Below the pieces are notes generated by a model. It had not been told where the DNA came from. It made no database searches and was given only the letters and a program-made list of their open reading frames with translations. The position numbers and the translations under genes were made by a program. Positions 1-59,955 of a DNA stretch of 59,955 bases are shown here, one piece after another; position 1 is the stretch's first letter; each line of letters starts with the position of its first letter. Origin of the DNA: Pseudomonadota bacterium (GTDB taxonomy: Bacteria; Pseudomonadota; Alphaproteobacteria; Puniceispirillales; UBA1172); contig JAQCJL010000003.1 in NCBI GenBank assembly GCA_027593125.1, positions 1-59,955 on the forward strand, read 5' to 3'.

Positions 1-285
1 GAAGAAGCGATCACCACGTTAAAGGGCAAGGCAAAATCACGCCGTGATATGTGGTCAAAACGGGCAAAGGTCTATGATGACAAAATCCGGTCAGGTGATC
101 CGGTTTCCATTGCTGAAGTGGTGCGTGATCTGCGCCGGCGCGAAAACCAGACTGAACAATCTTATAGTGAAAGACAGATGTATCAGGCTGCTCTTGAACG
201 TCTAGCCAGAGAATTTGCGGCTATTGAACAAATTGACCAGTCTGCTGCTGCGGATAAGTTGGAACATTTGATGGATGCGGCTTAA
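1..285 (+). CDS. carD: CarD family transcriptional regulator, C-terminal part
   Basis: The frame is open from base 1 and the gene is cut by the window edge, leaving 94 C-terminal residues. They form the helical C-terminal domain of CarD/CdnL proteins, which bind RNA polymerase and the upstream edge of the transcription bubble to stabilise open promoter complexes. Recognisable stretches are KRAKVYDDKIRSG, the VVRDLRRR helix and SYSERQMYQAALERLAREFA. The N-terminal RNAP-beta interaction domain lies outside the window. An internal ATG at 49 exists but is not the true start. A weak terminator-like hairpin follows the stop. The family call is confident; the target promoters cannot be read from sequence. 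Confidence 0.85.
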   Translation, partial: EEAITTLKGKAKSRRDMWSKRAKVYDDKIRSGDPVSIAEVVRDLRRRENQTEQSYSERQMYQAALERLAREFAAIEQIDQSAAADKLEHLMDAA

Positions 286-325
286 ACAATTGGGATCGGG
301 TGATATCATTGGAATCTCACCCATG

Positions 326-351
326 TCTTGCCAAGTTAGCAGGGTTTTTTT
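326..351 (+). terminator. weak Rho-independent terminator after carD
   Basis: A short stem, TCTTGC paired with GCAGGG (two G-T pairs) around a 7-nt loop, is followed directly by seven T residues at 345-351. A second inverted repeat, GGGTGA/TCACCC (298-303 and 317-322), lies just upstream. This is the only classical stem plus U-tract seen between carD and rpoH. Confidence 0.45.
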
Positions 352-403
352 AAAATTGGGCTTGATCTCTTTTGTTAATGAACTATTTCGATAGAACTAA
401 AAG

Positions 404-409
404 TATAAT
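404..409 (+). promoter_or_regulatory. possible -10 element of rpoH
   Basis: A perfect TATAAT lies 25 bases upstream of the rpoH start in an AT-rich stretch. No good -35 hexamer is found 16-18 bases further up, so this is a tentative sigma-70 -10 only. A small CTAT-TTCG-ATAG hairpin sits just upstream at about 382-393. Confidence 0.35.
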
Positions 410-433
410 AAAATAATTTTTTGGGTGTAGGAA

Positions 434-1318
434 ATGAGTGAAAGTGTAAATCGCGACGCGATTAACTATGATAATCAGTTTATTCGCCGCGTTATGCGAG
501 AAGACCTCCTTGAACGTCAGGAAGAACTCGAGCTTGCTTTAGCTTGGCGCGATCATCAAGATGAACGCGCCCTGCATCGGTTGGTTATGGCCTATTCTCG
601 CCTTGTTGTGAGTGTCGCGTCTAAGTTCCGGCATTATGGATTACCAGTTGGTGATCTTATCCAAGAGGGCAATATTGGCATCATGCAGGCGGCTAATCGC
701 TTTGACCCTGATCGTGAAGTGCGATTTTCAACCTATTCTGTATGGTGGATTAGGGCTTCAATTCAGGATTATGTGCTGCGGAATTGGTCGATTGTCCGCA
801 CTGGAACAACCTCTGCCCATAAATCGCTCTTTTTTAAGCTGCGCCGTTTGCGTGCCCGCATTGGTGAGGCTGATGGTGGGGCGTTAACTACTGATGGCCG
901 CGAACAAATTGCGGAAAGCATTGGTGTGTCTGTCAATGATGTTCAGCATATGGAAATGCGAATGTCTGGTGCTGATGCGTCACTGAATATGATGGTAGGC
1001 GAAAATAGCGATAATTCCATCCAAGATTTTCTTGTCGATGACAGACCAAATCCTGAACAATCTGCCATGATGGCAACTGATGCCGTAACTTTGTCAGCTT
1101 GGCTGAAAGATGCTCTTGAAGACCTCAGCGACCGCGAAAGAGTGATCATTCAGCGGCGTCGCCTTGAAGAAGAAGGTTCAACCCTAGAACAGCTGGGCTT
1201 TGATTTTGGTGTCAGCAAAGAACGGATTCGTCAATTAGAAGCCAGAGCTTTTAACAAAATCCGCGATAATCTTGAAAGACGTGTGGCAGATATCAGTGAT
1301 TTGCCATTCATGGCCTAG
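434..1318 (+). CDS. rpoH: RNA polymerase sigma-32 factor (heat shock)
   Basis: This is a 294-residue sigma-70 family protein of usual RpoH length. Region 2 is at about residues 50-120 (DLIQEGNIGIMQAANRFDP, then FSTYSVWWIRASIQDYVLRN). The RpoH-box variant HKSLFFKLRR follows at about 129-138, the segment that separates heat-shock sigma factors from other group 3/4 sigmas. A C-terminal region 4 helix-turn-helix is visible in LEQLGFDFGVSKERIRQLEARA. It should direct RNA polymerase to chaperone and protease promoters. TAGGAA lies just before the ATG. The iminopeptidase gene starts 14 bases downstream and may be co-transcribed. Alphaproteobacteria often carry several RpoH paralogues, so this may be one of a set. 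Confidence 0.93.
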   Translation: MSESVNRDAINYDNQFIRRVMREDLLERQEELELALAWRDHQDERALHRLVMAYSRLVVSVASKFRHYGLPVGDLIQEGNIGIMQAANRFDPDREVRFSTYSVWWIRASIQDYVLRNWSIVRTGTTSAHKSLFFKLRRLRARIGEADGGALTTDGREQIAESIGVSVNDVQHMEMRMSGADASLNMMVGENSDNSIQDFLVDDRPNPEQSAMMATDAVTLSAWLKDALEDLSDRERVIIQRRRLEEEGSTLEQLGFDFGVSKERIRQLEARAFNKIRDNLERRVADISDLPFMA

Positions 1319-1332
1319 ATAGAACCCCATCA

Positions 1333-2283
1333 ATGCGTTCAACTGATAATTTTGATCGCCTTCACCCCCCTATAACGCCTTTTGCTAGGCATCGCATAGA
1401 CACGGGAGATGGCCACAGCCTTTATGTTGAGGAATGTGGCAATCCCAATGGTATTCCTGTCGTTTTCCTTCATGGTGGCCCAGGATCAGGCATTTCTGCT
1501 ATGCATCGGCGGATGTTTGATCCGGCTCGGTTTCGTGCCGTGTTGTTTGATCAACGCGGATCAGGGCAATCGCGTCCGTTTGCCTCTGTGATGAACAACA
1601 CCACGGATGACCTTGTAGCAGATATGGAACGTATTCGTACTCAGCTCGGGATTGAGAAATGGTTTGTGTTTGGCGGATCATGGGGGGCTACGCTGGCACT
1701 GGTTTACGGCATTCGTCACGCTGGCCAATGTTTGGGATTTATCCTGCGCGGTGTGTTTATGGGCACAAAGGCGGAAATTGACTGGTTTCTTTATGACATG
1801 AAGCGCTTCTACCCTGAAGCATGGCAACGCTTTGCCAATTTCATCCCCAAAGAAGAAAGGCATGATTTGCTGGTGGCTTATACCAGCCGTTTGATGAGTG
1901 ATGATGCAAATATTGCCATGGCTGCGGCGGAAAGTTGGTCTGCCTATGAAAACTCTTGCGCCACCCTCAAGGCTGAAATGCGCGGCGGTGGTGGTCGCAT
2001 GGCCTTAAGTTTGGCTAGGATGGAAGCTCATTATTTCTGTCATGATTGCTTTCTGCCGGATCACTATATCACCAATCATATAGACCGTCTTAATGGTATT
2101 CCTGCGGCGATCATTCAGGGCAGGCATGATGTGATCTGCCCCCCATTTTCAGCCTATATGCTGGCAGAACGCTGGAAAAGTGCGGATATTACGCTTGTGG
2201 ATGATGCTGGTCATTCAGCGTTTGAGGCGGGAATTCTCTCTCAGTTGCTTGCGGGTCTTGAACGGATTTCTCGGCTGGTTTAA
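1333..2283 (+). CDS. pip: proline iminopeptidase (alpha/beta hydrolase)
   Basis: This 316-residue cytosolic alpha/beta hydrolase of peptidase family S33 removes N-terminal proline from peptides. HGGPGSG (about 47-53) forms the oxyanion region and is typical of proline iminopeptidases. GGSWGA gives the nucleophile Ser116. GRHDVICP supplies the acid Asp, and DDAGHSAFE supplies the catalytic His near the C terminus. Length and motif order match the family. The start is the first ATG after rpoH with no clear Shine-Dalgarno, so translation may be coupled to rpoH. A small TGATC-AGA-GATCA hairpin with five T residues follows the gene. Confidence 0.9.
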   Translation: MRSTDNFDRLHPPITPFARHRIDTGDGHSLYVEECGNPNGIPVVFLHGGPGSGISAMHRRMFDPARFRAVLFDQRGSGQSRPFASVMNNTTDDLVADMERIRTQLGIEKWFVFGGSWGATLALVYGIRHAGQCLGFILRGVFMGTKAEIDWFLYDMKRFYPEAWQRFANFIPKEERHDLLVAYTSRLMSDDANIAMAAAESWSAYENSCATLKAEMRGGGGRMALSLARMEAHYFCHDCFLPDHYITNHIDRLNGIPAAIIQGRHDVICPPFSAYMLAERWKSADITLVDDAGHSAFEAGILSQLLAGLERISRLV

Positions 2284-2287
2284 GGCG

Positions 2288-2305
2288 TGATCAGAGATCA
2301 TTTTT
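2288..2305 (+). terminator. small hairpin with T-run after pip
   Basis: TGATC-AGA-GATCA (2288-2300) is followed by TTTTT. The stem is only 5 bp with a 3-nt loop, so termination would be weak. Confidence 0.3.
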
Positions 2306-2415
2306 GCCACAAAAGGGGATGAGGGTTGAGTTTTGATGGCATGCACGCAATACTTATCGGCAAACAAATCCAAGCAAAGAAAAAATGCAAATGCAGATAG
2401 TGAGGCGGGTAAACC

Positions 2416-2883
2416 ATGGGTAATAAAGCAAGCTCAACAGAAACAGGCCGTGTTTTTGGCATCACTAATAACAATGCTATTGATATCCATGTTGGCAGAC
2501 AAATCCGTTTGCAGCGTACTCTCTTAGGCCTAAGCCAAGAGCAGCTGGCGCAAGGGTTATCCATCACTTTTCAGCAGATACAGAAATATGAACGCGGCGC
2601 TAACCGCGTCAGTGCATCACGATTGTGGGATATCAGTCAGATTCTAGAAGTCGATATTGGCTATTTTTTCAACAATATGTCATCTTCCACTAAATCAAGC
2701 TCGCCTCGCAAAATGGCTTTGGCTGAAGATAAGTTTGATGTGGAAGTGCCTGGTAAAGATACCCTCATGCGGCGTGAAACCCTAGAGCTTGTTCGCCATT
2801 ATTACCGTATTGAGGACGAGCAGATCAGAAAAAGGGTATCGGAAATGGTAAAATCAATTTCTCAGGCAATGACAGGCCGTTAA
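2416..2883 (+). CDS. XRE family helix-turn-helix regulator
   Basis: This is a 155-residue DNA-binding protein with an N-terminal Cro/CI-type helix-turn-helix at about residues 26-85 (VGRQIRLQRTLLGLSQEQLA, then SITFQQIQKYERGANRVSASRLWDI). A hydrophilic C-terminal part of about 65 residues follows. This layout is a widespread alphaproteobacterial family, but I cannot name its targets. A GAGGCGGG stretch precedes the ATG at usable spacing. A 6-bp ACGCTT/AAGCGT hairpin begins at the stop codon without a U-tract. An upstream in-frame extension is not supported. Confidence 0.8.
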   Translation: MGNKASSTETGRVFGITNNNAIDIHVGRQIRLQRTLLGLSQEQLAQGLSITFQQIQKYERGANRVSASRLWDISQILEVDIGYFFNNMSSSTKSSSPRKMALAEDKFDVEVPGKDTLMRRETLELVRHYYRIEDEQIRKRVSEMVKSISQAMTGR

Positions 2884-2976
2884 CGCTTGCGGCTAAGCGT
2901 AAAATGTTATCGGGATGATTGATGGGATATAAGAAATTAAAAACGAACACGAATAAACAGAGTAAAGGAAGTGGTC

Positions 2977-3222
2977 ATGGCAGATGCAGCCGAGAAGATG
3001 AGCTTTGAAGAAGCCTTAAAAGAACTGGAAACAATCGTTGAAAAGCTTGAACGCGGTGATGTTTCCCTAGATGATGCAGTGATGGCCTATGAACGTGGGA
3101 CAGAGTTGAAACAGCATTGTCAGAAAAGGCTGGATGAGGCCAAGATGCGCGTTGAGGCGATCCGTGCCAAAAAGGCTAGCCCTGTTGCCGAAGATACGGC
3201 CCCTTTTGATCAGGATAAATAG
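2977..3222 (+). CDS. xseB: exodeoxyribonuclease VII small subunit
   Basis: This small acidic helical protein of 81 residues is the XseB partner of the XseA nuclease, which degrades single-stranded DNA. The diagnostic stretch is SFEEALKELETIVEKLERGDVSLDDAVMAYERG, forming the two-helix hairpin, followed by CQKRLDEAKMRVE. The ATG at 2977 is preferred over the GTG at 2971 because AAGGA at 2965-2969 is 7 bases from the ATG but only 1 from the GTG. The gene lies 21 bases upstream of the prenyl synthase and heads the xseB-ispA-dxs-tlyA run, a common alphaproteobacterial order. Confidence 0.92.
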   Translation: MADAAEKMSFEEALKELETIVEKLERGDVSLDDAVMAYERGTELKQHCQKRLDEAKMRVEAIRAKKASPVAEDTAPFDQDK

Positions 3223-3243
3223 CATTTAGCAGGAGAAACCAAA

Positions 3244-4200
3244 ATGGGTTTGGCCTCTGATCAGCAGCCTAAACTAGGCGAGGAGGAGTTGTCGCGGCAT
3301 ATTGGTGCGATGGCGATGCAGACGGATGCTCTTCTGGATGCCATTTTTACCAATTATAAAACCTCTCACGCATCTGGGCGTTTAGTTGATGCCATGGCCT
3401 ATGCCACCCTGAATGGCGGTAAGCGTATTCGCGCCTATCTTGTTTATGGCGGTGCAGGTTTGATCAATCGCCAAAGCGATGAAGCTTCTCAACAAGGTAT
3501 TGCAAGGGTGGCGGCCGCGTTTGAATGCCTCCATGCCTATTCGCTTATCCATGATGATTTGCCCGCCATGGATGATGCGGCAACCCGGCGCGGAAAACCC
3601 TCATGTCATCTGGCCTTTGATGAAGCGACTGCTATTCTTGCAGGAGATGCATTACAGACGCTGGCTTTTGCCTTGCTGGCTGATCCTGATACACATGCGA
3701 ATGACAGGATACGCGCGGATTTGGTGCTTGAACTTGCTGGTGCGGCAGGATGCGCTGGAATGGCTGGCGGCCAGATGCTAGACCTTGAGGCAGAGACTCG
3801 CCGCTTTAACCAGTCGGAAACCATGCAAATGCAGGCCTTAAAAACGGGGGCTTTGATTGCCTCATCGGTGCTTGCAGGTGGGCGGTTTGCAGGGGCAGAT
3901 CAGGTCAGTTTATCGCATTTGAAGACTTATGGTCAGGCCATTGGCCAAGCCTTTCAGATCGCTGATGATTTGCTGGATGCTGATGGTGACGAAGCACTAG
4001 TAGGTAAGCCGTTAGGGCAAGATGATTGGCGTGGTAAGGCTACGCTAGTGGCACATCTGGGCCTTAATGCCGCCCGGGATGAGGCGCAAAGGCAGGTACG
4101 TCTGGCAAAAGAGGCACTAGGGTGTATTCCTAATGCTGACCCTCATTGGCAAGCGCATTTAACCGCGCTGGCTGATTTTATTATTACCCGAAAGGCTTGA
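3244..4200 (+). CDS. ispA: polyprenyl (farnesyl/geranylgeranyl) diphosphate synthase
   Basis: This 318-residue all-helical prenyltransferase condenses isopentenyl diphosphate with allylic diphosphates in the isoprenoid pathway. The first aspartate-rich motif is HDDLPAMDD (Asp104 to Asp111). The second is QIADDLLDADGD near residue 240. GGKRIRAYL (about 58-66) binds diphosphate. The DDxxxxD spacing of the first motif fits bacterial farnesyl/geranyl synthases. Product length cannot be read with certainty. AGGAGA precedes the ATG at good spacing. The next gene, dxs, makes the pathway's first intermediate, so both ends of the pathway sit together. Confidence 0.92.
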   Translation: MGLASDQQPKLGEEELSRHIGAMAMQTDALLDAIFTNYKTSHASGRLVDAMAYATLNGGKRIRAYLVYGGAGLINRQSDEASQQGIARVAAAFECLHAYSLIHDDLPAMDDAATRRGKPSCHLAFDEATAILAGDALQTLAFALLADPDTHANDRIRADLVLELAGAAGCAGMAGGQMLDLEAETRRFNQSETMQMQALKTGALIASSVLAGGRFAGADQVSLSHLKTYGQAIGQAFQIADDLLDADGDEALVGKPLGQDDWRGKATLVAHLGLNAARDEAQRQVRLAKEALGCIPNADPHWQAHLTALADFIITRKA

Positions 4201-4247
4201 TTTTTCTTTATTTTGATAAAGATAGAGAATAGATGAATAAGTAAGTC

Positions 4248-6203
4248 ATGGCATCAATCGAAACACCAACTAAAGATCGACCTATGTCCACACCCCTTTT
4301 GGATCAGATACATACCCCGAAAGACATGAAGCATCTCTCAAAGCAGGAGTTGCAGCAATTGGCTGATGAACTGCGGGCTGAGACGATTTCAGCAGTTTCC
4401 CGCACAGGGGGGCATTTGGGGGCAGGTTTAGGCGTTGTGGAATTGACGGTGGCTTTGCATCATGTTTTTGATACCCCTAATGATCGGTTAATATGGGATG
4501 TTGGGCATCAGGCCTATCCCCATAAGATTTTAACGGGACGGCGGGATCAAATACGTACCCTGCGCCAACCAGGGGGATTGTCTGGTTTCACTAAGCGGGA
4601 CGAATCCCCTTATGATCCCTTTGGTGCTGCGCATTCCTCTACCTCAATTTCTGCAGGATTAGGGATGGCGGTAGCGCGCGATCATCTTGGTGGCAAAAAT
4701 CATGTGATTTCCGTTATTGGTGATGGCGCGATGAGCGCTGGCATGGCTTATGAAGCCATGAATAATGCTGGTGATTTGAAATCACGAATGATTGTCATTT
4801 TGAATGATAATGATATGTCGATTGCCCCGGCGGTTGGTGCCATGAGTTCTTATCTCAGCCAACTGATTTCTTCTGAACGGTTTCTTTCTATTCGCCATCT
4901 GGCCAAAAAGGTTGCAAAACGCTTTCCTGAAGAAGCTCAACGCACCGCTAAGCGCGCCGAAGAAATGGCGCGTGGTTTGGTTGGTGGTAGCACTCTTTTT
5001 TCACAATTAGGGTTCTATTATCTAGGGCCTGTTGATGGTCATGATCTCAACCAATTGGTGCCAATTCTTAGTAATCTGCGCAACAATTCGCATGATGGGC
5101 CTGTTTTGCTCCATGTGCGGACTGAAAAGGGGCGTGGCCATCCCTTTGGTAAGGAAAGCGGTGAGAAATATCACGCAGTGCCACGCTTTGATCTGGTTGC
5201 TGAAAACGACAGTAAGCCCGTCGGTAATCGCCCACCTAACTACACAACGGTTTTTGCCCAGCGTCTGATAGCAGAAGCCGAACAGGATAATCGGATTATT
5301 GGCATTACTGCCGCGATGCCATCAGGCACAGGGCTGGATAAGTTTGCTGAACGTTTTCCCGGGCGCAGTTATGATGTTGGTATAGCAGAACAGCACGCCG
5401 TAACCTTTGCCGCAGGGCTTGCCGCTGAGGGTCTTAAACCTTTTACCGCTATTTATTCTACCTTTCTGCAGCGAGGTTATGATCAAGTGGTGCATGATGT
5501 TGCCCTACAAAAACTGCCTGTGCGCTTTGCCATTGATCGGGCAGGATTAGTTGGCGCGGATGGGGCTACCCATGTTGGCGCCTATGATATGGCCTATTTG
5601 TCAGCATTGCCGAATATGGTGGTCATGGCGCCATCGGATGAGGCAGAGTTAGCAGCGATGGTATCAACCGCCGCCGCCCTAGATGATAGACCGTCGGCGT
5701 TTCGCTATCCCCGTGGTGAGGGTACAGGTGTTCCCATCCCGGACCAGGTTTCTCCACTAGAAATAGGGCGTGGACGCATCTTGCGTGAAGGCAATACTAT
5801 TGCTTTGTTATCTATTGGAACAAGGCTAGGAGATTGTCTTAAGGTGGCTGATCATCTTAAGGCTCATGGTATGGCAATTACCGTGGCAGACGCGCGTTTC
5901 GTGAAGCCGCTCGATCATGATCTGATTACACGTCTTGCGGCAGAGCATGAGATGCTGGTGACGATTGAGGAAGGCAGTGTTGGTGGGTTTGGATCACAAG
6001 TTGCCCAATTCCTTGCCAATCAAGGGCTTTTGGACCAGGGCTTGAAGCTCCGTATGCTGACCTTGCCTGACGAAATGATTGATCATAACACCCAAGAAGC
6101 GCAATTAGCGCAAGCAGGGCTTGATGCAGCAGGCATTTTTGTCGCCATCTCCCCATGCATTGACAATAAGACGGCCACTGCTGTGGCAGGGTGGCATGGC
6201 TAA
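4248..6203 (+). CDS. dxs: 1-deoxy-D-xylulose-5-phosphate synthase
   Basis: This 651-residue thiamine-diphosphate enzyme condenses pyruvate and glyceraldehyde 3-phosphate, the first step of the MEP isoprenoid pathway. Key segments are [35 protein letters not shown], the cofactor site [18 protein letters not shown] with its NDN tail, and the pyrimidine-domain motif [16 protein letters not shown]. The C-terminal transketolase-like domain ends near [11 protein letters not shown]. An alternative start at 4284 ([12 protein letters not shown]) resembles the usual family N terminus and may be the true one; neither has a clear ribosome site. The stop overlaps the tlyA start by 8 bases. Confidence 0.95.
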
Positions 6204-6951
6204 TTCAGCCAAAGAAAGACTTGATATCCTTCTTTTTCAGCGTGGTCTTGTTGAAAGCCGCGAAAAAGCTCAAGCCTTGATTATGGCAGGGCTAGTCTAT
6301 TCAGGTGATCAACAACTCACCAAAGCTGGGCATAAATTGGATCAAGCGGCGGAATTGCGGATTAAGGGCAAGGATCATCCTTATGTTTCGCGCGGCGGCG
6401 TGAAACTTGCTGGTGGGCTTGATCATTTTACCGAAATCGACCCGAAAGGGATGATTGCTATTGATGTTGGTGCCAGCACAGGCGGCTTTACGGATGTTCT
6501 CTTACGGCGAGGGGCGAGCCGTGTTTATGCTGTCGATGTTGGGCATGGTCAGCTGGATTGGGCGTTGCGCCAAGATGAACGGGTGGTGGTGTTGGAAAAA
6601 ACTAATGCTCGGTATTTGACGGTTGAACATATCCCTGACACCCCTGAACTGGTGGTATGTGATGCGTCTTTTATCTCGCTTACAAAGGTTCTGCCCAGCA
6701 GTCTAGCCTTGGTTTGTCCGGGGGGATGGTTAGTGGCATTGATTAAGCCGCAATTTGAAGTTGGCCGAGGGCAAGTGGGCAAGGGCGGTGTTGTTCGTGA
6801 TCCTATCTTGCATCAGAGCGTGCAGGATCATATCAAAGCGTGGCTGACCAATGACCTAGGCTGGCAGGTGCAAGGGGTGGTGGAATCAAGCATTACTGGG
6901 CCGGAGGGTAACCGAGAGTTTATAATTGCCGCTAGAAAACCCCTAGGATGA
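6196..6951 (+). CDS. tlyA: TlyA family rRNA (cytidine-2'-O)-methyltransferase
   Basis: This 251-residue protein has an N-terminal S4 RNA-binding domain ([20 protein letters not shown] onward) and a C-terminal FtsJ-like Rossmann methyltransferase domain ([19 protein letters not shown], then [11 protein letters not shown]). TlyA proteins 2'-O-methylate rRNA; the historic name haemolysin A is misleading. The ATG at 6196 is chosen over the upstream in-frame ATG at 6121 because the latter adds residues unlike the family and lies deep inside dxs. The start overlaps the dxs stop in ATGGCTAA. Its 3' end overlaps the convergent aroC end by 9 bases. Confidence 0.88.
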
Positions 6952-8040
6952 GGTAAGCGGTCCACATTGGGCAATATGTTGCATCAGCATATCAGTAAGC
7001 AATACCGCCATCATAGCCTCACCAATAGGAACCGCACGAATGCCAACACAGGGGTCATGGCGACCTTTGGTGGTGACTTCAATTTCCTCGCCATCACTAT
7101 TAATACTTGGGCGAGGGGTAAGAATAGAACTTGTTGGCTTAACCACAAACCGCACCACCAGAGGCTGACCTGTGGAAATGCCGCCAAGAACGCCGCCAGC
7201 GTGATTGCTAGCAAAAACTGGGTTGCCATTGGCATCAATGCGCATCGCATCACCAGCATCGCTGCCAGGGAGGCTGGCAGTAGCAAAGCCTGACCCGATT
7301 TCAACACCCTTAACGGCATTAATGCTCATCATCGCGTTGGCGAGCTGGGCATCAAGTTTGTTATAGATAGGGCCACCTAATCCGGCTGGAACACCATCAG
7401 CAACAACTTCGATTACCGCACCAACTGAAGACCCGTTTTTACGCGTTTCGTCCAGGTAAGCCTCCCAGACAGGTGTGATAGCTTCATCTGGGCTAAAGAA
7501 GGCGTTTTTTTCGCATTCATTCCAGTTCCAATTGTCGCGATTGATTTTATGCTCACCAATCTGAACCACTGCCCCACGAATGGTAAGGTCAGGCACATGG
7601 TGGTTAAGCACTTTATGGGCAATCGCACCGGCGGCAACACGGCTTGCGGTTTCCCGTGCCGAAGATCTGCCGCCACCGCGATAATCTCTGATCCCATATT
7701 TGCTGTCATAGGTGAAATCTGCGTGACCAGGACGGTATTGCTTGGCAATGTCAGAATAATCTTTGGATCGTTGGTCAGTGTTTTCAATCAAAATAGCAAT
7801 AGGTGTGCCGGTGGTCTTACCTTCAAACACCCCAGAAAGGATCCGAACTTTGTCGTCTTCACGGCGCTGGGTCACAAAACGTGAGGTGCCAGGTTTGCGC
7901 CGATCCATGAAAGGTTGAATATCAGCCTCAGTCAGAGGCAAGAGAGGTGGTACACCATCAACAACACATCCTATAGCAGGGCCATGGCTTTCGCCGAATG
8001 TCGTAAAGCGAAAAAGCGTACCAAAGCTGTTATCAGCCAT
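6943..8040 (-). CDS. aroC: chorismate synthase
   Basis: This 365-residue FMN-dependent enzyme converts 5-enolpyruvylshikimate 3-phosphate to chorismate, the last step of the shikimate pathway. Signatures are [20 protein letters not shown] at the N terminus, [35 protein letters not shown] and [16 protein letters not shown] near the C terminus. The start at 8040 ([10 protein letters not shown]) is preferred to 8070 because chorismate synthases begin just before the FGESHG motif. Here the start overlaps the fabI stop in ATGGCTGA, indicating a fabI-aroC operon. Length is normal. Confidence 0.95.
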
Positions 8041-8857
8041 GCGGTTGATCCACAGATATATCTGGGGCATCCACGGCTTTCATGCCAACAACATGATAGC
8101 CACAATCAACATGGTGTGTTTCGCCAGTAACGCCGCTAGAAAGATCAGATAACAGATAAACCCCTGCCCCCCCGATATCTTCAAGGGATACATTGCGTTT
8201 TAAGGGGGCGTTATATGCGTTCCATTTCAAAATATAGCGGAAATCACCAATTCCAGAAGCAGCCAGGGTTTTTACGGGCCCTGCGGAAAGGCTGTTGACA
8301 CGAATGTTGCGAGAGCCAAGATCAACCGACAGATAACGAACGGAAGCTTCTAGTGCCGCTTTTGCTACCCCCATCACATTATAATGCGGCATCACCCGTT
8401 CTGCCCCATAATAGGTCAAGGTGATGATTGATCCTCCATCATTCAGCATATGTTCTGCCCTGCGTGTCACGGCAGTCAGGGAATAAACAGAAATATCCAT
8501 GGTGCGGGTAAAGTTATCGCGAGTTGTGCTGTAATAACTGCCTTTGAGTTCTTCTTTATCAGAATAAGCGATGGCATGGACGATAAAGTCCAGTTTTCCC
8601 CATGTGTTTTCAAGCTCATTAAACAAGCGATCAATGTCATCATCGCTGGTCACATCACATGGCAGAACAAGATGGGAATTTATGCTAGCGGCAAGAGGCC
8701 TAACCCGCTTTTCTAAGGCTTCACCTTGAAAGGTAAAGGCCAGTTCAGCGCCAGCATCATGTGCGGCTTTGGCAATTCCCCATGCAATAGACCGATCATT
8801 TGCAACACCCATGATCAGTCCGCGTTTGCCTTTTAGAATATCTTGATACTGTACCAT
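8033..8857 (-). CDS. fabI: enoyl-[acyl-carrier-protein] reductase (NADH)
   Basis: This 274-residue short-chain dehydrogenase family protein reduces trans-2-enoyl-ACP in the last step of each fatty-acid elongation round. The modified nucleotide-binding loop [15 protein letters not shown] (about 17-31) is specific for FabI. The catalytic pair is Tyr159-x6-Lys166 (HYNVMGVAK), with Tyr149 as the usual extra tyrosine. [14 protein letters not shown] covers the substrate loop. It is first in an operon with aroC, whose start overlaps its stop. A weak AAG-rich ribosome site precedes the ATG. A strong 12-bp hairpin lies about 50-80 bases upstream in its leader. Confidence 0.95.
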
Positions 8858-8905
8858 TGTTTTCTATTTCTTACGTTCACCAAATACGATTGACCCATCA
8901 TAGCA

Positions 8906-8935
8906 ATCAGGCCCTTGTAAAGACAAGAGCCTGAT
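8906..8935 (-). other. strong hairpin between glycine-zipper gene and fabI
   Basis: ATCAGGC-C-CTTGT, loop AAAG, ACAAG-A-GCCTGAT forms a 12-bp stem with one internal mismatch. It lies after the minus-strand glycine-zipper gene and before fabI. No U-tract follows on either strand, so it may be a Rho-independent-like end, an RNA processing or stability element, or a fabI leader structure. Confidence 0.55.
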
Positions 8936-8958
8936 GAGAAAGAATAGATTTTTAATTA

Positions 8959-9513
8959 TCAACGCAAACTGTAAGTGGTTTTACGGTTTAGGTAAATTTG
9001 GTCGCCAGTGCGATAGGATCGGTTGGAATCCAATGTGATGCTGCGCCCATCGACCATGACCTCAATCCGATAGCCTGTGACAGTTTCAATCAGGTCTTCA
9101 CGGATAGTAGTGATATTTTCACACACGTTCTTTTCCTGATAACCAACGATTTGCTGATTAGCAGCGTTATTTTTGCTTGCGATATCGCGGCCTATCAAAG
9201 CACCAGCGACAGCACCAACCGTGCCTGCGCCATCTTTGCTGGTCAGGCCATTGCCCACAGCGCTACCAATAAGTCCGCCAACAATCATACTGCCCAATTC
9301 ATCAGATTGCTGTCCAGATTGCGCATAAATGGGAACATTTTCCAAGCGGCAAACGCGTTGTGGCACCTGAGTTTCTTGAACATAAGTAGATTTTAGTGTT
9401 TCCACATAACCAACAGTTCCAACAATACTATCAACGGAAGTGGTGGATCCTGCTATTGCTGAGCCTGGAATGGCCATAGAAAGGCAGAGGAGTGATGCAT
9501 AAAGGGATCTCAT
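8959..9513 (-). CDS. glycine-zipper 2TM domain envelope protein
   Basis: This 184-residue exported protein has a clear signal peptide (MRSLYASLLCLSMAIPGSAIAG, likely cut after AIAG). The central glycine zipper is GSMIVGGLIGSAVGN followed by GAVAGALIGRDIA, the pattern of the Rickettsia 17-kDa antigen / glycine-zipper 2TM family. Members sit in the outer membrane or periplasm with poorly defined roles. The ATG at 9513 is chosen because GGAGG lies 5 bases upstream; a TTG at 9525 would put that site inside the gene. No lipobox cysteine follows the signal peptide, so it is probably not a lipoprotein. Confidence 0.8.
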   Translation of the reverse strand: MRSLYASLLCLSMAIPGSAIAGSTTSVDSIVGTVGYVETLKSTYVQETQVPQRVCRLENVPIYAQSGQQSDELGSMIVGGLIGSAVGNGLTSKDGAGTVGAVAGALIGRDIASKNNAANQQIVGYQEKNVCENITTIREDLIETVTGYRIEVMVDGRSITLDSNRSYRTGDQIYLNRKTTYSLR

Positions 9514-9539
9514 ATTAACCTCCAATAGTTAAGTTCATC

Positions 9540-9550
9540 GTATCTGATAC
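9540..9550. repeat. GTATC-T-GATAC palindrome upstream of glycine-zipper gene
   Basis: A perfect 11-bp interrupted palindrome lies 27 bases upstream of the minus-strand start at 9513, where a promoter or operator would be expected. Otherwise the 236-bp divergent spacer before pdxH shows only AT-rich sequence and small repeats. Confidence 0.3.
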
Positions 9551-9749
9551 CAAATAACCGGACTATAGCTTAACATAAGTGCGGCTTTTTAGCATTCAAG
9601 CCTTCCTCTGCTTGCGGCATTTGATACCCATACGATAAGATAATGGAATAATGACATGAAATTTTGTCAAAAGATAGGCAAGCTTACGGCAAGTAAATTT
9701 AATCTTTAAACTTGGTGATATTGCCAAGCAAAACCAAATGAGGGCTAAA

Positions 9750-10367
9750 ATGACTAACGAATCCGCTTTTGATCCCACGGGAAAAGACCCTTTCGCTCTC
9801 TTTGATGCTTGGTTAGCTGAGGCAGAAAGCTCAGAAATAAATGATCCTAACGCTGTTGCCCTTGCAACAGTTTCTTCTGATGGCTGGCCGTCTGTGCGCG
9901 TCGTTTTAATCAAAGGTCGTGATGATAAGGCCCTGCATTTTTATACAAATTATACTAGTCGCAAAGCTGGTGAGCTTGACGCCACTGGCCGCGCGGGCAT
10001 GAGCATCCATTGGAAATCCTTGCGCCGCCAAATCCGCTTGGTTGGGCGGGTTGAGCGCTTGCCTGATCATGTTTCTGATGAATATTACGCTAGCCGGCCT
10101 TATGGAAGCCGCATTGGTGCATGGGCCTCAAAACAATCCCAGCCTTTGGCTAGCCGTGAAGATTTGATTGCCAGAGTCAGCCAGACAGAAGCGGATTACC
10201 CGGAAAATACACCACGTCCACCTTTCTGGGGTGGGTATCGGCTTATACCGCATGAGATAGAGTTCTGGCATGATGGGGCGTCACGGCTTCATGACCGTTT
10301 CTGCTTTCGCTTAAAAAAGCCTGACCAACCCTCATCGGGATGGGATATCCAGCGTCTCTATCCCTAG
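9750..10367 (+). CDS. pdxH: pyridoxamine 5'-phosphate oxidase
   Basis: This 205-residue FMN flavoprotein oxidises pyridoxine or pyridoxamine 5'-phosphate to pyridoxal 5'-phosphate, the active vitamin B6. It shows the full PdxH order: DPFALFDAWLAEA, NAVALATVSSDGWPSVRVVLIKG (FMN binding), FYTNYTSRKAGEL, a WKSLRRQIRLVGRVERL strand, ASRPYGSRIGAWASKQSQ, and the C-terminal WGGYRLIPHEIEFW...RLHDR...W...RLYP signature. The ATG at 9750 is preferred over 9738 because GAGGG lies 5 bases before it. It is divergent from the glycine-zipper gene and appears monocistronic. Confidence 0.95.
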   Translation: MTNESAFDPTGKDPFALFDAWLAEAESSEINDPNAVALATVSSDGWPSVRVVLIKGRDDKALHFYTNYTSRKAGELDATGRAGMSIHWKSLRRQIRLVGRVERLPDHVSDEYYASRPYGSRIGAWASKQSQPLASREDLIARVSQTEADYPENTPRPPFWGGYRLIPHEIEFWHDGASRLHDRFCFRLKKPDQPSSGWDIQRLYP

Positions 10368-10504
10368 GCGAGTGGTAGTTATTGCTCTCACCGTTAAGGG
10401 GGCCATTATTGACCGGATTATGTCGTTTGCCGGATGCTTTCCTGCTATGATTTTTCTATAATGCGCCAGCAGTTAAAAAAGCTAAACAGTTGGAGATCAA
10501 TATC

Positions 10505-12943
10505 ATGAATAGTCATGCACGCGCGGTTGTTATCGGTGGAGGAGTGGTTGGGGTATCTATGCTTTACCACCTTGCCAAAAAAGGCTGGACAGATTCTGTT
10601 TTGATCGAACGCAAGGAATTGACGTCTGGCTCAACATGGCACGCCGCGGGCCTCTTGCCATTGTTTAATATGTCCTATTCTGTTGGTCAGGTGCATAAAT
10701 ATTCAGTCAAATTTTACCAGGAACTGGAAAAAGAAACGGGCATGAATGTCGGTTTTCGCAAAGTTTCTAATGTTCGTCTTGCCAGCAAGGCTGATCGCTG
10801 GGATGAATACATGCAATATGCTGGTGTCGCTGATACCATTGGTATTGATGTCAGACGGCTTACCCCGGAACAGGTCAAAGAAGTTTGGCCTATGTGCAAC
10901 ACCGAAGGTCTGCTAGGTGCCATTCAGCACCCTGAAGATGGGTATATTCAGCCCGCTGATCTAACCCAAGCCATGGCTAAGGGCGCGCGTGATAGAGGCG
11001 CAAAAATTCATCGCAATACCACAGTTCAGGCCATTCATCGCACCCCATCAGGGGAATGGGAAGTGGTTACCGATAAAGGCACCATCACTTGTGAACATGT
11101 GGTGTCATGTTCAGGCAATTTTGCCCGCAAAACAGGGGCGATGGTAGGATTAAATATTCCAGTAATTCCCGTTGAGCATCAATATATCGTTACTGAAGCT
11201 CATCCAGAGATCAAAGCTCGTCATTCTGATGGACTGCCAGAAATGGGCGTGTTGCGTGACAGTGATAATGGTTGGTATATGCGCGAAGAAGCAGGAGGCT
11301 TGATCCTGGGCCCATATGAACACGGCGCGCCAGCCTGTTATGTCAAAGGCCCAAGTGAAGACAGCGAATATGAGCTTTTCCAAGAAGATTTGGAACGGAT
11401 TGAGCAGCATATTGAAAGTGCGATGTTCCGTGTTCCAGCTTTTGGTGAGGTTGGCGTTAAGCGTGTCTATAATGGCGCGATTGCTTATACTCCGGATGGC
11501 AACCCTATTATTGGTCCTGCGCCGGGATTAAAAAACTTCTGGCTTAGTGAAGGACACTCTTTTGGCGTCACTGCCGCAGGTGGGGCAGGTTGGCAGTTAG
11601 CGGAATGGATTGTTGAAGGTGAGCCAACCATTGATATGTCTGGTGTTGATCCAAGGCGTTATGGCAATTATGCCACCGAAAGCTATTTGATCGAAAAGAA
11701 CGAAGAAGCCTACGCGAATGTCTTTACCATCCACTTCCCCGATGAGGAGCGCGAAGGCGCAAGACCCTTACGGACAGCACCATGCTATGATCGCTTAAAA
11801 GCGCTGGGTGCAGTGTTCGGGGCAAAGTTTGGCTGGGAACGTGCCAATTGGTTTGCTCCTGAAGGCGTGGCTCAAGAAGACCATTGGTCGTTCCGCCGCT
11901 CAGAATGGTTCAAACATATCGGCAATGAGGTTCGCAATACGACGGAAAATGTTGGACTTCTTGATATGTCTGCTTTTGCCAAAGCAAGGGTTTCTGGGCC
12001 AGGGGCAGAGGCGTTTCTTGATCGGCTGATCGCTAACCGTGTGCCAAAGAAAGTTGGCCGGGTTAATCTCTGTCATGCGCTATCTTATAGTGGTGGTGTC
12101 CATTCGGAATACACGATCATTCGCGAATCTGATCAGAGTTTTTATGTGGTATCCGCAGGTGCGCTTCAGTCAGTTGACCATGATTGGATGCGAAAGCATA
12201 TGCCTGAAGATGGCAGTGTTCAGCTAACCAATATTACAAATGCTATGGGTGTTCTGGTGGTAGCGGGGCCGAATTCGCGTCAACTGATGGAACGGGTCAG
12301 CCCACGTTTTGATTTTTCTAATGACGCCTTTCCTTGGCTAACCTCGCGCTGGATTGATGTCGGTCATGCCCCATCACTTGCTGCGCGTGTCAACTATGTT
12401 GGCGAGCTTGGCTGGGAATTGCATCACCCCATCGAATATCAGAATCATATCTTTGATCATCTGATGGAAGCAGGGGCGGATCTGGGCATAAAGCCGTTTG
12501 GTATTCGGGCTATGGATTCGATGCGAATGGAAAAAAGCTATCGGATGATGGGGACGGAATTATCAATTGAATACGCGGCTCTTGAATCTAAGCTGGATCG
12601 ATTTGTCCATCTCAACAAAGGGGATTTCATTGGTCGTGATGCGCTGGTGAAATGGCAGGAAAAAGGTTTCGCCAATGAGCTTGTGACTATCCGAATTGAT
12701 AATATTAAGGATACGGATGTGATTGGTGGCAATCCTCTTTACCATGATGGTAAGATGGTTGGCCGTGCCACTTCTGGCAACTATGGCTTCCGTGTGGAAC
12801 AGTCGCTGGCGATGGGTATGGTACCGCCAGCACTAGCAAGTGTTGGAACCGCATTTGAAATTGAAATCCTGGGTGAGCGTTATCCGGCAGTCATTGTTGA
12901 AGAAAGCCCATTTGATCCGGACAATTTGAGATTAAGAGCCTAA
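10505..12943 (+). CDS. dimethylglycine dehydrogenase-like FAD/GcvT fusion enzyme
   Basis: This 812-residue protein oxidatively demethylates dimethylglycine (or sarcosine) and passes the carbon to tetrahydrofolate. The N-terminal FAD domain of the DAO family starts with VVIGGGVVGVSM. STWHAAGL contains His46, which aligns with the histidine that binds FAD covalently in dimethylglycine and sarcosine dehydrogenases. A C-terminal aminomethyltransferase (GcvT-like) domain spans roughly residues 430-810 (GLLDMSAFAKARVSGPGAEAFLDRL, GELGWELHHP, GIRAMDSMRMEKSYRMMG). The ATG at 10505 is preferred to a TTG at 10490 because GGAG is 9 bases upstream. MttB-like and sarcosine oxidase neighbours support a methylated-glycine role; exact substrate is inferred. 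Confidence 0.85.
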   Translation: MNSHARAVVIGGGVVGVSMLYHLAKKGWTDSVLIERKELTSGSTWHAAGLLPLFNMSYSVGQVHKYSVKFYQELEKETGMNVGFRKVSNVRLASKADRWDEYMQYAGVADTIGIDVRRLTPEQVKEVWPMCNTEGLLGAIQHPEDGYIQPADLTQAMAKGARDRGAKIHRNTTVQAIHRTPSGEWEVVTDKGTITCEHVVSCSGNFARKTGAMVGLNIPVIPVEHQYIVTEAHPEIKARHSDGLPEMGVLRDSDNGWYMREEAGGLILGPYEHGAPACYVKGPSEDSEYELFQEDLERIEQHIESAMFRVPAFGEVGVKRVYNGAIAYTPDGNPIIGPAPGLKNFWLSEGHSFGVTAAGGAGWQLAEWIVEGEPTIDMSGVDPRRYGNYATESYLIEKNEEAYANVFTIHFPDEEREGARPLRTAPCYDRLKALGAVFGAKFGWERANWFAPEGVAQEDHWSFRRSEWFKHIGNEVRNTTENVGLLDMSAFAKARVSGPGAEAFLDRLIANRVPKKVGRVNLCHALSYSGGVHSEYTIIRESDQSFYVVSAGALQSVDHDWMRKHMPEDGSVQLTNITNAMGVLVVAGPNSRQLMERVSPRFDFSNDAFPWLTSRWIDVGHAPSLAARVNYVGELGWELHHPIEYQNHIFDHLMEAGADLGIKPFGIRAMDSMRMEKSYRMMGTELSIEYAALESKLDRFVHLNKGDFIGRDALVKWQEKGFANELVTIRIDNIKDTDVIGGNPLYHDGKMVGRATSGNYGFRVEQSLAMGMVPPALASVGTAFEIEILGERYPAVIVEESPFDPDNLRLRA

Positions 12944-12977
12944 AGCCCACTAACCATGAAAAGCAATGAGGGATATT

Positions 12978-14531
12978 ATGTCTGAAGACGCATCAACTGA
13001 AAAACGTGGCCGCAAAGGTGGTGGACGTGATGCCCGCCGGACCGCACGAAGTGGCGGCGGCATGAAAATGTCTGCTCCATATCTCATCCGTAAGGTGCCA
13101 CTCTATGATATTCTGTCTGATGAAGGGGCGGAAATCATTGAGAACAACGCCGAAACTATCCTTGAAGAGGTTGGGATTGAGTTCAAAGATGATCCTGAGG
13201 CCCTTGAAATTCTCAAGGAACATGGGGCGGATGTTAAAGGCCAGCGTGTGCATTTTCCGCGTGGCCTTTGCCGTGAATATTGTAAAAAGGCACCGTCTCA
13301 ATTCACCCAATATGCGCGTAATCCTGACCGTTCGGTAGAAATTGGGGGCAATAATACGGTTTTTGCCCCGGTTTATGGACCGCCATTTGTTCGTGATCTT
13401 GAAAATGAACGGCGTTATGCCACTATCGAAGATTTCCGGAATTTCATCAAACTGGCTTATATGTTGCCAGGTTTGCACCATTCTGGTGGGACAATTTGTG
13501 AACCGGTTGATTTGCCAGTACCCAAACGCCATCTGGAAATGGTTTATAGCCACATTAAATATTCGGATAAGCCGTTTATGGGTTCGGTGACCGCGGCAAG
13601 CCGGGCGCAGGACACAGTGGAAATGGCCAAAATTCTATTTGGTGCCGATTTCCTAGATCAAAACAATGTTTTGGTCAGCTTGATTAATGCCAATTCGCCA
13701 ATGACATGGGATGATACCATGCTTGGTGCGCTTAAGATTTATGCGCGTCATGGTCAGGCGGTAATGCTGTCACCATTTATTTTGGCAGGTGCGATGTCAC
13801 CAGTATCGGTTGCAGGTACCTTGGCTCAGACCCTTGCTGAAGCGATGAGTGGTATTGCCTTTGCCCAGATGGTGAAACCGGGTGCGCCGGTGATTTTTGG
13901 ATCATTCGCTAGTTCAATGTCGATGCAAACAGGGGCACCAACTTTTGGTACACCTGAACCTGCATTGGTGCTGAATGGATGTGCAAAACTAGCGCGGCGA
14001 TTGAATGTTCCGTTTCGTTCTGGCGGATCTCTAACAGCGGCAAAAACTGTTGACGCACAAGCGGCTTATGAATCCACTTATACCCTGCTTCCTGCGGTGA
14101 CTAGCGGCGTTAATTTTATGCTTCATGCTGCTGGTTGGATGGAAGGCGGGTTAGTATCTGATTACCGGAAATTGGTATTAGATGCTGATCAGTTATCAAT
14201 GATGCAACGCATGGTTGGGGGTATTGATCTTTCTGAAAATGGTCAGGCTATGGATGCGATCCGCGAAACTGGCCCTGGTCAGCACTTCCTTGGGTCAAGT
14301 CATACGCAAGCGAATTTTGAAGATGCGTTCTGGCGTTCTGAGCTTGCGGATTATACAACCTTTGAGCAGTGGAGTTCCGAGGGCAGCATCGAAAGCGCGA
14401 AAAGGGCAGAAAATCGCGTTCGAAAGATGCTAACGCAATATGAAGCGCCTGCGCTAGACCCAGTGATTGACGAGGCTCTCATTGCCTATAAGTCAAAGCG
14501 CATGGAAGAGTTGCCAGATAGTGAATTCTAA
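12978..14531 (+). CDS. trimethylamine methyltransferase (MttB) family protein, non-pyrrolysine type
   Basis: This 517-residue MttB-superfamily protein has a basic Gly/Arg-rich N terminus (RGRKGGGRDARRTARSGGG) followed by a TIM-barrel-type body. Conserved stretches include ILEEVGIEFKDDPEALEILKEHGA, FGSFASSMSMQTGAPTFGTPE and LLPAVTSGVNFMLHAAGW. No in-frame amber codon interrupts the gene, so it belongs to the non-pyrrolysine branch, some members of which demethylate glycine betaine. Such enzymes pass the methyl group to a corrinoid protein; none is encoded here. The ATG at 12978 has GAGGG 5 bases upstream. It is 34 bases after the dehydrogenase gene, probably one operon. Substrate is inferred. 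Confidence 0.82.
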   Translation: MSEDASTEKRGRKGGGRDARRTARSGGGMKMSAPYLIRKVPLYDILSDEGAEIIENNAETILEEVGIEFKDDPEALEILKEHGADVKGQRVHFPRGLCREYCKKAPSQFTQYARNPDRSVEIGGNNTVFAPVYGPPFVRDLENERRYATIEDFRNFIKLAYMLPGLHHSGGTICEPVDLPVPKRHLEMVYSHIKYSDKPFMGSVTAASRAQDTVEMAKILFGADFLDQNNVLVSLINANSPMTWDDTMLGALKIYARHGQAVMLSPFILAGAMSPVSVAGTLAQTLAEAMSGIAFAQMVKPGAPVIFGSFASSMSMQTGAPTFGTPEPALVLNGCAKLARRLNVPFRSGGSLTAAKTVDAQAAYESTYTLLPAVTSGVNFMLHAAGWMEGGLVSDYRKLVLDADQLSMMQRMVGGIDLSENGQAMDAIRETGPGQHFLGSSHTQANFEDAFWRSELADYTTFEQWSSEGSIESAKRAENRVRKMLTQYEAPALDPVIDEALIAYKSKRMEELPDSEF

Positions 14532-14579
14532 GGATATTGGGATTTAATCTGTTATCAGGCAAAGAAAAAACACGCAATT

Positions 14580-14629
14580 CCGTCCTGTTATGATCTGATG
14601 GGATCACCCCAAAGGATCAGGCAGGACGG
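14580..14629. repeat. long inverted repeat at the mttB/soxG convergent junction
   Basis: CCGTCCTG (14580-14587) and CAGGACGG (14622-14629) form perfect 8-bp arms. Inside them lie further CTGAT/ATCAG and TGATC/GATCA pairs. The right arm is inside the last codons of soxG. On the minus strand a T6 run follows about ten bases after the stem, so it may end sox transcription. Confidence 0.5.
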
Positions 14630-15225
14630 TATTCTACCCCGTATTCCACCCCAGAATCGACCAGAAGCGCCACGAGATAAGGCATAAAACTGGAGCGACC
14701 AACCAAGGTGATCTGATCATCCGCGTTAGCCAAGAGGATAACGCCAGCATGGCCGAATATGGTTTGTGCAGCATCACCAGCCTTAAAGCTAGAGCGATCC
14801 AAATCAATGGCGCAATGTTTTGCCAACAGATCGCGGCAAGCTTTACCACTAATATTCAGGACACCCATGGCACTGCTAACCTCTGTGGTTGCGATATGAC
14901 CAGCATTAGCGGTTTCAAGGGCGGCTGTGATCGTGCTAGACGTGCCTGCTTCGGACATGATCAGCCATTCATCCGGCCCTAAGCAGACAATAGCCCGGTC
15001 ACCAGATTTCAGAAATTGATTAGCAGCAGCCAATCCGTTACCTGCTAATTTTTTTAAGATCGCACTGATTTTGCGATTGTCACGTTGACACCGCAGATTG
15101 ATTAAATCCATAGGCCCTGCGTCACGGATGATAACTTTGCCTGGCGAACCCTTTGGGGTTTCATGACTTTGTGCAGGAATGTCAGCAAGGGCTGACTGGC
15201 CGGGTAATACGGCAGAACTAACCAT
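14617..15225 (-). CDS. soxG: sarcosine oxidase gamma subunit
   Basis: This 202-residue SoxG is the smallest-conservation subunit of heterotetrameric sarcosine oxidase and is related to the GcvT fold. Visible segments are RDAGPMDLINLRCQ, FLKSGDRAIVCLGPDEWLIMSE, SSAMGVLNISGKACRDLLAKHCAIDLD and a C-terminal LVGRSSFMPYLVALLVDSGVEY. The ATG at 15225 is chosen over 15249 because AGGAGA lies about 9 bases upstream and it overlaps the soxA stop by 8 bases in ATGGTTAG. It is last of the soxBDAG run and ends at the large inverted repeat facing mttB. Confidence 0.85.
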   Translation of the reverse strand: MVSSAVLPGQSALADIPAQSHETPKGSPGKVIIRDAGPMDLINLRCQRDNRKISAILKKLAGNGLAAANQFLKSGDRAIVCLGPDEWLIMSEAGTSSTITAALETANAGHIATTEVSSAMGVLNISGKACRDLLAKHCAIDLDRSSFKAGDAAQTIFGHAGVILLANADDQITLVGRSSFMPYLVALLVDSGVEYGVEYRPA

Positions 15226-18200
15226 TGATCCGATCTCCTTTCGGGTCATAAAATACGGTGTCTGTGATCACAGCTTTGATAGGCTTGCGGCCATCAATCA
15301 TAGGGAACCAGACGGTCTGGCCTTTCATGGCATGGCCGCCCTTCAGCAAGGCCATAGCTATTGAATGGCCGAGATTAGGTGAGAAATACGATGATGTGAC
15401 TTGCCCTAGCATATCCATTGGATAAGGCTGGTTTGGGTCAAGCACAGCATGCGCACCCTCTGGAATTACCACCTTGGGGTCTTCTGTTTTCAGGCCTACC
15501 AGTTGTTTACGGTTGGTCAGAGCCATACTTGCTCTTTCCAAAGCTCGCTTGCCGATAAAATCCGATTTCTTCTTAGAGACAATCCAGCTCATCCCCAGAT
15601 CATGAGGATTAACCGATCCATCAGTTTCCTGTCCGACAATGATAAAACCTTTCTCAGCACGCAAAACGTGCATCGCCTCTGTTCCATATGGGGTAAGGCC
15701 AAAAGGCTCACCTGATTGCATCAGATGCCGCCACAACGCTAATCCGTGTCTAGCTTTGATATTGATCTCAAAGCTGAGCTCACCGGTAAAGGAAATCCGG
15801 AAGATGCGAACAGGCAAGCCTGCCAAAGTGGCATCCTGAAAGGTCATGAAGGGGAAGTCCGCATCATTAAGAGAAACGGAACATCCTGCTGCTTCTAAGA
15901 TTTTGCGAGCATTAGGGCCGGAAACTGTTGCCACTGACCATTCTTCGGTCACACTGGTCAGATAAACCTCTAATTCAGGCCATTCGGTCTGAAGCCATTC
16001 TTCTAACCAAGCTAATACCCCAGCGGCGCCGCCGGTGGTTGTGGTCATGTGAAAGTGGTTTTCCCCTAACCTTGTGGTTACCCCGTCATCCATGACCATG
16101 CCATCATCTTTTAGCATCAGTCCATAACGGCATGATCCAACCTTTAGCGATGTCCAAGCATTCGTATAGATACGGTTAAGAAACTCTGCCGCATCTTTGC
16201 CGCGGATATCGATTTTGCCAAGGGTAGATGCGTCAAGGATACCTGCGTGGGAACGCGCGGCTTTGACTTCGCGTGTCACAGCCTGATCCATGGTTTCATT
16301 ACCTTTGGGATAATACCAAGCGCGCATCCACTGGCCAACATGTTCATATTTGGCGTTATGGTTGCGGTGCCAGCCATCCATACGGGTTAGGCGTTCAGTA
16401 TCAAATAACCCCTTAATTTCTCGACCAGCAATTGTACCAAATGTGGTTGGAGTATAGGGATATCGGAAAGTGGTCGTGCCAACATCGGGAATAGGTTTGC
16501 CCAACTGATCTGACAGAATGCCCAAGGCGTTGATATTTGACATTTTGCCCTGATCGGTAGCCATGCCATTGGTGGTGTAGCGTTTGACATGTTCAACCGA
16601 ATGATACCCCTCGCGCACGGCCAGTTTAATATCGCTGGCGGTGACATCATTTTGGAAATCAACAAAGGCCTTTGGCTCTTGCCCGGGGACAGCGTCACTA
16701 GGCATTTTCCATAACACATGAGGTCGCATCACAGAGTCGGGTTCGCTTACCTCTGGCAAAGCAGCAGGTTTAGCTTTGTGACCAGCAGCAGAAGCGGCAT
16801 CTGCGCCAGCTTTTGCACCATCCTGCATGGCATCAGCAACGCCAAAAATGCCATTGCATCCACCCACACAAATCGCGGCCTCATGATATTCAGAAGGACG
16901 GAAACAGACTTGTTGTTCATCCCAACGGATCTTCCCTCGCGCTTGTGAGTGTAAGTTCACCACAGGGGTGAAGCCACCAGACATCGCAACCAGATCCGCA
17001 TCAAGATAAAAGGGCTGGCCTGTGACTTGCCCTGTCGCGGGATTAATTGCCGCAATTTTAATTGAACCAACATGGCGAGTGCCTTTGGCATCAAGGACAG
17101 CATGACCATTATGAACCGTGATCCCAGCCTGCATCACCTGACTGACCAAAACTGAGGAAGGGGCAGGCCGTTGATCGACTACCGCGGCTACTTTTACCCC
17201 AGCATGGTGAAGCGCTAAGGCCGTTTTATAGGCATCATCATTGTTGGTATAAATGACTGCGCGGTGACCGGGGATAACAGCATAACGATTAATGTAACTG
17301 CGCACGGCACCAGCCATCATAACGCCGGGCTTATCATTGCCGCCAAACACTAAGGGCCTTTCGTGAACCCCTTGAGCCAGCACAACTTGCTGGGCGCGTA
17401 TCTTCCATAGCCTTTGGCGGGGTAGATGCGCTGGGCGTTCTGACAAATGGTCACTGATTTTTTCGGCCAAGGTCAGAAAGTTTTGATCCATATAGCCAAA
17501 GCATTGTGTGCGTGAAAGCATGGTAACATTGCTTAGGCTGGCAAGTTCATTAATGGTGGCAGCAATCCATTTGCTTGCAGCTTTGCCATCAAGCTTGGTG
17601 TTGGTTTCGGATAGTATCCATCCCCCAAACTCAGCCCCTTCATCGACAATCATCACCCTTGCCCCAGAACGTCCAGCGCTAAGCGCCGCAGATAATCCGG
17701 CAACACCGCCGCCAACAATCAAGACATCCACATGTCGGTGGGTTTTTTCGTAGCGGTCAGGGTCATTATGGTCGCTTGCCGCTTTACCAAGACCAGCGGC
17801 GCGGCGGATCACAGGCTCATAGATATTTTTCCAGAACATCGCTGGAAACATAAAGGTCTTATAATAGAAACCAGCAGGAAACAGCCGCCCAATGACAGAA
17901 TTAATCGCACCAATATCAAAGCCCAGCGAAGGCCAACGGTTTTGGCTTACGGCTTTCAGCCCGTCATAAAGGCTAACCTCTGTGGCGCGAATATTTGGGG
18001 CTTGATAGGCGCCATGACCAATTTGCATAAGTGCATTTGGCTCATCGTAACCGGCAGTAAGAATGCCTCTTGGACGGTGATATTTGAATGATCTTCCCAC
18101 CAGATGAATGCCATTAGCCAACAGTGCAGAGGCAAGGGTATCGCCTTCATATCCCATTAATCGCTTGCCATCAAAAGTAAACTTTACAGGTTTTTTGCGA

Positions 18201-18259
18201 TTGATATGACCGCCATCGGCCAGACGCATGTCACCCTGTTTTTTGGACATCCTGCTCAT
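15218..18259 (-). CDS. soxA: sarcosine oxidase alpha subunit
   Basis: This 1013-residue SoxA is the large subunit that binds NAD and, with SoxB, FAD/FMN, and carries the folate site. The N-terminal ferredoxin-like Fer2_4 domain is VKFTFDGKRLMGYEGDTLAS. A Rossmann domain follows (VDVLIVGGGVAGLSAALSAGRSG, about 178-200), then an NAD-binding part (VVLAQGVHERPLVFGGNDKPG). The C-terminal GcvT-like domain covers roughly residues 600-1005 (LDASTLGKIDIRGKDAAEFLNRI, GTEAMHVLRAEKGFIIVGQETDG). Sarcosine is oxidised to glycine, giving 5,10-methylene-tetrahydrofolate and peroxide. The start overlaps soxD in ATGA, with GGAGG 6 bases upstream. Confidence 0.95.
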   Translation of the reverse strand: MSRMSKKQGDMRLADGGHINRKKPVKFTFDGKRLMGYEGDTLASALLANGIHLVGRSFKYHRPRGILTAGYDEPNALMQIGHGAYQAPNIRATEVSLYDGLKAVSQNRWPSLGFDIGAINSVIGRLFPAGFYYKTFMFPAMFWKNIYEPVIRRAAGLGKAASDHNDPDRYEKTHRHVDVLIVGGGVAGLSAALSAGRSGARVMIVDEGAEFGGWILSETNTKLDGKAASKWIAATINELASLSNVTMLSRTQCFGYMDQNFLTLAEKISDHLSERPAHLPRQRLWKIRAQQVVLAQGVHERPLVFGGNDKPGVMMAGAVRSYINRYAVIPGHRAVIYTNNDDAYKTALALHHAGVKVAAVVDQRPAPSSVLVSQVMQAGITVHNGHAVLDAKGTRHVGSIKIAAINPATGQVTGQPFYLDADLVAMSGGFTPVVNLHSQARGKIRWDEQQVCFRPSEYHEAAICVGGCNGIFGVADAMQDGAKAGADAASAAGHKAKPAALPEVSEPDSVMRPHVLWKMPSDAVPGQEPKAFVDFQNDVTASDIKLAVREGYHSVEHVKRYTTNGMATDQGKMSNINALGILSDQLGKPIPDVGTTTFRYPYTPTTFGTIAGREIKGLFDTERLTRMDGWHRNHNAKYEHVGQWMRAWYYPKGNETMDQAVTREVKAARSHAGILDASTLGKIDIRGKDAAEFLNRIYTNAWTSLKVGSCRYGLMLKDDGMVMDDGVTTRLGENHFHMTTTTGGAAGVLAWLEEWLQTEWPELEVYLTSVTEEWSVATVSGPNARKILEAAGCSVSLNDADFPFMTFQDATLAGLPVRIFRISFTGELSFEINIKARHGLALWRHLMQSGEPFGLTPYGTEAMHVLRAEKGFIIVGQETDGSVNPHDLGMSWIVSKKKSDFIGKRALERASMALTNRKQLVGLKTEDPKVVIPEGAHAVLDPNQPYPMDMLGQVTSSYFSPNLGHSIAMALLKGGHAMKGQTVWFPMIDGRKPIKAVITDTVFYDPKGDRING

Positions 18260-18621
18260 GCCTTGCCTCCTTTAACCGAAGAGGGTTTAGCCGCCGCTTC
18301 TGATGCGGTTTTGCGGCGCCATGATCCGGCATAAGCAGCTTTGCCAGCATCTGATTTTGGCAGGCTTCCCATGGGATAAATTTCCAGAAACGCATGGCTA
18401 ACGGTGTCGCGCGCAGCATTAAACCATTTGCGGCATCCAGCATCGTGGCACCAGCGTTCCAAAAAAACCCCTTTCGGGTTATCACGCCAAAACAAGTATT
18501 CTGCGAACTCAGCATCAGTGATGCTATTTTCGGCAAGTGGGCGTGCGATATGGGCTTCTCCACCGCAGGAAAACTCCGTTTCGTCGCGGGGGCCGCAATG
18601 GGGGCAATCAATCAGCAACAT
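18256..18621 (-). CDS. soxD: sarcosine oxidase delta subunit
   Basis: This 121-residue small zinc-binding subunit of heterotetrameric sarcosine oxidase begins with LIDCPHCGPRDETEFSCGGEAH, the CPHCG zinc-knuckle pattern. The family signature YLFWRDNPKG follows, then ERWCHDAGCRKWFNAARDTVSH. A lysine- and serine-rich tail ends at KPSSVKGGKA. It lies 26 bases after soxB and overlaps soxA by 4 bases (ATGA), so it is translationally coupled. An overlapping frame of similar length on the same strand is a shadow because only this one carries the zinc motif. Confidence 0.93.
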   Translation of the reverse strand: MLLIDCPHCGPRDETEFSCGGEAHIARPLAENSITDAEFAEYLFWRDNPKGVFLERWCHDAGCRKWFNAARDTVSHAFLEIYPMGSLPKSDAGKAAYAGSWRRKTASEAAAKPSSVKGGKA

Positions 18622-18647
18622 GGCTTTCTATCACTCTTCTGTTTGAT

Positions 18648-19943
18648 CTAGTGGGCAACGCCAGCCGCGCCATGCTCATCAATAAGCAGGCCAGTCTGAA
18701 AACGGTCAAGCGCGTAGGGGGCAGCGATCTTATTTGGCTGATCATTGGCAATCAGATCAGCAAACACATGACCAGAACCAGGTGTCGCCTTAAAGCCGCC
18801 AGTTCCCCAACCACAGTTAAAATAAAGCCCTTTGACATCAGTTTTAGAAATGATCGGTGAGGCGTCAGGGCAAGTATCAACAATCCCGCCCCAGTGCCGC
18901 AACATCCGCAAGCGTGATAAGATAGGGAATATCTCAACCGCGGCGGCAATCATATGTTCTGGCACAGGAAATGATCCTCGCTGGGCATAGGAATTGTATT
19001 TATCAACACCAGCACCAAGCACCATTTCGCCCTTGTCAGATTGGCTGATATACATATGCACGGCATTAGACATGATCACCGTGTCCAGTTCGGGCTTAAT
19101 CGGCTCTGAAACCAGCGCCTGTAAAGGACGGCTAGCAATAGGCAGGCGAACATCTGCCATAGCGCCTAAGACAGAGCAATGCCCAGCCACAACACAGCCC
19201 ACTTTAGGGGATTTGATAAAGCCTTTGGTGGTTTCGACACCTTCAATGCGATTCCCCTTCCGGCGCAGGCCAGTCACTTCGCAATTCTGGATAATATCAA
19301 CGCCCAGGTCATCAGCCGCTCTGGCATAGCCCCACGCCACCGCATCATGACGCGCAGTGCCGCCACGGCGTTGCAAAAATCCACCCATTACCGGATAGCG
19401 GATTGATGGGTCGATATTGATCATAGGAACTAATTTTTTAATCTGATCAGGGTTCAAAACATCACTATCAATGCCGTTGAGCCTAATCGCATGCACTCGG
19501 CGAGACATTTCGCGCAACTCATGCCAGCTGTGGGCGATGGTCAAAACCCCGCGCTGGCTGAACATGAGGTTAAAGTTTAAGTCCTGGGTCAAGCCTTCCC
19601 ATAGTTTAAGCGCATGGTCATAAATGGCCGCGCTTTCGTCCCACATATAGTTGGATCGAATGATGGTGGTGTTTCGCCCGGTGTTGCCGCCGCCCAGCCA
19701 ACCTTTTTCCACCACAGCAATATTGGTCATGCGGTGAACCGCCGCCAGATAATATGCAGTAGCTAGACCATGACCACCGCCACCAATAATAATAGCGTCA
19801 TAGGATTTCTTTGGCTCTGGGGAACGCCAAGCGCGCTGCCAGTCTTGATGATAGCTTCGTGCGTTCCGCAACAAAGAGAAAATCGAATATTTGGGTTTGC
19901 CGCCGGGTAATCTTCTTGCCCCACGATCAGGACTTTCAGCCAT
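18648..19943 (-). CDS. soxB: sarcosine oxidase beta subunit
   Basis: This 431-residue SoxB is the catalytic flavin subunit of the DAO family. [20 protein letters not shown] (about 48-67) is the FAD dinucleotide-binding fold. [19 protein letters not shown] contains His199, matching the histidine that binds FMN covalently in heterotetrameric sarcosine oxidases. [17 protein letters not shown] lies near the C terminus. It is first of soxB-D-A-G. AAGGGG lies 6 bases before the ATG and a good promoter with flanking inverted repeats is upstream. The beta form is distinguished from monomeric sarcosine oxidase by the intact four-gene cluster. Confidence 0.95.
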
Positions 19944-19966
19944 GGTCTGCCCCTTCTCAAGAAATC

Positions 19967-19996
19967 GTTATATGTTGGACTTAGCGATTATGCCAA
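19967..19996 (-). promoter_or_regulatory. soxBDAG promoter
   Basis: On the minus strand TTGGCA (plus 19991-19996) is separated by 18 bases from TATAAC (plus 19967-19972), about 24 bases before the soxB start. A TGTTGG/CCAACA inverted repeat (19973-19978 and 19993-19998) brackets the spacer and -35, and GTTATAT is directly repeated at 19967 and 20001. Confidence 0.5.
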
Positions 19997-20009
19997 CAAA
20001 GTTATATTA

Positions 20010-20031
20010 ACCTGTCTTGCTGACGACAGGT
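20010..20031. promoter_or_regulatory. candidate operator upstream of soxB
   Basis: A perfect 7-bp inverted repeat, ACCTGTC-N8-GACAGGT, is centred about 60 bases upstream of the inferred sox transcription start, a typical activator position. The 301-bp soxB/amidohydrolase spacer (19944-20244) holds no gene; it contains the sox promoter, this repeat and a second palindrome at 20207-20220. Confidence 0.4.
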
Positions 20032-20206
20032 GATACTGCATCGCCGACACTTTAATCAACCCTTTTTTGTGATCAGCAAAGCGATTGCGCCTTTCCAGAT
20101 CACTGTAGTCTTATCTTAATCTCATTTACAAATAGCGCTTGAGCCTAAAACAATTGCCTAAAGAGGAAAAAGAGAAATAGATGATGGCAAAGGTCAGGTT
20201 TTGATA

Positions 20207-20220
20207 TTATGATTTCATAA
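20207..20220. promoter_or_regulatory. palindrome upstream of amidohydrolase
   Basis: TTATGA-TT-TCATAA is a perfect interrupted palindrome 25 bases before the amidohydrolase start, in an AT-rich promoter-like stretch with TTGATA just before it. It could be an operator. Confidence 0.3.
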
Positions 20221-20244
20221 ATATTATTATCATAAGGGATTATC

Positions 20245-21420
20245 ATGCCGGTCCATAACGCAATCGCAGATCAAGCTGAGGATATGTGCCAATGGCGTCA
20301 TTATTTGCACAGCCACCCAGAATTGGCGTTTCAGGAACATAAAACCGCTGATTTTATCGCTGAAAAGCTCGAATCCTTTGGGGTTGAGGTGCATCGCGGT
20401 CTGGCAGGAACAGGGGTTGTTGGTGTTATTCGTGGACGCGGGGACAGCAAAAAGATGATTGGCTTAAGGGCAGATATTGACGCCCTCCCCATCCATGAGG
20501 AAAACACCTTTGACCATAAGTCTCAACATTCTGGTGTTATGCATGCCTGTGGTCATGATGGGCATACCGCAATGTTGTTAGGGGCGGCTAGGCATCTCGC
20601 AGAAAATCGAAATTTTGACGGTGATGTCGTTGTGATTTTTCAACCAGCCGAAGAGGATGGCGGCGGTGGCAAAGTGATGTTGGATGATGGGTTGCTGACG
20701 CAGTTTCCTGTTGATACCATCTGGGGTATGCATAACTGGCCTGGGCTTGATGTTGGGCAAGTGATGATCCATCGCGGCGCTTCAATGGCGGCGGCGGATA
20801 GTTTTGATATTAAACTCACGGGGCGTGGTGGTCATGCTGCGATGCCACATGAAACTGCCGATCCTATTTATGCAGCAGCGGCCTTGATTCAAGCTTTGCA
20901 ATCGGTGGTTTCGCGGCGTTTGAATCCCTTTGATGCGGCAGTAGTTTCCATCACCCAATGTCATAGTGGTTTTACACATAATGTCATTCCAGATGAGGCG
21001 TTTATCCAAGGCACAGCTCGTTATTTCAACCCAGATCTAGGCAAGAAAATCCGTATTGATATGGAACAAATTATCAATCATGTGGCGTCTGCTCATGGCT
21101 GTTCGGCGCAATTTGACTGGATAGATGGTTATCCGCCAACGATTAATGATGCGGCGGCGGCGGAACGCGCGGCTTTGGCGGCGGCGGATGTTCTTGGGTC
21201 GGGGTCTGTGGTGATGGACCCACCACCGTCCATGGGGGCAGAGGATTTTTCATATATGCTAGATGCCCGACCGGGGGCCTATATCTGGCTTGGGGCAGGG
21301 CATCCTGGTGATGGCGCGATGCTTCATAATGCCCACTTTGATTTTAACGATGCGCTGTTACCCCTTGGCGCCAGTTACTGGGTATCATTGGTGGAACGCG
21401 AATTAGGAACAGGCGTTTAG
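20245..21420 (+). CDS. M20 family amidohydrolase (HipO/AbgB-like)
   Basis: This 391-residue metallopeptidase of the M20D group hydrolyses N-acyl or N-benzoyl amino acids and related amides. [16 protein letters not shown] lies at the N terminus. Metal ligands are in [29 protein letters not shown] (Cys102, His104) and [11 protein letters not shown] (Glu136-Glu137); GAEDFSYML supplies the C-terminal ligand region. The dimerisation domain is in the middle ([14 protein letters not shown]). AAGGG lies 6-7 bases before the ATG. Its substrate cannot be read; divergence from the sox operon could link it to amine use. The stop overlaps the umuC stop by 4 bases (TTAG). Confidence 0.88.
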
Positions 21421-22733
21421 CGCACTTTGACCAGATCGTTCCATCGGGTTGTATAAGACGGTGAGCGAAATTGCTGACGCATTTGCCATGATGGCTTGGC
21501 CGGGGCGTTGATGTTACGGCTTGGCATGACGCCTTCGCTGGCGTGAAAGAGCGTGCCGCGCCCCATCGCTGCGTTGACTTGATCCAGCATCGCCATTCGC
21601 CGACGGCTGGCGGCATTTTGGGCATTGTGGGATTTGGGGCTGTCCGGCAGATCAAGTCGCCATAGGCTTTTTTGTTCCCGGCCGTCACTCACCAGATCAG
21701 TCAGCATAACCCCAGCCTTGTGATAGCGAAAACCAGGGCGGTAAAGTTGCTGGATAGCCTTGGTGGCGGCGGCGATAAGGGTGCTGGTATCGGCAATGGG
21801 TTCATCAAACCGCATCAAGGCGGCGTTGCTATATTGGGGGTCTTGTTGGCGAAACCGATTGGTACGGATAAAAACATAAAGCCCTGCCGCTAGGCTTCGC
21901 TGTTTGCGAAGCTTTTCTGCGGCGCGGGCGGTATAGCTGGCGGCGGCTTCTTCTAGGCTGGCGCGGTCACTAATCAGGCGACCAAAACTGCGTGATGACA
22001 TAATGTTCTGTTTTGCCTGTACGGTTTCAATATCAAGGCAAGAGCGTCCATTTAATTCATGCACGATGCGTTCACCTACTACTGATAGCGCCTTGCGGAT
22101 TTGCCGTGGGTCAGCCTGCTGTAAGTCTAGCGCCGTGGTAATCCCTATCTCGCGTAAGCGTTGCCCCCAGCGTTTCGATATCCCCCAGATATCCTCAACC
22201 GCAATATCCCCCAGCACACGCGGCATCAAAACGGGATCAGTCATCATATAAACGCCATCACTGGCATATTTCTTTGCGATACGATTAGCCAGTTTAGCTA
22301 GCGTTTTCGTTGATGCTAGCCCCACTGAAACAGGAATGCCTGTCCATTGCCGGATCGCTTGCCGCATCTGGCGCATCTGTTCCGGGAGAAGAGCAGCATC
22401 ACATCCGCTAAACCCAAGAAATGCCTCATCAATGGAATAAATTTCTACATCTGGCGTGAACTGGCTTAAGGATTCCATGACCCGGCCTGACATATCCCCA
22501 TAAAGCGGATAATTCGATGAAAACACCTGCACCCTATGCTTTCGCATCATGGCGGTATATTCATGCACTGGGGCCCCCATGGGAATGCCTAGGGATTTTG
22601 CCTCATCTGATCGGGCAATGACACAGCCATCATTGTTAGACAGCACGACCACAGGCCGCCCCACCAGCGACGGATCAAAGACACGTTCACAAGAAACATA
22701 AAAATTATTGCAATCTACCAGCGCAAATAACAT
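21417..22733 (-). CDS. umuC: Y-family DNA polymerase V subunit UmuC
   Basis: This 438-residue Y-family polymerase carries out error-prone bypass of DNA lesions. [19 protein letters not shown] holds the first catalytic Asp. [15 protein letters not shown] follows, and YSIDEAFL holds the second acidic pair. [24 protein letters not shown] and a helix-hairpin-helix-like [11 protein letters not shown] complete the core. Length fits UmuC (about 420-440). It begins 2 bases after the umuD stop with no Shine-Dalgarno of its own, so translation is probably coupled. Its 3' end overlaps the convergent amidohydrolase gene by 4 bases. Confidence 0.95.
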
Positions 22734-22735
22734 GG

Positions 22736-23305
22736 CTAAACGCTATGGATGACATTGGTCACAACCCCCCAAATCACCATATTATTTTCATCGGTGATGG
22801 GAATCGGATCGTAACGGTCATTTTCAGGCATGAGCATAGTTTGACCAGATTTATGGTGTAAGCGTTTGACGGTAAGTTGACCATCAATCGCGGCGATAAC
22901 AATTTTGCCATGGCGGGCCTCAAGGCTACGATCCACTACCAAAATATCATCTTCGTGGATGCCAGCCTTGATCATGCTGTCACCACTTACCCGAACAAAA
23001 AATGTTGCCGCCGGATGTTTGATCAGATGATCGTTGAGATCAAGGCTGCCTTCAAGGTGGTCATCTGCTGGTGAGGGAAACCCTGCCGCCACGGCACAAC
23101 TAAATATTGGCAAGGCCTGCCTGCCGCCTGTGGCAACATATTCCATTACCTCGTCAATCATGCTAACCGGCAAACGCACAGGCTTTGTGGCTTCGCCATA
23201 GCGCCCTTGACCTGTTGGTCGTCCTGCCCCGGGCCTGGCGCCGCCACGCCCTTTTTTAGGGATTGAGGTGAGGGATGATCCCTTTGATGCTGATGATGTT
23301 GTCAT
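22736..23305 (-). CDS. umuD: UmuD-type autoproteolytic protein with N-terminal extension
   Basis: This 189-residue S24 peptidase-like protein has a C-terminal part matching UmuD. A cleavage pair Ala74-Gly75 ([13 protein letters not shown]), the nucleophile Ser110 in SGDSM and Lys147 in LTVKRL keep the spacing known for UmuD (35 and 37 residues). E. coli UmuD is about 50 residues shorter. The extra N terminus ([21 protein letters not shown], then [17 protein letters not shown]) is basic and resembles a ribbon-helix-helix DNA-binding segment, as in self-regulating UmuD-like proteins. A palindrome over its own promoter fits that idea. It is followed by umuC. Confidence 0.88.
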
Positions 23306-23329
23306 GATATTACCTGACTGATAAAGCTC

Positions 23330-23353
23330 ATATTCTATATAATATTAGAATAT
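23330..23353. promoter_or_regulatory. 24-bp operator-like palindrome over the umuDC -10
   Basis: ATATTCTA-N8-TAGAATAT is a perfect inverted repeat covering the -10. A second overlapping pair, GAATA-N8-TATTC (23348-23365), covers the -35 side, so half-sites recur with the same 8-base spacing. It is neither the GTTC-N7-GTTC type expected for alphaproteobacterial LexA nor the enterobacterial CTGT-N8-ACAG box. Confidence 0.55.
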
Positions 23354-23367
23354 TGTACTTTATTCAA
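23339..23367 (-). promoter_or_regulatory. umuDC promoter
   Basis: On the minus strand TTGAAT (plus 23362-23367), a 17-base spacer and TATTAT (plus 23339-23344) form a good sigma-70 promoter about 34 bases before umuD. Confidence 0.55.
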
Positions 23368-23405
23368 ATGTCAAGTAGGATGATCGCATCAAAACAAGCA
23401 GATCA

Positions 23406-24653
23406 TTATCCGGATTGCTGAATTTCCGGAATCGCAACACAGGAAATGCCTTTGCGGAAAAGCTGAAGACAAGCTTGTCTGGCAATTGATTCATCAAAAC
23501 CGTCAAAATGCACCTGCCAAAGGGTCAAGGTGCCATAGCGAATCTGGCGCAGATGCGCAGGTTGTTTAGAAAGGATGCTATTTGCGGCTTCACGGGCATC
23601 TCTGGCGGCGCGGTGGGCGCTGGCTTGGCGTTCATAACTGCCAACTTGGATACCCCAACTGATAATTTTGGTCTCTTTCACCGGAACAGGATCAGCAAGT
23701 TCAGGCCGTGCCGGCGGTACGGATACCGCAACAGCCAATTCCCCTGATGCGTTATCTCGGCTGACTGTCAGGACATTAGGTTTTGGCGGTGGCGGCGCAA
23801 CGGCGGTTGGGGCAGAGGGTTTCTTTTGGGGCACAAGGGTGGTTTCGGCATATTGCGGAATACGCGCAAATTGTTTATCCAGCAAATGGACCATATGCTG
23901 ATCGCGTGATCGGCCAGTACGACCCCCAAACACCACACCCACTAACCGGATGCCGCGGCGCTCCACGGTTGCCACCAGATTAAAGCCAGAGGCACTGATG
24001 TAACCGGTTTTGATACCATCTGTGCCAGAATAACTGCTGAGAAGGGTATTATGGTTTTTGAAGCGGCGACCATTATATTCAAAGGATTTGGTTTTGAAGA
24101 GATGGAAGTAATGGGGAAAATCGCGCCGGATCGCAATGGCGAGTTTTGCCATATCACGTGCGGTTGATTTCTGTTGCGAATGCGGCAGGCCTGATGCGTT
24201 ACGAAATGTTGTCTGACTCATCCCCAAGGCATGCGCCTTACGCGTCATTTTCTTGGCGAAGGCTCTTTCACTTTTACCTAAGTGTTCAGAGATCACGGTG
24301 GCGACATCATTGGCGGATTTGGTGATCAGAGCCATGATAGCATTTTCAACAGTAATATAACTTCCTGGCTTTAGACCTAGTTTTGAAGGTGAGCGGCTAG
24401 CCGCCAGTTTACTAACCTTCATTTTGGTATCCATCCGGACTTGGCCGTTATCCAGTGCCTCAAACAGCATATAAAGTGTCATGATTTTTGTCAGTGATGC
24501 GGGGTAAAGCTGTTTGTCAGCGTTGCGCGAATACATCACCTCGCCAGTGTTCTCGTTGACCACGATTGAGGCATATTTTGCCTGAGCCACAGAGCCTAAC
24601 CCTGTCACTAGCGCGACAACCGCAATCATTAGAACGATGAGGCGTTTCATCAC
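23406..24653 (-). CDS. D-alanyl-D-alanine carboxypeptidase with SPOR domain
   Basis: This 415-residue periplasmic S11-family penicillin-binding protein trims terminal D-Ala from peptidoglycan stem peptides. A signal peptide covers residues 1-25 (ending SVAQA). Catalytic motifs are Ser53-Leu-Thr-Lys56, Ser113-Ala-Asn115 and Lys215-Thr-Gly217. After a Pro-rich linker (about 280-325) a C-terminal SPOR domain begins near WGIQVGSYERQASAHRAAR; SPOR binds denuded septal glycan, so it probably acts at division. The gene is DacA/DacF-like; the SPOR fusion is common in alphaproteobacteria. An ATG three bases inside is an equal start candidate. Confidence 0.92.
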   Translation of the reverse strand: MMKRLIVLMIAVVALVTGLGSVAQAKYASIVVNENTGEVMYSRNADKQLYPASLTKIMTLYMLFEALDNGQVRMDTKMKVSKLAASRSPSKLGLKPGSYITVENAIMALITKSANDVATVISEHLGKSERAFAKKMTRKAHALGMSQTTFRNASGLPHSQQKSTARDMAKLAIAIRRDFPHYFHLFKTKSFEYNGRRFKNHNTLLSSYSGTDGIKTGYISASGFNLVATVERRGIRLVGVVFGGRTGRSRDQHMVHLLDKQFARIPQYAETTLVPQKKPSAPTAVAPPPPKPNVLTVSRDNASGELAVAVSVPPARPELADPVPVKETKIISWGIQVGSYERQASAHRAARDAREAANSILSKQPAHLRQIRYGTLTLWQVHFDGFDESIARQACLQLFRKGISCVAIPEIQQSG

Positions 24654-24819
24654 AAAACCTTAACTTGAGAATATCTGGAATTTCGTAAAACCATATCCTG
24701 ATATGATACTAGCACAGACCGCCGTTCAGTCAACGTAACCTGAGGGATAATAACGTGGAAAACGGCACGAAAATTCAGATTAGAAATCATTGTAGGCAAA
24801 GAATGCCACGAATATGACC

Positions 24820-24859
24820 TTTTCATGAAAAACTGTGAGAAAATGAGTAGATTTTTCAT
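24820..24859. repeat. nested palindromes upstream of clpS
   Basis: TTTTCATGAAAA (24820-24831) is a perfect 12-bp palindrome, and ATGAAAAA (24825-24832) pairs again with TTTTTCAT (24852-24859). The rest of the 24654-24969 spacer contains no convincing gene; a 74-residue minus-strand frame there looks random. Confidence 0.35.
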
Positions 24860-24883
24860 CCAAGGGTCTTTCATTACGGAAAA

Positions 24884-24898
24884 ATATGATCATATAAT
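24884..24898 (+). promoter_or_regulatory. clpS -10 element overlapping a 12-bp palindrome
   Basis: ATATGATCATAT (24884-24895) is a perfect palindrome whose right half runs into TATAAT (24893-24898). Transcription would then start near 24905, which argues for the clpS start at 24970 rather than the ATG at 24904. Confidence 0.4.
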
Positions 24899-24969
24899 TC
24901 ACTATGGAAACACATCACAACATTATGCAACAGCTATGCCACCACGATGCGGTTTTGTCGCAAACGCGG

Positions 24970-25296
24970 ATGTCATCCAATGATGATCAGGATAGCAAAA
25001 AACCAAGCGATGTTACCGTTCTGGAAACAAAGCCAAAAATCAAAAGGCCATCATTGTATAAAGTGATTATGCTGAATGATGATTTCACGCCAATGGAATT
25101 CGTCATTCATGTGTTGCAGTTATATTTTCGCAAATCTCAAGATGAAGCCACCCAGATCATGCTCCATGTGCATCAGCGCGGGGTCGGTGTTTGTGGGCTT
25201 TATACTTATGAGGTAGCCGAAACCAAGGCCTCACAGGTCATGGACTTAGCACGTAAAAATCAACACCCCTTGCAGCTTCAGTTGGAAAAGGAATAA
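24970..25296 (+). CDS. clpS: ATP-dependent Clp protease adaptor ClpS
   Basis: This 108-residue adaptor delivers N-degron substrates to ClpA. The core is complete: [29 protein letters not shown] binds the N-terminal residue of substrates (NDD and M-E-F-V-I-H region). [26 protein letters not shown] contacts ClpA. The start at 24970 ([11 protein letters not shown]) gives the usual length with a flexible charged N terminus; an ATG at 24904 would add 22 residues and lies at the inferred transcript start. Neither has a clear ribosome site. It is 4 bases from clpA, the standard operon. Confidence 0.92.
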
Positions 25297-25300
25297 CCTC

Positions 25301-27646
25301 ATGCTCTCACAAGAACTTGAAGAAACCCTGAAACGCGCAATGGGACTTGCCGCTAAAAAGGGGCATGAATATGCGACACTCGAACATCTCTTATTTGCTC
25401 TGACCGAAGATAACGATGCGCTTGAGGTGCTGAGTGCTTGTAATGCGGATATTGATGATCTGCGTCAGAATCTGATGCTTCATATTGAACAATCGCTTGA
25501 GGCGATACAGGATGAACGCATTGAAACACGCCCAACTAACGGTTTTCAGCGAGTTTTGCAACGCGCCGTAATCCATACCCAATCTTCAAATCGTGAACGC
25601 GCGACAGGGGCAAATGTTCTGGTTGCTATGTTTGCCGAGCGTGAAAGCCATGCTGTCTGGCTTTTGAATCAGCAGGATATCAATCGCATTGATGTGGTCA
25701 GTTATTTGAGCCATGGGATCGCTAAAAATCCAGCATTCAATAATGAGGGTGAAGGCGTTGACGGGGCTGATCTCAAAGAAGATGAGGTCAACAAAAAAGA
25801 AGATGCGCTTACCGCCTATGCGGTTAATCTGAATGAAAAGGCCAAAAGCGGTAAGATTGATCCTCTGATCGGACGACAAAAAGAGGTTGATCGCACTATC
25901 CAAGTGCTGTGCCGACGGACGAAAAATAACCCCTTACTTGTTGGTGATAGCGGTGTTGGCAAAACGGCCATTGCCGAAGGGCTGGCCCGCAAGATCGTTG
26001 AAAAGGCTGTGCCAGAGGTTCTAGAGGGTGCCACTATTTATTCCCTTGATATGGGGGCTTTGCTAGCTGGTACGCGTTACCGCGGCGATTTTGAAGAACG
26101 GCTTAAGGCGGTTATGAAACAGGTGGCCAAAAACGATCAGGCTATTCTTTTCATTGATGAAATTCATACCATCATCGGGGCCGGTGCGACCAGCGGCGGT
26201 GCCATGGATGCATCAAATCTCTTAAAGCCAGCGCTTCAAGAAGGTAGCCTTAGATGCGTGGGGTCAACAACCTATAAGGAGTTTCGGGGGTGGTTCGAAA
26301 AAGATCGGGCGCTATCCCGGCGTTTCCAGAAAATCGATGTGAATGAGCCAACAGTGGCTGATACCATTAAAATTCTCGGCGGTCTGAAATCCCAATATGA
26401 AGACCATCATGATGTTCGTTTTACAATGGCGGCGCTGAAATCAGCAGTGGAATTATCTGCCCGTTATATTACTGACCGTAAATTGCCGGATAAAGCGATT
26501 GATGTGATTGATGAGGCAGCAGCAGCCCAAATGCTTCTTCCTCCTTCGCGGCGGCGTAAGGTAATCGGTGAAAAAGAGATTGAAAACACCATTTCCAGCA
26601 TGGCGCGAATCCCACCGCGTACAGTGAACCGTGATGATCGCGCCGCTTTAGCCAGTTTAGAGACAGATTTGCACCGTATGGTTTATGGCCAGGACGAAGC
26701 TATTGTTGCCCTTGCCTCTGCGATCAAATTGGCCAGAGCAGGACTTAGGGAAAAGGAAAAGCCTGTTGGCAACTACCTCTTTAGTGGCCCAACCGGGGTT
26801 GGTAAGACAGAGGCCGCGCGGCAATTATCTGAATCCCTAGGCATTAAGTTAATCCGTTTTGATATGTCCGAATACATGGAACGCCATTCGGTGTCGCGTC
26901 TTATTGGTGCCCCTCCAGGGTATGTTGGCTTTGATCAGGGCGGTCTTTTGACCGATGCTGTGGATCAGCATCCTCATGCTGTGTTGTTGTTGGATGAGAT
27001 TGAAAAAGCCCATCCTGATATCTTTAATCTGTTGTTGCAGGTGATGGATAATGGGCGTCTAACTGATCACAATGGCAAGACTATTGATTTCCGTAATGTC
27101 ATCATCATCATGACAACAAATGCTGGCGCCAGTGAATTAAGCAAGCAGGCTATCGGGTTTGGTCGTGATCGGCGTGATGGCGCAGCGACAGAGGCTATCG
27201 AGCGAACCTTTTCGCCAGAGTTTCGTAACCGGCTTGATGCAATCATTAATTTTGCCGCACTTGCCCCTGAAACAGTGCGCAAAGTGGTGGATAAGTTTAT
27301 CATGCAACTCGAAGCACAGCTTGCGGATCGCGGGGTCAGCATTAGCCTTACTGATGCGGCGCGTGACTGGCTGGCTGAACGCGGGTACGAACCAGCATAT
27401 GGGGCAAGACCTCTAGCTAGGGTCGTCCAGGAACATGTCAAAAAACCTCTATCAGAAGAGTTATTGTTTGGGCGTCTGGTTGATGGGGGTTCGGTTGTTG
27501 TTGACGCGGATAAAGCTGATAAGGACGGGCATATTTCACGTTTGACGGTCAAAGTGGCAAAAGAGGATGCTTCTCGGAAAACCCGATCTGCTAAACCGCG
27601 CAAGACGCAAAAGAAAAAATCAGGGTCGGTGGAAACTGCCAGCTAG
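25301..27646 (+). CDS. clpA: ATP-dependent Clp protease ATP-binding subunit ClpA
   Basis: This 781-residue double AAA+ unfoldase feeds substrates to ClpP. The N domain (residues 1-145) binds ClpS. The first AAA module has Walker A GDSGVGKTA (about 215) and Walker B ILFIDEIHTIIGAG. The second has Walker A GPTGVGKTE (about 500), Walker B VLLLDEIEKAH and sensor NVIIIMTTNAG. ARPLARVVQEHVKKPLSEELLFG is the C-terminal D2 small-domain motif. It lacks the long middle domain of ClpB. AAGGA precedes the ATG. A basic tail (KTRSAKPRKTQKKKSG) extends the C terminus. It is co-transcribed with clpS. Confidence 0.97.
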   Translation: MLSQELEETLKRAMGLAAKKGHEYATLEHLLFALTEDNDALEVLSACNADIDDLRQNLMLHIEQSLEAIQDERIETRPTNGFQRVLQRAVIHTQSSNRERATGANVLVAMFAERESHAVWLLNQQDINRIDVVSYLSHGIAKNPAFNNEGEGVDGADLKEDEVNKKEDALTAYAVNLNEKAKSGKIDPLIGRQKEVDRTIQVLCRRTKNNPLLVGDSGVGKTAIAEGLARKIVEKAVPEVLEGATIYSLDMGALLAGTRYRGDFEERLKAVMKQVAKNDQAILFIDEIHTIIGAGATSGGAMDASNLLKPALQEGSLRCVGSTTYKEFRGWFEKDRALSRRFQKIDVNEPTVADTIKILGGLKSQYEDHHDVRFTMAALKSAVELSARYITDRKLPDKAIDVIDEAAAAQMLLPPSRRRKVIGEKEIENTISSMARIPPRTVNRDDRAALASLETDLHRMVYGQDEAIVALASAIKLARAGLREKEKPVGNYLFSGPTGVGKTEAARQLSESLGIKLIRFDMSEYMERHSVSRLIGAPPGYVGFDQGGLLTDAVDQHPHAVLLLDEIEKAHPDIFNLLLQVMDNGRLTDHNGKTIDFRNVIIIMTTNAGASELSKQAIGFGRDRRDGAATEAIERTFSPEFRNRLDAIINFAALAPETVRKVVDKFIMQLEAQLADRGVSISLTDAARDWLAERGYEPAYGARPLARVVQEHVKKPLSEELLFGRLVDGGSVVVDADKADKDGHISRLTVKVAKEDASRKTRSAKPRKTQKKKSGSVETAS

Positions 27647-27672
27647 GGTATTGTGCCGGCCATTCTTTTGGT

Positions 27673-28905
27673 TTAAGTGGCGGCCTTATAGGGCATCCAC
27701 CCGATAAGCTCTTGTCGTTCACGGGCAACATGTCTGGCCTCTTTTGCCGTAAAATCCTTTACCGCGTTATGAAAGCCGGGATCAGTCATGTGATGGACGG
27801 AATAGGTCGGGACAGGTTCATACCCTCGTTGCACTTTGTGTAGGCCTTGTGCCCCTGCTTCAACCTTTTTAAGGCCATTGGCAATAGCATAAGAAATGGC
27901 TTGATAATAGCAGGTCTCAAAATGCAGGAATGGGATATCGACAATACTGCCCCAGTTGCGCCCATAAAGCGTATCCTTGCCAACAAAATTAATTGCCCCT
28001 GCCACAGGCTTACCCTCATGATTTGCGATAACAAGCAGTATGTGCTCACGCATGGTCTGATGAATGTGGTCAAAAAACCCACGTGTTAGATACGCGCCGC
28101 CCCATTTGCGATCAATTGTTGCCAGATAAAAATCATAAAAGGCATCCCAGTGATGGGTTTTCAAATCTTCTCCACGCAACAGATCAAAGCTAAGGCCAGC
28201 ATCGCTAATGTCGCGGCGTTCACGCTTTATAGCTTTACGCTTGCGTGAAGAAAGGGTGCTAAGAAAATCTTCAAAATCATCATAGCCGCGGTTATGCCAG
28301 TGGAACTGCATTCCCTCACGGCTAATCCATGCGCTTTGTTGCGGCGTTGTCAGATGATCGTGTTCATCTTTAGTCAGAAAAGTCATATGCACGGAGGAAA
28401 GCCCCAGTTGGCTTGCGCTGGCGAGGGCAGCTTCAGCTAAGGCGGTTTCAGCACGGGGTTTTGTTACCATATCAAGATCTGGGTCAACCAAAAGCCTCCG
28501 TCCCGGAACCGGAGTAAAGGGGATGCCAATTTGCGCCTTAGGGTAGTATTGCCCCCCTGCACGCGCCCAAGCATCAGCCCATGCGTGATCAAACACATAT
28601 TCCCCATAGGAATGCGATTTAAGATATAGCGGCAGAACCCCCACGATTTTGCCTGTCTGGTCTTTTAACACCAAATGTCGTGGTGCCCAGCCGCTGCTAT
28701 TGCTGGCTGAGCCACTTTCCTCAAGGGCGGTGAAAAAAGCATGGCTGATTAACGGTTCACCAGAACCAGCACAGCGATCCCAGTGTTTTTCTGGGATTGC
28801 TGATATCGAATTCACCATTTCTGCCGTCCAGCCCAGATTAGGGCTGTTGGCAGAGTCTGATAAGGCAGGGTTGCTTGGGGTCAGGTCATCATCCATAACT
28901 ACCAT
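27673..28905 (-). CDS. FemAB-like / GNAT family protein (PF04339 type)
   Basis: This 410-residue protein belongs to the COG3146 group of predicted N-acyltransferases, related to FemAB and GNAT folds. Recognisable parts are AGSGEPLISHAFFTALEESG, GVLPLYLKSHSYGEYVFDHAWADA, the RKRKAIKRERRDI basic segment, GGAYLTRGFFDHIHQ, and C-terminal ETCYYQAISYAIANGLKKVEAGAQG...RGYEPVPTYSVHH. The real acyl donor and acceptor of this family are not established. Length is typical (370-410). It converges with clpA across 26 bases. No Shine-Dalgarno is evident, and an ATG three codons in is an alternative start. Confidence 0.82.
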   Translation of the reverse strand: MVVMDDDLTPSNPALSDSANSPNLGWTAEMVNSISAIPEKHWDRCAGSGEPLISHAFFTALEESGSASNSSGWAPRHLVLKDQTGKIVGVLPLYLKSHSYGEYVFDHAWADAWARAGGQYYPKAQIGIPFTPVPGRRLLVDPDLDMVTKPRAETALAEAALASASQLGLSSVHMTFLTKDEHDHLTTPQQSAWISREGMQFHWHNRGYDDFEDFLSTLSSRKRKAIKRERRDISDAGLSFDLLRGEDLKTHHWDAFYDFYLATIDRKWGGAYLTRGFFDHIHQTMREHILLVIANHEGKPVAGAINFVGKDTLYGRNWGSIVDIPFLHFETCYYQAISYAIANGLKKVEAGAQGLHKVQRGYEPVPTYSVHHMTDPGFHNAVKDFTAKEARHVARERQELIGWMPYKAAT

Positions 28906-28940
28906 ATTGGGGCAGATGATGCCGGAAGCAATACCCTTAA

Positions 28941-29411
28941 TCAGGCGATTTCAAAAATACCTTCAATCTCAACCAAACAGCCAAGAGGAAGCGCATTGGT
29001 GCCTACGGCAAAACGGGCATGACGGCCAATATCGCCAAACACATCAACCATCATGTTTGACGCCATATTGATAACTTGGGGTTGTGCCTTGAAATCAGCA
29101 GTACAAGCCACAAAACCGCCAAGTTTAACCACACGAGTTACCCGATCAAGATCACCACCGGTAGCAGCTTTCAGCTGAGACAAAAGGTTAATCGCACATT
29201 TACGCGCTTCACCTTCGGCATCATCTTGAGTCATGGTGCCATCACCGATAGCCCCTGTCTTTTCAATCTTGCCATCGACCATCGGAACCTGACCTGAAAT
29301 GAAAACCAGATTCCCACTAATCACATAAGGGATATAGTTTGCCGCAGGTGCCGGGGCGTCGGGAAGGGTAATGCCTAATTCTTTTAGGCGCTGATCAATT
29401 TTTCCTGACAT
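28941..29411 (-). CDS. RidA family protein (YjgF/YER057c/UK114)
   Basis: This 156-residue RidA-family protein hydrolyses reactive enamine/imine intermediates from PLP enzymes in the best-known members. AANYIPYVISGNLVFISGQVP and GEARKCAINLLSQLKAATGGDLDRVTRVVKLGGFVAC are the conserved core, with RFAVGTNALPLGCLVEIEGIFEI at the end. It is longer than the 128-residue RidA archetype because of an N-terminal extension common to one RidA subfamily, so deaminase activity is not assured. The ATG at 29411 is chosen because GGAGA lies 4 bases before it. It lies 35 bases upstream of the FemAB-like gene, possibly one unit. Confidence 0.85.
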   Translation of the reverse strand: MSGKIDQRLKELGITLPDAPAPAANYIPYVISGNLVFISGQVPMVDGKIEKTGAIGDGTMTQDDAEGEARKCAINLLSQLKAATGGDLDRVTRVVKLGGFVACTADFKAQPQVINMASNMMVDVFGDIGRHARFAVGTNALPLGCLVEIEGIFEIA

Positions 29412-29454
29412 GTCTTCTCCTGTCATAAAAGGATTTTGGATAGAGGTTTCCGGT

Positions 29455-32400
29455 TTAGCTGCAACCCGTGGTCGACCCGCAAGTGTTACATTTCAAGCAA
29501 GTGCCATTGCGAACCAAGGTGAAGTTTCCACATTCGTTACAATTCTCACCTTCGTAACCTTGCATACGAGCTTGCTGAACCTGTGATGCCACTTTACTTG
29601 TGCTTCCTGCGCTTGCACCGGTGCTGGTACTAACCGCGCCTTGGGCCCTGGTGGCTGACACACTGGTATCATCGGCTGACATGGTGGTCTGGCCATCGGT
29701 GCCGGTTCCGTGCAAAAGCACAATGTTACGGTTGCGAACAAAACCGGTGCTGACCGTGGAGTGAGCCAGTTCAGATTGGTCTTCGCCAGACCCCATGGCG
29801 TCCATCGCCAGATCATCTGCATTAACATGACCAAGATCCGCACGATCCAGATAGGAAATAGCAAGTTCGCGGAAGATATAATCCAGAATAGAGGAAGACA
29901 TCTTAATCAGATCGTTCCCTTGTACCATACCTTGGGGTTCAAACCGGGTAAAGGTAAAGGCTTCAACAAACTCTTCCAATGGCACGCCATATTGCAAGCC
30001 AATGGATACAGCGATAGCAAAGTTGTTCATCAGTGAACGGAATGCCGCGCCTTCCTTATGCATATCAATAAACAATTCCCCAAGCTTGCCGTCTTCATAT
30101 TCGCCTGTCCGAAGATAGACTTTATGACCGCCAACAATGGCTTTCTGGGTATACCCTTTGCGGCGATCAGGCAGACGCTGGCGTGAAGCGACATAACGCT
30201 CAATAATCTTTTCTACCACTTTGGTTGTTTGTGCGGCAGGGGCAATGGCGTCATCATCCATCTCAAGGTCTTCATCATCAACAAGGCTGGCTGAAAGTGG
30301 CTGGCTTAGCTTGGAGCCATCACGATAAAGCGCATTAGCCTTAAGCCCAAGTTTCCAAGACAGCATATAAGCCGCGCCGCAATCTTCAACTGTGGCTTCG
30401 TTTGGCATATTGATGGTTTTGGAAATTGCACCAGAGATAAACGGCTGAGCGGCGGCCATCATGGTGATGTGGCTATCCACGCTCAAGAAACGCTTGCCAA
30501 TACGGCCACAAGGGTTGGCGCAATCAAATACAGGCAAATGCTCATCTTTGAGGTGTGGAGCACCTTCAAGGGTCATAGAACCACAAACATGGGTGTTGGC
30601 GTGTTCAATCTCATCCTTGCTAAAGCCAAGATGGGCAAGCATATCAAAGCTGAAATCATTAAGCTGTGCGTCTGTTAACCCAAGGGTGTTCTTGCAGAAA
30701 TCATCACCAAGGCTGAAGCGGTTGATAGCAAACTTAATATCAAACGCAGATTTCAGAGCCTTATTAAGATCAGCAATAATCTGGTCGGTAAAGCCTTTTG
30801 CTTTCAGCGCAGAAAGGCTAATAGACTGGCACTGATCAAGCGACCCATGACCAACGGCATAACGAATGATGTCGTCAATTTGGCTTTGCTCATAACCAAG
30901 ATTTTCCAATGCTTCTGGCACAACGCGGTTGATGATTTTGAAATAGCCGCCGCCAGCCAGTTTTTTGAACTTAACGATAGCAAAATCAGGCTCAATCCCT
31001 GTGGTGTCACAATCCATGACCAACCCAATCGTGCCTGTTGGTGCGATCACAGTGGTCTGGGCATTACGATAACCATGAGTTTCCCCAAGGCTAAGCGCGT
31101 CATCCCATGCTTTTTTGGCAGCGGTGATGAGGTTGGCATCAGGGCAGTCATCCGCCTTGATCGGAACGGGCATGATCGAAAGCCCTTCATATCCGTCTGA
31201 CTTGCCATGGGCGGCGTTGCGATGATTGCGGATCACGCGAAGCATATCTTTGGCATTTTCATCATAGCGTGGGAATGCCCCAAGCTCTTTGGCCATGCGT
31301 GCCGAGGTTGCGTAGGAAACGCCAGTCATGATCGCACTTAGGGCCGCGCAGATGGCGCGGGCTTCATCACTGTCATAGGAATAACCCGATGCCATAAGCA
31401 GGCCGCCAATATTGGCATAACCAAGACCAAGGGTGCGGTATTCATAGGACAGTTGAGCAATTTCCTTGGATGGGAATTGCGCCATCAGTACCGAGATTTC
31501 CAACGTAATGGTCCAGAGCTGAACCGCATATTCATAGGCGGTGATATCAAAGCGCTTATCCGCGTGGCGGAATTGCATCAGGTTAAGTGATGCGAGATTA
31601 CAAGCGGTATCATCGAGGAACATATATTCAGAACACGGATTGGATGCATTAATCCGTCCACCTTGCGGGCAAGTGTGCCATTCATTAATGGTGGTGTCAT
31701 ATTGCAGACCTGGATCAGCACAGGCCCAAGCAGCATGGGCAATCTTTTCCCATAATTCTTTGGCGTTGATCCGGTCGCTGACCTTGCCGTCCGTCCGTCT
31801 GATCAATTCCCACTCACCATCATCGAGAACCTTTTGCAGAAAGTCATTGGTCACCCGAACTGAGTTGTTTGAGTTTTGGCCAGCCACCGTCAGATAAGCT
31901 TCGGAATCCCAGTCAGTGTCGTAAGTCTTAAAAGAGATTTCTGAGTAACCCTGTTGGGCAAACTGGATGACGCGCTGAATGTAATTTTCAGGGATCATTA
32001 CCTTACGCGCGGCAATAATAGCCTTTTTCAGCGTCAGATTGATTTTAGGGTCAAAACGGTTTTCGCTCTCCCCTTCTGTGCAGGCTTTCATCACCGCATT
32101 CATGTGAATGCTAGCAAGCTTTGATCCTGTCACCAGGGCGGCAACTTTTTGTTCTTCCACCACTTTCCAGTCAACGTAATCAACAATATCAGGGTGGTCG
32201 ATATCAACAGTCACCATTTTTGCGGCACGGCGTGTGGTGCCGCCTGATTTAATAGCACCAGCCGCCCGATCACCAATGCGCAAAAAGCTCATCAGACCAG
32301 AAGATTTGCCGCCACCGGCCAAAGGTTCACTTGACCCACGCAAAGAAGAAAAGTTGGTGCCAGTGCCTGAGCCATATTTGAACAATCTGGCCTCACGCAC

Positions 32401-33054
32401 CCATAGGTCCATAATGCCACCATCATTGACCAGATCGTCCTTAATGGATTGGATAAAGCAGGCATGAGGCTGAGGGTGTTCATAAGCGGATTTTGACCGT
32501 GTCAGTTTGCCAGTTTCAAAATCGACATAATGATGGCCTTGCCCAGCACCATCAATACCATAGGCCCAATGCAGGCCAGTGTTGAACCACTGAGGGCTGT
32601 TCGGTGCCGCCATTTGGCGCGCTAACATATAACGCATTTCATCAAAATAGATGCGCGCATCATCCTCGGAAGAAAAATATCCGCCCTTCCATCCCCAATA
32701 TGTCCATGTGCCAGCAAGACGGTCATAAACCTGCTTGGCCGACACCTCGCCAGTGTAGCGCTGATCTTCAGGGAGGGCTTTGAGCGCGGCTTCATCAGCG
32801 GTAGAACGCCACAACCATGACGGCACATTATTCTCTTCAACACGCTTCAGTTCTGCGGGAACGCCAGCTTTCCGAAAATATTTTTGAGCCAGAATATCAC
32901 TCGCCACTTGTGAAAACTCAGTAGGCACCTCAACATTTTCTGCACGGAATACGATTGTTCCGTCAGGATTCTTAATTTCACTTGTAACGTGTGTCCACGC
33001 AATGCTGTCGTAGGGGCATTGATTTGCTGTGGTAAAGTGGCGAGTCAATTTCAT
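29455..33054 (-). CDS. nrdJ: vitamin B12-dependent (class II) ribonucleotide reductase
   Basis: This 1199-residue adenosylcobalamin-dependent reductase makes deoxyribonucleotides in the presence or absence of oxygen. The barrel motifs include [24 protein letters not shown] (active-site Cys and Glu region) and [22 protein letters not shown]. The C-terminal tail [28 protein letters not shown] has four zinc-type cysteines plus the reducing pair. Length fits long alphaproteobacterial NrdJ. AAAGG lies 9 bases before the ATG and a TATAAT (plus 33076-33081) sits 22 bases upstream. A low-complexity Ser/Thr/Ala linker precedes the tail. It imposes a need for cobalamin. Confidence 0.96.
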
Positions 33055-33461
33055 AATGTATACCTTTGTTTATCAATTATAAGATCCGCACGGAGCATGA
33101 AATGTTCGGCGATTCGTTACTTAAGATCTATATGTTGTAGTTAAGATATAAATATGTACATGATGTTGGTGGTGGATAGCAATATCAAAATTTAACCATA
33201 ATGTAAAAAAAGTTCTTGAAGAGAACGAATCACCAGAAATCTGCGCCTCTTTTACTGGCATTTAATCTGATGGTTGCGAAGAAAAAAAACACACAACCAT
33301 AGCGCGAAAAAACATGATGCTTTTGGTCAGGGTAAGGGATGCTTTCATTGTCTAAATCTAGAACGTATGATCGGTGGTGGTGACTTCAATCGTTGCGAGA
33401 CAGAACAATATCCGCTATGGATATAGTTGAATTATGATTTACGAGAAACTGGGTTTTTATC
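33055..33461. other. 407-bp divergent spacer nrdJ / NDUFA12
   Basis: No gene is supported. It holds TATAAT for nrdJ (33076-33081, minus), a perfect 15-bp interrupted palindrome GTTCT-TGAAG-AGAAC (33212-33226), a hairpin ATGGTTG/CAACCAT (33270-33276 and 33294-33300) with an A-rich loop, and a possible NDUFA12 promoter. I found no convincing NrdR box and no cobalamin-riboswitch core by eye. Confidence 0.5.
33393..33421 (+). promoter_or_regulatory. possible NDUFA12 promoter
   Basis: TTGCGA (33393-33398) and TATGGA (33416-33421) are 17 bases apart, 40 bases upstream of the NDUFA12 gene. The -10 is imperfect. Confidence 0.35.
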
Positions 33462-33818
33462 ATGCATTTGCTTTCACGGTTAAACATCAGACTTCGCTCA
33501 AAACGAGTTGGTAAGGATGAGTTTGGGAATTGCTATTACGAATCTCGGAAAACCCGCAATAATGGTCGTCCGCGCCGTTATGTCATTTATAAAGGCATGC
33601 CAGAGGCGAGTAAGGTGCCAGCAGATTGGCATGGCTGGCTACACTATACTGAAAAAGATTTGCCCCCCGAAGGTGGTTACACCAAGCAGGCTTGGCAATT
33701 GCCGCATCAACCGAATTTGACTGGTACGATCCACGCTTATCGCCCAGCAGGGCATCTTTTGCGCTTGGGGCGTCGGCGCCAAGCGACAGGGGATTATCAG
33801 CCGTGGAAGCCGGAGTAA
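33462..33818 (+). CDS. NDUFA12-type NADH:ubiquinone oxidoreductase accessory subunit
   Basis: This 118-residue protein matches the 17.2-kDa accessory subunit of respiratory complex I (NDUFA12), found in alphaproteobacteria and mitochondria. Conserved parts are GKDEFGNCYYESR, RRYVIYKGMPEASKVPADWHGWLHYT and the C-terminal QPNLTGTIHAYRPAGHLL. As usual in this lineage it stands away from the nuo operon and beside envelope genes. No strong Shine-Dalgarno is seen. mlaD follows 6 bases after its stop. It is a strong lineage marker. Confidence 0.93.
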   Translation: MHLLSRLNIRLRSKRVGKDEFGNCYYESRKTRNNGRPRRYVIYKGMPEASKVPADWHGWLHYTEKDLPPEGGYTKQAWQLPHQPNLTGTIHAYRPAGHLLRLGRRRQATGDYQPWKPE

Positions 33819-33824
33819 TCAGCC

Positions 33825-34274
33825 ATGCGTAACACCATAGAAATGGTAATGGGCGCAGTGGTTTTGATCATTGCTGGTGCCTTTCTGTGGCTTGCCCTAT
33901 CGATCACCAATTTTAAGCCTAATGACACCATCACGGTTGAGGCAGTATTCGGCAAGATTGGCGATCTTAAGGTTGGGGATGATGTTCGTATTTCAGGCAT
34001 AGCCATTGGCAGTGTATCTTCCACCCGGCTTGATCCCGAAATCTTTGATGCCTATGTCGAAATGGCTATTGATCCGTCTTATGCCATTCCGGATGATAGC
34101 GTTGTGCGCATCTCGTCAACGTCGCTTCTTGGTGGCAGTCATGTTGATGTCGTGCCGGGAAACTCTATGGATACGATTGCCGAAGGGCATGTGTTTTATA
34201 ATACCCTTGACCCGATCAATCTGGCAGATTTGATTGGTAAAGCGGTGTTTTCCAGTGACCAGACAGGTGAGTAG
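33825..34274 (+). CDS. mlaD: MlaD-like outer-membrane lipid asymmetry protein (MCE domain)
   Basis: This 149-residue single-span protein belongs to the MCE family. A membrane anchor covers about residues 8-29 (VMGAVVLIIAGAFLWLAL), followed by the MCE domain (DTITVEAVFGKIGDLKVGDDVRISGIAIGSV, then ISSTSLLGGSHVDVVPG). MlaD hexamers bridge the MlaFEB ABC transporter and periplasmic MlaC in phospholipid traffic. mlaE, mlaF and mlaC are absent here, so the partners lie elsewhere. It follows the NDUFA12 gene closely and is 1 base from the DUF2155 gene, suggesting one transcript. Confidence 0.9.
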   Translation: MRNTIEMVMGAVVLIIAGAFLWLALSITNFKPNDTITVEAVFGKIGDLKVGDDVRISGIAIGSVSSTRLDPEIFDAYVEMAIDPSYAIPDDSVVRISSTSLLGGSHVDVVPGNSMDTIAEGHVFYNTLDPINLADLIGKAVFSSDQTGE

Positions 34275-34275
34275 C

Positions 34276-34683
34276 GTGCGCGGATCGGGCATCTCTGTTT
34301 CCTTTCTGGCTTTATTCATGTTCTTATCTGCCCTCGTCTTTGCTGCTGGTGAGGCGTCTGCCAATCAAGGGGATTGGCGCAATGGCGAACGCGCAAGGCT
34401 TCAAACCCTAGATAAAATCACCGCGCGGATTTCTACCATTGATGTCCCAATAGGGGTCACTACCCGATTTGGCACGCTGGAACTTTATGTCCATGCTTGT
34501 AATTTTCGTCCTCCGGATCAACCGCCGGATCACGCCGCTTTGATTGAAATCCGATCAGTAGATTACGGCGGTAAGGTGACTGAAATGCCTATTTTTATGG
34601 GTTGGATGTTTGCTTCATCCCCGGCGATTAGTGGGCTTGAACATCCGGTTTATGATATCACTGTGTTGTCCTGTAACAACTGA
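34276..34683 (+). CDS. DUF2155 domain periplasmic protein
   Basis: This protein of about 135 residues has an N-terminal signal peptide (GISVSFLALFMFLSALVFAAGEASA) and a DUF2155 domain (RLQTLDKITARISTIDVPIGVTTRFGTLELYVHACNFRPPDQPPDHAALIEI, then FMGWMFASSPAISGLEHPVYDITVLSC). Two cysteines may pair. Function is unknown; the family is alphaproteobacterial and usually sits beside aat. The GTG at 34276 is chosen because AGGTGAG lies 4 bases before it and mlaD ends at 34274; an in-frame GTG at 34267 is possible. Its last 34 bases overlap the end of aat on the other strand. Confidence 0.8.
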   Translation: MRGSGISVSFLALFMFLSALVFAAGEASANQGDWRNGERARLQTLDKITARISTIDVPIGVTTRFGTLELYVHACNFRPPDQPPDHAALIEIRSVDYGGKVTEMPIFMGWMFASSPAISGLEHPVYDITVLSCNN

Positions 34684-35318
34684 TCAAGCATTGCCGTAGG
34701 ATCATCATCTTGTGGAAATTGCGCTGATGCCTGAAGGGCAGACCGAAGGCGTTCATGAAAATCTTGCCGCGGAATTTCCACACACCCAAATTGCACCAGA
34801 TGTGGGTTGATGAACTGCGTGTCAAATAAGGTAAAACCCCCATAGCGGAGACGCGCCATCAGATGAAGCAAGGCCAGTTTAGACGCATTGCTGACACGGC
34901 TAAACATAGATTCGCCAAAAAACGCTCCTGCTAACGCGACCCCATATATGCCACCAACAAGTTGTGGTGAGGTCTCCGTATCATCTTGCCAGACCTCAAG
35001 GGAATGTGCAAAACCAAGCTTATGCAAAGCACAGTAAAGCTGACGGATTTGGGGATTGATCCAAGTATCGGTGCGCTGATCTGTAATTTCGCGACACCCG
35101 TCAATAACCTCAGCAAAGGCTTGATTAGCGGTTACACGCAAAGGGGAACGGCGAATTAATCGGCGTGCAGAACGGCTGAGATGAGGGGGATGAAGAGGGA
35201 TAATGCCGCGCTGTTCTGGATCAACAAAAAAGATGCGCTCATCATCATGGCTTTCTGCCATCGGGAAAACCCCTAGCGCATAGGATTTGATCAGGGTTTC
35301 TGGCGAAAAGTGATACAT
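34650..35318 (-). CDS. aat: leucyl/phenylalanyl-tRNA-protein transferase
   Basis: This 222-residue transferase adds Leu or Phe from charged tRNA to N-terminal Lys or Arg of proteins, making N-degrons read by ClpS. Key segments are LIKSYALGVFPMAESHDDERIFFVDPEQRGIIPL, DTWINPQIRQLYCALHKLGFAHSLEVW, LVGGIYGVALAGAFFGESMFSR and FTLFDTQFINPHLVQFGCVEIPR. The ATG at 35318 (MYHFSPETL) is preferred over a TTG at 35342 as the family begins there; the ribosome site is weak. It follows accC on the same strand by about 40 bases. clpS-clpA lie about 8 kb away. Confidence 0.93.
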   Translation of the reverse strand: MYHFSPETLIKSYALGVFPMAESHDDERIFFVDPEQRGIIPLHPPHLSRSARRLIRRSPLRVTANQAFAEVIDGCREITDQRTDTWINPQIRQLYCALHKLGFAHSLEVWQDDTETSPQLVGGIYGVALAGAFFGESMFSRVSNASKLALLHLMARLRYGGFTLFDTQFINPHLVQFGCVEIPRQDFHERLRSALQASAQFPQDDDPTAMLDQLLQDNTVIS

Positions 35319-35359
35319 ATGCCTATTTTGCCGATGATGCAAAACACTGGCAAGGGCTG

Positions 35360-36736
35360 TTATGCTTTGCTGTTATCAGCGTCTTTGCTTGCTTCTAGGT
35401 TTGGCAGGAATTTTTCTTCTAGCCAACGGATTGAATAATTCCCTAAGGCGATATCCGTATCTTTAGCTAGCAAGCGATGCAGATCAAGCGAAGTGGGCAT
35501 AGGTGAAATAATGGTTTCATCAAGCGCACGTTGCAATCGCGCCAAACAATGTGCCCGATCATCCCCATGAACAATGATTTTGGCAATCAGGCTGTCATAA
35601 TCGGATGGGATGCGGTAGCCGGAATAAAGAAAACTGTCGACCCGAACGCCGGGGCCGCCAGGGGCGTGAAAATCACTTACTTTGCCCGGAGTTGGCATAA
35701 AGGTGGTGGGATGTTCGGCATTGATGCGGCATTCAATAGCATGACCATTGAACTGCACATCCTCTTGCTGGAAGGATAAGGGCAGTCCAGCGGCAATACG
35801 AATTTGTTCTACTACCAGATCAATACCGGTGATTGCCTCCGTAATCGGGTGTTCAACCTGCAATCTTGTGTTCATTTCAATGAAAAAGAATTCTCCATTT
35901 TCATAGAGAAACTCCATTGTTCCAAGCCCAAGGTAACCCATGGCACGAGTGGCATCCGCAGCGATACGGCCAATATGATCACGTTCATCAGGTGTCAAAG
36001 CAGGTGAGGGGGCCTCTTCGAGTAATTTTTGATGGCGACGCTGGACGGAACATTCGCGTTCACCCAGATGAGCAACATTTCCATGAGCATCTGCAATCAC
36101 TTGTATCTCAATATGCCTTGGATTGCCGAGATAACGTTCTAGATACACCGTGTCATCACCAAAGGCGGCTTTTGCCTCGCTTCGTGCAGATGAAAATGCT
36201 TCAGACAAATTATCTTCGGTATTCGCCACTTTCATGCCACGCCCACCGCCACCAGAGGCGGCCTTGATCAACACAGGATATCCAGTGCCTTTGGCGGCGC
36301 TTTGAGCTTCGCTCAGATTAGCAACGGCCCCGTCTGATCCTGGTACTAAGGGAAGGCCGGCTGCTGCTGCGGTTCGCTTTGCTTCTACCTTGTCACCCAT
36401 GGCAACGATATGTTCAATCCTAGGGCCGATAAAGGTCATGTTATGAGCTTCAACGACACCGGCAAAATCAGCATTTTCAGAAAGAAACCCTACGCCGGGA
36501 TGAATAGCTTCAGCCCCGGTGATTGTAGCGGCAGAGATTAATGCCGGAATATTAAGATAAGACTGGGCCGATGGTGCTTCGCCGATACAAACAGATTCGT
36601 CAGCCAACCGAACATGCATGGCATCAGTATCCGCAGTAGAATGCACCGCAACCGTGGCAATGCCCATATCCTGACACGCTCTTAGCACACGCAACGCCAC
36701 ATCACCGCGATTGGCAATCAGGATTTTCTTAAACAT
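35360..36736 (-). CDS. accC: acetyl-CoA carboxylase biotin carboxylase subunit
   Basis: This 458-residue ATP-grasp enzyme carboxylates biotin on AccB, the first half-reaction of malonyl-CoA synthesis. FKKILIANRGDVALRVLRACQDMGI starts the pre-ATP-grasp domain. HPGVGFLSENADFA, the glycine-rich loop KAASGGGGRGMKVA, HIEIQVIADAHGNVAHLGERECSVQRRHQK and MEFLYENGEFFFIEMNTRLQVEHPITE (metal and catalytic residues) follow. The ATG at 36736 has AGGG 8 bases upstream, so it is preferred over the ATG two codons earlier. It follows accB by 33 bases. Confidence 0.96.
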   Translation of the reverse strand: MFKKILIANRGDVALRVLRACQDMGIATVAVHSTADTDAMHVRLADESVCIGEAPSAQSYLNIPALISAATITGAEAIHPGVGFLSENADFAGVVEAHNMTFIGPRIEHIVAMGDKVEAKRTAAAAGLPLVPGSDGAVANLSEAQSAAKGTGYPVLIKAASGGGGRGMKVANTEDNLSEAFSSARSEAKAAFGDDTVYLERYLGNPRHIEIQVIADAHGNVAHLGERECSVQRRHQKLLEEAPSPALTPDERDHIGRIAADATRAMGYLGLGTMEFLYENGEFFFIEMNTRLQVEHPITEAITGIDLVVEQIRIAAGLPLSFQQEDVQFNGHAIECRINAEHPTTFMPTPGKVSDFHAPGGPGVRVDSFLYSGYRIPSDYDSLIAKIIVHGDDRAHCLARLQRALDETIISPMPTSLDLHRLLAKDTDIALGNYSIRWLEEKFLPNLEASKDADNSKA

Positions 36737-36769
36737 TGGCATATCCCTAATTTGATATTTCTTGGCAGA

Positions 36770-37258
36770 TTACAAAATGACGATCAGGGGTTCACCAAAC
36801 TCAACTGGTTGGCCATCCTCAATCAATATTCGGCTTACCACACCGGCCTTTGGGGCAGTGATGGGGTTCATGACTTTCATCGCTTCGATGATCAGCAAGG
36901 TTTGTCCAGCTTTGACATTATCACCTTCTTTAACAAACATTGCCGCCCCTGGCTCAGGTGCAAGATAAGCACGCCCTACCATGGGGGAGTTCACCGCATG
37001 ATCAAGATCACTATCAACCGGGGCTTCTGGCGCTGGTGCCGAAGCTGTTGCCGCAGGGGCAGGCGCCGCTACGGGGGCAGGGGCCGCCATCATAGGGGCA
37101 TGGCTTGCGGATCCTGTTTTAGACAGATGAACAGAAACATTTTCATCTTCAAAGTCGATTTCAACTAAACCAGTATCTTCCATGATCTGCGCCAATTCAC
37201 GCACAAGTTTGGTTTTTTGAGCAATCTCATCAGAGGATTTGCGTGGTGTCTGGGCCAT
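36770..37258 (-). CDS. accB: acetyl-CoA carboxylase biotin carboxyl carrier protein
   Basis: This 162-residue carrier subunit has a helical N terminus, an Ala/Pro-rich flexible linker (about 55-80) and a C-terminal biotinyl domain. The biotin site is Lys128 in EAMKVMN; GVVSRILIEDGQPVEFGEPL completes the domain. It shuttles carboxybiotin between AccC and the carboxyltransferase in fatty-acid synthesis. AAAGGGAG precedes the ATG. It lies between aroQ (37 bases upstream) and accC (33 bases downstream), the common aroQ-accB-accC operon order. Confidence 0.96.
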   Translation of the reverse strand: MAQTPRKSSDEIAQKTKLVRELAQIMEDTGLVEIDFEDENVSVHLSKTGSASHAPMMAAPAPVAAPAPAATASAPAPEAPVDSDLDHAVNSPMVGRAYLAPEPGAAMFVKEGDNVKAGQTLLIIEAMKVMNPITAPKAGVVSRILIEDGQPVEFGEPLIVIL

Positions 37259-37295
37259 TTTTGTCGGGCTCCCTTTAGTTTGACAGGTCGTTACG

Positions 37296-37748
37296 TTACG
37301 CTGATGATTGTAATTTGGATGCTGCGGCTTCTACCGCTAAGCGATAACTATCCGCCCCAAAGCCACAGATCACTCCAGTGGCGATATCAGACAGATAGGA
37401 ATGGTGTCTAAAAGTTTCACGCGAAAAGGTGTTGCTAAGGTGGATTTCTATCTTAATCCCCTTAAACATTTGCAACGCATCGCGAATAGCAACAGAAGTA
37501 TGGGTAAAGGCAGCAGCATTAATAATAATGGCATCAATCTGCCGGTGAACAGCATCTTGGATCACTTCAATGATTTTATCTTCGGCATTTGACTGCATAA
37601 ACTCAACTGTCATTCCGTGCGGCTTGGCAGTGCTATGGCAAAGCGCCTCAATATCAGCAAGTGTCGTGCTACCGTAGATTTCTGGCTCACGCACGCCAAG
37701 CTGATTTAAGTTCGGGCCATTAATGACAAGCGCAATATGTTGAGCCAT
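37296..37748 (-). CDS. aroQ: type II 3-dehydroquinate dehydratase
   Basis: This 150-residue dodecameric type II dehydroquinase is shikimate pathway step 3. VINGPNLNQLGVREPEIYGSTTL carries the catalytic Arg and Tyr. INAAAFTHTSVAIRDAL and EIHLSNTFSRETFRHHSYLSDIA carry the active-site His, Asn and Ser/Arg residues. Length is typical. AAGG lies about 6 bases before the ATG. Its product goes toward chorismate, made by the aroC of this window. First of the aroQ-accB-accC run. Confidence 0.96.
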   Translation of the reverse strand: MAQHIALVINGPNLNQLGVREPEIYGSTTLADIEALCHSTAKPHGMTVEFMQSNAEDKIIEVIQDAVHRQIDAIIINAAAFTHTSVAIRDALQMFKGIKIEIHLSNTFSRETFRHHSYLSDIATGVICGFGADSYRLAVEAAASKLQSSA

Positions 37749-37831
37749 GATTAACCTTAACGAAGCTTATCTTAAAACTCTTTCACCTATAACAGGATCA
37801 TGTCCTTCTGTCACCTGATGACTGACCAGAG

Positions 37832-38596
37832 TTATGAGGCGTTAGCAGCAGCACGAGCTTTTTCAACCGCCTTTGTGATGGCGTCTTTTCCAATAGCGCC
37901 GGGATAAATATCACCACCAATGATAAATGCCGGTGTGCCGTCAATCTTTAACTGCTGACCCAGATCATAATTGCGGTTCACCAAAGCCATTACCGGATCA
38001 CTGTTGCGGTTATTGATAGAAAAGCTGGTGATACCATGTGTTGTGGCAAGGTCTTCTAGCATCGCATTGGTAATGCTTCCACGCCATTGCATAAGCTTTT
38101 GATGCACATTTTCAAATTGCCCTGCTTCAGCGGCATGAAGCGCTAAACGCGCGGCATCGACGGAACTTTCTGCCAGAATAGGATATTCTTTGATGACCAA
38201 GCGGATATTACCATCGGTTTTTAAGATATCCATCACATCACCAAAGGCACGCTTGCAATAGCCACAATTATAATCGCTAAACTCATAAATCGTGATATCC
38301 CCATCTGGATTGCCAAGAATGGTTTTATCATCCCCTGCCATGAGCAAATTAACAGCTTGTAAGCGTGCGTTTTGATTACGCTCAACATTAAGGGCGATAA
38401 GGGCGGTTTCAATTGCTTCGGGATTAGCGCTGATATAGGACGCTATGCGTGCGTTGAGCTGATCGTTTTGGTTTGTTCCAATTGGTAATACCCGATCAAC
38501 CAAAAACCCAAGGACAATGCCGATGATTAAGGCTAGGGCTAGGGGAAGATGCGATTGCCGCCCAACGTCAGGGGTTTGTTTTTTTGTGGTTGTCAT
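37832..38596 (-). CDS. DsbA-family thiol:disulfide oxidoreductase
   Basis: This membrane-anchored thioredoxin-fold protein of 254 residues has a transmembrane helix at about 18-36 (PLALALIIGIVLGFLVDRV), a helical spacer and a DsbA-type domain. The redox motif is Cys111-Gly-Tyr-Cys114 in YNCGYCKRAF. The C-terminal loop IDGTPAFIIGGDIYPG has the cis-Pro. It resembles Com1/ScsC-like oxidases of COG1651. The start at 38596 (MTTTKKQTP) is preferred because the upstream extension to 38662 is not family-like. Whether it oxidises or isomerises cannot be told. It follows the M48 protease gene. Confidence 0.87.
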   Translation of the reverse strand: MTTTKKQTPDVGRQSHLPLALALIIGIVLGFLVDRVLPIGTNQNDQLNARIASYISANPEAIETALIALNVERNQNARLQAVNLLMAGDDKTILGNPDGDITIYEFSDYNCGYCKRAFGDVMDILKTDGNIRLVIKEYPILAESSVDAARLALHAAEAGQFENVHQKLMQWRGSITNAMLEDLATTHGITSFSINNRNSDPVMALVNRNYDLGQQLKIDGTPAFIIGGDIYPGAIGKDAITKAVEKARAAANAS

Positions 38597-38693
38597 CTCA
38601 AGTCTTTCATTTGTGTTCTTATATTGAAACAGGGGTGCAGTTGCGTGTGTTATCTTTATCACTCTTTTTCCCGTGCTTCACCTGTTCTTATGA

Positions 38694-40064
38694 TTATTGT
38701 TCAGCCTCAATAATCAAATCAAGGGCCAGTTGCCGCTGAATGGAATTAGCGTCTTTACGGTCTCTTGCCCGCTGCGCCAGTTGTTTAGCAAGAGCAGTGT
38801 TGCCTATCATGAGTGCTCTTTCTGCCAGTATCAAATCAGCATCCGTAAGGCGTCCTGCTCGGCCATAAGTGATGCCAAGCTGATGCTTAACAAATGCCCA
38901 TTCTGGTTCAAGACGATTGGCTTCTTCTAAAAAGGGGATAGCACGGTCTAAACTATCCTGATCGCCTATTGTCATCAGGGCACGCCCAAGAGAAAGCAAA
39001 ATCTGCCCTTTTTTGGTGTTATGATCTAACCGTTCCAATGCAGCTTCAAAGGCTTGTGCAGCTTCTTCAGCACGGCCTGCCGAAAGCAAAATCTCTCCTT
39101 TGAACTCCTGATAAAATGGTTGATCAGGATAAGTGGTAATCAGCTGGTCGATAAGACTTAAGGCCTTATTCAAATCGCTTAACCGAAAGGATGCAATAGC
39201 AAGCTTAAAGCGATCCGAGGGCGCATCAGAAGTGCTGTTGATAAGCGTTTGTTCAGGCGGGTCTGTCCAAGCCTGAAGCTTTGCCTTGATATGATGAAAC
39301 TGGGCATTTAAATCCGCAGACGGCTGTTGATCTGAGGCCGGATCGGATAGTGCAAAGTTAAGGAAAACCACACTGCGTTCCCTTGCCCCGGGATGCGTCT
39401 GATAATATTTGGATTGTCGGGATTGAGGCAGCAGCCTTTGTTTTGAAAGTCTGGCCATCAGATTTGCCATGGGACGTAAAGAATAGCCTTGTTCTTGCAT
39501 CAGCCGAATGGCCCATTCATCAGCTTCGGATTCGTCTTGCCGAGATTGCTTGAGAATTATGCGTTGGGTCTGATCAGTGCTGCCAAGAACTGCCCCAACG
39601 GCGGCATCACCATGACCAGAGGCGCTAAGGGCTAGGGCAGCAACCGCCCCAAAAACACTGGCAATCATGGCATTGTCTACCACTTCACCTCTGCCTTGGA
39701 CATGCCCAGAGGCCAGATGACCAATTTCATGCGCCAATACGCCTGCGACTTCATAAACGGATTCGGCTTCAATCACCAAACCACTATGCACAAAGATCGT
39801 ATTCTCACCAGTCACAAAGGCATTATATGTGGGACTGATGATCATTCTGATTTGCAGATTATCAGCATCTAATCCTGCCGCGGTGGCCATAGGACGCGCC
39901 AAGTCGAGCAGATGATCTTCAATTTCGGTATCACGAATCATACTTGCACTAGAGGTCGCCGTAGCCGCCGCAATAATCATCATGATCATTAAACATGCGC
40001 GGCTAAGCCTGATTATTTGAAATAAGGCTGATAGGCCAGTGGATGAGACTTTACAAAACGTCAT
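38694..40064 (-). CDS. M48 family metalloprotease with TPR repeats (BepA-like)
   Basis: This 456-residue protein has an N-terminal signal/anchor (CLMIMMIIAAATATSSAS), an M48 zinc protease domain with His112-Glu113-x2-His116 (VLAHEIGHLASGH) and third ligand Glu in ESEADEWAIRLM. A C-terminal region of helical tetratricopeptide-like repeats follows (SDLNKALSLIDQLITTYPDQPF, GRAEEAAQAFEAALERL, FVKHQLGITYGRAGRLTDADLI). This layout is that of BepA/YfgC, a periplasmic protease and chaperone for outer-membrane protein assembly. It may share a transcript with the DsbA-like gene downstream, which would fit a shared role in envelope protein folding. Confidence 0.88.
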   Translation of the reverse strand: MTFCKVSSTGLSALFQIIRLSRACLMIMMIIAAATATSSASMIRDTEIEDHLLDLARPMATAAGLDADNLQIRMIISPTYNAFVTGENTIFVHSGLVIEAESVYEVAGVLAHEIGHLASGHVQGRGEVVDNAMIASVFGAVAALALSASGHGDAAVGAVLGSTDQTQRIILKQSRQDESEADEWAIRLMQEQGYSLRPMANLMARLSKQRLLPQSRQSKYYQTHPGARERSVVFLNFALSDPASDQQPSADLNAQFHHIKAKLQAWTDPPEQTLINSTSDAPSDRFKLAIASFRLSDLNKALSLIDQLITTYPDQPFYQEFKGEILLSAGRAEEAAQAFEAALERLDHNTKKGQILLSLGRALMTIGDQDSLDRAIPFLEEANRLEPEWAFVKHQLGITYGRAGRLTDADLILAERALMIGNTALAKQLAQRARDRKDANSIQRQLALDLIIEAEQ

Positions 40065-40171
40065 GCTTACTATCTATATGGTTTAGCCATGGATGGCGAT
40101 CTTAATTCTTTAGATTAATGGGCAAAACAACTGTCCTAATTCTAAGGATGAAGCAAAAGAAAGGTAAAATT

Positions 40172-41341
40172 ATGGCACTCCGCGTCTCAACTCGGTCCGA
40201 ACTTCCATCTTTTATGGTCATGGATGTTTTGGAAAAGGCTGAGCGTATGAAGGTAACCCCACAACCGTTATTGCGGTTAGAAATGGGACAACCTTCTTCA
40301 CCACCACCCAAAGCAGCCTTAGACGCAATGATGCGTCATATGCATGATACGAGCGCGCATGGTTATACCCTGTCTCGTGGCACAATTGAATTAACTGAGG
40401 CCATCGCACGGCATTATGGCCGGTGGTATGGTGTGGATGTTAAGCCTGAACAGGTTTTGGTCACGGTGGGATCATCGCTGGGGTTTATGATGGTCTTTTT
40501 GACTTGTTTTGAGGCAGGCGATAAAATCGCTATGACAGCGCCGGGATATTCAGCTTACCGGAATTTGATGATTTCAGCATCACTAGAACCTATGCTGGTG
40601 GATTGCGGGGCGGAACAGAATTGGCGCTTAACGGTTGAAACCCTAGAAGCTCTTGATACTGTGCCTGATGGGTTGATTATTGCCAGTCCTTCTAATCCCA
40701 CGGGTGTGGTTATGACAGGTGATGAGCTGGCAGAAATTTGCCGTTGGTGTGAGAAAAATGGCGTCAGACTGATCTCGGATGAGATTTACCACGGCATCGG
40801 TTTTAGCGGTTCTGATCACTCGGCATTGCAATATTCGTCTTCTGCCATGGTAATGAACTCTTTCTCTAAATACTTTGCTATGACTGGCCACCGTCTGGGC
40901 TGGATTATTGCCCCGGATAACCTCGTTGATCCCCTTGATCGTCTGGCGCAGAATTGTTTCATTTCTGCTAATACATTGTCCCAGATTGCAGGTGCGGCGG
41001 CGATGGATAATCCGGATAGCTATCGGGAAATGGATAGCCATGTGGCACGCTATCGGGTCAATCGGGATCTGTTATTAGACCGTTTACCAGAAAAGTTTCT
41101 GGGGCGTTTCCCCTATCCTGAGGGTGGGTTTTATATTTATGCGGATATCAGCCAAGTCAGTAATGACAGTGTTGCGCTAACGGATGAGTTCTTGAATAAT
41201 CTCTATATTGCGACCACCCCAGGGGTGGATTTTGACGAAAAGAGAGGGCATCAGGCGATGCGCCTATCGTTTGCGGGTTCGACCGAAGATATGGCCGAGG
41301 CGGCAACACGGATCACGAATTGGGTAAATAAGAACACCTGA
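40172..41341 (+). CDS. class I/II PLP-dependent aminotransferase
   Basis: This 389-residue fold-type I aminotransferase is of the aspartate aminotransferase superfamily. SPSNPTGVVMTGDEL, SDEIYHGIGFSG and the PLP-lysine motif NSFSKYFAMTGHRLGW are visible. An Arg in MRLSFAGSTEDM binds the substrate carboxylate. The specific amino acid cannot be assigned. The ATG at 40172 (MALRVSTRSELP) is preferred to 40118 because AAAGG lies 7 bases before it and the extra residues are not family-like. It appears monocistronic and converges with rne across a region with three hairpins. Confidence 0.85.
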   Translation: MALRVSTRSELPSFMVMDVLEKAERMKVTPQPLLRLEMGQPSSPPPKAALDAMMRHMHDTSAHGYTLSRGTIELTEAIARHYGRWYGVDVKPEQVLVTVGSSLGFMMVFLTCFEAGDKIAMTAPGYSAYRNLMISASLEPMLVDCGAEQNWRLTVETLEALDTVPDGLIIASPSNPTGVVMTGDELAEICRWCEKNGVRLISDEIYHGIGFSGSDHSALQYSSSAMVMNSFSKYFAMTGHRLGWIIAPDNLVDPLDRLAQNCFISANTLSQIAGAAAMDNPDSYREMDSHVARYRVNRDLLLDRLPEKFLGRFPYPEGGFYIYADISQVSNDSVALTDEFLNNLYIATTPGVDFDEKRGHQAMRLSFAGSTEDMAEAATRITNWVNKNT

Positions 41342-41354
41342 AGCCTTTTAGGCT
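41342..41354. other. small hairpin after aminotransferase gene
   Basis: AGCCT-TTT-AGGCT begins at the aminotransferase stop. It is the first of three stems in the 41342-41451 convergent junction. Confidence 0.35.
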
Positions 41355-41358
41355 AAAG

Positions 41359-41389
41359 CTGTCATCTGGTGAGATCAACCAGATGACAG
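41359..41389. terminator. perfect 12-bp hairpin between converging genes
   Basis: CTGTCATCTGGT, 7-nt loop GAGATCA, ACCAGATGACAG is a perfect 12-bp stem midway between the aminotransferase and rne stops. No U-tract follows on either strand. It probably ends or stabilises transcripts in both directions. Confidence 0.6.
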
Positions 41390-41408
41390 ATATGAGGTGT
41401 TATGATCG

Positions 41409-41451
41409 GGTTACGCTATGTGGTCTGGCATCAGTGCCGATTAGCGTGACC
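41409..41451 (-). terminator. hairpin spanning the rne stop codon
   Basis: GGTTACGCTA (41409-41418) pairs with TAGCGTGACC (41442-41451), 10 bp with one G-T. A GGCA-TCAG-TGCC stem sits in the loop. The right arm includes the last rne codons. Confidence 0.45.
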
Positions 41452-43930
41452 ACCAGCCTTTCTTTTTGGTTTCTGTGCTAACGGTGCTGACATCAACCAC
41501 ATTGATATCGGCAGAAACCGTTGCGTCACGGGTGGTGTCCGCAGGGCTAGCATCTTGCTTTTTACGACCACGTTTTGGCTTAGTGGCCGCGTCAGCAGTT
41601 TCGGTGCTGGTGTCTGGCGTATTATTTTCTGCCTTAGGTTTTCTGCTCCGGGGTTTTTTAGCGGGTGCTGATGGAACCCCAGTGTCAGCAGAACTAGCCT
41701 CGTCAGCAGAACTAGCCTCGGCAGCTTCAGCAGGTTTAGCGTCTTTTGCCGCATTGGGTTTTGGGCTTGCTGCTTTGCGCCGCCGGGTTGGCTTAGGCTT
41801 TTCCTCTGTGTTTTCAGATGCGGTGGCTTCAGATGCGGTGGCTTCAGGTGCTTCAGCATTATCCACGCTGCCTTCACCATCAGATACCTTAGCTGCAGGC
41901 TTTCTGCCGCGTCGCCGTGCTGGCTTTTTGGCAGGTTTGCTTTCACCCTCTGCGGCTTTGGCGGCATCGGAATGATCGCCAGAAATCTCACTGGTCTGAT
42001 CTGCTGGGTTAGTTGCCTTATCATCAGATGATGGGGCGGTGTCTTCGCCTTCAGCGCCAGAAAGAACAGAGTTTGCTTCAGCGTTGTTTTCACCGTTTTG
42101 CTGGTCGCGGCGATTACGGTTTCTGCCGCCGCGCTTGCCGCGCCGCCGCCGCCGCTTTGGCTTGTTCTCATCATCGTCATCATCATCGGATGATGCGGCC
42201 TGTTCAACGGGATTAGAGGCTGCAGTATCTGGGATATCTTTCGGCTCTGGTTTGGCTTTCTTGCGATCTGGTTGAGCTTGCTTTTCTGGCATCCCCTCAA
42301 ACCGAATATGTGGGGCCAAAAGGCTATTATCCTGTTCAAGAATAATGCTCATCTGAAAGCGGGTTTCTAGCTCACTAATGGCGTCACGCTTATGATTGAG
42401 AATATAAAGCGCGACTTCGGATGCCATCGCAACAGTCAGTTTCGCTCTTGGCTTGCGGGCCACTTCGCCTTCAATCTGATGGATAACGGCAAGAGCCGCG
42501 CTTTCTACAGACCGGATGCGTCCCGTGCCGTGGCAATGAGGGCAAAGATCAGAAACCGCTTCGCTAAGGCTAGGGCGGAGTCTTTGGCGAGACATTTCTA
42601 ATAAGCCAAATTGACTGATACTACCGACCTGAACGCGAGCGCGATCATGCTTCATGGCCTCTTTTAATTTGCGTTCTACCGCGTTTTTATTACGCGAATA
42701 ATCCATATCAATGAAATCAATGACAACCAGCCCCGACAAATCGCGCAGTTTGAGTTGTCGTGCAATTTCAACCGCTGCCTCAAGGTTTGTTCTGAGGGCT
42801 GTTTCTTCAATGTTTCGTTCGCGGGTAGCCTTACCAGAGTTTACATCAATCGCGACCAAGGCTTCGGTCTGGTTAATGACAATATAGCCACCGGATTTCA
42901 GTGTAACTTCGGGGTTATGCATTTCAGTCAGCATATTTTCGACTTTATATGCTTGGAACAAATGGCTAACGGCGTCGGTGTGTTCAGTGACTTTTTTGAC
43001 ATGTGTCGGCATGAGATTTTTCATATGAGCGCGAGCTGATTTATAGCCCTCTGCGCCTTCAACGATAATTTCTTCCACATCTGAGGTATAATAGTCGCGG
43101 ACGGCCCGTTTGATCAGATTGCCTTCTTCATAAATAATTGAAGGCGCAGAAGAGGCCATAGTTGTTTCACGAATTTCGTTCCACTGCCGCATCAAGTAAT
43201 TGTAATCACGGGTGATTTCAGCCTTAGTGCGTTTTGATCCAGCGGTTCGAACAATCACCGCCATGCCCGTTGGGACATCAAGCCCACTAACAATGGTCTT
43301 GAGCTTTTTCCGATCGGCAGCATCAGTGATTTTGCGGCTAACTCCGCCACTGTGATAGGTGTTTGGCATCAACACGCAATAGCGCCCAGCAAGTGACAAA
43401 TAAGTGGTTAACGCCGCGCCTTTGTTGCCGCGTTCCTCTTTGACAACCTGTATAAGCATGATCTGACGGCGTGAGATTACCTCTTGGATGGTATAGTGCC
43501 GGCGAAAACGCTCAAAGCGGCGGCGGCGCATCCGTTCATCATCGGGGTCAAGCCCGTTGCCGTTATCGCCATCGTCACTGTCACCGTTATCCTCACCTTG
43601 ATCATCTTTAGGCTCGGTGTCTGTATCAGGTTCGGCTTCGGCATGCTCGCGCTCTTCGGCCAGCAGTTTTTCGCGGTCTTCAACAGGAATACGATAATAA
43701 TCAGGATGGATTTCGCTGAACGCCAAAAAGCCTTGGCGATTACCACCATATTCTACAAACGCTGCTTGAAGAGAAGGCTCAACTCTGGTCACTTTGGCCA
43801 GATAAATATTTCCCTTAAGTTGTTTGCGGTGGCTAATTTCGTAATCAATATCCTCAATGTTATTATTGTTGAGTAGAACAACACGAGTTTCGTCGCTCGA
43901 CCGAGCGTCTATAAGTAATTTTTTCGACAT
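41441..43930 (-). CDS. rne: ribonuclease E/G family endoribonuclease
   Basis: This 829-residue RNase E cuts single-stranded AU-rich RNA and scaffolds the degradosome. The N-terminal S1 domain (GNIYLAKVTRVEPSLQAAFVEYG) is split by an acidic insert of Asp/Glu/Gly/Asn residues (about 92-135), as in alphaproteobacteria. Catalytic aspartates lie in LVAIDVNSGKATRERN and VVIDFIDMDYSRN. The CPHCHGTGR zinc-link motif follows. The C-terminal 280 residues are low-complexity, with a Lys/Arg-rich patch (KPKRRRRRGKRGGRNRNRR) and Ala/Glu/Ser-rich repeats. The start at 43930 (MSKKLLIDA) is preferred to 43951 by family N terminus. A long leader and good promoter lie upstream. Confidence 0.95.
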   Translation of the reverse strand: MSKKLLIDARSSDETRVVLLNNNNIEDIDYEISHRKQLKGNIYLAKVTRVEPSLQAAFVEYGGNRQGFLAFSEIHPDYYRIPVEDREKLLAEEREHAEAEPDTDTEPKDDQGEDNGDSDDGDNGNGLDPDDERMRRRRFERFRRHYTIQEVISRRQIMLIQVVKEERGNKGAALTTYLSLAGRYCVLMPNTYHSGGVSRKITDAADRKKLKTIVSGLDVPTGMAVIVRTAGSKRTKAEITRDYNYLMRQWNEIRETTMASSAPSIIYEEGNLIKRAVRDYYTSDVEEIIVEGAEGYKSARAHMKNLMPTHVKKVTEHTDAVSHLFQAYKVENMLTEMHNPEVTLKSGGYIVINQTEALVAIDVNSGKATRERNIEETALRTNLEAAVEIARQLKLRDLSGLVVIDFIDMDYSRNKNAVERKLKEAMKHDRARVQVGSISQFGLLEMSRQRLRPSLSEAVSDLCPHCHGTGRIRSVESAALAVIHQIEGEVARKPRAKLTVAMASEVALYILNHKRDAISELETRFQMSIILEQDNSLLAPHIRFEGMPEKQAQPDRKKAKPEPKDIPDTAASNPVEQAASSDDDDDDENKPKRRRRRGKRGGRNRNRRDQQNGENNAEANSVLSGAEGEDTAPSSDDKATNPADQTSEISGDHSDAAKAAEGESKPAKKPARRRGRKPAAKVSDGEGSVDNAEAPEATASEATASENTEEKPKPTRRRKAASPKPNAAKDAKPAEAAEASSADEASSADTGVPSAPAKKPRSRKPKAENNTPDTSTETADAATKPKRGRKKQDASPADTTRDATVSADINVVDVSTVSTETKKKGWWSR
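41685..41720. repeat. 18-bp tandem repeat x2 inside rne
   Basis: Two exact adjacent copies of an 18-base unit (TCAGCAGAACTAGCCTCG) encode a duplicated Ala/Glu/Ser hexapeptide in the disordered C-terminal region of RNase E. In-frame, so length can vary without breaking the gene. Confidence 0.85.
41815..41844. repeat. 15-bp tandem repeat x2 inside rne
   Basis: Two exact adjacent copies of CAGATGCGGTGGCTT encode a repeated EATAS-type pentapeptide in the RNase E tail. Confidence 0.85.
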
Positions 43931-44099
43931 GAATAGAACTTTCTGTGGCACCGTCGCCGGTCAAATCTAATCCTGACGGCAGAAGCGGTGCATGAACCTG
44001 TTGGTTGGTCATCATGAAAACATCGCCAGCATCAACAGCCAGCCATGGGCGAAAACGCGCCGCGGTGGTAGGGTTGATGTGGTGAAAGCCTTGTGGCAT
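43863..44099 (-). CDS. hypothetical small ORF in the rne leader
   Basis: This is a 78-residue frame starting in the rne leader and ending 68 bases inside rne in another frame. The first 55 residues (MPQGFHHINPTTAARFRPWLAV onward) use codons much like neighbouring genes, and AAGGTCAGG lies just before the ATG. I recognise no family. It could be a real upstream ORF that tunes rne translation, since translating it would run ribosomes through the rne start. It could equally be chance coding in a leader. Low confidence. Confidence 0.25.
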   Translation of the reverse strand: MPQGFHHINPTTAARFRPWLAVDAGDVFMMTNQQVHAPLLPSGLDLTGDGATESSIHVEKITYRRSVERRNSCCSTQQ

Positions 44100-44309
44100 G
44101 AAACCTGACCTTATGGTTGATTGGGGATCATTTGCCCCGTTGTTACATTAGATTAGAGGCAATATCATGGTCATGATTTGTCCTACTAATCGCCCTTTTG
44201 CCATCATGTCTGCGCCAGAAAAAAACAGCGTCAGATCGTCATCACGGCATTGGAAAAGCGGCTTTCTGGCCTTGGTTTCTTGCTTGGCCTTGAGCGCTTT
44301 ATCTCCCAG

Positions 44310-44358
44310 ACAGACAGTTCTCCAAAATCCTGCAATATGCAACGGCCAAACTGTCTGT
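44310..44358 (-). other. hairpin near the 5' end of the rne leader
   Basis: ACAGACAGTT (44310-44319) pairs perfectly with AACTGTCTGT (44349-44358), 10 bp around a 29-nt loop, starting about 12 bases after the inferred rne transcription start. A smaller GGGG/CCCC stem is at about 44124-44139. The 43931-44483 spacer otherwise contains only doubtful ORFs. Confidence 0.5.
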
Positions 44359-44376
44359 GAAGAATTCCACTATCAA

Positions 44377-44405
44377 TTTATATCCTTTTACAAACTGATA
44401 TACAA
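44377..44405 (-). promoter_or_regulatory. rne promoter
   Basis: On the minus strand TTGTAT (plus 44400-44405), 17 bases, then TATAAA (plus 44377-44382). The start of transcription would be near 44370, giving a leader of about 440 nt before rne. Confidence 0.5.
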
Positions 44406-44483
44406 CGAAAAACGCGATCGTCCCCATAAAGATAAGAAGCAAAGGCGTTTTCAGGCTTGGCGTTCTACCAACGGTCATGATAG

Positions 44484-45878
44484 ATGAAACAAAGCAAATA
44501 CATAAAACCAGATAGCTACTATCAGGCAGGTGTTGTGATCAGTCGCGGATTGACCTTTATATTGTTGATGTTGTCTGTCCTGTTGCCATGGAGCACAGCC
44601 CTGGCAGAGACACCGCAAATTACTGATTTGCGAAGTGGTCAGTTAGAAACTGCATCACGGCTAGTGATTGAAACCACAGAACCCGTTCCCGTATCACTTT
44701 TGTTGCTGGTTGATCCGCATCGGCTTGTGGTGGACTTTCCTTCTAGCCGATGGCGTGTAGAAAACAGAGGGGCGTCAGGTGGCTTATCTTCACCACTGAT
44801 GAAAGGCTATCGCTTTGGCTCACCTGCGCCAAACATCTCGCGGTTAGTGATTGATTTAGATGGGCCGGCTGTCCCTGAACAGATCTTCTGGTTGCCTCCG
44901 CGTAACGGCAATCACCGATTGGTCATTGATTTGGTGGATCGAGGCGAAACCGCATTTCGTGTTGCAGCGCGAGCATTGCAAACCAATCAGAATATGGCGT
45001 TTTCATCACCGCCTATAGCATCTGTTGAAGATGAAAAGCCTGACAGCCAGGTGCCCTTGCCTCAACCGCGCCCAACGCCGCCAATGACCCTTACCGATAC
45101 GGTAACAACGGATAATGGGATAGCCAATGTGCCGCCAGCGCGACCATCCTCAGAGGCCAGTAATGGGGCAAAATGGGTGGTCTTTATTGATCCAGGCCAT
45201 GGGGGTAAAGACCCGGGGGCAATTAGTATTAATGGCCATAAAGAAAAAGACATTACCCTGAAAGCAGCAAAAGAATTAGCAAAACAACTTGAGGCAACAG
45301 GAAAGATTAAGGTTATTCTTTCGCGAGATGGGGATCAATTTTTGCACTTGCGAAAGCGTATTGAACTGGCTCGGCTTCATCAGGCAGATATCTTTATCTC
45401 TCTTCATGCGGACGCTGCCCCTTCTTCTAAAGCAAGGGGGGTTTCTGTCTTTACCCTTTCGGACACCGCATCAGATAAAGAAGCAGAATTGCTTGCCTCG
45501 CGCGAAAACAAAGCGGATTTAATTGGGGGGCCAGATTTAGGGGCTACAGATCCAGAAATTACGCCAGCTTTGCTGGGGATTTTTCAACGTGAGGCTATGA
45601 ACCAGTCGAGCATGTTTGCCAATGAACTGATCCATGCTTTTAAGGATTTGCCAACCTTGAAACGAGGGCATCGGTTTGCAGGCTTTGCCGTTCTAAAATC
45701 ACCTGATATCCCCTCTGTTCTTATTGAGATGGGCTTTCTGACGAATAGTCAGGATGAGAGTTATCTGGTTGATGCTTCCTATCGGCGTAAAATCATGAAA
45801 AGAGTTACACAAGCGGTGTTAGTGTTTCTTGAAAGCAACAATCATAATCTGCCCAAAGACATTGCTATCAATCCGTGA
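44484..45878 (+). CDS. amiC: N-acetylmuramoyl-L-alanine amidase (AmiC-like)
   Basis: This 464-residue periplasmic zinc amidase splits daughter-cell peptidoglycan. A signal peptide covers about residues 18-41 (GLTFILLMLSVLLPWSTALA). An AMIN domain for septal targeting spans about 45-150 (ITDLRSGQLETASRLVIETTEPVPVSLLLLVDPHRLVVDFP). A Pro-rich linker leads to the Amidase_3 domain from about 231 (FIDPGHGGKDPGAISINGHKEKDITL, FISLHADAAPSSKARGVSVFTLS, SVLIEMGFLTNSQDE), with His, Glu, His zinc ligands and catalytic Glu. The start overlaps a doubtful upstream ORF by ATGA. mrcA follows 223 bases later with its own promoter. Confidence 0.94.
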   Translation: MKQSKYIKPDSYYQAGVVISRGLTFILLMLSVLLPWSTALAETPQITDLRSGQLETASRLVIETTEPVPVSLLLLVDPHRLVVDFPSSRWRVENRGASGGLSSPLMKGYRFGSPAPNISRLVIDLDGPAVPEQIFWLPPRNGNHRLVIDLVDRGETAFRVAARALQTNQNMAFSSPPIASVEDEKPDSQVPLPQPRPTPPMTLTDTVTTDNGIANVPPARPSSEASNGAKWVVFIDPGHGGKDPGAISINGHKEKDITLKAAKELAKQLEATGKIKVILSRDGDQFLHLRKRIELARLHQADIFISLHADAAPSSKARGVSVFTLSDTASDKEAELLASRENKADLIGGPDLGATDPEITPALLGIFQREAMNQSSMFANELIHAFKDLPTLKRGHRFAGFAVLKSPDIPSVLIEMGFLTNSQDESYLVDASYRRKIMKRVTQAVLVFLESNNHNLPKDIAINP

Positions 45879-45964
45879 TGCTGCAACCCTAATGGCCTGA
45901 ACTCGCAGCTTAGATAAAGCGGTCTTTTCAAAAGTAAGAAAAGATAGAACAAAAAAAAGCCATC

Positions 45965-45994
45965 TTTGCGTCGCAAATTCAAGACTGTTATAAT
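45965..45994 (+). promoter_or_regulatory. mrcA promoter with palindrome over the -35
   Basis: TTGCGT (45966-45971) and TATAAT (45989-45994) are 17 bases apart. TTTGCG-T-CGCAAA (45965-45977) is a perfect palindrome covering the -35, so a regulator could block it. The leader to mrcA would be about 100 nt. Confidence 0.6.
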
Positions 45995-46101
45995 ATGTTG
46001 GCACAGGCATTGCCTAAACCTGTTCTAAATCGGGACAAGCAAATAGGGTAGCGCCTCCTCATCCTATAAGCCAGGCTGTATAAGCAGGGAATTAAGACGG
46101 T

Positions 46102-48588
46102 ATGATCAAGAAGTGGTTGTTGAGATTAGCCAGCCTGGTATTTTTTATGACGGTGATGGGTATCATCGGCATGATGCTAGTGTTTTGGCATTTTGGGCGA
46201 GATTTGCCAGATCATGGCCAGTTGGCAAAATATGAACCGCCAGTTCTAACCCGTGTTCATGCTGGAAATGGGGCGTTACTGGCAGAGTTTGCCACGCAAA
46301 AGCGAGTGTTTGTTCCTGTAAATGCTATCCCCAAGCCTGTGGTTTATGCTTTTCTTTCAGCAGAAGATAAAGGGTTTTACGATCATTTCGGGATTGATCT
46401 ATGGGCGGTGACACGTGCCATGGTTACCAATATCGCCAATCTTGGGCGTAGCCGCCGACCCATTGGTGCCTCAACCATCACCCAACAGGTGGCAAAAAAC
46501 TTTCTGCTTACAAACGAGCTTTCCTATGAGCGGAAAATTAAAGAAGCCATTCTTGCCATGCGCATTGAAAGCGCTTTTACCAAAGATCGTATTTTAGAAC
46601 TTTATCTTAATGAGATTTATCTCGGCTTTGGCAGTTATGGCGTTGCCGCCGCGTCATTGAACTATTTTGATAAACCGCTTGATCAATTGACCATTGCTGA
46701 GGCGGCATATCTTGCCGCGTTGCCCAAAGCACCAAATAACTATCATCCTACCCGAAAATATGCTGCCGCCATTGTGCGGCGAAATTGGGTGCTAAGCCAG
46801 ATGCGAGAGAATGGCTATATCACAGAGGCCGAGGAACAAGCCGCGGCAAATGAGCCGTTGGTCACCCGTGATGCTAGCACCAGTGATGGTGCGGATGCTC
46901 CTTTCTTTGTTGAGGAAGTCAGGCGAGAAATTGCTAATACTTTTGGAGAGGATGCTCTTTATACCAGTGGGCTTTCGGTGCGCACTTCGCTTGATCCCGA
47001 ATTGCAGGCTTTGGCAGATATTGCCCTTATCAACGAATTAGAAGCCCTTGATAAAAGACAAGGCTGGCGCGGCCCACTTGGGCAGATTGATCTTCAGGAT
47101 ACCCTTCCTGCAGGCCAGATTGAAGCCTTGCGCCCGTATCGGGAAAAATTACTTCCAACGCGTTTTCCAGCCGTTGTCACAGAGGTTAACGCAAAAAAGG
47201 CATTGGTGACTGTGCTTGAAAATGATGACCATGGTGATCTTTTGACCACCGGAGAAATCCCATTTGTCCTTGCGGACTGGGCTTATCCGCCACGTGATGA
47301 TGATGGCACAAGGGGTGATCCTCTCACGCGGTTGGATGAGGCATTAAGCCCTGGGGATGTAATTGTGGTTCAGCGGCCAGAAACCGCCATGGATCGGCTG
47401 GAGCGTTACCCCGATCTTTTGGTTAAGGATACGACTTGGGCGTTAGGGCAAGTGCCTCTGGTGCAGGGGGCAGTGGTTGTTATGGACCCTCATACAGGCC
47501 GTGTATTGGCTATGACTGGCGGCTATGATGCTGGACAGACACAGTTCAATCGCGCCACTCAAGCCAGACGCCAACCTGGATCAGCCTTTAAACCGTTTGT
47601 TTATCTGGCGGCTCTGGATGATGGCTATTCACCGGTCACAAAAATCCTTGATGCGCCTTTGGTGGTTGATCAAGGCCCTGGTCTGCCTAAATGGAAACCA
47701 GCCAACTACACGCGCAAGTTTTATGGCCCTAGCATCATGCGTCTGGGCATTGAACAATCGCGCAACCTCATGACAGCGCGCCTAGCGATGCAGGTGGGTA
47801 TGCCGATGGTTCAAGATTACGCTAATCGTTTTGGTATCGATAAAGAATTGCCAAATTATCTGTCTATGTCTTTGGGGGCGGGAGAGACTACCTTGCTGCA
47901 AATGACAGCGGCTTATGGGATGATTGTTAATGGTGGCCGTTATATAGAACCTAGTATGATTGATCGGGTTCAAGACCGTTATGGACAAACCATTTATCGC
48001 CATGACAAACGTGATTGTCAGGGATGCCAAGTGCTTGATGTGATAAACCAAGACCAATTAACGCCGCCAGAGCTGATGGATACGCGGGCGCGTGTGACGG
48101 ACGCGAACTCAGCCTATCAGATGGTTTCTATGCTTGAAGGTGTGGTGCGCCGCGGCACCGCGCGAGGGATGAGAGACTTGCCCTTTCCCGTAGCCGGAAA
48201 AACAGGGACAACAAATGACAACACAAATGGATGGTTTGTTGGTTTTACCCCTGATCTGGTTGTTGGGGTCTATGTTGGCTTTGATAAGCTGAAACCGCTG
48301 GGCAAAAGAGAAACAGGTTCAACCGCCGCTGTCCCTATTTTTGAGAGCTTTATCACGGCTGCCATGCAAAACCGTCCACAAATTCCATTCCGGCGACCAG
48401 ATGGGATCAATCTTTATACCATCAATGCCCGAACAGGTGTGCGAGCAAGCCCGCAAGACCCAGACAGTTTGCTTGAGGCATTTAAGCCAGGTCAGGAGCC
48501 ATTGATTGATAGTGGAGACAATGCCGTGATTGGAAATGATGGTACAGCATCCAGCCAGGGAGAGCGTGATGTCCCTAGCCTTTATTAA
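46102..48588 (+). CDS. mrcA: penicillin-binding protein 1A (bifunctional)
   Basis: This 828-residue class A PBP polymerises and cross-links peptidoglycan. A membrane anchor covers residues 8-30. The glycosyltransferase (GT51) domain has catalytic Glu88 in SAEDKGFYDHFGID, then GASTITQQVAKNFLLTNE and KIKEAILAMRIES. An OB-like insert follows. The transpeptidase domain has the Ser-x-x-Lys in RQPGSAFKPFVYLAALD, SRN in EQSRNLMTARLA and KTGTTNDNTNGWFVG. It ends with a short disordered tail. A strong promoter with a palindrome is 108 bases upstream. prfB follows after a 55-base gap with a hairpin, the usual alphaproteobacterial order. Confidence 0.96.
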   Translation: MIKKWLLRLASLVFFMTVMGIIGMMLVFWHFGRDLPDHGQLAKYEPPVLTRVHAGNGALLAEFATQKRVFVPVNAIPKPVVYAFLSAEDKGFYDHFGIDLWAVTRAMVTNIANLGRSRRPIGASTITQQVAKNFLLTNELSYERKIKEAILAMRIESAFTKDRILELYLNEIYLGFGSYGVAAASLNYFDKPLDQLTIAEAAYLAALPKAPNNYHPTRKYAAAIVRRNWVLSQMRENGYITEAEEQAAANEPLVTRDASTSDGADAPFFVEEVRREIANTFGEDALYTSGLSVRTSLDPELQALADIALINELEALDKRQGWRGPLGQIDLQDTLPAGQIEALRPYREKLLPTRFPAVVTEVNAKKALVTVLENDDHGDLLTTGEIPFVLADWAYPPRDDDGTRGDPLTRLDEALSPGDVIVVQRPETAMDRLERYPDLLVKDTTWALGQVPLVQGAVVVMDPHTGRVLAMTGGYDAGQTQFNRATQARRQPGSAFKPFVYLAALDDGYSPVTKILDAPLVVDQGPGLPKWKPANYTRKFYGPSIMRLGIEQSRNLMTARLAMQVGMPMVQDYANRFGIDKELPNYLSMSLGAGETTLLQMTAAYGMIVNGGRYIEPSMIDRVQDRYGQTIYRHDKRDCQGCQVLDVINQDQLTPPELMDTRARVTDANSAYQMVSMLEGVVRRGTARGMRDLPFPVAGKTGTTNDNTNGWFVGFTPDLVVGVYVGFDKLKPLGKRETGSTAAVPIFESFITAAMQNRPQIPFRRPDGINLYTINARTGVRASPQDPDSLLEAFKPGQEPLIDSGDNAVIGNDGTASSQGERDVPSLY

Positions 48589-48601
48589 CCTTTCTTCGAT
48601 A

Positions 48602-48632
48602 AGCGCCTTGCCTAATAGGGGCAAGGTGCGCT
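48602..48632 (+). other. hairpin 11 bases before prfB
   Basis: AGCGC-CTTGCC, loop TAATAGG, GGCAAG-GT-GCGCT is an 11-bp stem with a 2-nt bulge. It ends 11 bases before the prfB ATG and holds the only G-rich ribosome-site-like stretch (GGGGCAAGG). No U-tract follows, so it is not a classical terminator. Confidence 0.55.
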
Positions 48633-48643
48633 AACCACAATCC

Positions 48644-49744
48644 ATGAGCGCAGAAACCGAACATAAAGCCGACGCTATTCGTTCCAGTCTGGCATTGCTA
48701 CGCCAGCATTTGGATTGGGATAGAAGTCTCGAACGTCTTGCTGAACTTCAAAATGCAGTTGAAGATCAAGACCTTTGGAATGATCAGCAAAAAGCTCAGG
48801 CGATTATGCGAGAAAAAAATAGCCTTGAGGTCATGATTAATGATGTTAACAGCATCACTCGCCAGCTTGATGATGCCATGGAGATGGTGGAACTGGCTGA
48901 GGCAGAAGGTGACGAAGGGCTGGTCGCAGAAACGCTTCAGCAACTGATTGAACTAGAGTTATTGGCCACGCGAAAACAGCTTGAAAGCCTGCTATCAGGT
49001 GAGGCGGATAACAATGACTGTTTCCTTGAAATTAATGCTGGAGCTGGCGGAACCGAAGCCCAAGATTGGGCCCTAATGCTACTTAGGATGTATTCCCGTT
49101 GGGCTGAACAGCATGGTTATAAAATTGAATATATCGAAGAAAGCCCTGGGGAAGAAGCAGGCATCAAATCGGTGACGATGCGCTTTAATGGTGAACGTGC
49201 CTATGGCTGGATGAAAACGGAATCTGGGGTGCATCGGTTGGTGCGTATTTCGCCTTATGACAGCTCAGCTCGGCGTCACACCAGTTTTGCTTCGGTGTGG
49301 GTTTATCCCGTGGTTGATGATGCCATTGAGATTGAGATCGATGAAAAAGATTTGCGAATTGATACGTATCGTGCTTCTGGGGCAGGGGGACAGCATGTCA
49401 ATAAGACGGATTCTGCTATTCGCATCACCCATATTCCCACAGGGATTGTGGTACAGTGCCAGAATGACCGCTCACAGCATCGCAACCGTGCCACGGCTTA
49501 TAACATGCTAAAAGCGCGGCTTTATGAAAATGAGTTGCAAAAACGTGAGGCTGAGGCCAATGCCTCAAGCGCGGCCAAAACGGATATCGGCTGGGGCAAT
49601 CAGATCAGATCTTATGTCCTGCATCCTTACCAGATGGTCAAAGACCTCCGTACCCAAGTGGAAAAGGGAAATGCACAAGGGGTCCTTGACGGGGATATTG
49701 ATGATTTTCTTGAGGCTGGACTAGCTCAGCGTCTTGGCAAATAA
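48644..49744 (+). CDS. prfB: peptide chain release factor 2
   Basis: This 366-residue class I release factor reads UGA and UAA stop codons. The GGQ motif is Gly248-Gly249-Gln250 (RASGAGGQHVNKTDSA). The codon-reading loop is Ser203-Pro-Tyr-Asp instead of the enterobacterial SPF, as is usual in alphaproteobacteria. A helical N-terminal domain and the ARRHTSFASVWVYP strand are intact. The gene is one uninterrupted frame, with no internal UGA programmed frameshift as in E. coli. No Shine-Dalgarno lies at normal spacing, and a stable hairpin precedes the ATG. Confidence 0.95.
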   Translation: MSAETEHKADAIRSSLALLRQHLDWDRSLERLAELQNAVEDQDLWNDQQKAQAIMREKNSLEVMINDVNSITRQLDDAMEMVELAEAEGDEGLVAETLQQLIELELLATRKQLESLLSGEADNNDCFLEINAGAGGTEAQDWALMLLRMYSRWAEQHGYKIEYIEESPGEEAGIKSVTMRFNGERAYGWMKTESGVHRLVRISPYDSSARRHTSFASVWVYPVVDDAIEIEIDEKDLRIDTYRASGAGGQHVNKTDSAIRITHIPTGIVVQCQNDRSQHRNRATAYNMLKARLYENELQKREAEANASSAAKTDIGWGNQIRSYVLHPYQMVKDLRTQVEKGNAQGVLDGDIDDFLEAGLAQRLGK

Positions 49745-49762
49745 CGCATCACATCATAATGA

Positions 49763-50221
49763 TCAGGCGATAGCCTTTACACTGGCCAGAACATCATCCG
49801 CGTGACCATTAACCTTAACCTTTGGCCAAACTTTCTGAATAATGCCATTAGCATCAATCAAAAAGGTTGCCCGGGCTATTCCCATATATTTTCGGCCATA
49901 CATTGATTTTTCCACCCAAACCCCGAACTGCTCACAAATGTCAGAGTTGTCATCTGCGCCAAGTCCACAAGTCAATTCATGTTTTTCTCTGAACTTGCCC
50001 TGTTTCTGGGGTTTATCTTTAGAAATTCCAATCACTGATACCCCAAGGGCATCAAATTCTGATTTTAATTGGGAAAAGGCAATTGCCTCAGCGGTACAGC
50101 CAGATGTATCAGCTTTTGGAAAAAAGAAGACAACCGTCATACCGGTCTGCTCATCAAGTGAGAAATGACCCTGATCGGTAGGTATGGTGAAAGAAGGGGC
50201 TTTGTCGCCTTCGTTAAGCAT
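49763..50221 (-). CDS. bcp: Bcp/PrxQ-type thioredoxin-dependent peroxiredoxin
   Basis: This 152-residue peroxiredoxin reduces hydrogen peroxide and organic peroxides. The peroxidatic cysteine is Cys42 in KADTSGCTAEA. The family's usual resolving cysteine five residues later is replaced (CTAEAIAFS has Ile), leaving Cys85 and Cys96 as candidates, so it may work by a 1-Cys or altered 2-Cys cycle. ARATFLIDANGIIQKVWPKVKVNGHADDVL is the C-terminal core. AAGGA lies about 9 bases before the ATG. It is divergent from the giant AsmA-like gene across a spacer with several inverted repeats. Confidence 0.92.
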   Translation of the reverse strand: MLNEGDKAPSFTIPTDQGHFSLDEQTGMTVVFFFPKADTSGCTAEAIAFSQLKSEFDALGVSVIGISKDKPQKQGKFREKHELTCGLGADDNSDICEQFGVWVEKSMYGRKYMGIARATFLIDANGIIQKVWPKVKVNGHADDVLASVKAIA

Positions 50222-50285
50222 GGTGTGTTATCCTTTCCTTTTCGTGTTCTTGCGTCACCCCAAAATAGAATTGGGTCAAGACATA

Positions 50286-50313
50286 TGATGCTTCTGCTAA
50301 TATCCTAGCATCA
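50286..50313. repeat. inverted repeat in bcp / AsmA-like spacer
   Basis: TGATGCT-N14-AGCATCA, perfect 7-bp arms, 65 bases upstream of bcp. May be in the bcp leader. Confidence 0.35.
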
Positions 50314-50367
50314 GACCTGCTATCAGGGTGTGACGGCATCCTTGATATGGTATATAGTCCTTCAAGG

Positions 50368-50389
50368 GATAATAGCCATGGTTATTATC
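50368..50389. promoter_or_regulatory. 22-bp operator-like palindrome in divergent spacer
   Basis: GATAATA-GCCATGGT-TATTATC has perfect 7-bp arms and a nearly symmetric CCATGG centre. On the minus strand its left arm gives TATTAT, a possible bcp -10, with ATGGCA 16 bases before it. It could control bcp, the AsmA-like gene, or both. Confidence 0.4.
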
Positions 50390-50445
50390 TTGCCATAGAT
50401 GAGATTTCCTCGCGTCATAGCCCACCATAGGTCATTGCGATAAGG

Positions 50446-53400
50446 ATGGAGACAGGATCATTGACCACTCAAAGGTATTACTGGTATCGCAGGATTACCA
50501 TAGCGCTAATCAGTCTTGTGGCTGTGGTCGCTATAGTGATGGGGTCTGCGCTTTGGTATCTTAACCAAAATGGCGGTTTGCAAAGGTGGGTGGAAAACCG
50601 CCTTAGCATGATAAATGAAAATGTGATGGTTCAAGTAGGTGAAGCCAGCCTCTCACTTCAATTTAGTAAATACCCAATTCAAGTTAACACCAAAGATATT
50701 GAGATTTTTGCCACTGAGCAGTCGGTTGTTCTGCCAGAGGCATATTTTGGCTTTACCTTTTCAGATTTGATTTTTGGACAGGGTTTGCCGCGAAGCGTTA
50801 CCCTTAATCGTCTCGCTTTTGAGGTGGAATATAGCGCTGATGGCTGGCACACGGGGGATTCCTTTGCCATGCTTATGCAAACCTTTAGTCAGGGTTATGA
50901 CGGCGACCTTAAAGACGCCTCGCAACAAAACACCACTGACGGTGTTGCCCCAGATACCAATGCCTTGCCAAGTTTTCATTTTCCTATTGATCGGCTGACA
51001 ATTAATTCGGGGAAAATGACCATGCTTTATCCATCATCCGAAGCGGATGAAGATAATCTCAGTTTAGATATTGATGGCATCATGATCGATATCATCAAAG
51101 CGGATGATCAAATTGATATAGCGATGGCAGTTGATTCACCTGATTTTGGCGGTATCACGCTTGATGGCACATTAGATCCTCAGTCTCTTGATCTCGATAT
51201 TAAGGCGGTGATGGATGATTTTGATAGTGGGCGTTTCTACCCTTATCTTGGCATCAATCTTCCTGAATTGCGTGACCTTGGAAAGATTTCTGGTGAGGCG
51301 CGAGTAAAAATGACGAACCGGGAAGTAACCACTATCGCGGCAGATATTCAGGCACAGGATGGTCATATCCTCATGCCTTCTGTTGGTTTGGTCACTTTTG
51401 ACACTGCCGCGTCACGCTTTACCTATGATAAATCTATTGATCGGTTGCTTTTAGAAAAGCTCAGCATTAGTGCCCCTGAAACAAGTGCTTTTCCAGGGGA
51501 GTTTTCTCTTAAGGGAGAGATCCGGAATGCGTCCCTGCCTATCCCACAGGTGAGAGCATCATTTACAGGGCAGTCTATTCCCATAGAAACTTTCCTTAAG
51601 CTAATCCCCGATGTGGATAGAATTTCCCATGATCAGCATGGGCCGATGATCAATGGAGGCAGGATCAACCGCATCACCGTTGATCTTTTGGCGCATATTG
51701 ACCGTACTGCTAACCAGTTTGAGTTTGATGCCTTGAACGTAGCTGCTGATGTTGCGGATATTCCCATTGTAACTGGTCTAGGGCCGGTTGAACGACTTGA
51801 CGGCATATTGGCTGGGCAAGTGAATTTCGTTTTAGAGCCTGATGGCAGCATTTCCGTGTTTGAAACGAAACTGACACTTACAGATGGCAATCTTAAACCG
51901 CAATTTGGAGACCTTACGATCCCAATCAAAGGGATGGAATTATGGGCTGAACTTGATGGTAAGGTGGTGGTAGTCCATCGTCTTGCTATGGATGCTATGG
52001 ATCATGGTCAGTTGGCCTTGCAGGCAAAACTGTATTTTGAAAATGATTTATCAGCATCCATGATGGAATCTCAGATTGTGGCAGAACAAGTCAATGCGAC
52101 ATTAGTTGGTGATCTTTGGCCTGAAGCCCTTTTTCCACGCTCGCGCAAATGGTTCAGAAAACATGTCATAGGAGGCGTGATTAATGGCTTTAAGCTCAAT
52201 ATTGGGCTTGACCTAAAAGAAGAAAAACCAAAACCGCTTTTCGTTGAAGGGGGCGGGCAGTTAAAAACACCTACCCTGCATTACTTGATTGACCATCAAC
52301 CTATTGAGGACGCTGATATCAGCCTTTCTTTTTCAGGCACGAAACTCGGTGGCACTAATTTTAACCTTACCCTTAATGATGGCATGGCAAACGCTGTTGA
52401 TCTCAAAGGCAGTGAACTTGCTATGTTCAACAAAGATGGCGTGACAGATATGTCTCTGAGTTTGTTGGGGAGGGGCGATCTTAAAAAATTGATGCAAATC
52501 TTGAATGAACCTAAATTGAATATTCTTGAGGCTGGGGGATTATCACCCGAAGGCGTCAAGGGGGTTGCGTATGTCACTGGGGCAATCAAATGGCAAGTTT
52601 CAAAAGCGACTAAGAATCTATCTGTTAAAGATTTTGACGTTAAAATTTCTGCCAATATGGATGGGGCATCGCTGCCCAGTTTGCCTGAAGGGATAGGGTT
52701 AAAGAACGGGGCGCTTACGCTCCAATATAACAATGGTGACACCAGAATAAATGGCAGTGGGCAGATTAATAATGCTGACGCCAAGTTTAATCTTCGGCTA
52801 GATCAAAACACACTCCGTGAAGCGATCATCACATTTGATCAAAGCGAGATGTTTACCAAGATCCTAAACAGTCGTCTGCCTCTAGGGCTAGAAGGTGAGA
52901 CCGCAGGACGCATTCATCTTATTCCCGGGGATGTGCCAAGTGATGTTGAGGTTAAGATTGATCTCAACCTTCAAAATAGCCGATTTTATATCCCTCGGCT
53001 GGAATTAACTAAACTAGAGGGAGAGGACGCCCAGGTCACAGCGCGTTTGGATATTTCCAATGGCCAGCTTCGGAAAATCAGTAATATTGAAGTGATCTCA
53101 GACGCGATTAGCCTAAAGGGTGATATTTTTCTTGATCAGGAACGAATGCTAAAAACGGCGCGTTTTGATATGGTGGAATGGCCAGGAAACGTCTTGAGTG
53201 ATGTAGAAATACGCCGTGAAGCGGATGAAAGCCTCTCTATTTCTGCTAGTGCCAGCGTCATGGATTTACGTCCCTTGCGCTTGAAAGAAAGTCCAGGTGA
53301 AGGGCTGAAAATGCAAATTGACTTGTCTGCAGATCGTCTGTTGCTAGACTCGCGTCTTTCGGTCGCTGGAAATGTTTCAATCCAAACACGCGAAGATGGA

Positions 53401-54207
53401 AGCGGTAAGGCAGATTTCCTTGGCAACCTCTACCTGATGGAAGCGCCCTTTATCACTGAAGCCACTTTGGCGGCTGAGTTTGGAAATGACAATGAATATA
53501 TGCGCGGACAGGGGCTGATTGGCGGGGTTGAAGCAGACCTTATGATGCGTTCAGGTCAACAAGATGGCGATCATCTGGTTCTGACCACAGGAAACGCAGG
53601 GCAAGTGCTCAAGGCACTTTCTATTACTGATGCTATTCGTGGCGGCGAGATGACGATGACGGTGTTATATGCCCCTGATGACGCAAAATATTATTCGGCG
53701 AATTTTGCCCTCACGGATTTCAGGGTCATTGAGGCGCCAACCGCGGTTAGAATGTTATCTGTGCTCAGCTTGGCTGGCTTATACTCACTTATCGAAGGGG
53801 ACGGCACAGCCTTTACCGAAGGTCAGGCAAGGATAAGCGTGACCCCAGATGAACAACGGATTGAATATGCAAAAGCCAGAGGAGACGCACTTGCCATTGA
53901 GTTAACAGGCTTGATAAATAGAAATGATGATACGCTTGATGTAAGTGGAGCGCTATTCCCTGTCTATCTGATCACGCAACTGTTGGGACATGTGCCGTTG
54001 GTAGGTGAGTTGGTGACAGGAATTAATCATGAAGGTGTATTTAACACCCGTTTTCGGATGAAAGGCCCGGTGGATGACCCTAACATTGATGTTCGGCTTT
54101 CCAGTATTGCCCCGGGGCTTTTGCGTGATATTTTTTCACCTGATTGGATCAGCAACGAAAGATCACGGTTATTAGGTGAAGACGCATCAAGCTCACCTGA
54201 ACAATAA
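50446..54207 (+). CDS. YhdP/AsmA-like inner-membrane protein (DUF3971)
   Basis: This 1253-residue protein has one N-terminal transmembrane helix at about 17-38 (ITIALISLVAVVAIVMGSALWYL) and a very long repetitive beta-rich periplasmic part. It ends in an AsmA-like C-terminal domain (SLAGLYSLIEGDGTAFTEGQARI, ALFPVYLITQLLGHVPLVGELVTG, DPNIDVRLSSIAPGLLRDIF). This is the layout of YhdP and relatives, thought to form a hydrophobic groove bridging inner and outer membranes for phospholipid transport. ATG 50446 has no spaced ribosome site; a TTG at 50461 with GGAG nine bases upstream may be the true start. It appears to stand alone. Confidence 0.85.
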   Translation: METGSLTTQRYYWYRRITIALISLVAVVAIVMGSALWYLNQNGGLQRWVENRLSMINENVMVQVGEASLSLQFSKYPIQVNTKDIEIFATEQSVVLPEAYFGFTFSDLIFGQGLPRSVTLNRLAFEVEYSADGWHTGDSFAMLMQTFSQGYDGDLKDASQQNTTDGVAPDTNALPSFHFPIDRLTINSGKMTMLYPSSEADEDNLSLDIDGIMIDIIKADDQIDIAMAVDSPDFGGITLDGTLDPQSLDLDIKAVMDDFDSGRFYPYLGINLPELRDLGKISGEARVKMTNREVTTIAADIQAQDGHILMPSVGLVTFDTAASRFTYDKSIDRLLLEKLSISAPETSAFPGEFSLKGEIRNASLPIPQVRASFTGQSIPIETFLKLIPDVDRISHDQHGPMINGGRINRITVDLLAHIDRTANQFEFDALNVAADVADIPIVTGLGPVERLDGILAGQVNFVLEPDGSISVFETKLTLTDGNLKPQFGDLTIPIKGMELWAELDGKVVVVHRLAMDAMDHGQLALQAKLYFENDLSASMMESQIVAEQVNATLVGDLWPEALFPRSRKWFRKHVIGGVINGFKLNIGLDLKEEKPKPLFVEGGGQLKTPTLHYLIDHQPIEDADISLSFSGTKLGGTNFNLTLNDGMANAVDLKGSELAMFNKDGVTDMSLSLLGRGDLKKLMQILNEPKLNILEAGGLSPEGVKGVAYVTGAIKWQVSKATKNLSVKDFDVKISANMDGASLPSLPEGIGLKNGALTLQYNNGDTRINGSGQINNADAKFNLRLDQNTLREAIITFDQSEMFTKILNSRLPLGLEGETAGRIHLIPGDVPSDVEVKIDLNLQNSRFYIPRLELTKLEGEDAQVTARLDISNGQLRKISNIEVISDAISLKGDIFLDQERMLKTARFDMVEWPGNVLSDVEIRREADESLSISASASVMDLRPLRLKESPGEGLKMQIDLSADRLLLDSRLSVAGNVSIQTREDGSGKADFLGNLYLMEAPFITEATLAAEFGNDNEYMRGQGLIGGVEADLMMRSGQQDGDHLVLTTGNAGQVLKALSITDAIRGGEMTMTVLYAPDDAKYYSANFALTDFRVIEAPTAVRMLSVLSLAGLYSLIEGDGTAFTEGQARISVTPDEQRIEYAKARGDALAIELTGLINRNDDTLDVSGALFPVYLITQLLGHVPLVGELVTGINHEGVFNTRFRMKGPVDDPNIDVRLSSIAPGLLRDIFSPDWISNERSRLLGEDASSSPEQ

Positions 54208-54235
54208 GCTCATAAAAAAATAACCATGTGGGATG

Positions 54236-55474
54236 TTAGCTAGTAAGCGAAAGGATAGCGTGCCGTTTTTTGCCTGCTGAAATCTTGATTTCACCATCAG
54301 AATTAGTATCGCTATCAGTCAGCATATGATCTTCGTCGTTTATCCCTTGATCATTGACTCTGGCCCCACCACCACGAATAAGACGACGTGCTTCCCCATT
54401 ACTTGAAGCAAAACCACAGAGTTTTAGCGCATCAATCATGCTAAGTGGCAGATCTGTATTGAATTGCGGTAAGCCTGAAGCCATCACGCCTTCAGCAAAA
54501 GCCTGCTGGGCGGTTTTAGCAGCCTCCATGGCTTGTGCTGGTGAGTGGCAAAGCCCTGTGACTTCATTCGCAAGGATAATTTTTGCTTCGTTGATTTCTT
54601 GGCCTTCTAGTGCCTCAAGACGGGCGATCTCATCCAATGGCAATTCTGTAAACAGTCTTAGGAAACGACCAACATCATTATCTTCGGTGTTGCGCCAATA
54701 CTGCCAGAAATCCCAAACAGGAAGATGATCATCATTGAGCCAGATCGCGCCTTGGGCACTTTTGCCCATTTTTGCCCCAGATGCTGTGGTGATCAGGGGT
54801 GAGGTGAGACCATAGACGCTCTGTCCATCAACACGGCGCGTCAGATCAATACCGGTGACAATATTGCCCCATTGGTCAGAGCCCCCCATTTGCAGCAAGC
54901 AACCATAACGGCGGCGCAGTTCCATGAAATCATAGGCCTGAAGAATGGCATAATTGAACTCAAGAAAGCTGAGCGGTTGTTCGCGTTCTAGCCGCAGCTT
55001 GACGCTGTCCATGCTTAACATCCGGTTGACGGAAAAATGAACGCCATAATTTCTGAGGAAATTGATATAGCCCAGCTGGTCAAGCCATTCGGAATTATCC
55101 ACCATCACAGCATCAGTGGCGCCATTACCAAATGTGAGATAATTTTCAAAGATACGCTTGATGCCTTGTTTGTTGGTTTCGATATCCTGATCAGACAGCA
55201 AAGGACGCTGGCTGTCTTTACCAGAAGGGTCGCCAATCTTAGTCGTTCCGCCACCCATTAACACAATAGGTTTGTGTCCCGTTTTCTGAAGGATACGTAG
55301 CATCATAATTTGAATGAGCGAGCCAACATGCAAGCTGTTGGCGGTGCAATCAAAGCCTATATAGGCTGGAATACATCGTTTAGCGGCAACTTCATCAAGC
55401 TCTTCGGGATGCGAAGACTGATGCAAATAGCCACGTTCGGTGATGATGTTAATAAACTCAGATTTATGGCTCAT
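54236..55474 (-). CDS. tyrS: tyrosyl-tRNA synthetase
   Basis: This 412-residue class I synthetase charges tRNA-Tyr. The HIGH-type motif is LHVGS in [19 protein letters not shown]. The tyrosine pocket includes [15 protein letters not shown] and [18 protein letters not shown]. The KMSKS loop appears as KMGKS in [19 protein letters not shown]-terminal S4 domain ([27 protein letters not shown]) binds tRNA. It is of bacterial TyrRS type 1 length. It follows the alpha/beta hydrolase gene by 27 bases on the same strand and converges with the AsmA-like gene. Confidence 0.96.
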
Positions 55475-55501
55475 GGTGCTAGATCAATAACAGGGCTGTC
55501 G

Positions 55502-56170
55502 CTAGGCTCTATCTTCGTCTTGTTCAATCATATCCGGTTCCGCTTCGGCCAGATAATCCCCTACGGTTTCCATCAATTCATCCAGATGATGCGTAAAGAA
55601 ATGATTGGCTTCGTCAATTTCCCGAAAATCAATTTTAATGCCCTTTTGCGCAGGCATTTTTTTGACCGTGCTTGCCACCTGATCCGCAGGCACAACCGTA
55701 TCCATGCCGCCATGAACAATCAACCCAGATGAGGGGCAAGGGGCAAGAAAGGAAAAATCATGTTCATGCACAGGCAATGTCACAGATACAAATCCAACGA
55801 CTTCTGGACGCCGCATCATTAACTGCATCCCAATTAATGCCCCAAAGGAAAATCCAGCAATCCAGCATGAGCGTGCGCCGGAACATTGTGACTGTATCCA
55901 ATCAAGGGCTGTTGCTGCGTCTGACAATTCGCCTTCGCCGCCACTGTAATTGCCTTGGGAGCGCCCAACACCCCGAAAATTAAACCGCATGACGGAAAAC
56001 CCACGCGCCTGGAACAATTTATACATGGCAAATGACACACGATTATTCATGTTGCCACCATAATTTGGTTCAGGGTGGAGGATCAGCGCGATTGGCGCAG
56101 TTGGGTCAATCGCGGGCATATATCGGGCTTCAAGCCGGCCTTCTGGGCCGTTGATGATGACTTCTGGCAT
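55502..56170 (-). CDS. alpha/beta hydrolase (COG2945 type)
   Basis: This 222-residue cytosolic alpha/beta hydrolase has nucleophile Ser108 in IAGFSFGALIGMQLMMRRP, an HPEPNYGGNMNNRVSF oxyanion region typical of COG2945, and MRFNFRGVGRSQGNYSGGEGE. The acid Asp is in GLIVHGGMDTVVPADQVA and the catalytic His is in EIDEANHFFTHHLDELM. The substrate is unknown. Genes of this family are often near cysteine desulfurase genes in alphaproteobacteria, as here, where it is divergent from cysE. It is followed by tyrS. Confidence 0.85.
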   Translation of the reverse strand: MPEVIINGPEGRLEARYMPAIDPTAPIALILHPEPNYGGNMNNRVSFAMYKLFQARGFSVMRFNFRGVGRSQGNYSGGEGELSDAATALDWIQSQCSGARSCWIAGFSFGALIGMQLMMRRPEVVGFVSVTLPVHEHDFSFLAPCPSSGLIVHGGMDTVVPADQVASTVKKMPAQKGIKIDFREIDEANHFFTHHLDELMETVGDYLAEAEPDMIEQDEDRA

Positions 56171-56217
56171 TATCTATCTCAAGTAATAATCTGTTGCGGC
56201 TTATAGCCGAGATTGCT

Positions 56218-56249
56218 ACTGAAATCAAAGGCTTTTCATCATTTTCAGT
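56218..56249. repeat. inverted repeat in hydrolase / cysE spacer
   Basis: ACTGAAA (56218-56224) and TTTCAGT (56243-56249) are perfect 7-bp arms in the 204-bp divergent spacer. The rest is AT-rich with a TGTATATAG promoter-like stretch before cysE. No iscR gene and no clear iron-box was seen. Confidence 0.35.
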
Positions 56250-56374
56250 AAATCTGTTTGAATATAAACCTAACGCTTGCGGTTGAAATTTGGTTTTGTG
56301 AAGGCTAAATATTGTATATAGTGTGATTGACGATCTGTTTTTCATGCAACTGGCAACACAATCTGGAGGTTGTA

Positions 56375-57121
56375 ATGCGCGGGTTTATCGATGAACTTCG
56401 CAGCATCAGGGCGAGAGACCCCGCCGCCGGCGGATTGGTGGGGCTGTTCTTTCTGACACCAAGCGTTCATGTGATGCTGGCCTATCGGCTAGGGCATCGG
56501 CTATGGCGTTGGCGTATGCGTTTTCTGGCGCGGTTTGTCATGCAATTCGCCCGGTTTTTGACAGGGATTGAAATTCATCCTGCCGCCAAAATTGGCAGAC
56601 GGTTTTTTATCGATCACGGCATGGGTGTTGTTATTGGTGAGACCGCCGAGATAGGTGATGATGTGACGTTTTACCATGGTGTCACGCTTGGCGGATTATT
56701 GCCAAGCATTGATAGTGCTGGCCAGCGTCAGAAAAAACGCCACCCCACGATTGGCGATAATGTGATTGTCGGGGCAGGGGCGCAGATACTTGGTGCGATT
56801 ACTGTTCAGGATTGTGCCCGTGTCGGTGCAAATTCTGTTGTCGTCAAAGACGTCCCGCGCGGCATTACTGTGACTGGCATTCCTGCCCGTCCTGTAAGTG
56901 CTCGCCGCTTAGGTGATGAAACCAGCTTTCAGCCTTATGGAACGCCATCTGATCTGTCTTCGGATGCGCGCGATCGCGCCATCAAAGGACTGATACAAGA
57001 AGTCGATATTTTGCATGGCAAACTCAAGGCTCTTGAAGAAGCACAAAACCAGCATCATACAAGGCCATCTCTTTTTGAGCCTTCAGAAGGTACATCCACC
57101 ACAAAGACCGACAGGAATTAG
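56375..57121 (+). CDS. cysE: serine O-acetyltransferase
   Basis: This 248-residue hexapeptide-repeat acetyltransferase makes O-acetylserine, the precursor of cysteine. A helical N terminus ([24 protein letters not shown]) leads to the left-handed beta-helix ([44 protein letters not shown]), with catalytic His and Asp in FIDHGMG and FYHGVTLGG. It is the short CysE form. The ATG at 56375 has GGAGG 5 bases upstream, so the upstream in-frame ATG at 56327 is rejected. It precedes the cysteine desulfurase gene by 11 bases, tying cysteine supply to sulfur transfer. Confidence 0.92.
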
Positions 57122-57132
57122 CACCGCCGGTT

Positions 57133-58227
57133 ATGGTTTCCACGTATTTAGATTATAACGCTACTGCCCCTCTACGCCCCGAAGCAAAACAGGCTATGAT
57201 TGTGGTGATGGGGGCACCCGGAAACCCATCTTCGGTGCATGAATATGGTCAGATGGCACGCGCCCATGTCGAAGAGGCAAGGCGAAATGTTGCCGCGCTA
57301 GTAGGCGCTTTACCCGAAAATATTATTTTCACTAGTGGCGGCACAGAAGCTAATCATCAAGCGTTAAACGCCTTTTCTGATCGCGTTATCATCACGACCC
57401 CAGTTGAGCATATGGCAGTTTTAGCCGCTGCCCCAGATGCCTTGCTGATTGATGTTGATGACAATGGGATCATTGATCTTGATCACCTTGAAAACCTTCT
57501 TCGCACCTATCGGGGTGGAGCTTTGGTTTCGGTCATGGCGGCGAATAATGAAACCGGCGTTATTCAACCACTGGATGCTGTGGTAAGGCTGGCTCGTGAA
57601 TATGATGCTTTGGTGCATAGTGATGCGGTTCAGCATTTCGGCAAAGGGTTTGCAGGTCTTCGTTCAAGTGGTGTTGATATGCTGACGGTTTCTGCTCATA
57701 AAATTGGTGGTCCGACAGGTGTAGGCGCCCTAGTGATCCGTGATGGCCTTAGTGTGCCTCCAGTTCTGATCGGGGGTGGACAGGAAAGTCGGCGCCGTGG
57801 TGGCACTGAGAATCTGTCAGGGATTGTTGGTTTTGGGGCCGCGGCAGCAGCAGTTCAGGCGGCAGGTGATGGCTGGTTAACCCAGTTGCAGACATGGCAT
57901 CAAAACTTAGAAGATTATCTCTTAGCCAAAAGTGATGCGGTGATTTTTGGTCGTCAGGTGGAACGGTTGGCTAATACTAGTGCCATAGCCATGCCCGGGC
58001 GAATGGCAGAAACCCAAGTGATGCGGTTTGATCTGGCAGGGGTTGCGGTTAGCGCTGGGGCCGCTTGTTCATCTGGCAAAGTGGCGGCTTCTCATGTGTT
58101 AGAGGCGATGAAGGCAGGTGATTTGGCGCATCAAACTATCCGTGTGTCCTCTGGCTGGGCCAGTACAGAAGAAGATTTCAACCGCTTTGCTGAGATATGG
58201 TTGCAGGTCTATAAAAACCAAGTATAA
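57133..58227 (+). CDS. cysteine desulfurase (NifS/IscS class)
   Basis: This 364-residue PLP enzyme takes sulfur from cysteine as a persulfide. The N terminus YLDYNATAPLRPEAKQAM, SGGTEANHQALNAF, and HSDAVQHFGK are typical. PLP binds Lys190 in SAHKIGGPTGVGAL. The persulfide cysteine is Cys312 in AGAACSSGKVAAS, the class I loop pattern. It lacks about 40 residues present at the end of E. coli IscS that help bind IscU. With no iscU or suf genes nearby, tRNA thiolation through the downstream mnmA is a likely role. It lies between cysE and ferredoxin genes. Confidence 0.9.
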   Translation: MVSTYLDYNATAPLRPEAKQAMIVVMGAPGNPSSVHEYGQMARAHVEEARRNVAALVGALPENIIFTSGGTEANHQALNAFSDRVIITTPVEHMAVLAAAPDALLIDVDDNGIIDLDHLENLLRTYRGGALVSVMAANNETGVIQPLDAVVRLAREYDALVHSDAVQHFGKGFAGLRSSGVDMLTVSAHKIGGPTGVGALVIRDGLSVPPVLIGGGQESRRRGGTENLSGIVGFGAAAAAVQAAGDGWLTQLQTWHQNLEDYLLAKSDAVIFGRQVERLANTSAIAMPGRMAETQVMRFDLAGVAVSAGAACSSGKVAASHVLEAMKAGDLAHQTIRVSSGWASTEEDFNRFAEIWLQVYKNQV

Positions 58228-58244
58228 CACGCAGGTGTATTGAG

Positions 58245-58265
58245 ATGGTGACGGGAGATCACCAT
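58245..58265 (+). other. hairpin between desulfurase and ferredoxin genes
   Basis: ATGGTGA-CGGGAGA-TCACCAT is a perfect 7-bp stem-loop without U-tract, 48 bases before the ferredoxin start. It may stabilise or trim the message. Confidence 0.45.
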
Positions 58266-58313
58266 AGGCAAAACGATGAATTGATTAAGGCTAACCAAGG
58301 AAAGGGAAAATCC

Positions 58314-58628
58314 ATGCCAGCAATTACCTTTGTTAAACGTGATGGCAGTGAAGTCACAATCGATGCGGCGGCTGGGCTGTCGGTAATGGAAATCGGCCGT
58401 GATAATAATCTGGGCGTTGAGGGCACTTGTGGGGGTAGCCTGTCTTGTGCCACTTGTCATGTGATTGTTGATGATGCTTGGGTTGAGGCCACAGGCAAAG
58501 CCAGCCTTGATGAAGAAGATATGTTAGATTTGGCCTTTAATGTTGAGGCCAATTCCCGGCTGGGCTGTCAGATTAGCATGAGCGACAGCCTTGATGGGCT
58601 CAAAGTGCGTATCGCGGATGATGACTAA
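58314..58628 (+). CDS. 2Fe-2S ferredoxin (adrenodoxin type)
   Basis: This 104-residue ferredoxin has the four cluster cysteines Cys39, Cys45, Cys48 and Cys85 in EGTCGGSLSCATCHV and SRLGCQIS, the C-x5-C-x2-C...C spacing of the adrenodoxin/Isc class. It supplies electrons, most often for Fe-S cluster assembly. The ATG at 58314 is chosen because AAGGG lies about 7 bases before it; the ORF open from 58245 begins within a hairpin and adds non-family residues. The stop overlaps the mnmA start by 8 bases (ATGACTAA). Confidence 0.92.
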   Translation: MPAITFVKRDGSEVTIDAAAGLSVMEIGRDNNLGVEGTCGGSLSCATCHVIVDDAWVEATGKASLDEEDMLDLAFNVEANSRLGCQISMSDSLDGLKVRIADDD

Positions 58629-59841
58629 ATCAGACACAAGCCCAACCCCTAACAGCCTCGGCTTTATGTCGTCGCCGGCGGATACCCGTGTCGTGGTGGC
58701 GATGTCGGGGGGTGTGGACAGCTCGGTCGTGGCTGGGCTTTTAGCGGAACAAGGCTATGATGTTGTTGGCATAACCCTTCAGCTTTATGATCATGGTGAG
58801 GCGATCCGCGCCAAAGGGGCGTGTTGTGCTGGTGCTGATATTCTGGATGCCAGACGCGCGGCAGCAACCCTTGGCATAAAGCATTATGTGTTGGATTACG
58901 AAAGCCGGTTTCGTGCCTCTGTTATGGATAACTTTGCTGATAGTTACCTCAAAGGTGAAACGCCTGTGCCTTGCATCACCTGTAACCAGACGGTGAAGTT
59001 TCATGACTTGTTGGAAACGGCGCGTGAATTAGGGGCAGCGTGTCTGGCCACAGGGCATTATGTGAGAAGACAGGTGGATGAGGCCGGTGTGGCAGGGCTT
59101 TATCGTGGGCGTGATGCTGGTAAAGATCAGTCTTATTTTCTCTTTGCCACCACCAAAGATCAGCTGGATTATTTGCGCTTTCCGCTTGGGGATATGACCA
59201 AGGAAGAAACCCGGGATCATGCTCGTCGGTTGGGGCTGGCGCTAGCAGAAAAACCCGATAGCCAAGATATTTGTTTCGTTCCTAATGGACGCTATGGTGA
59301 TTTGGTGCGCCGGCTTCGTCCTGGGGCGATAGAGCCAGGGGATATTGTAGATTTTGATGGCCGTATTCTAGGGCGTCATGACGGGGTGATTGATTTTACC
59401 ATTGGTCAACGGCGCGGGCTGGGGATTGGTGGGCGCAAAGATACCGATGATGCTGATGGGCCGCTTTATGTGGTAGCTATTCGCCCGGAATTACAGCAAG
59501 TGGTGGTTGGACAGAAAGCTGATTTGGCCTGTCATGAGGTGATATTGCGTGAGGGCAACTGGCTTGCCCCGGGGGTTGAACCCAAAGGGCGACAGGTGCT
59601 GGCGCGGCTTCGCAACACGGCTAATGCAGAACCAGCTGAGATTATCAACTGGCAGGAAGATGGATCAGCAGTGGTGCGATTGACCACGCCGCAATATGGG
59701 ATCGCGGCAGGGCAGGCGGCGGCAATTTATGACGCTGCATCGCCAGATTGGCTGCTTGGCGGGGGTTGGATTGAGCGTGCGCCAAGCCGTGCTGATGTGG
59801 CGGCTAATGCACCGACCACTTCGGATGTTGGGGCGGCATAA
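58621..59841 (+). CDS. mnmA: tRNA-specific 2-thiouridylase
   Basis: This 406-residue MnmA places sulfur on U34 of tRNA-Lys, Glu and Gln. The PP-loop AMSGGVDSSVVAGL (about 27-40) binds ATP. The first active cysteine is in CITCNQTVKFHDLL and the second in SQDICFVPNGRYGD. The C-terminal beta-barrel (GQRRGLGIGG, PLYVVAI, RLTTPQYGIAAGQAAAIYD) is complete. The start at 58621 (MTKSDTSPTPNSLGF) keeps the NSLGF stretch that alphaproteobacterial MnmA carries before the PP-loop. It is last of the cysE-desulfurase-fdx-mnmA run. Confidence 0.95.
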   Translation: MTKSDTSPTPNSLGFMSSPADTRVVVAMSGGVDSSVVAGLLAEQGYDVVGITLQLYDHGEAIRAKGACCAGADILDARRAAATLGIKHYVLDYESRFRASVMDNFADSYLKGETPVPCITCNQTVKFHDLLETARELGAACLATGHYVRRQVDEAGVAGLYRGRDAGKDQSYFLFATTKDQLDYLRFPLGDMTKEETRDHARRLGLALAEKPDSQDICFVPNGRYGDLVRRLRPGAIEPGDIVDFDGRILGRHDGVIDFTIGQRRGLGIGGRKDTDDADGPLYVVAIRPELQQVVVGQKADLACHEVILREGNWLAPGVEPKGRQVLARLRNTANAEPAEIINWQEDGSAVVRLTTPQYGIAAGQAAAIYDAASPDWLLGGGWIERAPSRADVAANAPTTSDVGAA

Positions 59842-59847
59842 TTCCGC

Positions 59848-59876
59848 TTGACCAGATGTGGGCTTTCCCTTACTAA
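59848..59876 (+). promoter_or_regulatory. tRNA gene promoter
   Basis: TTGACC (59848-59853), 17 bases, then TACTAA (59871-59876), placed between mnmA and the tRNA, with transcription expected near 59883. Confidence 0.55.
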
Positions 59877-59919
59877 GACAGGGTTTATGGGCGTTAGCTA
59901 ATACAATGCATGCCTTTAT

Positions 59920-59955
59920 GGCGGAGTAGCTCAGTTGGTTAGAGCAGCGGAATCA
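59920..59955 (+). tRNA. tRNA, 5' half, probably Met(CAT)
   Basis: Acceptor strand GGCGGAG, TA, D-stem GCTC, D-loop AGTTGGTTA, GAGC, A26, anticodon stem GCGGA, then A32 T33 C34 A35 at the window edge. The anticodon therefore starts CA. The sequence resembles alphaproteobacterial elongator tRNA-Met(CAT). The 3' half is outside the window, so Leu(CAA/CAG) or Val(CAC) cannot be strictly excluded. Confidence 0.8.

Follow-up and report, generated by a model that had tools for sequence, protein, structure and literature searches.

A umuDC operon very probably repressed by its own UmuD, with a predicted operator found at module-bearing umuD genes of several phyla

The window, i.e., the whole stretch of 59,955 nucleotides analysed here, belongs to a genome of 1.99 Mb in 175 contigs and carries on its reverse strand the genes umuD and umuC, with 2 bases between the umuD stop and the umuC start (Table 1). 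The order of this genome includes the family f3, and because some UmuD N-termini of f3 are identical to those in records named SAR116 (L043, L103), the genome is called SAR116-related. The S24 core of UmuD covers residues 66-182 and has Ala74-Gly75, Ser110 and Lys147, as the original prediction had read them from the sequence. The about 50 extra N-terminal residues that it had noticed are exactly 50 if cleavage of the E. coli UmuD falls behind residue 24, as stated in the available part of PMC5342242. Two S24 genes were found in the source genome: this umuD, which encodes the single UmuD, and lexA, recognised at C108 by its LexA DNA-binding domain (E 9.8e-15).

Table 1. Genes, protein elements and predicted promoter features of the umuDC locus (positions in the window)
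Feature	Position	Strand	Basis
umuC, 438 aa, frame intact	21417-22733	-	IMS E 2.5e-37, IMS_C, DUF4113
umuD, UmuD with N-terminal DNA-binding-type module, 189 aa, frame intact	22736-23305	-	Peptidase_S24 E 2.5e-33; NF007621 E 2.1e-51 over residues 73-187
Ala74-Gly75, predicted self-cleavage bond	23081-23086	-	invariant across 44 aligned sequences
N-terminal module, residues 20-58	23132-23248	-	38-sequence alignment; homology to Acinetobacter N-terminus
24-bp palindrome of the original prediction, ATATTCTA-N8-TAGAATAT	23330-23353		left arm equals right arm of operator; right arm hardly conserved
Predicted UmuD operator, TTGAATAAAGTACAATATTCTA	23346-23367	-	top matrix match of the window, 19.6 bits; lines up in 11/11 family promoters
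Likely -10, TATTCT, within right arm of operator	23347-23352	-	consensus only
Likely -35, TTGACA	23369-23374	-	consensus only; TTGA/TTGC block at constant distance in 11/11 family promoters

The umuD promoters of the window's family (f1) have a common layout: a TTGA/TTGC block lies 16 bp from TATTCT-like hexamers in all eleven. The likely operator of umuDC, predicted from sequence comparison, is TTGAATAAAGTACAATATTCTA, in which the arms TTGAATA and TATTCTA flank a GTAC core and 8 of 11 pairs are symmetric; the window site thus reads TTGA-N5-GTAC-N5-TCTA. It occupies the promoter spacer and overlaps the -10, therefore some right-arm positions could owe their conservation to the -10 alone. The overlapping palindrome GAATA-N8-TATTC, secondary in the original prediction, is exact at 23348-23365 and in 7/11 family umuD promoters, and the longer site around it can be aligned in all eleven, exact or degenerate. 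This palindrome, and not the 24-mer, appears to be the meaningful site. A further pair, TTGAAT-N17-TATTAT, was set aside as promoter, since it was seen in the window only.

The presence of the N-terminal module in UmuD and of the operator in front of the gene is linked across phyla and mutually exclusive with LexA boxes. A matrix was trained on 43 of 44 promoters labelled non-alphaproteobacterial (one contained an N) and comprised 38 sites; its skeleton seed was chosen after viewing all data, and the labels were taken from the records, in which L101, L108, L118 and L131 are named only Proteobacteria. With this matrix the window operator ranked first in the 60 kb, 19.6 bits versus 10.9 bits for the next site. 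The threshold was set at the 99th percentile of 300 random pieces of the window, and 10/11 family promoters exceeded it. The one below, L012, and its repeat L074 (genome G004) have an in-frame TAA in the umuD core and, of all family sites scored, the weakest operator; the copy may be decaying, or the assembly may be in error. Held-out promoters came from newly fetched Alphaproteobacteria (68 of 69; L203, with 18 upstream bases, was dropped; L193 and L078, at the same contig place, are probably one genome). A site above threshold was present in 23/25 promoters with module versus 4/43 without (L212, L213, L226, L228; Fisher 5e-12), counting as without the module L212, L214, L225 and L226, whose degenerate modules were missed by the module expression. 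In the same 68 promoters a consensus fixed beforehand on the earlier promoters reached p < 0.02 in 16/25 with module versus 1/43 without, and exact LexA boxes occurred in 0/25 and 15/43, respectively. On those earlier promoters this consensus gave p < 0.02 in 43/67 versus 0/43, but there it scored the promoters from which it had been drawn by eye, among them the repeats L074-L076 of L012, L010 and L013; therefore the fixed-consensus and matrix tests are fairer. In a pooled set of 181 promoters, which took in the training promoters and for which the module was defined somewhat more broadly, the site was found in 81/93 with module versus 3/88 without, the LexA box in 0/93 versus 36/88, and operator and LexA box together in none. 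The 12/93 module-bearing genes lacking a scored site include L027, a umuD of the window's order below the matrix threshold, and two Acinetobacter genes with a narrower spacing outside the matrix. A tree-based pair test pointed in the same direction but was too small to reach significance (6 supported pairs, average 3.6 in the same and 0.0 in the opposite direction, median p 0.125).

Two strict operator patterns were searched over 27 and 21 genome handles (48; three handles belong to both sets and two are probably the same genome). Matches were obtained in 10/27 and 16/21 genomes, 27 sites in all, and the reversed patterns used as controls matched in none of the genomes. Twenty-six sites adjoin umuD. 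As the patterns were built from known umuD sites, they match umuD by construction, and the information lies in the absence of other matches. In the own genome the window operator was the only strict-pattern match. The 10/10 matching genomes of the first set yielded no LexA DNA-binding domain, a soft absence since the genomes are incomplete. Two looser patterns (TTGA-N5-GTNC-N5-TCNA, and TGAATA-N8-TATTCTA allowing one mismatch) matched additional places in the 12 family genomes about as often as their controls did. These matches were taken as chance, as was a second exact TGAATA-N8-TATTCTA in the own genome (C101) that has no GTAC core. The exact form of this pattern was missing from G011, a genome without umuD; it was also missing from the umuD-bearing genomes G002-G005, therefore the result for G011 proves little. 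The last of the 27 strict-pattern sites, L299 in genome G566, is an exact operator before a umuC-like frame (recognised by eye) in a 2.9-kb locus with no umuD core. Elsewhere in G566 a module-bearing umuD (L291) has a second site, and there is a third umuD (L149); this suggests control of the umuC-like gene in trans. Another alphaproteobacterium, G369, had five UmuD matches, with and without module.

The N-terminus of the window UmuD aligned with that of an Acinetobacter UmuD (L154) with a local score of 66; the best of 2000 shuffles reached 45 (0/2000 as good). The L154 gene begins MPKKKEFEHGGARENAGRKAQFNEPTKVIRVPESQVNFIKNWL and was taken to be UmuDAb on the basis of its annotation (umuD_1, peptidase S24), the small divergent gene at the locus and the site. 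The module, RGGxRxGAGRPxG...GExTKxxRxPxS, was found among the best 80 of at least 575 confirmed UmuD relatives in named genomes. Module-bearing proteins among the matches listed were from Legionella, Opitutia, Actinomarina, SUP05/Thioglobus, Methylococcaceae, Methylophilaceae, PS1, OCS116 and others (names as in the records), and upstream of many module-bearing umuD genes stood the palindrome TTGAATA-n-TGTACA-n-TATTCAA or its version with a GTnAC core. A profile search yielded no PDB relative of the module (best E 0.71), and the window module had no Pfam match; five Pfam families each matched one of the 38 aligned members, weakly. RptR came into question as a relative but was discarded, as far as the available part of the source goes, and GARPGAGRP was considered as a possible AT-hook. 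An AlphaFold2 model from 44 sequences had a mean pLDDT of 80.3, dominated by the UmuD core of the monomer. Confidence was low before residue 40; mean pLDDT was 89 for the block 41-50 and 84 for 51-60. The only helix of the model within residues 1-60 is 47-58; the stretch 40-46 before it is confident but received no secondary-structure assignment. A three-helix winged helix-turn-helix of the LexA type is not in the model (residues 1-39 being of low confidence), so that the model would call into question the LexA-like helix-turn-helix proposed for the UmuDAb N-terminus. Compared with ribbon-helix-helix proteins, to which the original prediction had likened the N-terminus, the monomer has the helix 47-58, no strand and no second helix; the model would be compatible with a strand that, like that of ribbon proteins, pairs only in the dimer. 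Residues 1-39 may become ordered on DNA.

UmuDAb of Acinetobacter is a proven self-cleaving repressor. It resembles the window UmuD (A. baumannii, A. baylyi) in the UmuD core with the Ala-Gly, Ser, Lys set, in the homologous N-terminal module, and in a TTGA-armed operator with a GTnAC-type core over the promoter. The UmuDAb box is given as TTGA(N4)GTWAC(N4)TCAA, and gel shifts in the available part of the same paper indicate binding of UmuDAb to this box, which is related to the window site (PMC11332147). In L154 the sequence TTGAAAATGTAACTTTTTCAA is readable as this box, and L155-L157 contain versions with GTnAC. The window promoter does not contain TTGA(N4)GTWAC(N4)TCAA exactly; in its site 5 bases separate each arm from the core, one more per side, and the core is the 4-base GTAC. 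Further differences are a LexA in the window's genome versus none in Acinetobacter, an intact umuC and a sole UmuD, and one site versus several targets in Acinetobacter; UmuDAb reportedly did not complement E. coli umuD. A search for DdrR, with a query taken as DdrR by its position and with no positive control, yielded nothing in the 11 genomes or records covered. The available part of PMC11332147 uses the heading 'unique to Acinetobacter' for operator features, and a self-repressing UmuD outside this genus was not found in the literature searched, which included PMC8565304, PMC4807011, PMC11332147, PMC7273328, PMC3978071 and PMC13148647 and few subscription papers. The operator had been predicted to be distinct to this UmuD. 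That part was not supported: umuD genes with the module share the site across several phyla, and it is similar to the UmuDAb box; therefore it is rather a cross-phylum relative of that box, here beside a lexA gene. The E. coli UmuD, which is LexA-controlled, shares the cleavable S24 core and the operon with umuC but lacks the N-terminal module; module-less relatives often have a LexA box (36/88). FddR of Francisella and the non-canonical LexA of Bacteroidetes are likewise damage-gene regulators of the S24 kind that are distinct from LexA and have palindromic sites, in the available parts of their descriptions; they differ in being phage-repressor-like and not polymerase subunits, and in their motifs (GTG-N11-CAC; GGA-N5-TCC, CTAA-N5-TTAG). 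A DNA-binding domain was not found in the Bacteroidetes UmuD, as reported in the available part of PMC8565304. In two Acinetobacter loci (L155, L156), umuDC operons whose UmuD lacks the module have TTGA-N4-GTTAC-N4-TCAA, as expected if UmuDAb controls those operons in trans.

We consider it very probable, from the sequence comparisons, that the umuDC operon of the window is an autonomous DNA-damage switch, in which UmuD represses its own operon via TTGAATAAAGTACAATATTCTA, separate from LexA. The protein has the marks of the self-cleaving repressor of its own operon that had been predicted, namely a cleavage core and a UmuDAb-like module. A dimer of full-length UmuD would bind the operator via the N-terminal module and cover spacer and -10; as judged from homology and linkage, the operon would stay low as long as full-length UmuD is bound. 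Upon damage, RecA filaments would trigger cleavage at Ala74-Gly75, in keeping with the conserved core and the work on UmuDAb and E. coli UmuD. Cleavage would remove the module, free the promoter and at the same time produce UmuD', the subunit of polymerase V. LexA of the same genome would not control the umuDC promoter, as inferred from the absence of its box. The switch would work like UmuDAb of Acinetobacter, the differences being that the umuDC operon is intact, that LexA is encoded as well, and that the core is flanked by one extra base per side. Self-repression gains support from published mutations of UmuDAb, because they map to the module: in A. baylyi, E24K and K40P/R41P relieve repression (available part of PMC4807011); in the alignment, Glu38 of the window UmuD is the counterpart of L154 residue 24, and residue 40 of L154 falls in the helix part.

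The original prediction had placed the operator in the 24-mer ATATTCTA-N8-TAGAATAT, which is exact in the window, with perfect 8-bp arms, and has its sole exact copy in the 1.99-Mb genome there. As a bare palindrome it is unremarkable in AT-rich DNA (z 1.5, p 0.08; 60 dinucleotide shuffles); it is the best palindrome of the promoter, so that a bare-palindrome score fails to single out the operator TTGAATAAAGTACAATATTCTA. This score reached p < 0.05 in 21/67 module promoters versus 3/42 others (L040 skipped for an N). The right arm TAGAATAT matches 8/8 in the window only and 1-5/8 at the same offset in all ten other family promoters. The conservation in close relatives on which the original prediction had made its claim depend was not observed: no such arm was seen in nine of these, and in the tenth, the closest relative L005, a similar arm TTGAATAT (7/8) is shifted and lies one base nearer with a spacer of 7. 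That UmuD uses the 24-mer as its main operator is thus extremely unlikely, as it also lacks the GTAC core common to most sites. The right arm at 23330-23337 does resemble an extra operator arm with no core, and it is possibly a weak second half-site in the species pair formed by the window and L005.

A repression of umuDC by LexA through a diverged site appears very improbable to us, despite the lexA gene in the genome and the situation in the sister family f3 of the same order, where umuDC is, by its promoters, LexA-controlled: 18/18 umuD genes of f3, many of them close copies, have no module and an exact LexA repeat near the start, e.g., GAACAAAACATGAAC. In a tree of UmuD cores f1 and f3 fall into a shared clade (SH-aLRT 97), therefore one lineage contains module and palindrome on one side and LexA box with no module on the other. 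LexA, recognised by its N-terminus, is present in 12/12 genomes of f1, and one-mismatch repeats of the GAAC-N7-GAAC type precede lexA in 12/12, more than one such repeat in 11/12. By contrast, the exact repeat (GTTC-N7-GTTC or GAAC-N7-GAAC) is missing in 11/11 umuD promoters of f1 including the window, in agreement with the original prediction that no alphaproteobacterial LexA direct repeat is present. Repeats with one mismatch occur about 300 bases before the module codons in L011 and 71 bases before them, inside the frame, in L013. The operator before umuD in the ten genomes with no LexA DNA-binding domain found, incomplete as they are, also argues against LexA; among 65 module-bearing genomes, many of them incomplete, the domain was found in 20, the own included. 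The count of GAAC-N7-GAAC in the own genome was 40 versus 94 for the reversed pattern, and therefore uninformative on the LexA regulon. Finally, a third regulator might bind the palindrome while the UmuD module does other work, e.g., keeps the polymerase on the DNA; a basic module could indeed bind DNA with no sequence preference. Such a regulator would need to be present across several phyla, track the UmuD module and control little else, and UmuDAb with its homologous module binds a related box in the gel shifts mentioned above. We regard this explanation as very improbable.

With some reserve, we favour the broader view that self-repression by UmuD is a portable SOS module of several phyla, in which the compact DNA-binding domain and the operator TTGA-N5-GT(n)AC-N5-TCAA are gained and lost together and replace LexA control. 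UmuDAb, so far treated as a feature of Acinetobacter linked to its missing LexA, would be one member and not an invention of the genus, and a polymerase could have its own RecA-driven trigger even beside LexA. If true, the self-repressing UmuD is a general damage switch for error-prone synthesis, whether LexA is present or absent, and many genes with the plain annotation umuD encode regulators. The families f1 and f3 would then represent a natural swap between neighbours, self-controlled versus LexA-controlled. The module would be a small domain of DNA-binding type without a described fold, and the site linked to it a testable operator.

Two minor observations concern LexA and the module. In 11/12 lexA promoters of the window's family (L016-L026) LexA half-sites follow at 11-bp steps, e.g., GTAC-N7-GAAC-N7-GATC, which suggests that these promoters hold more than one LexA dimer. 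A phage family of 94 residues with unassigned function, phrog_21736, matched residues 5-89 of L154 and 8-90 of L100 (E 1.7e-17 and 1.8e-8), i.e., the N-terminal module of UmuDAb and the linker without the protease core, and is possibly a free-standing competitor repressor.
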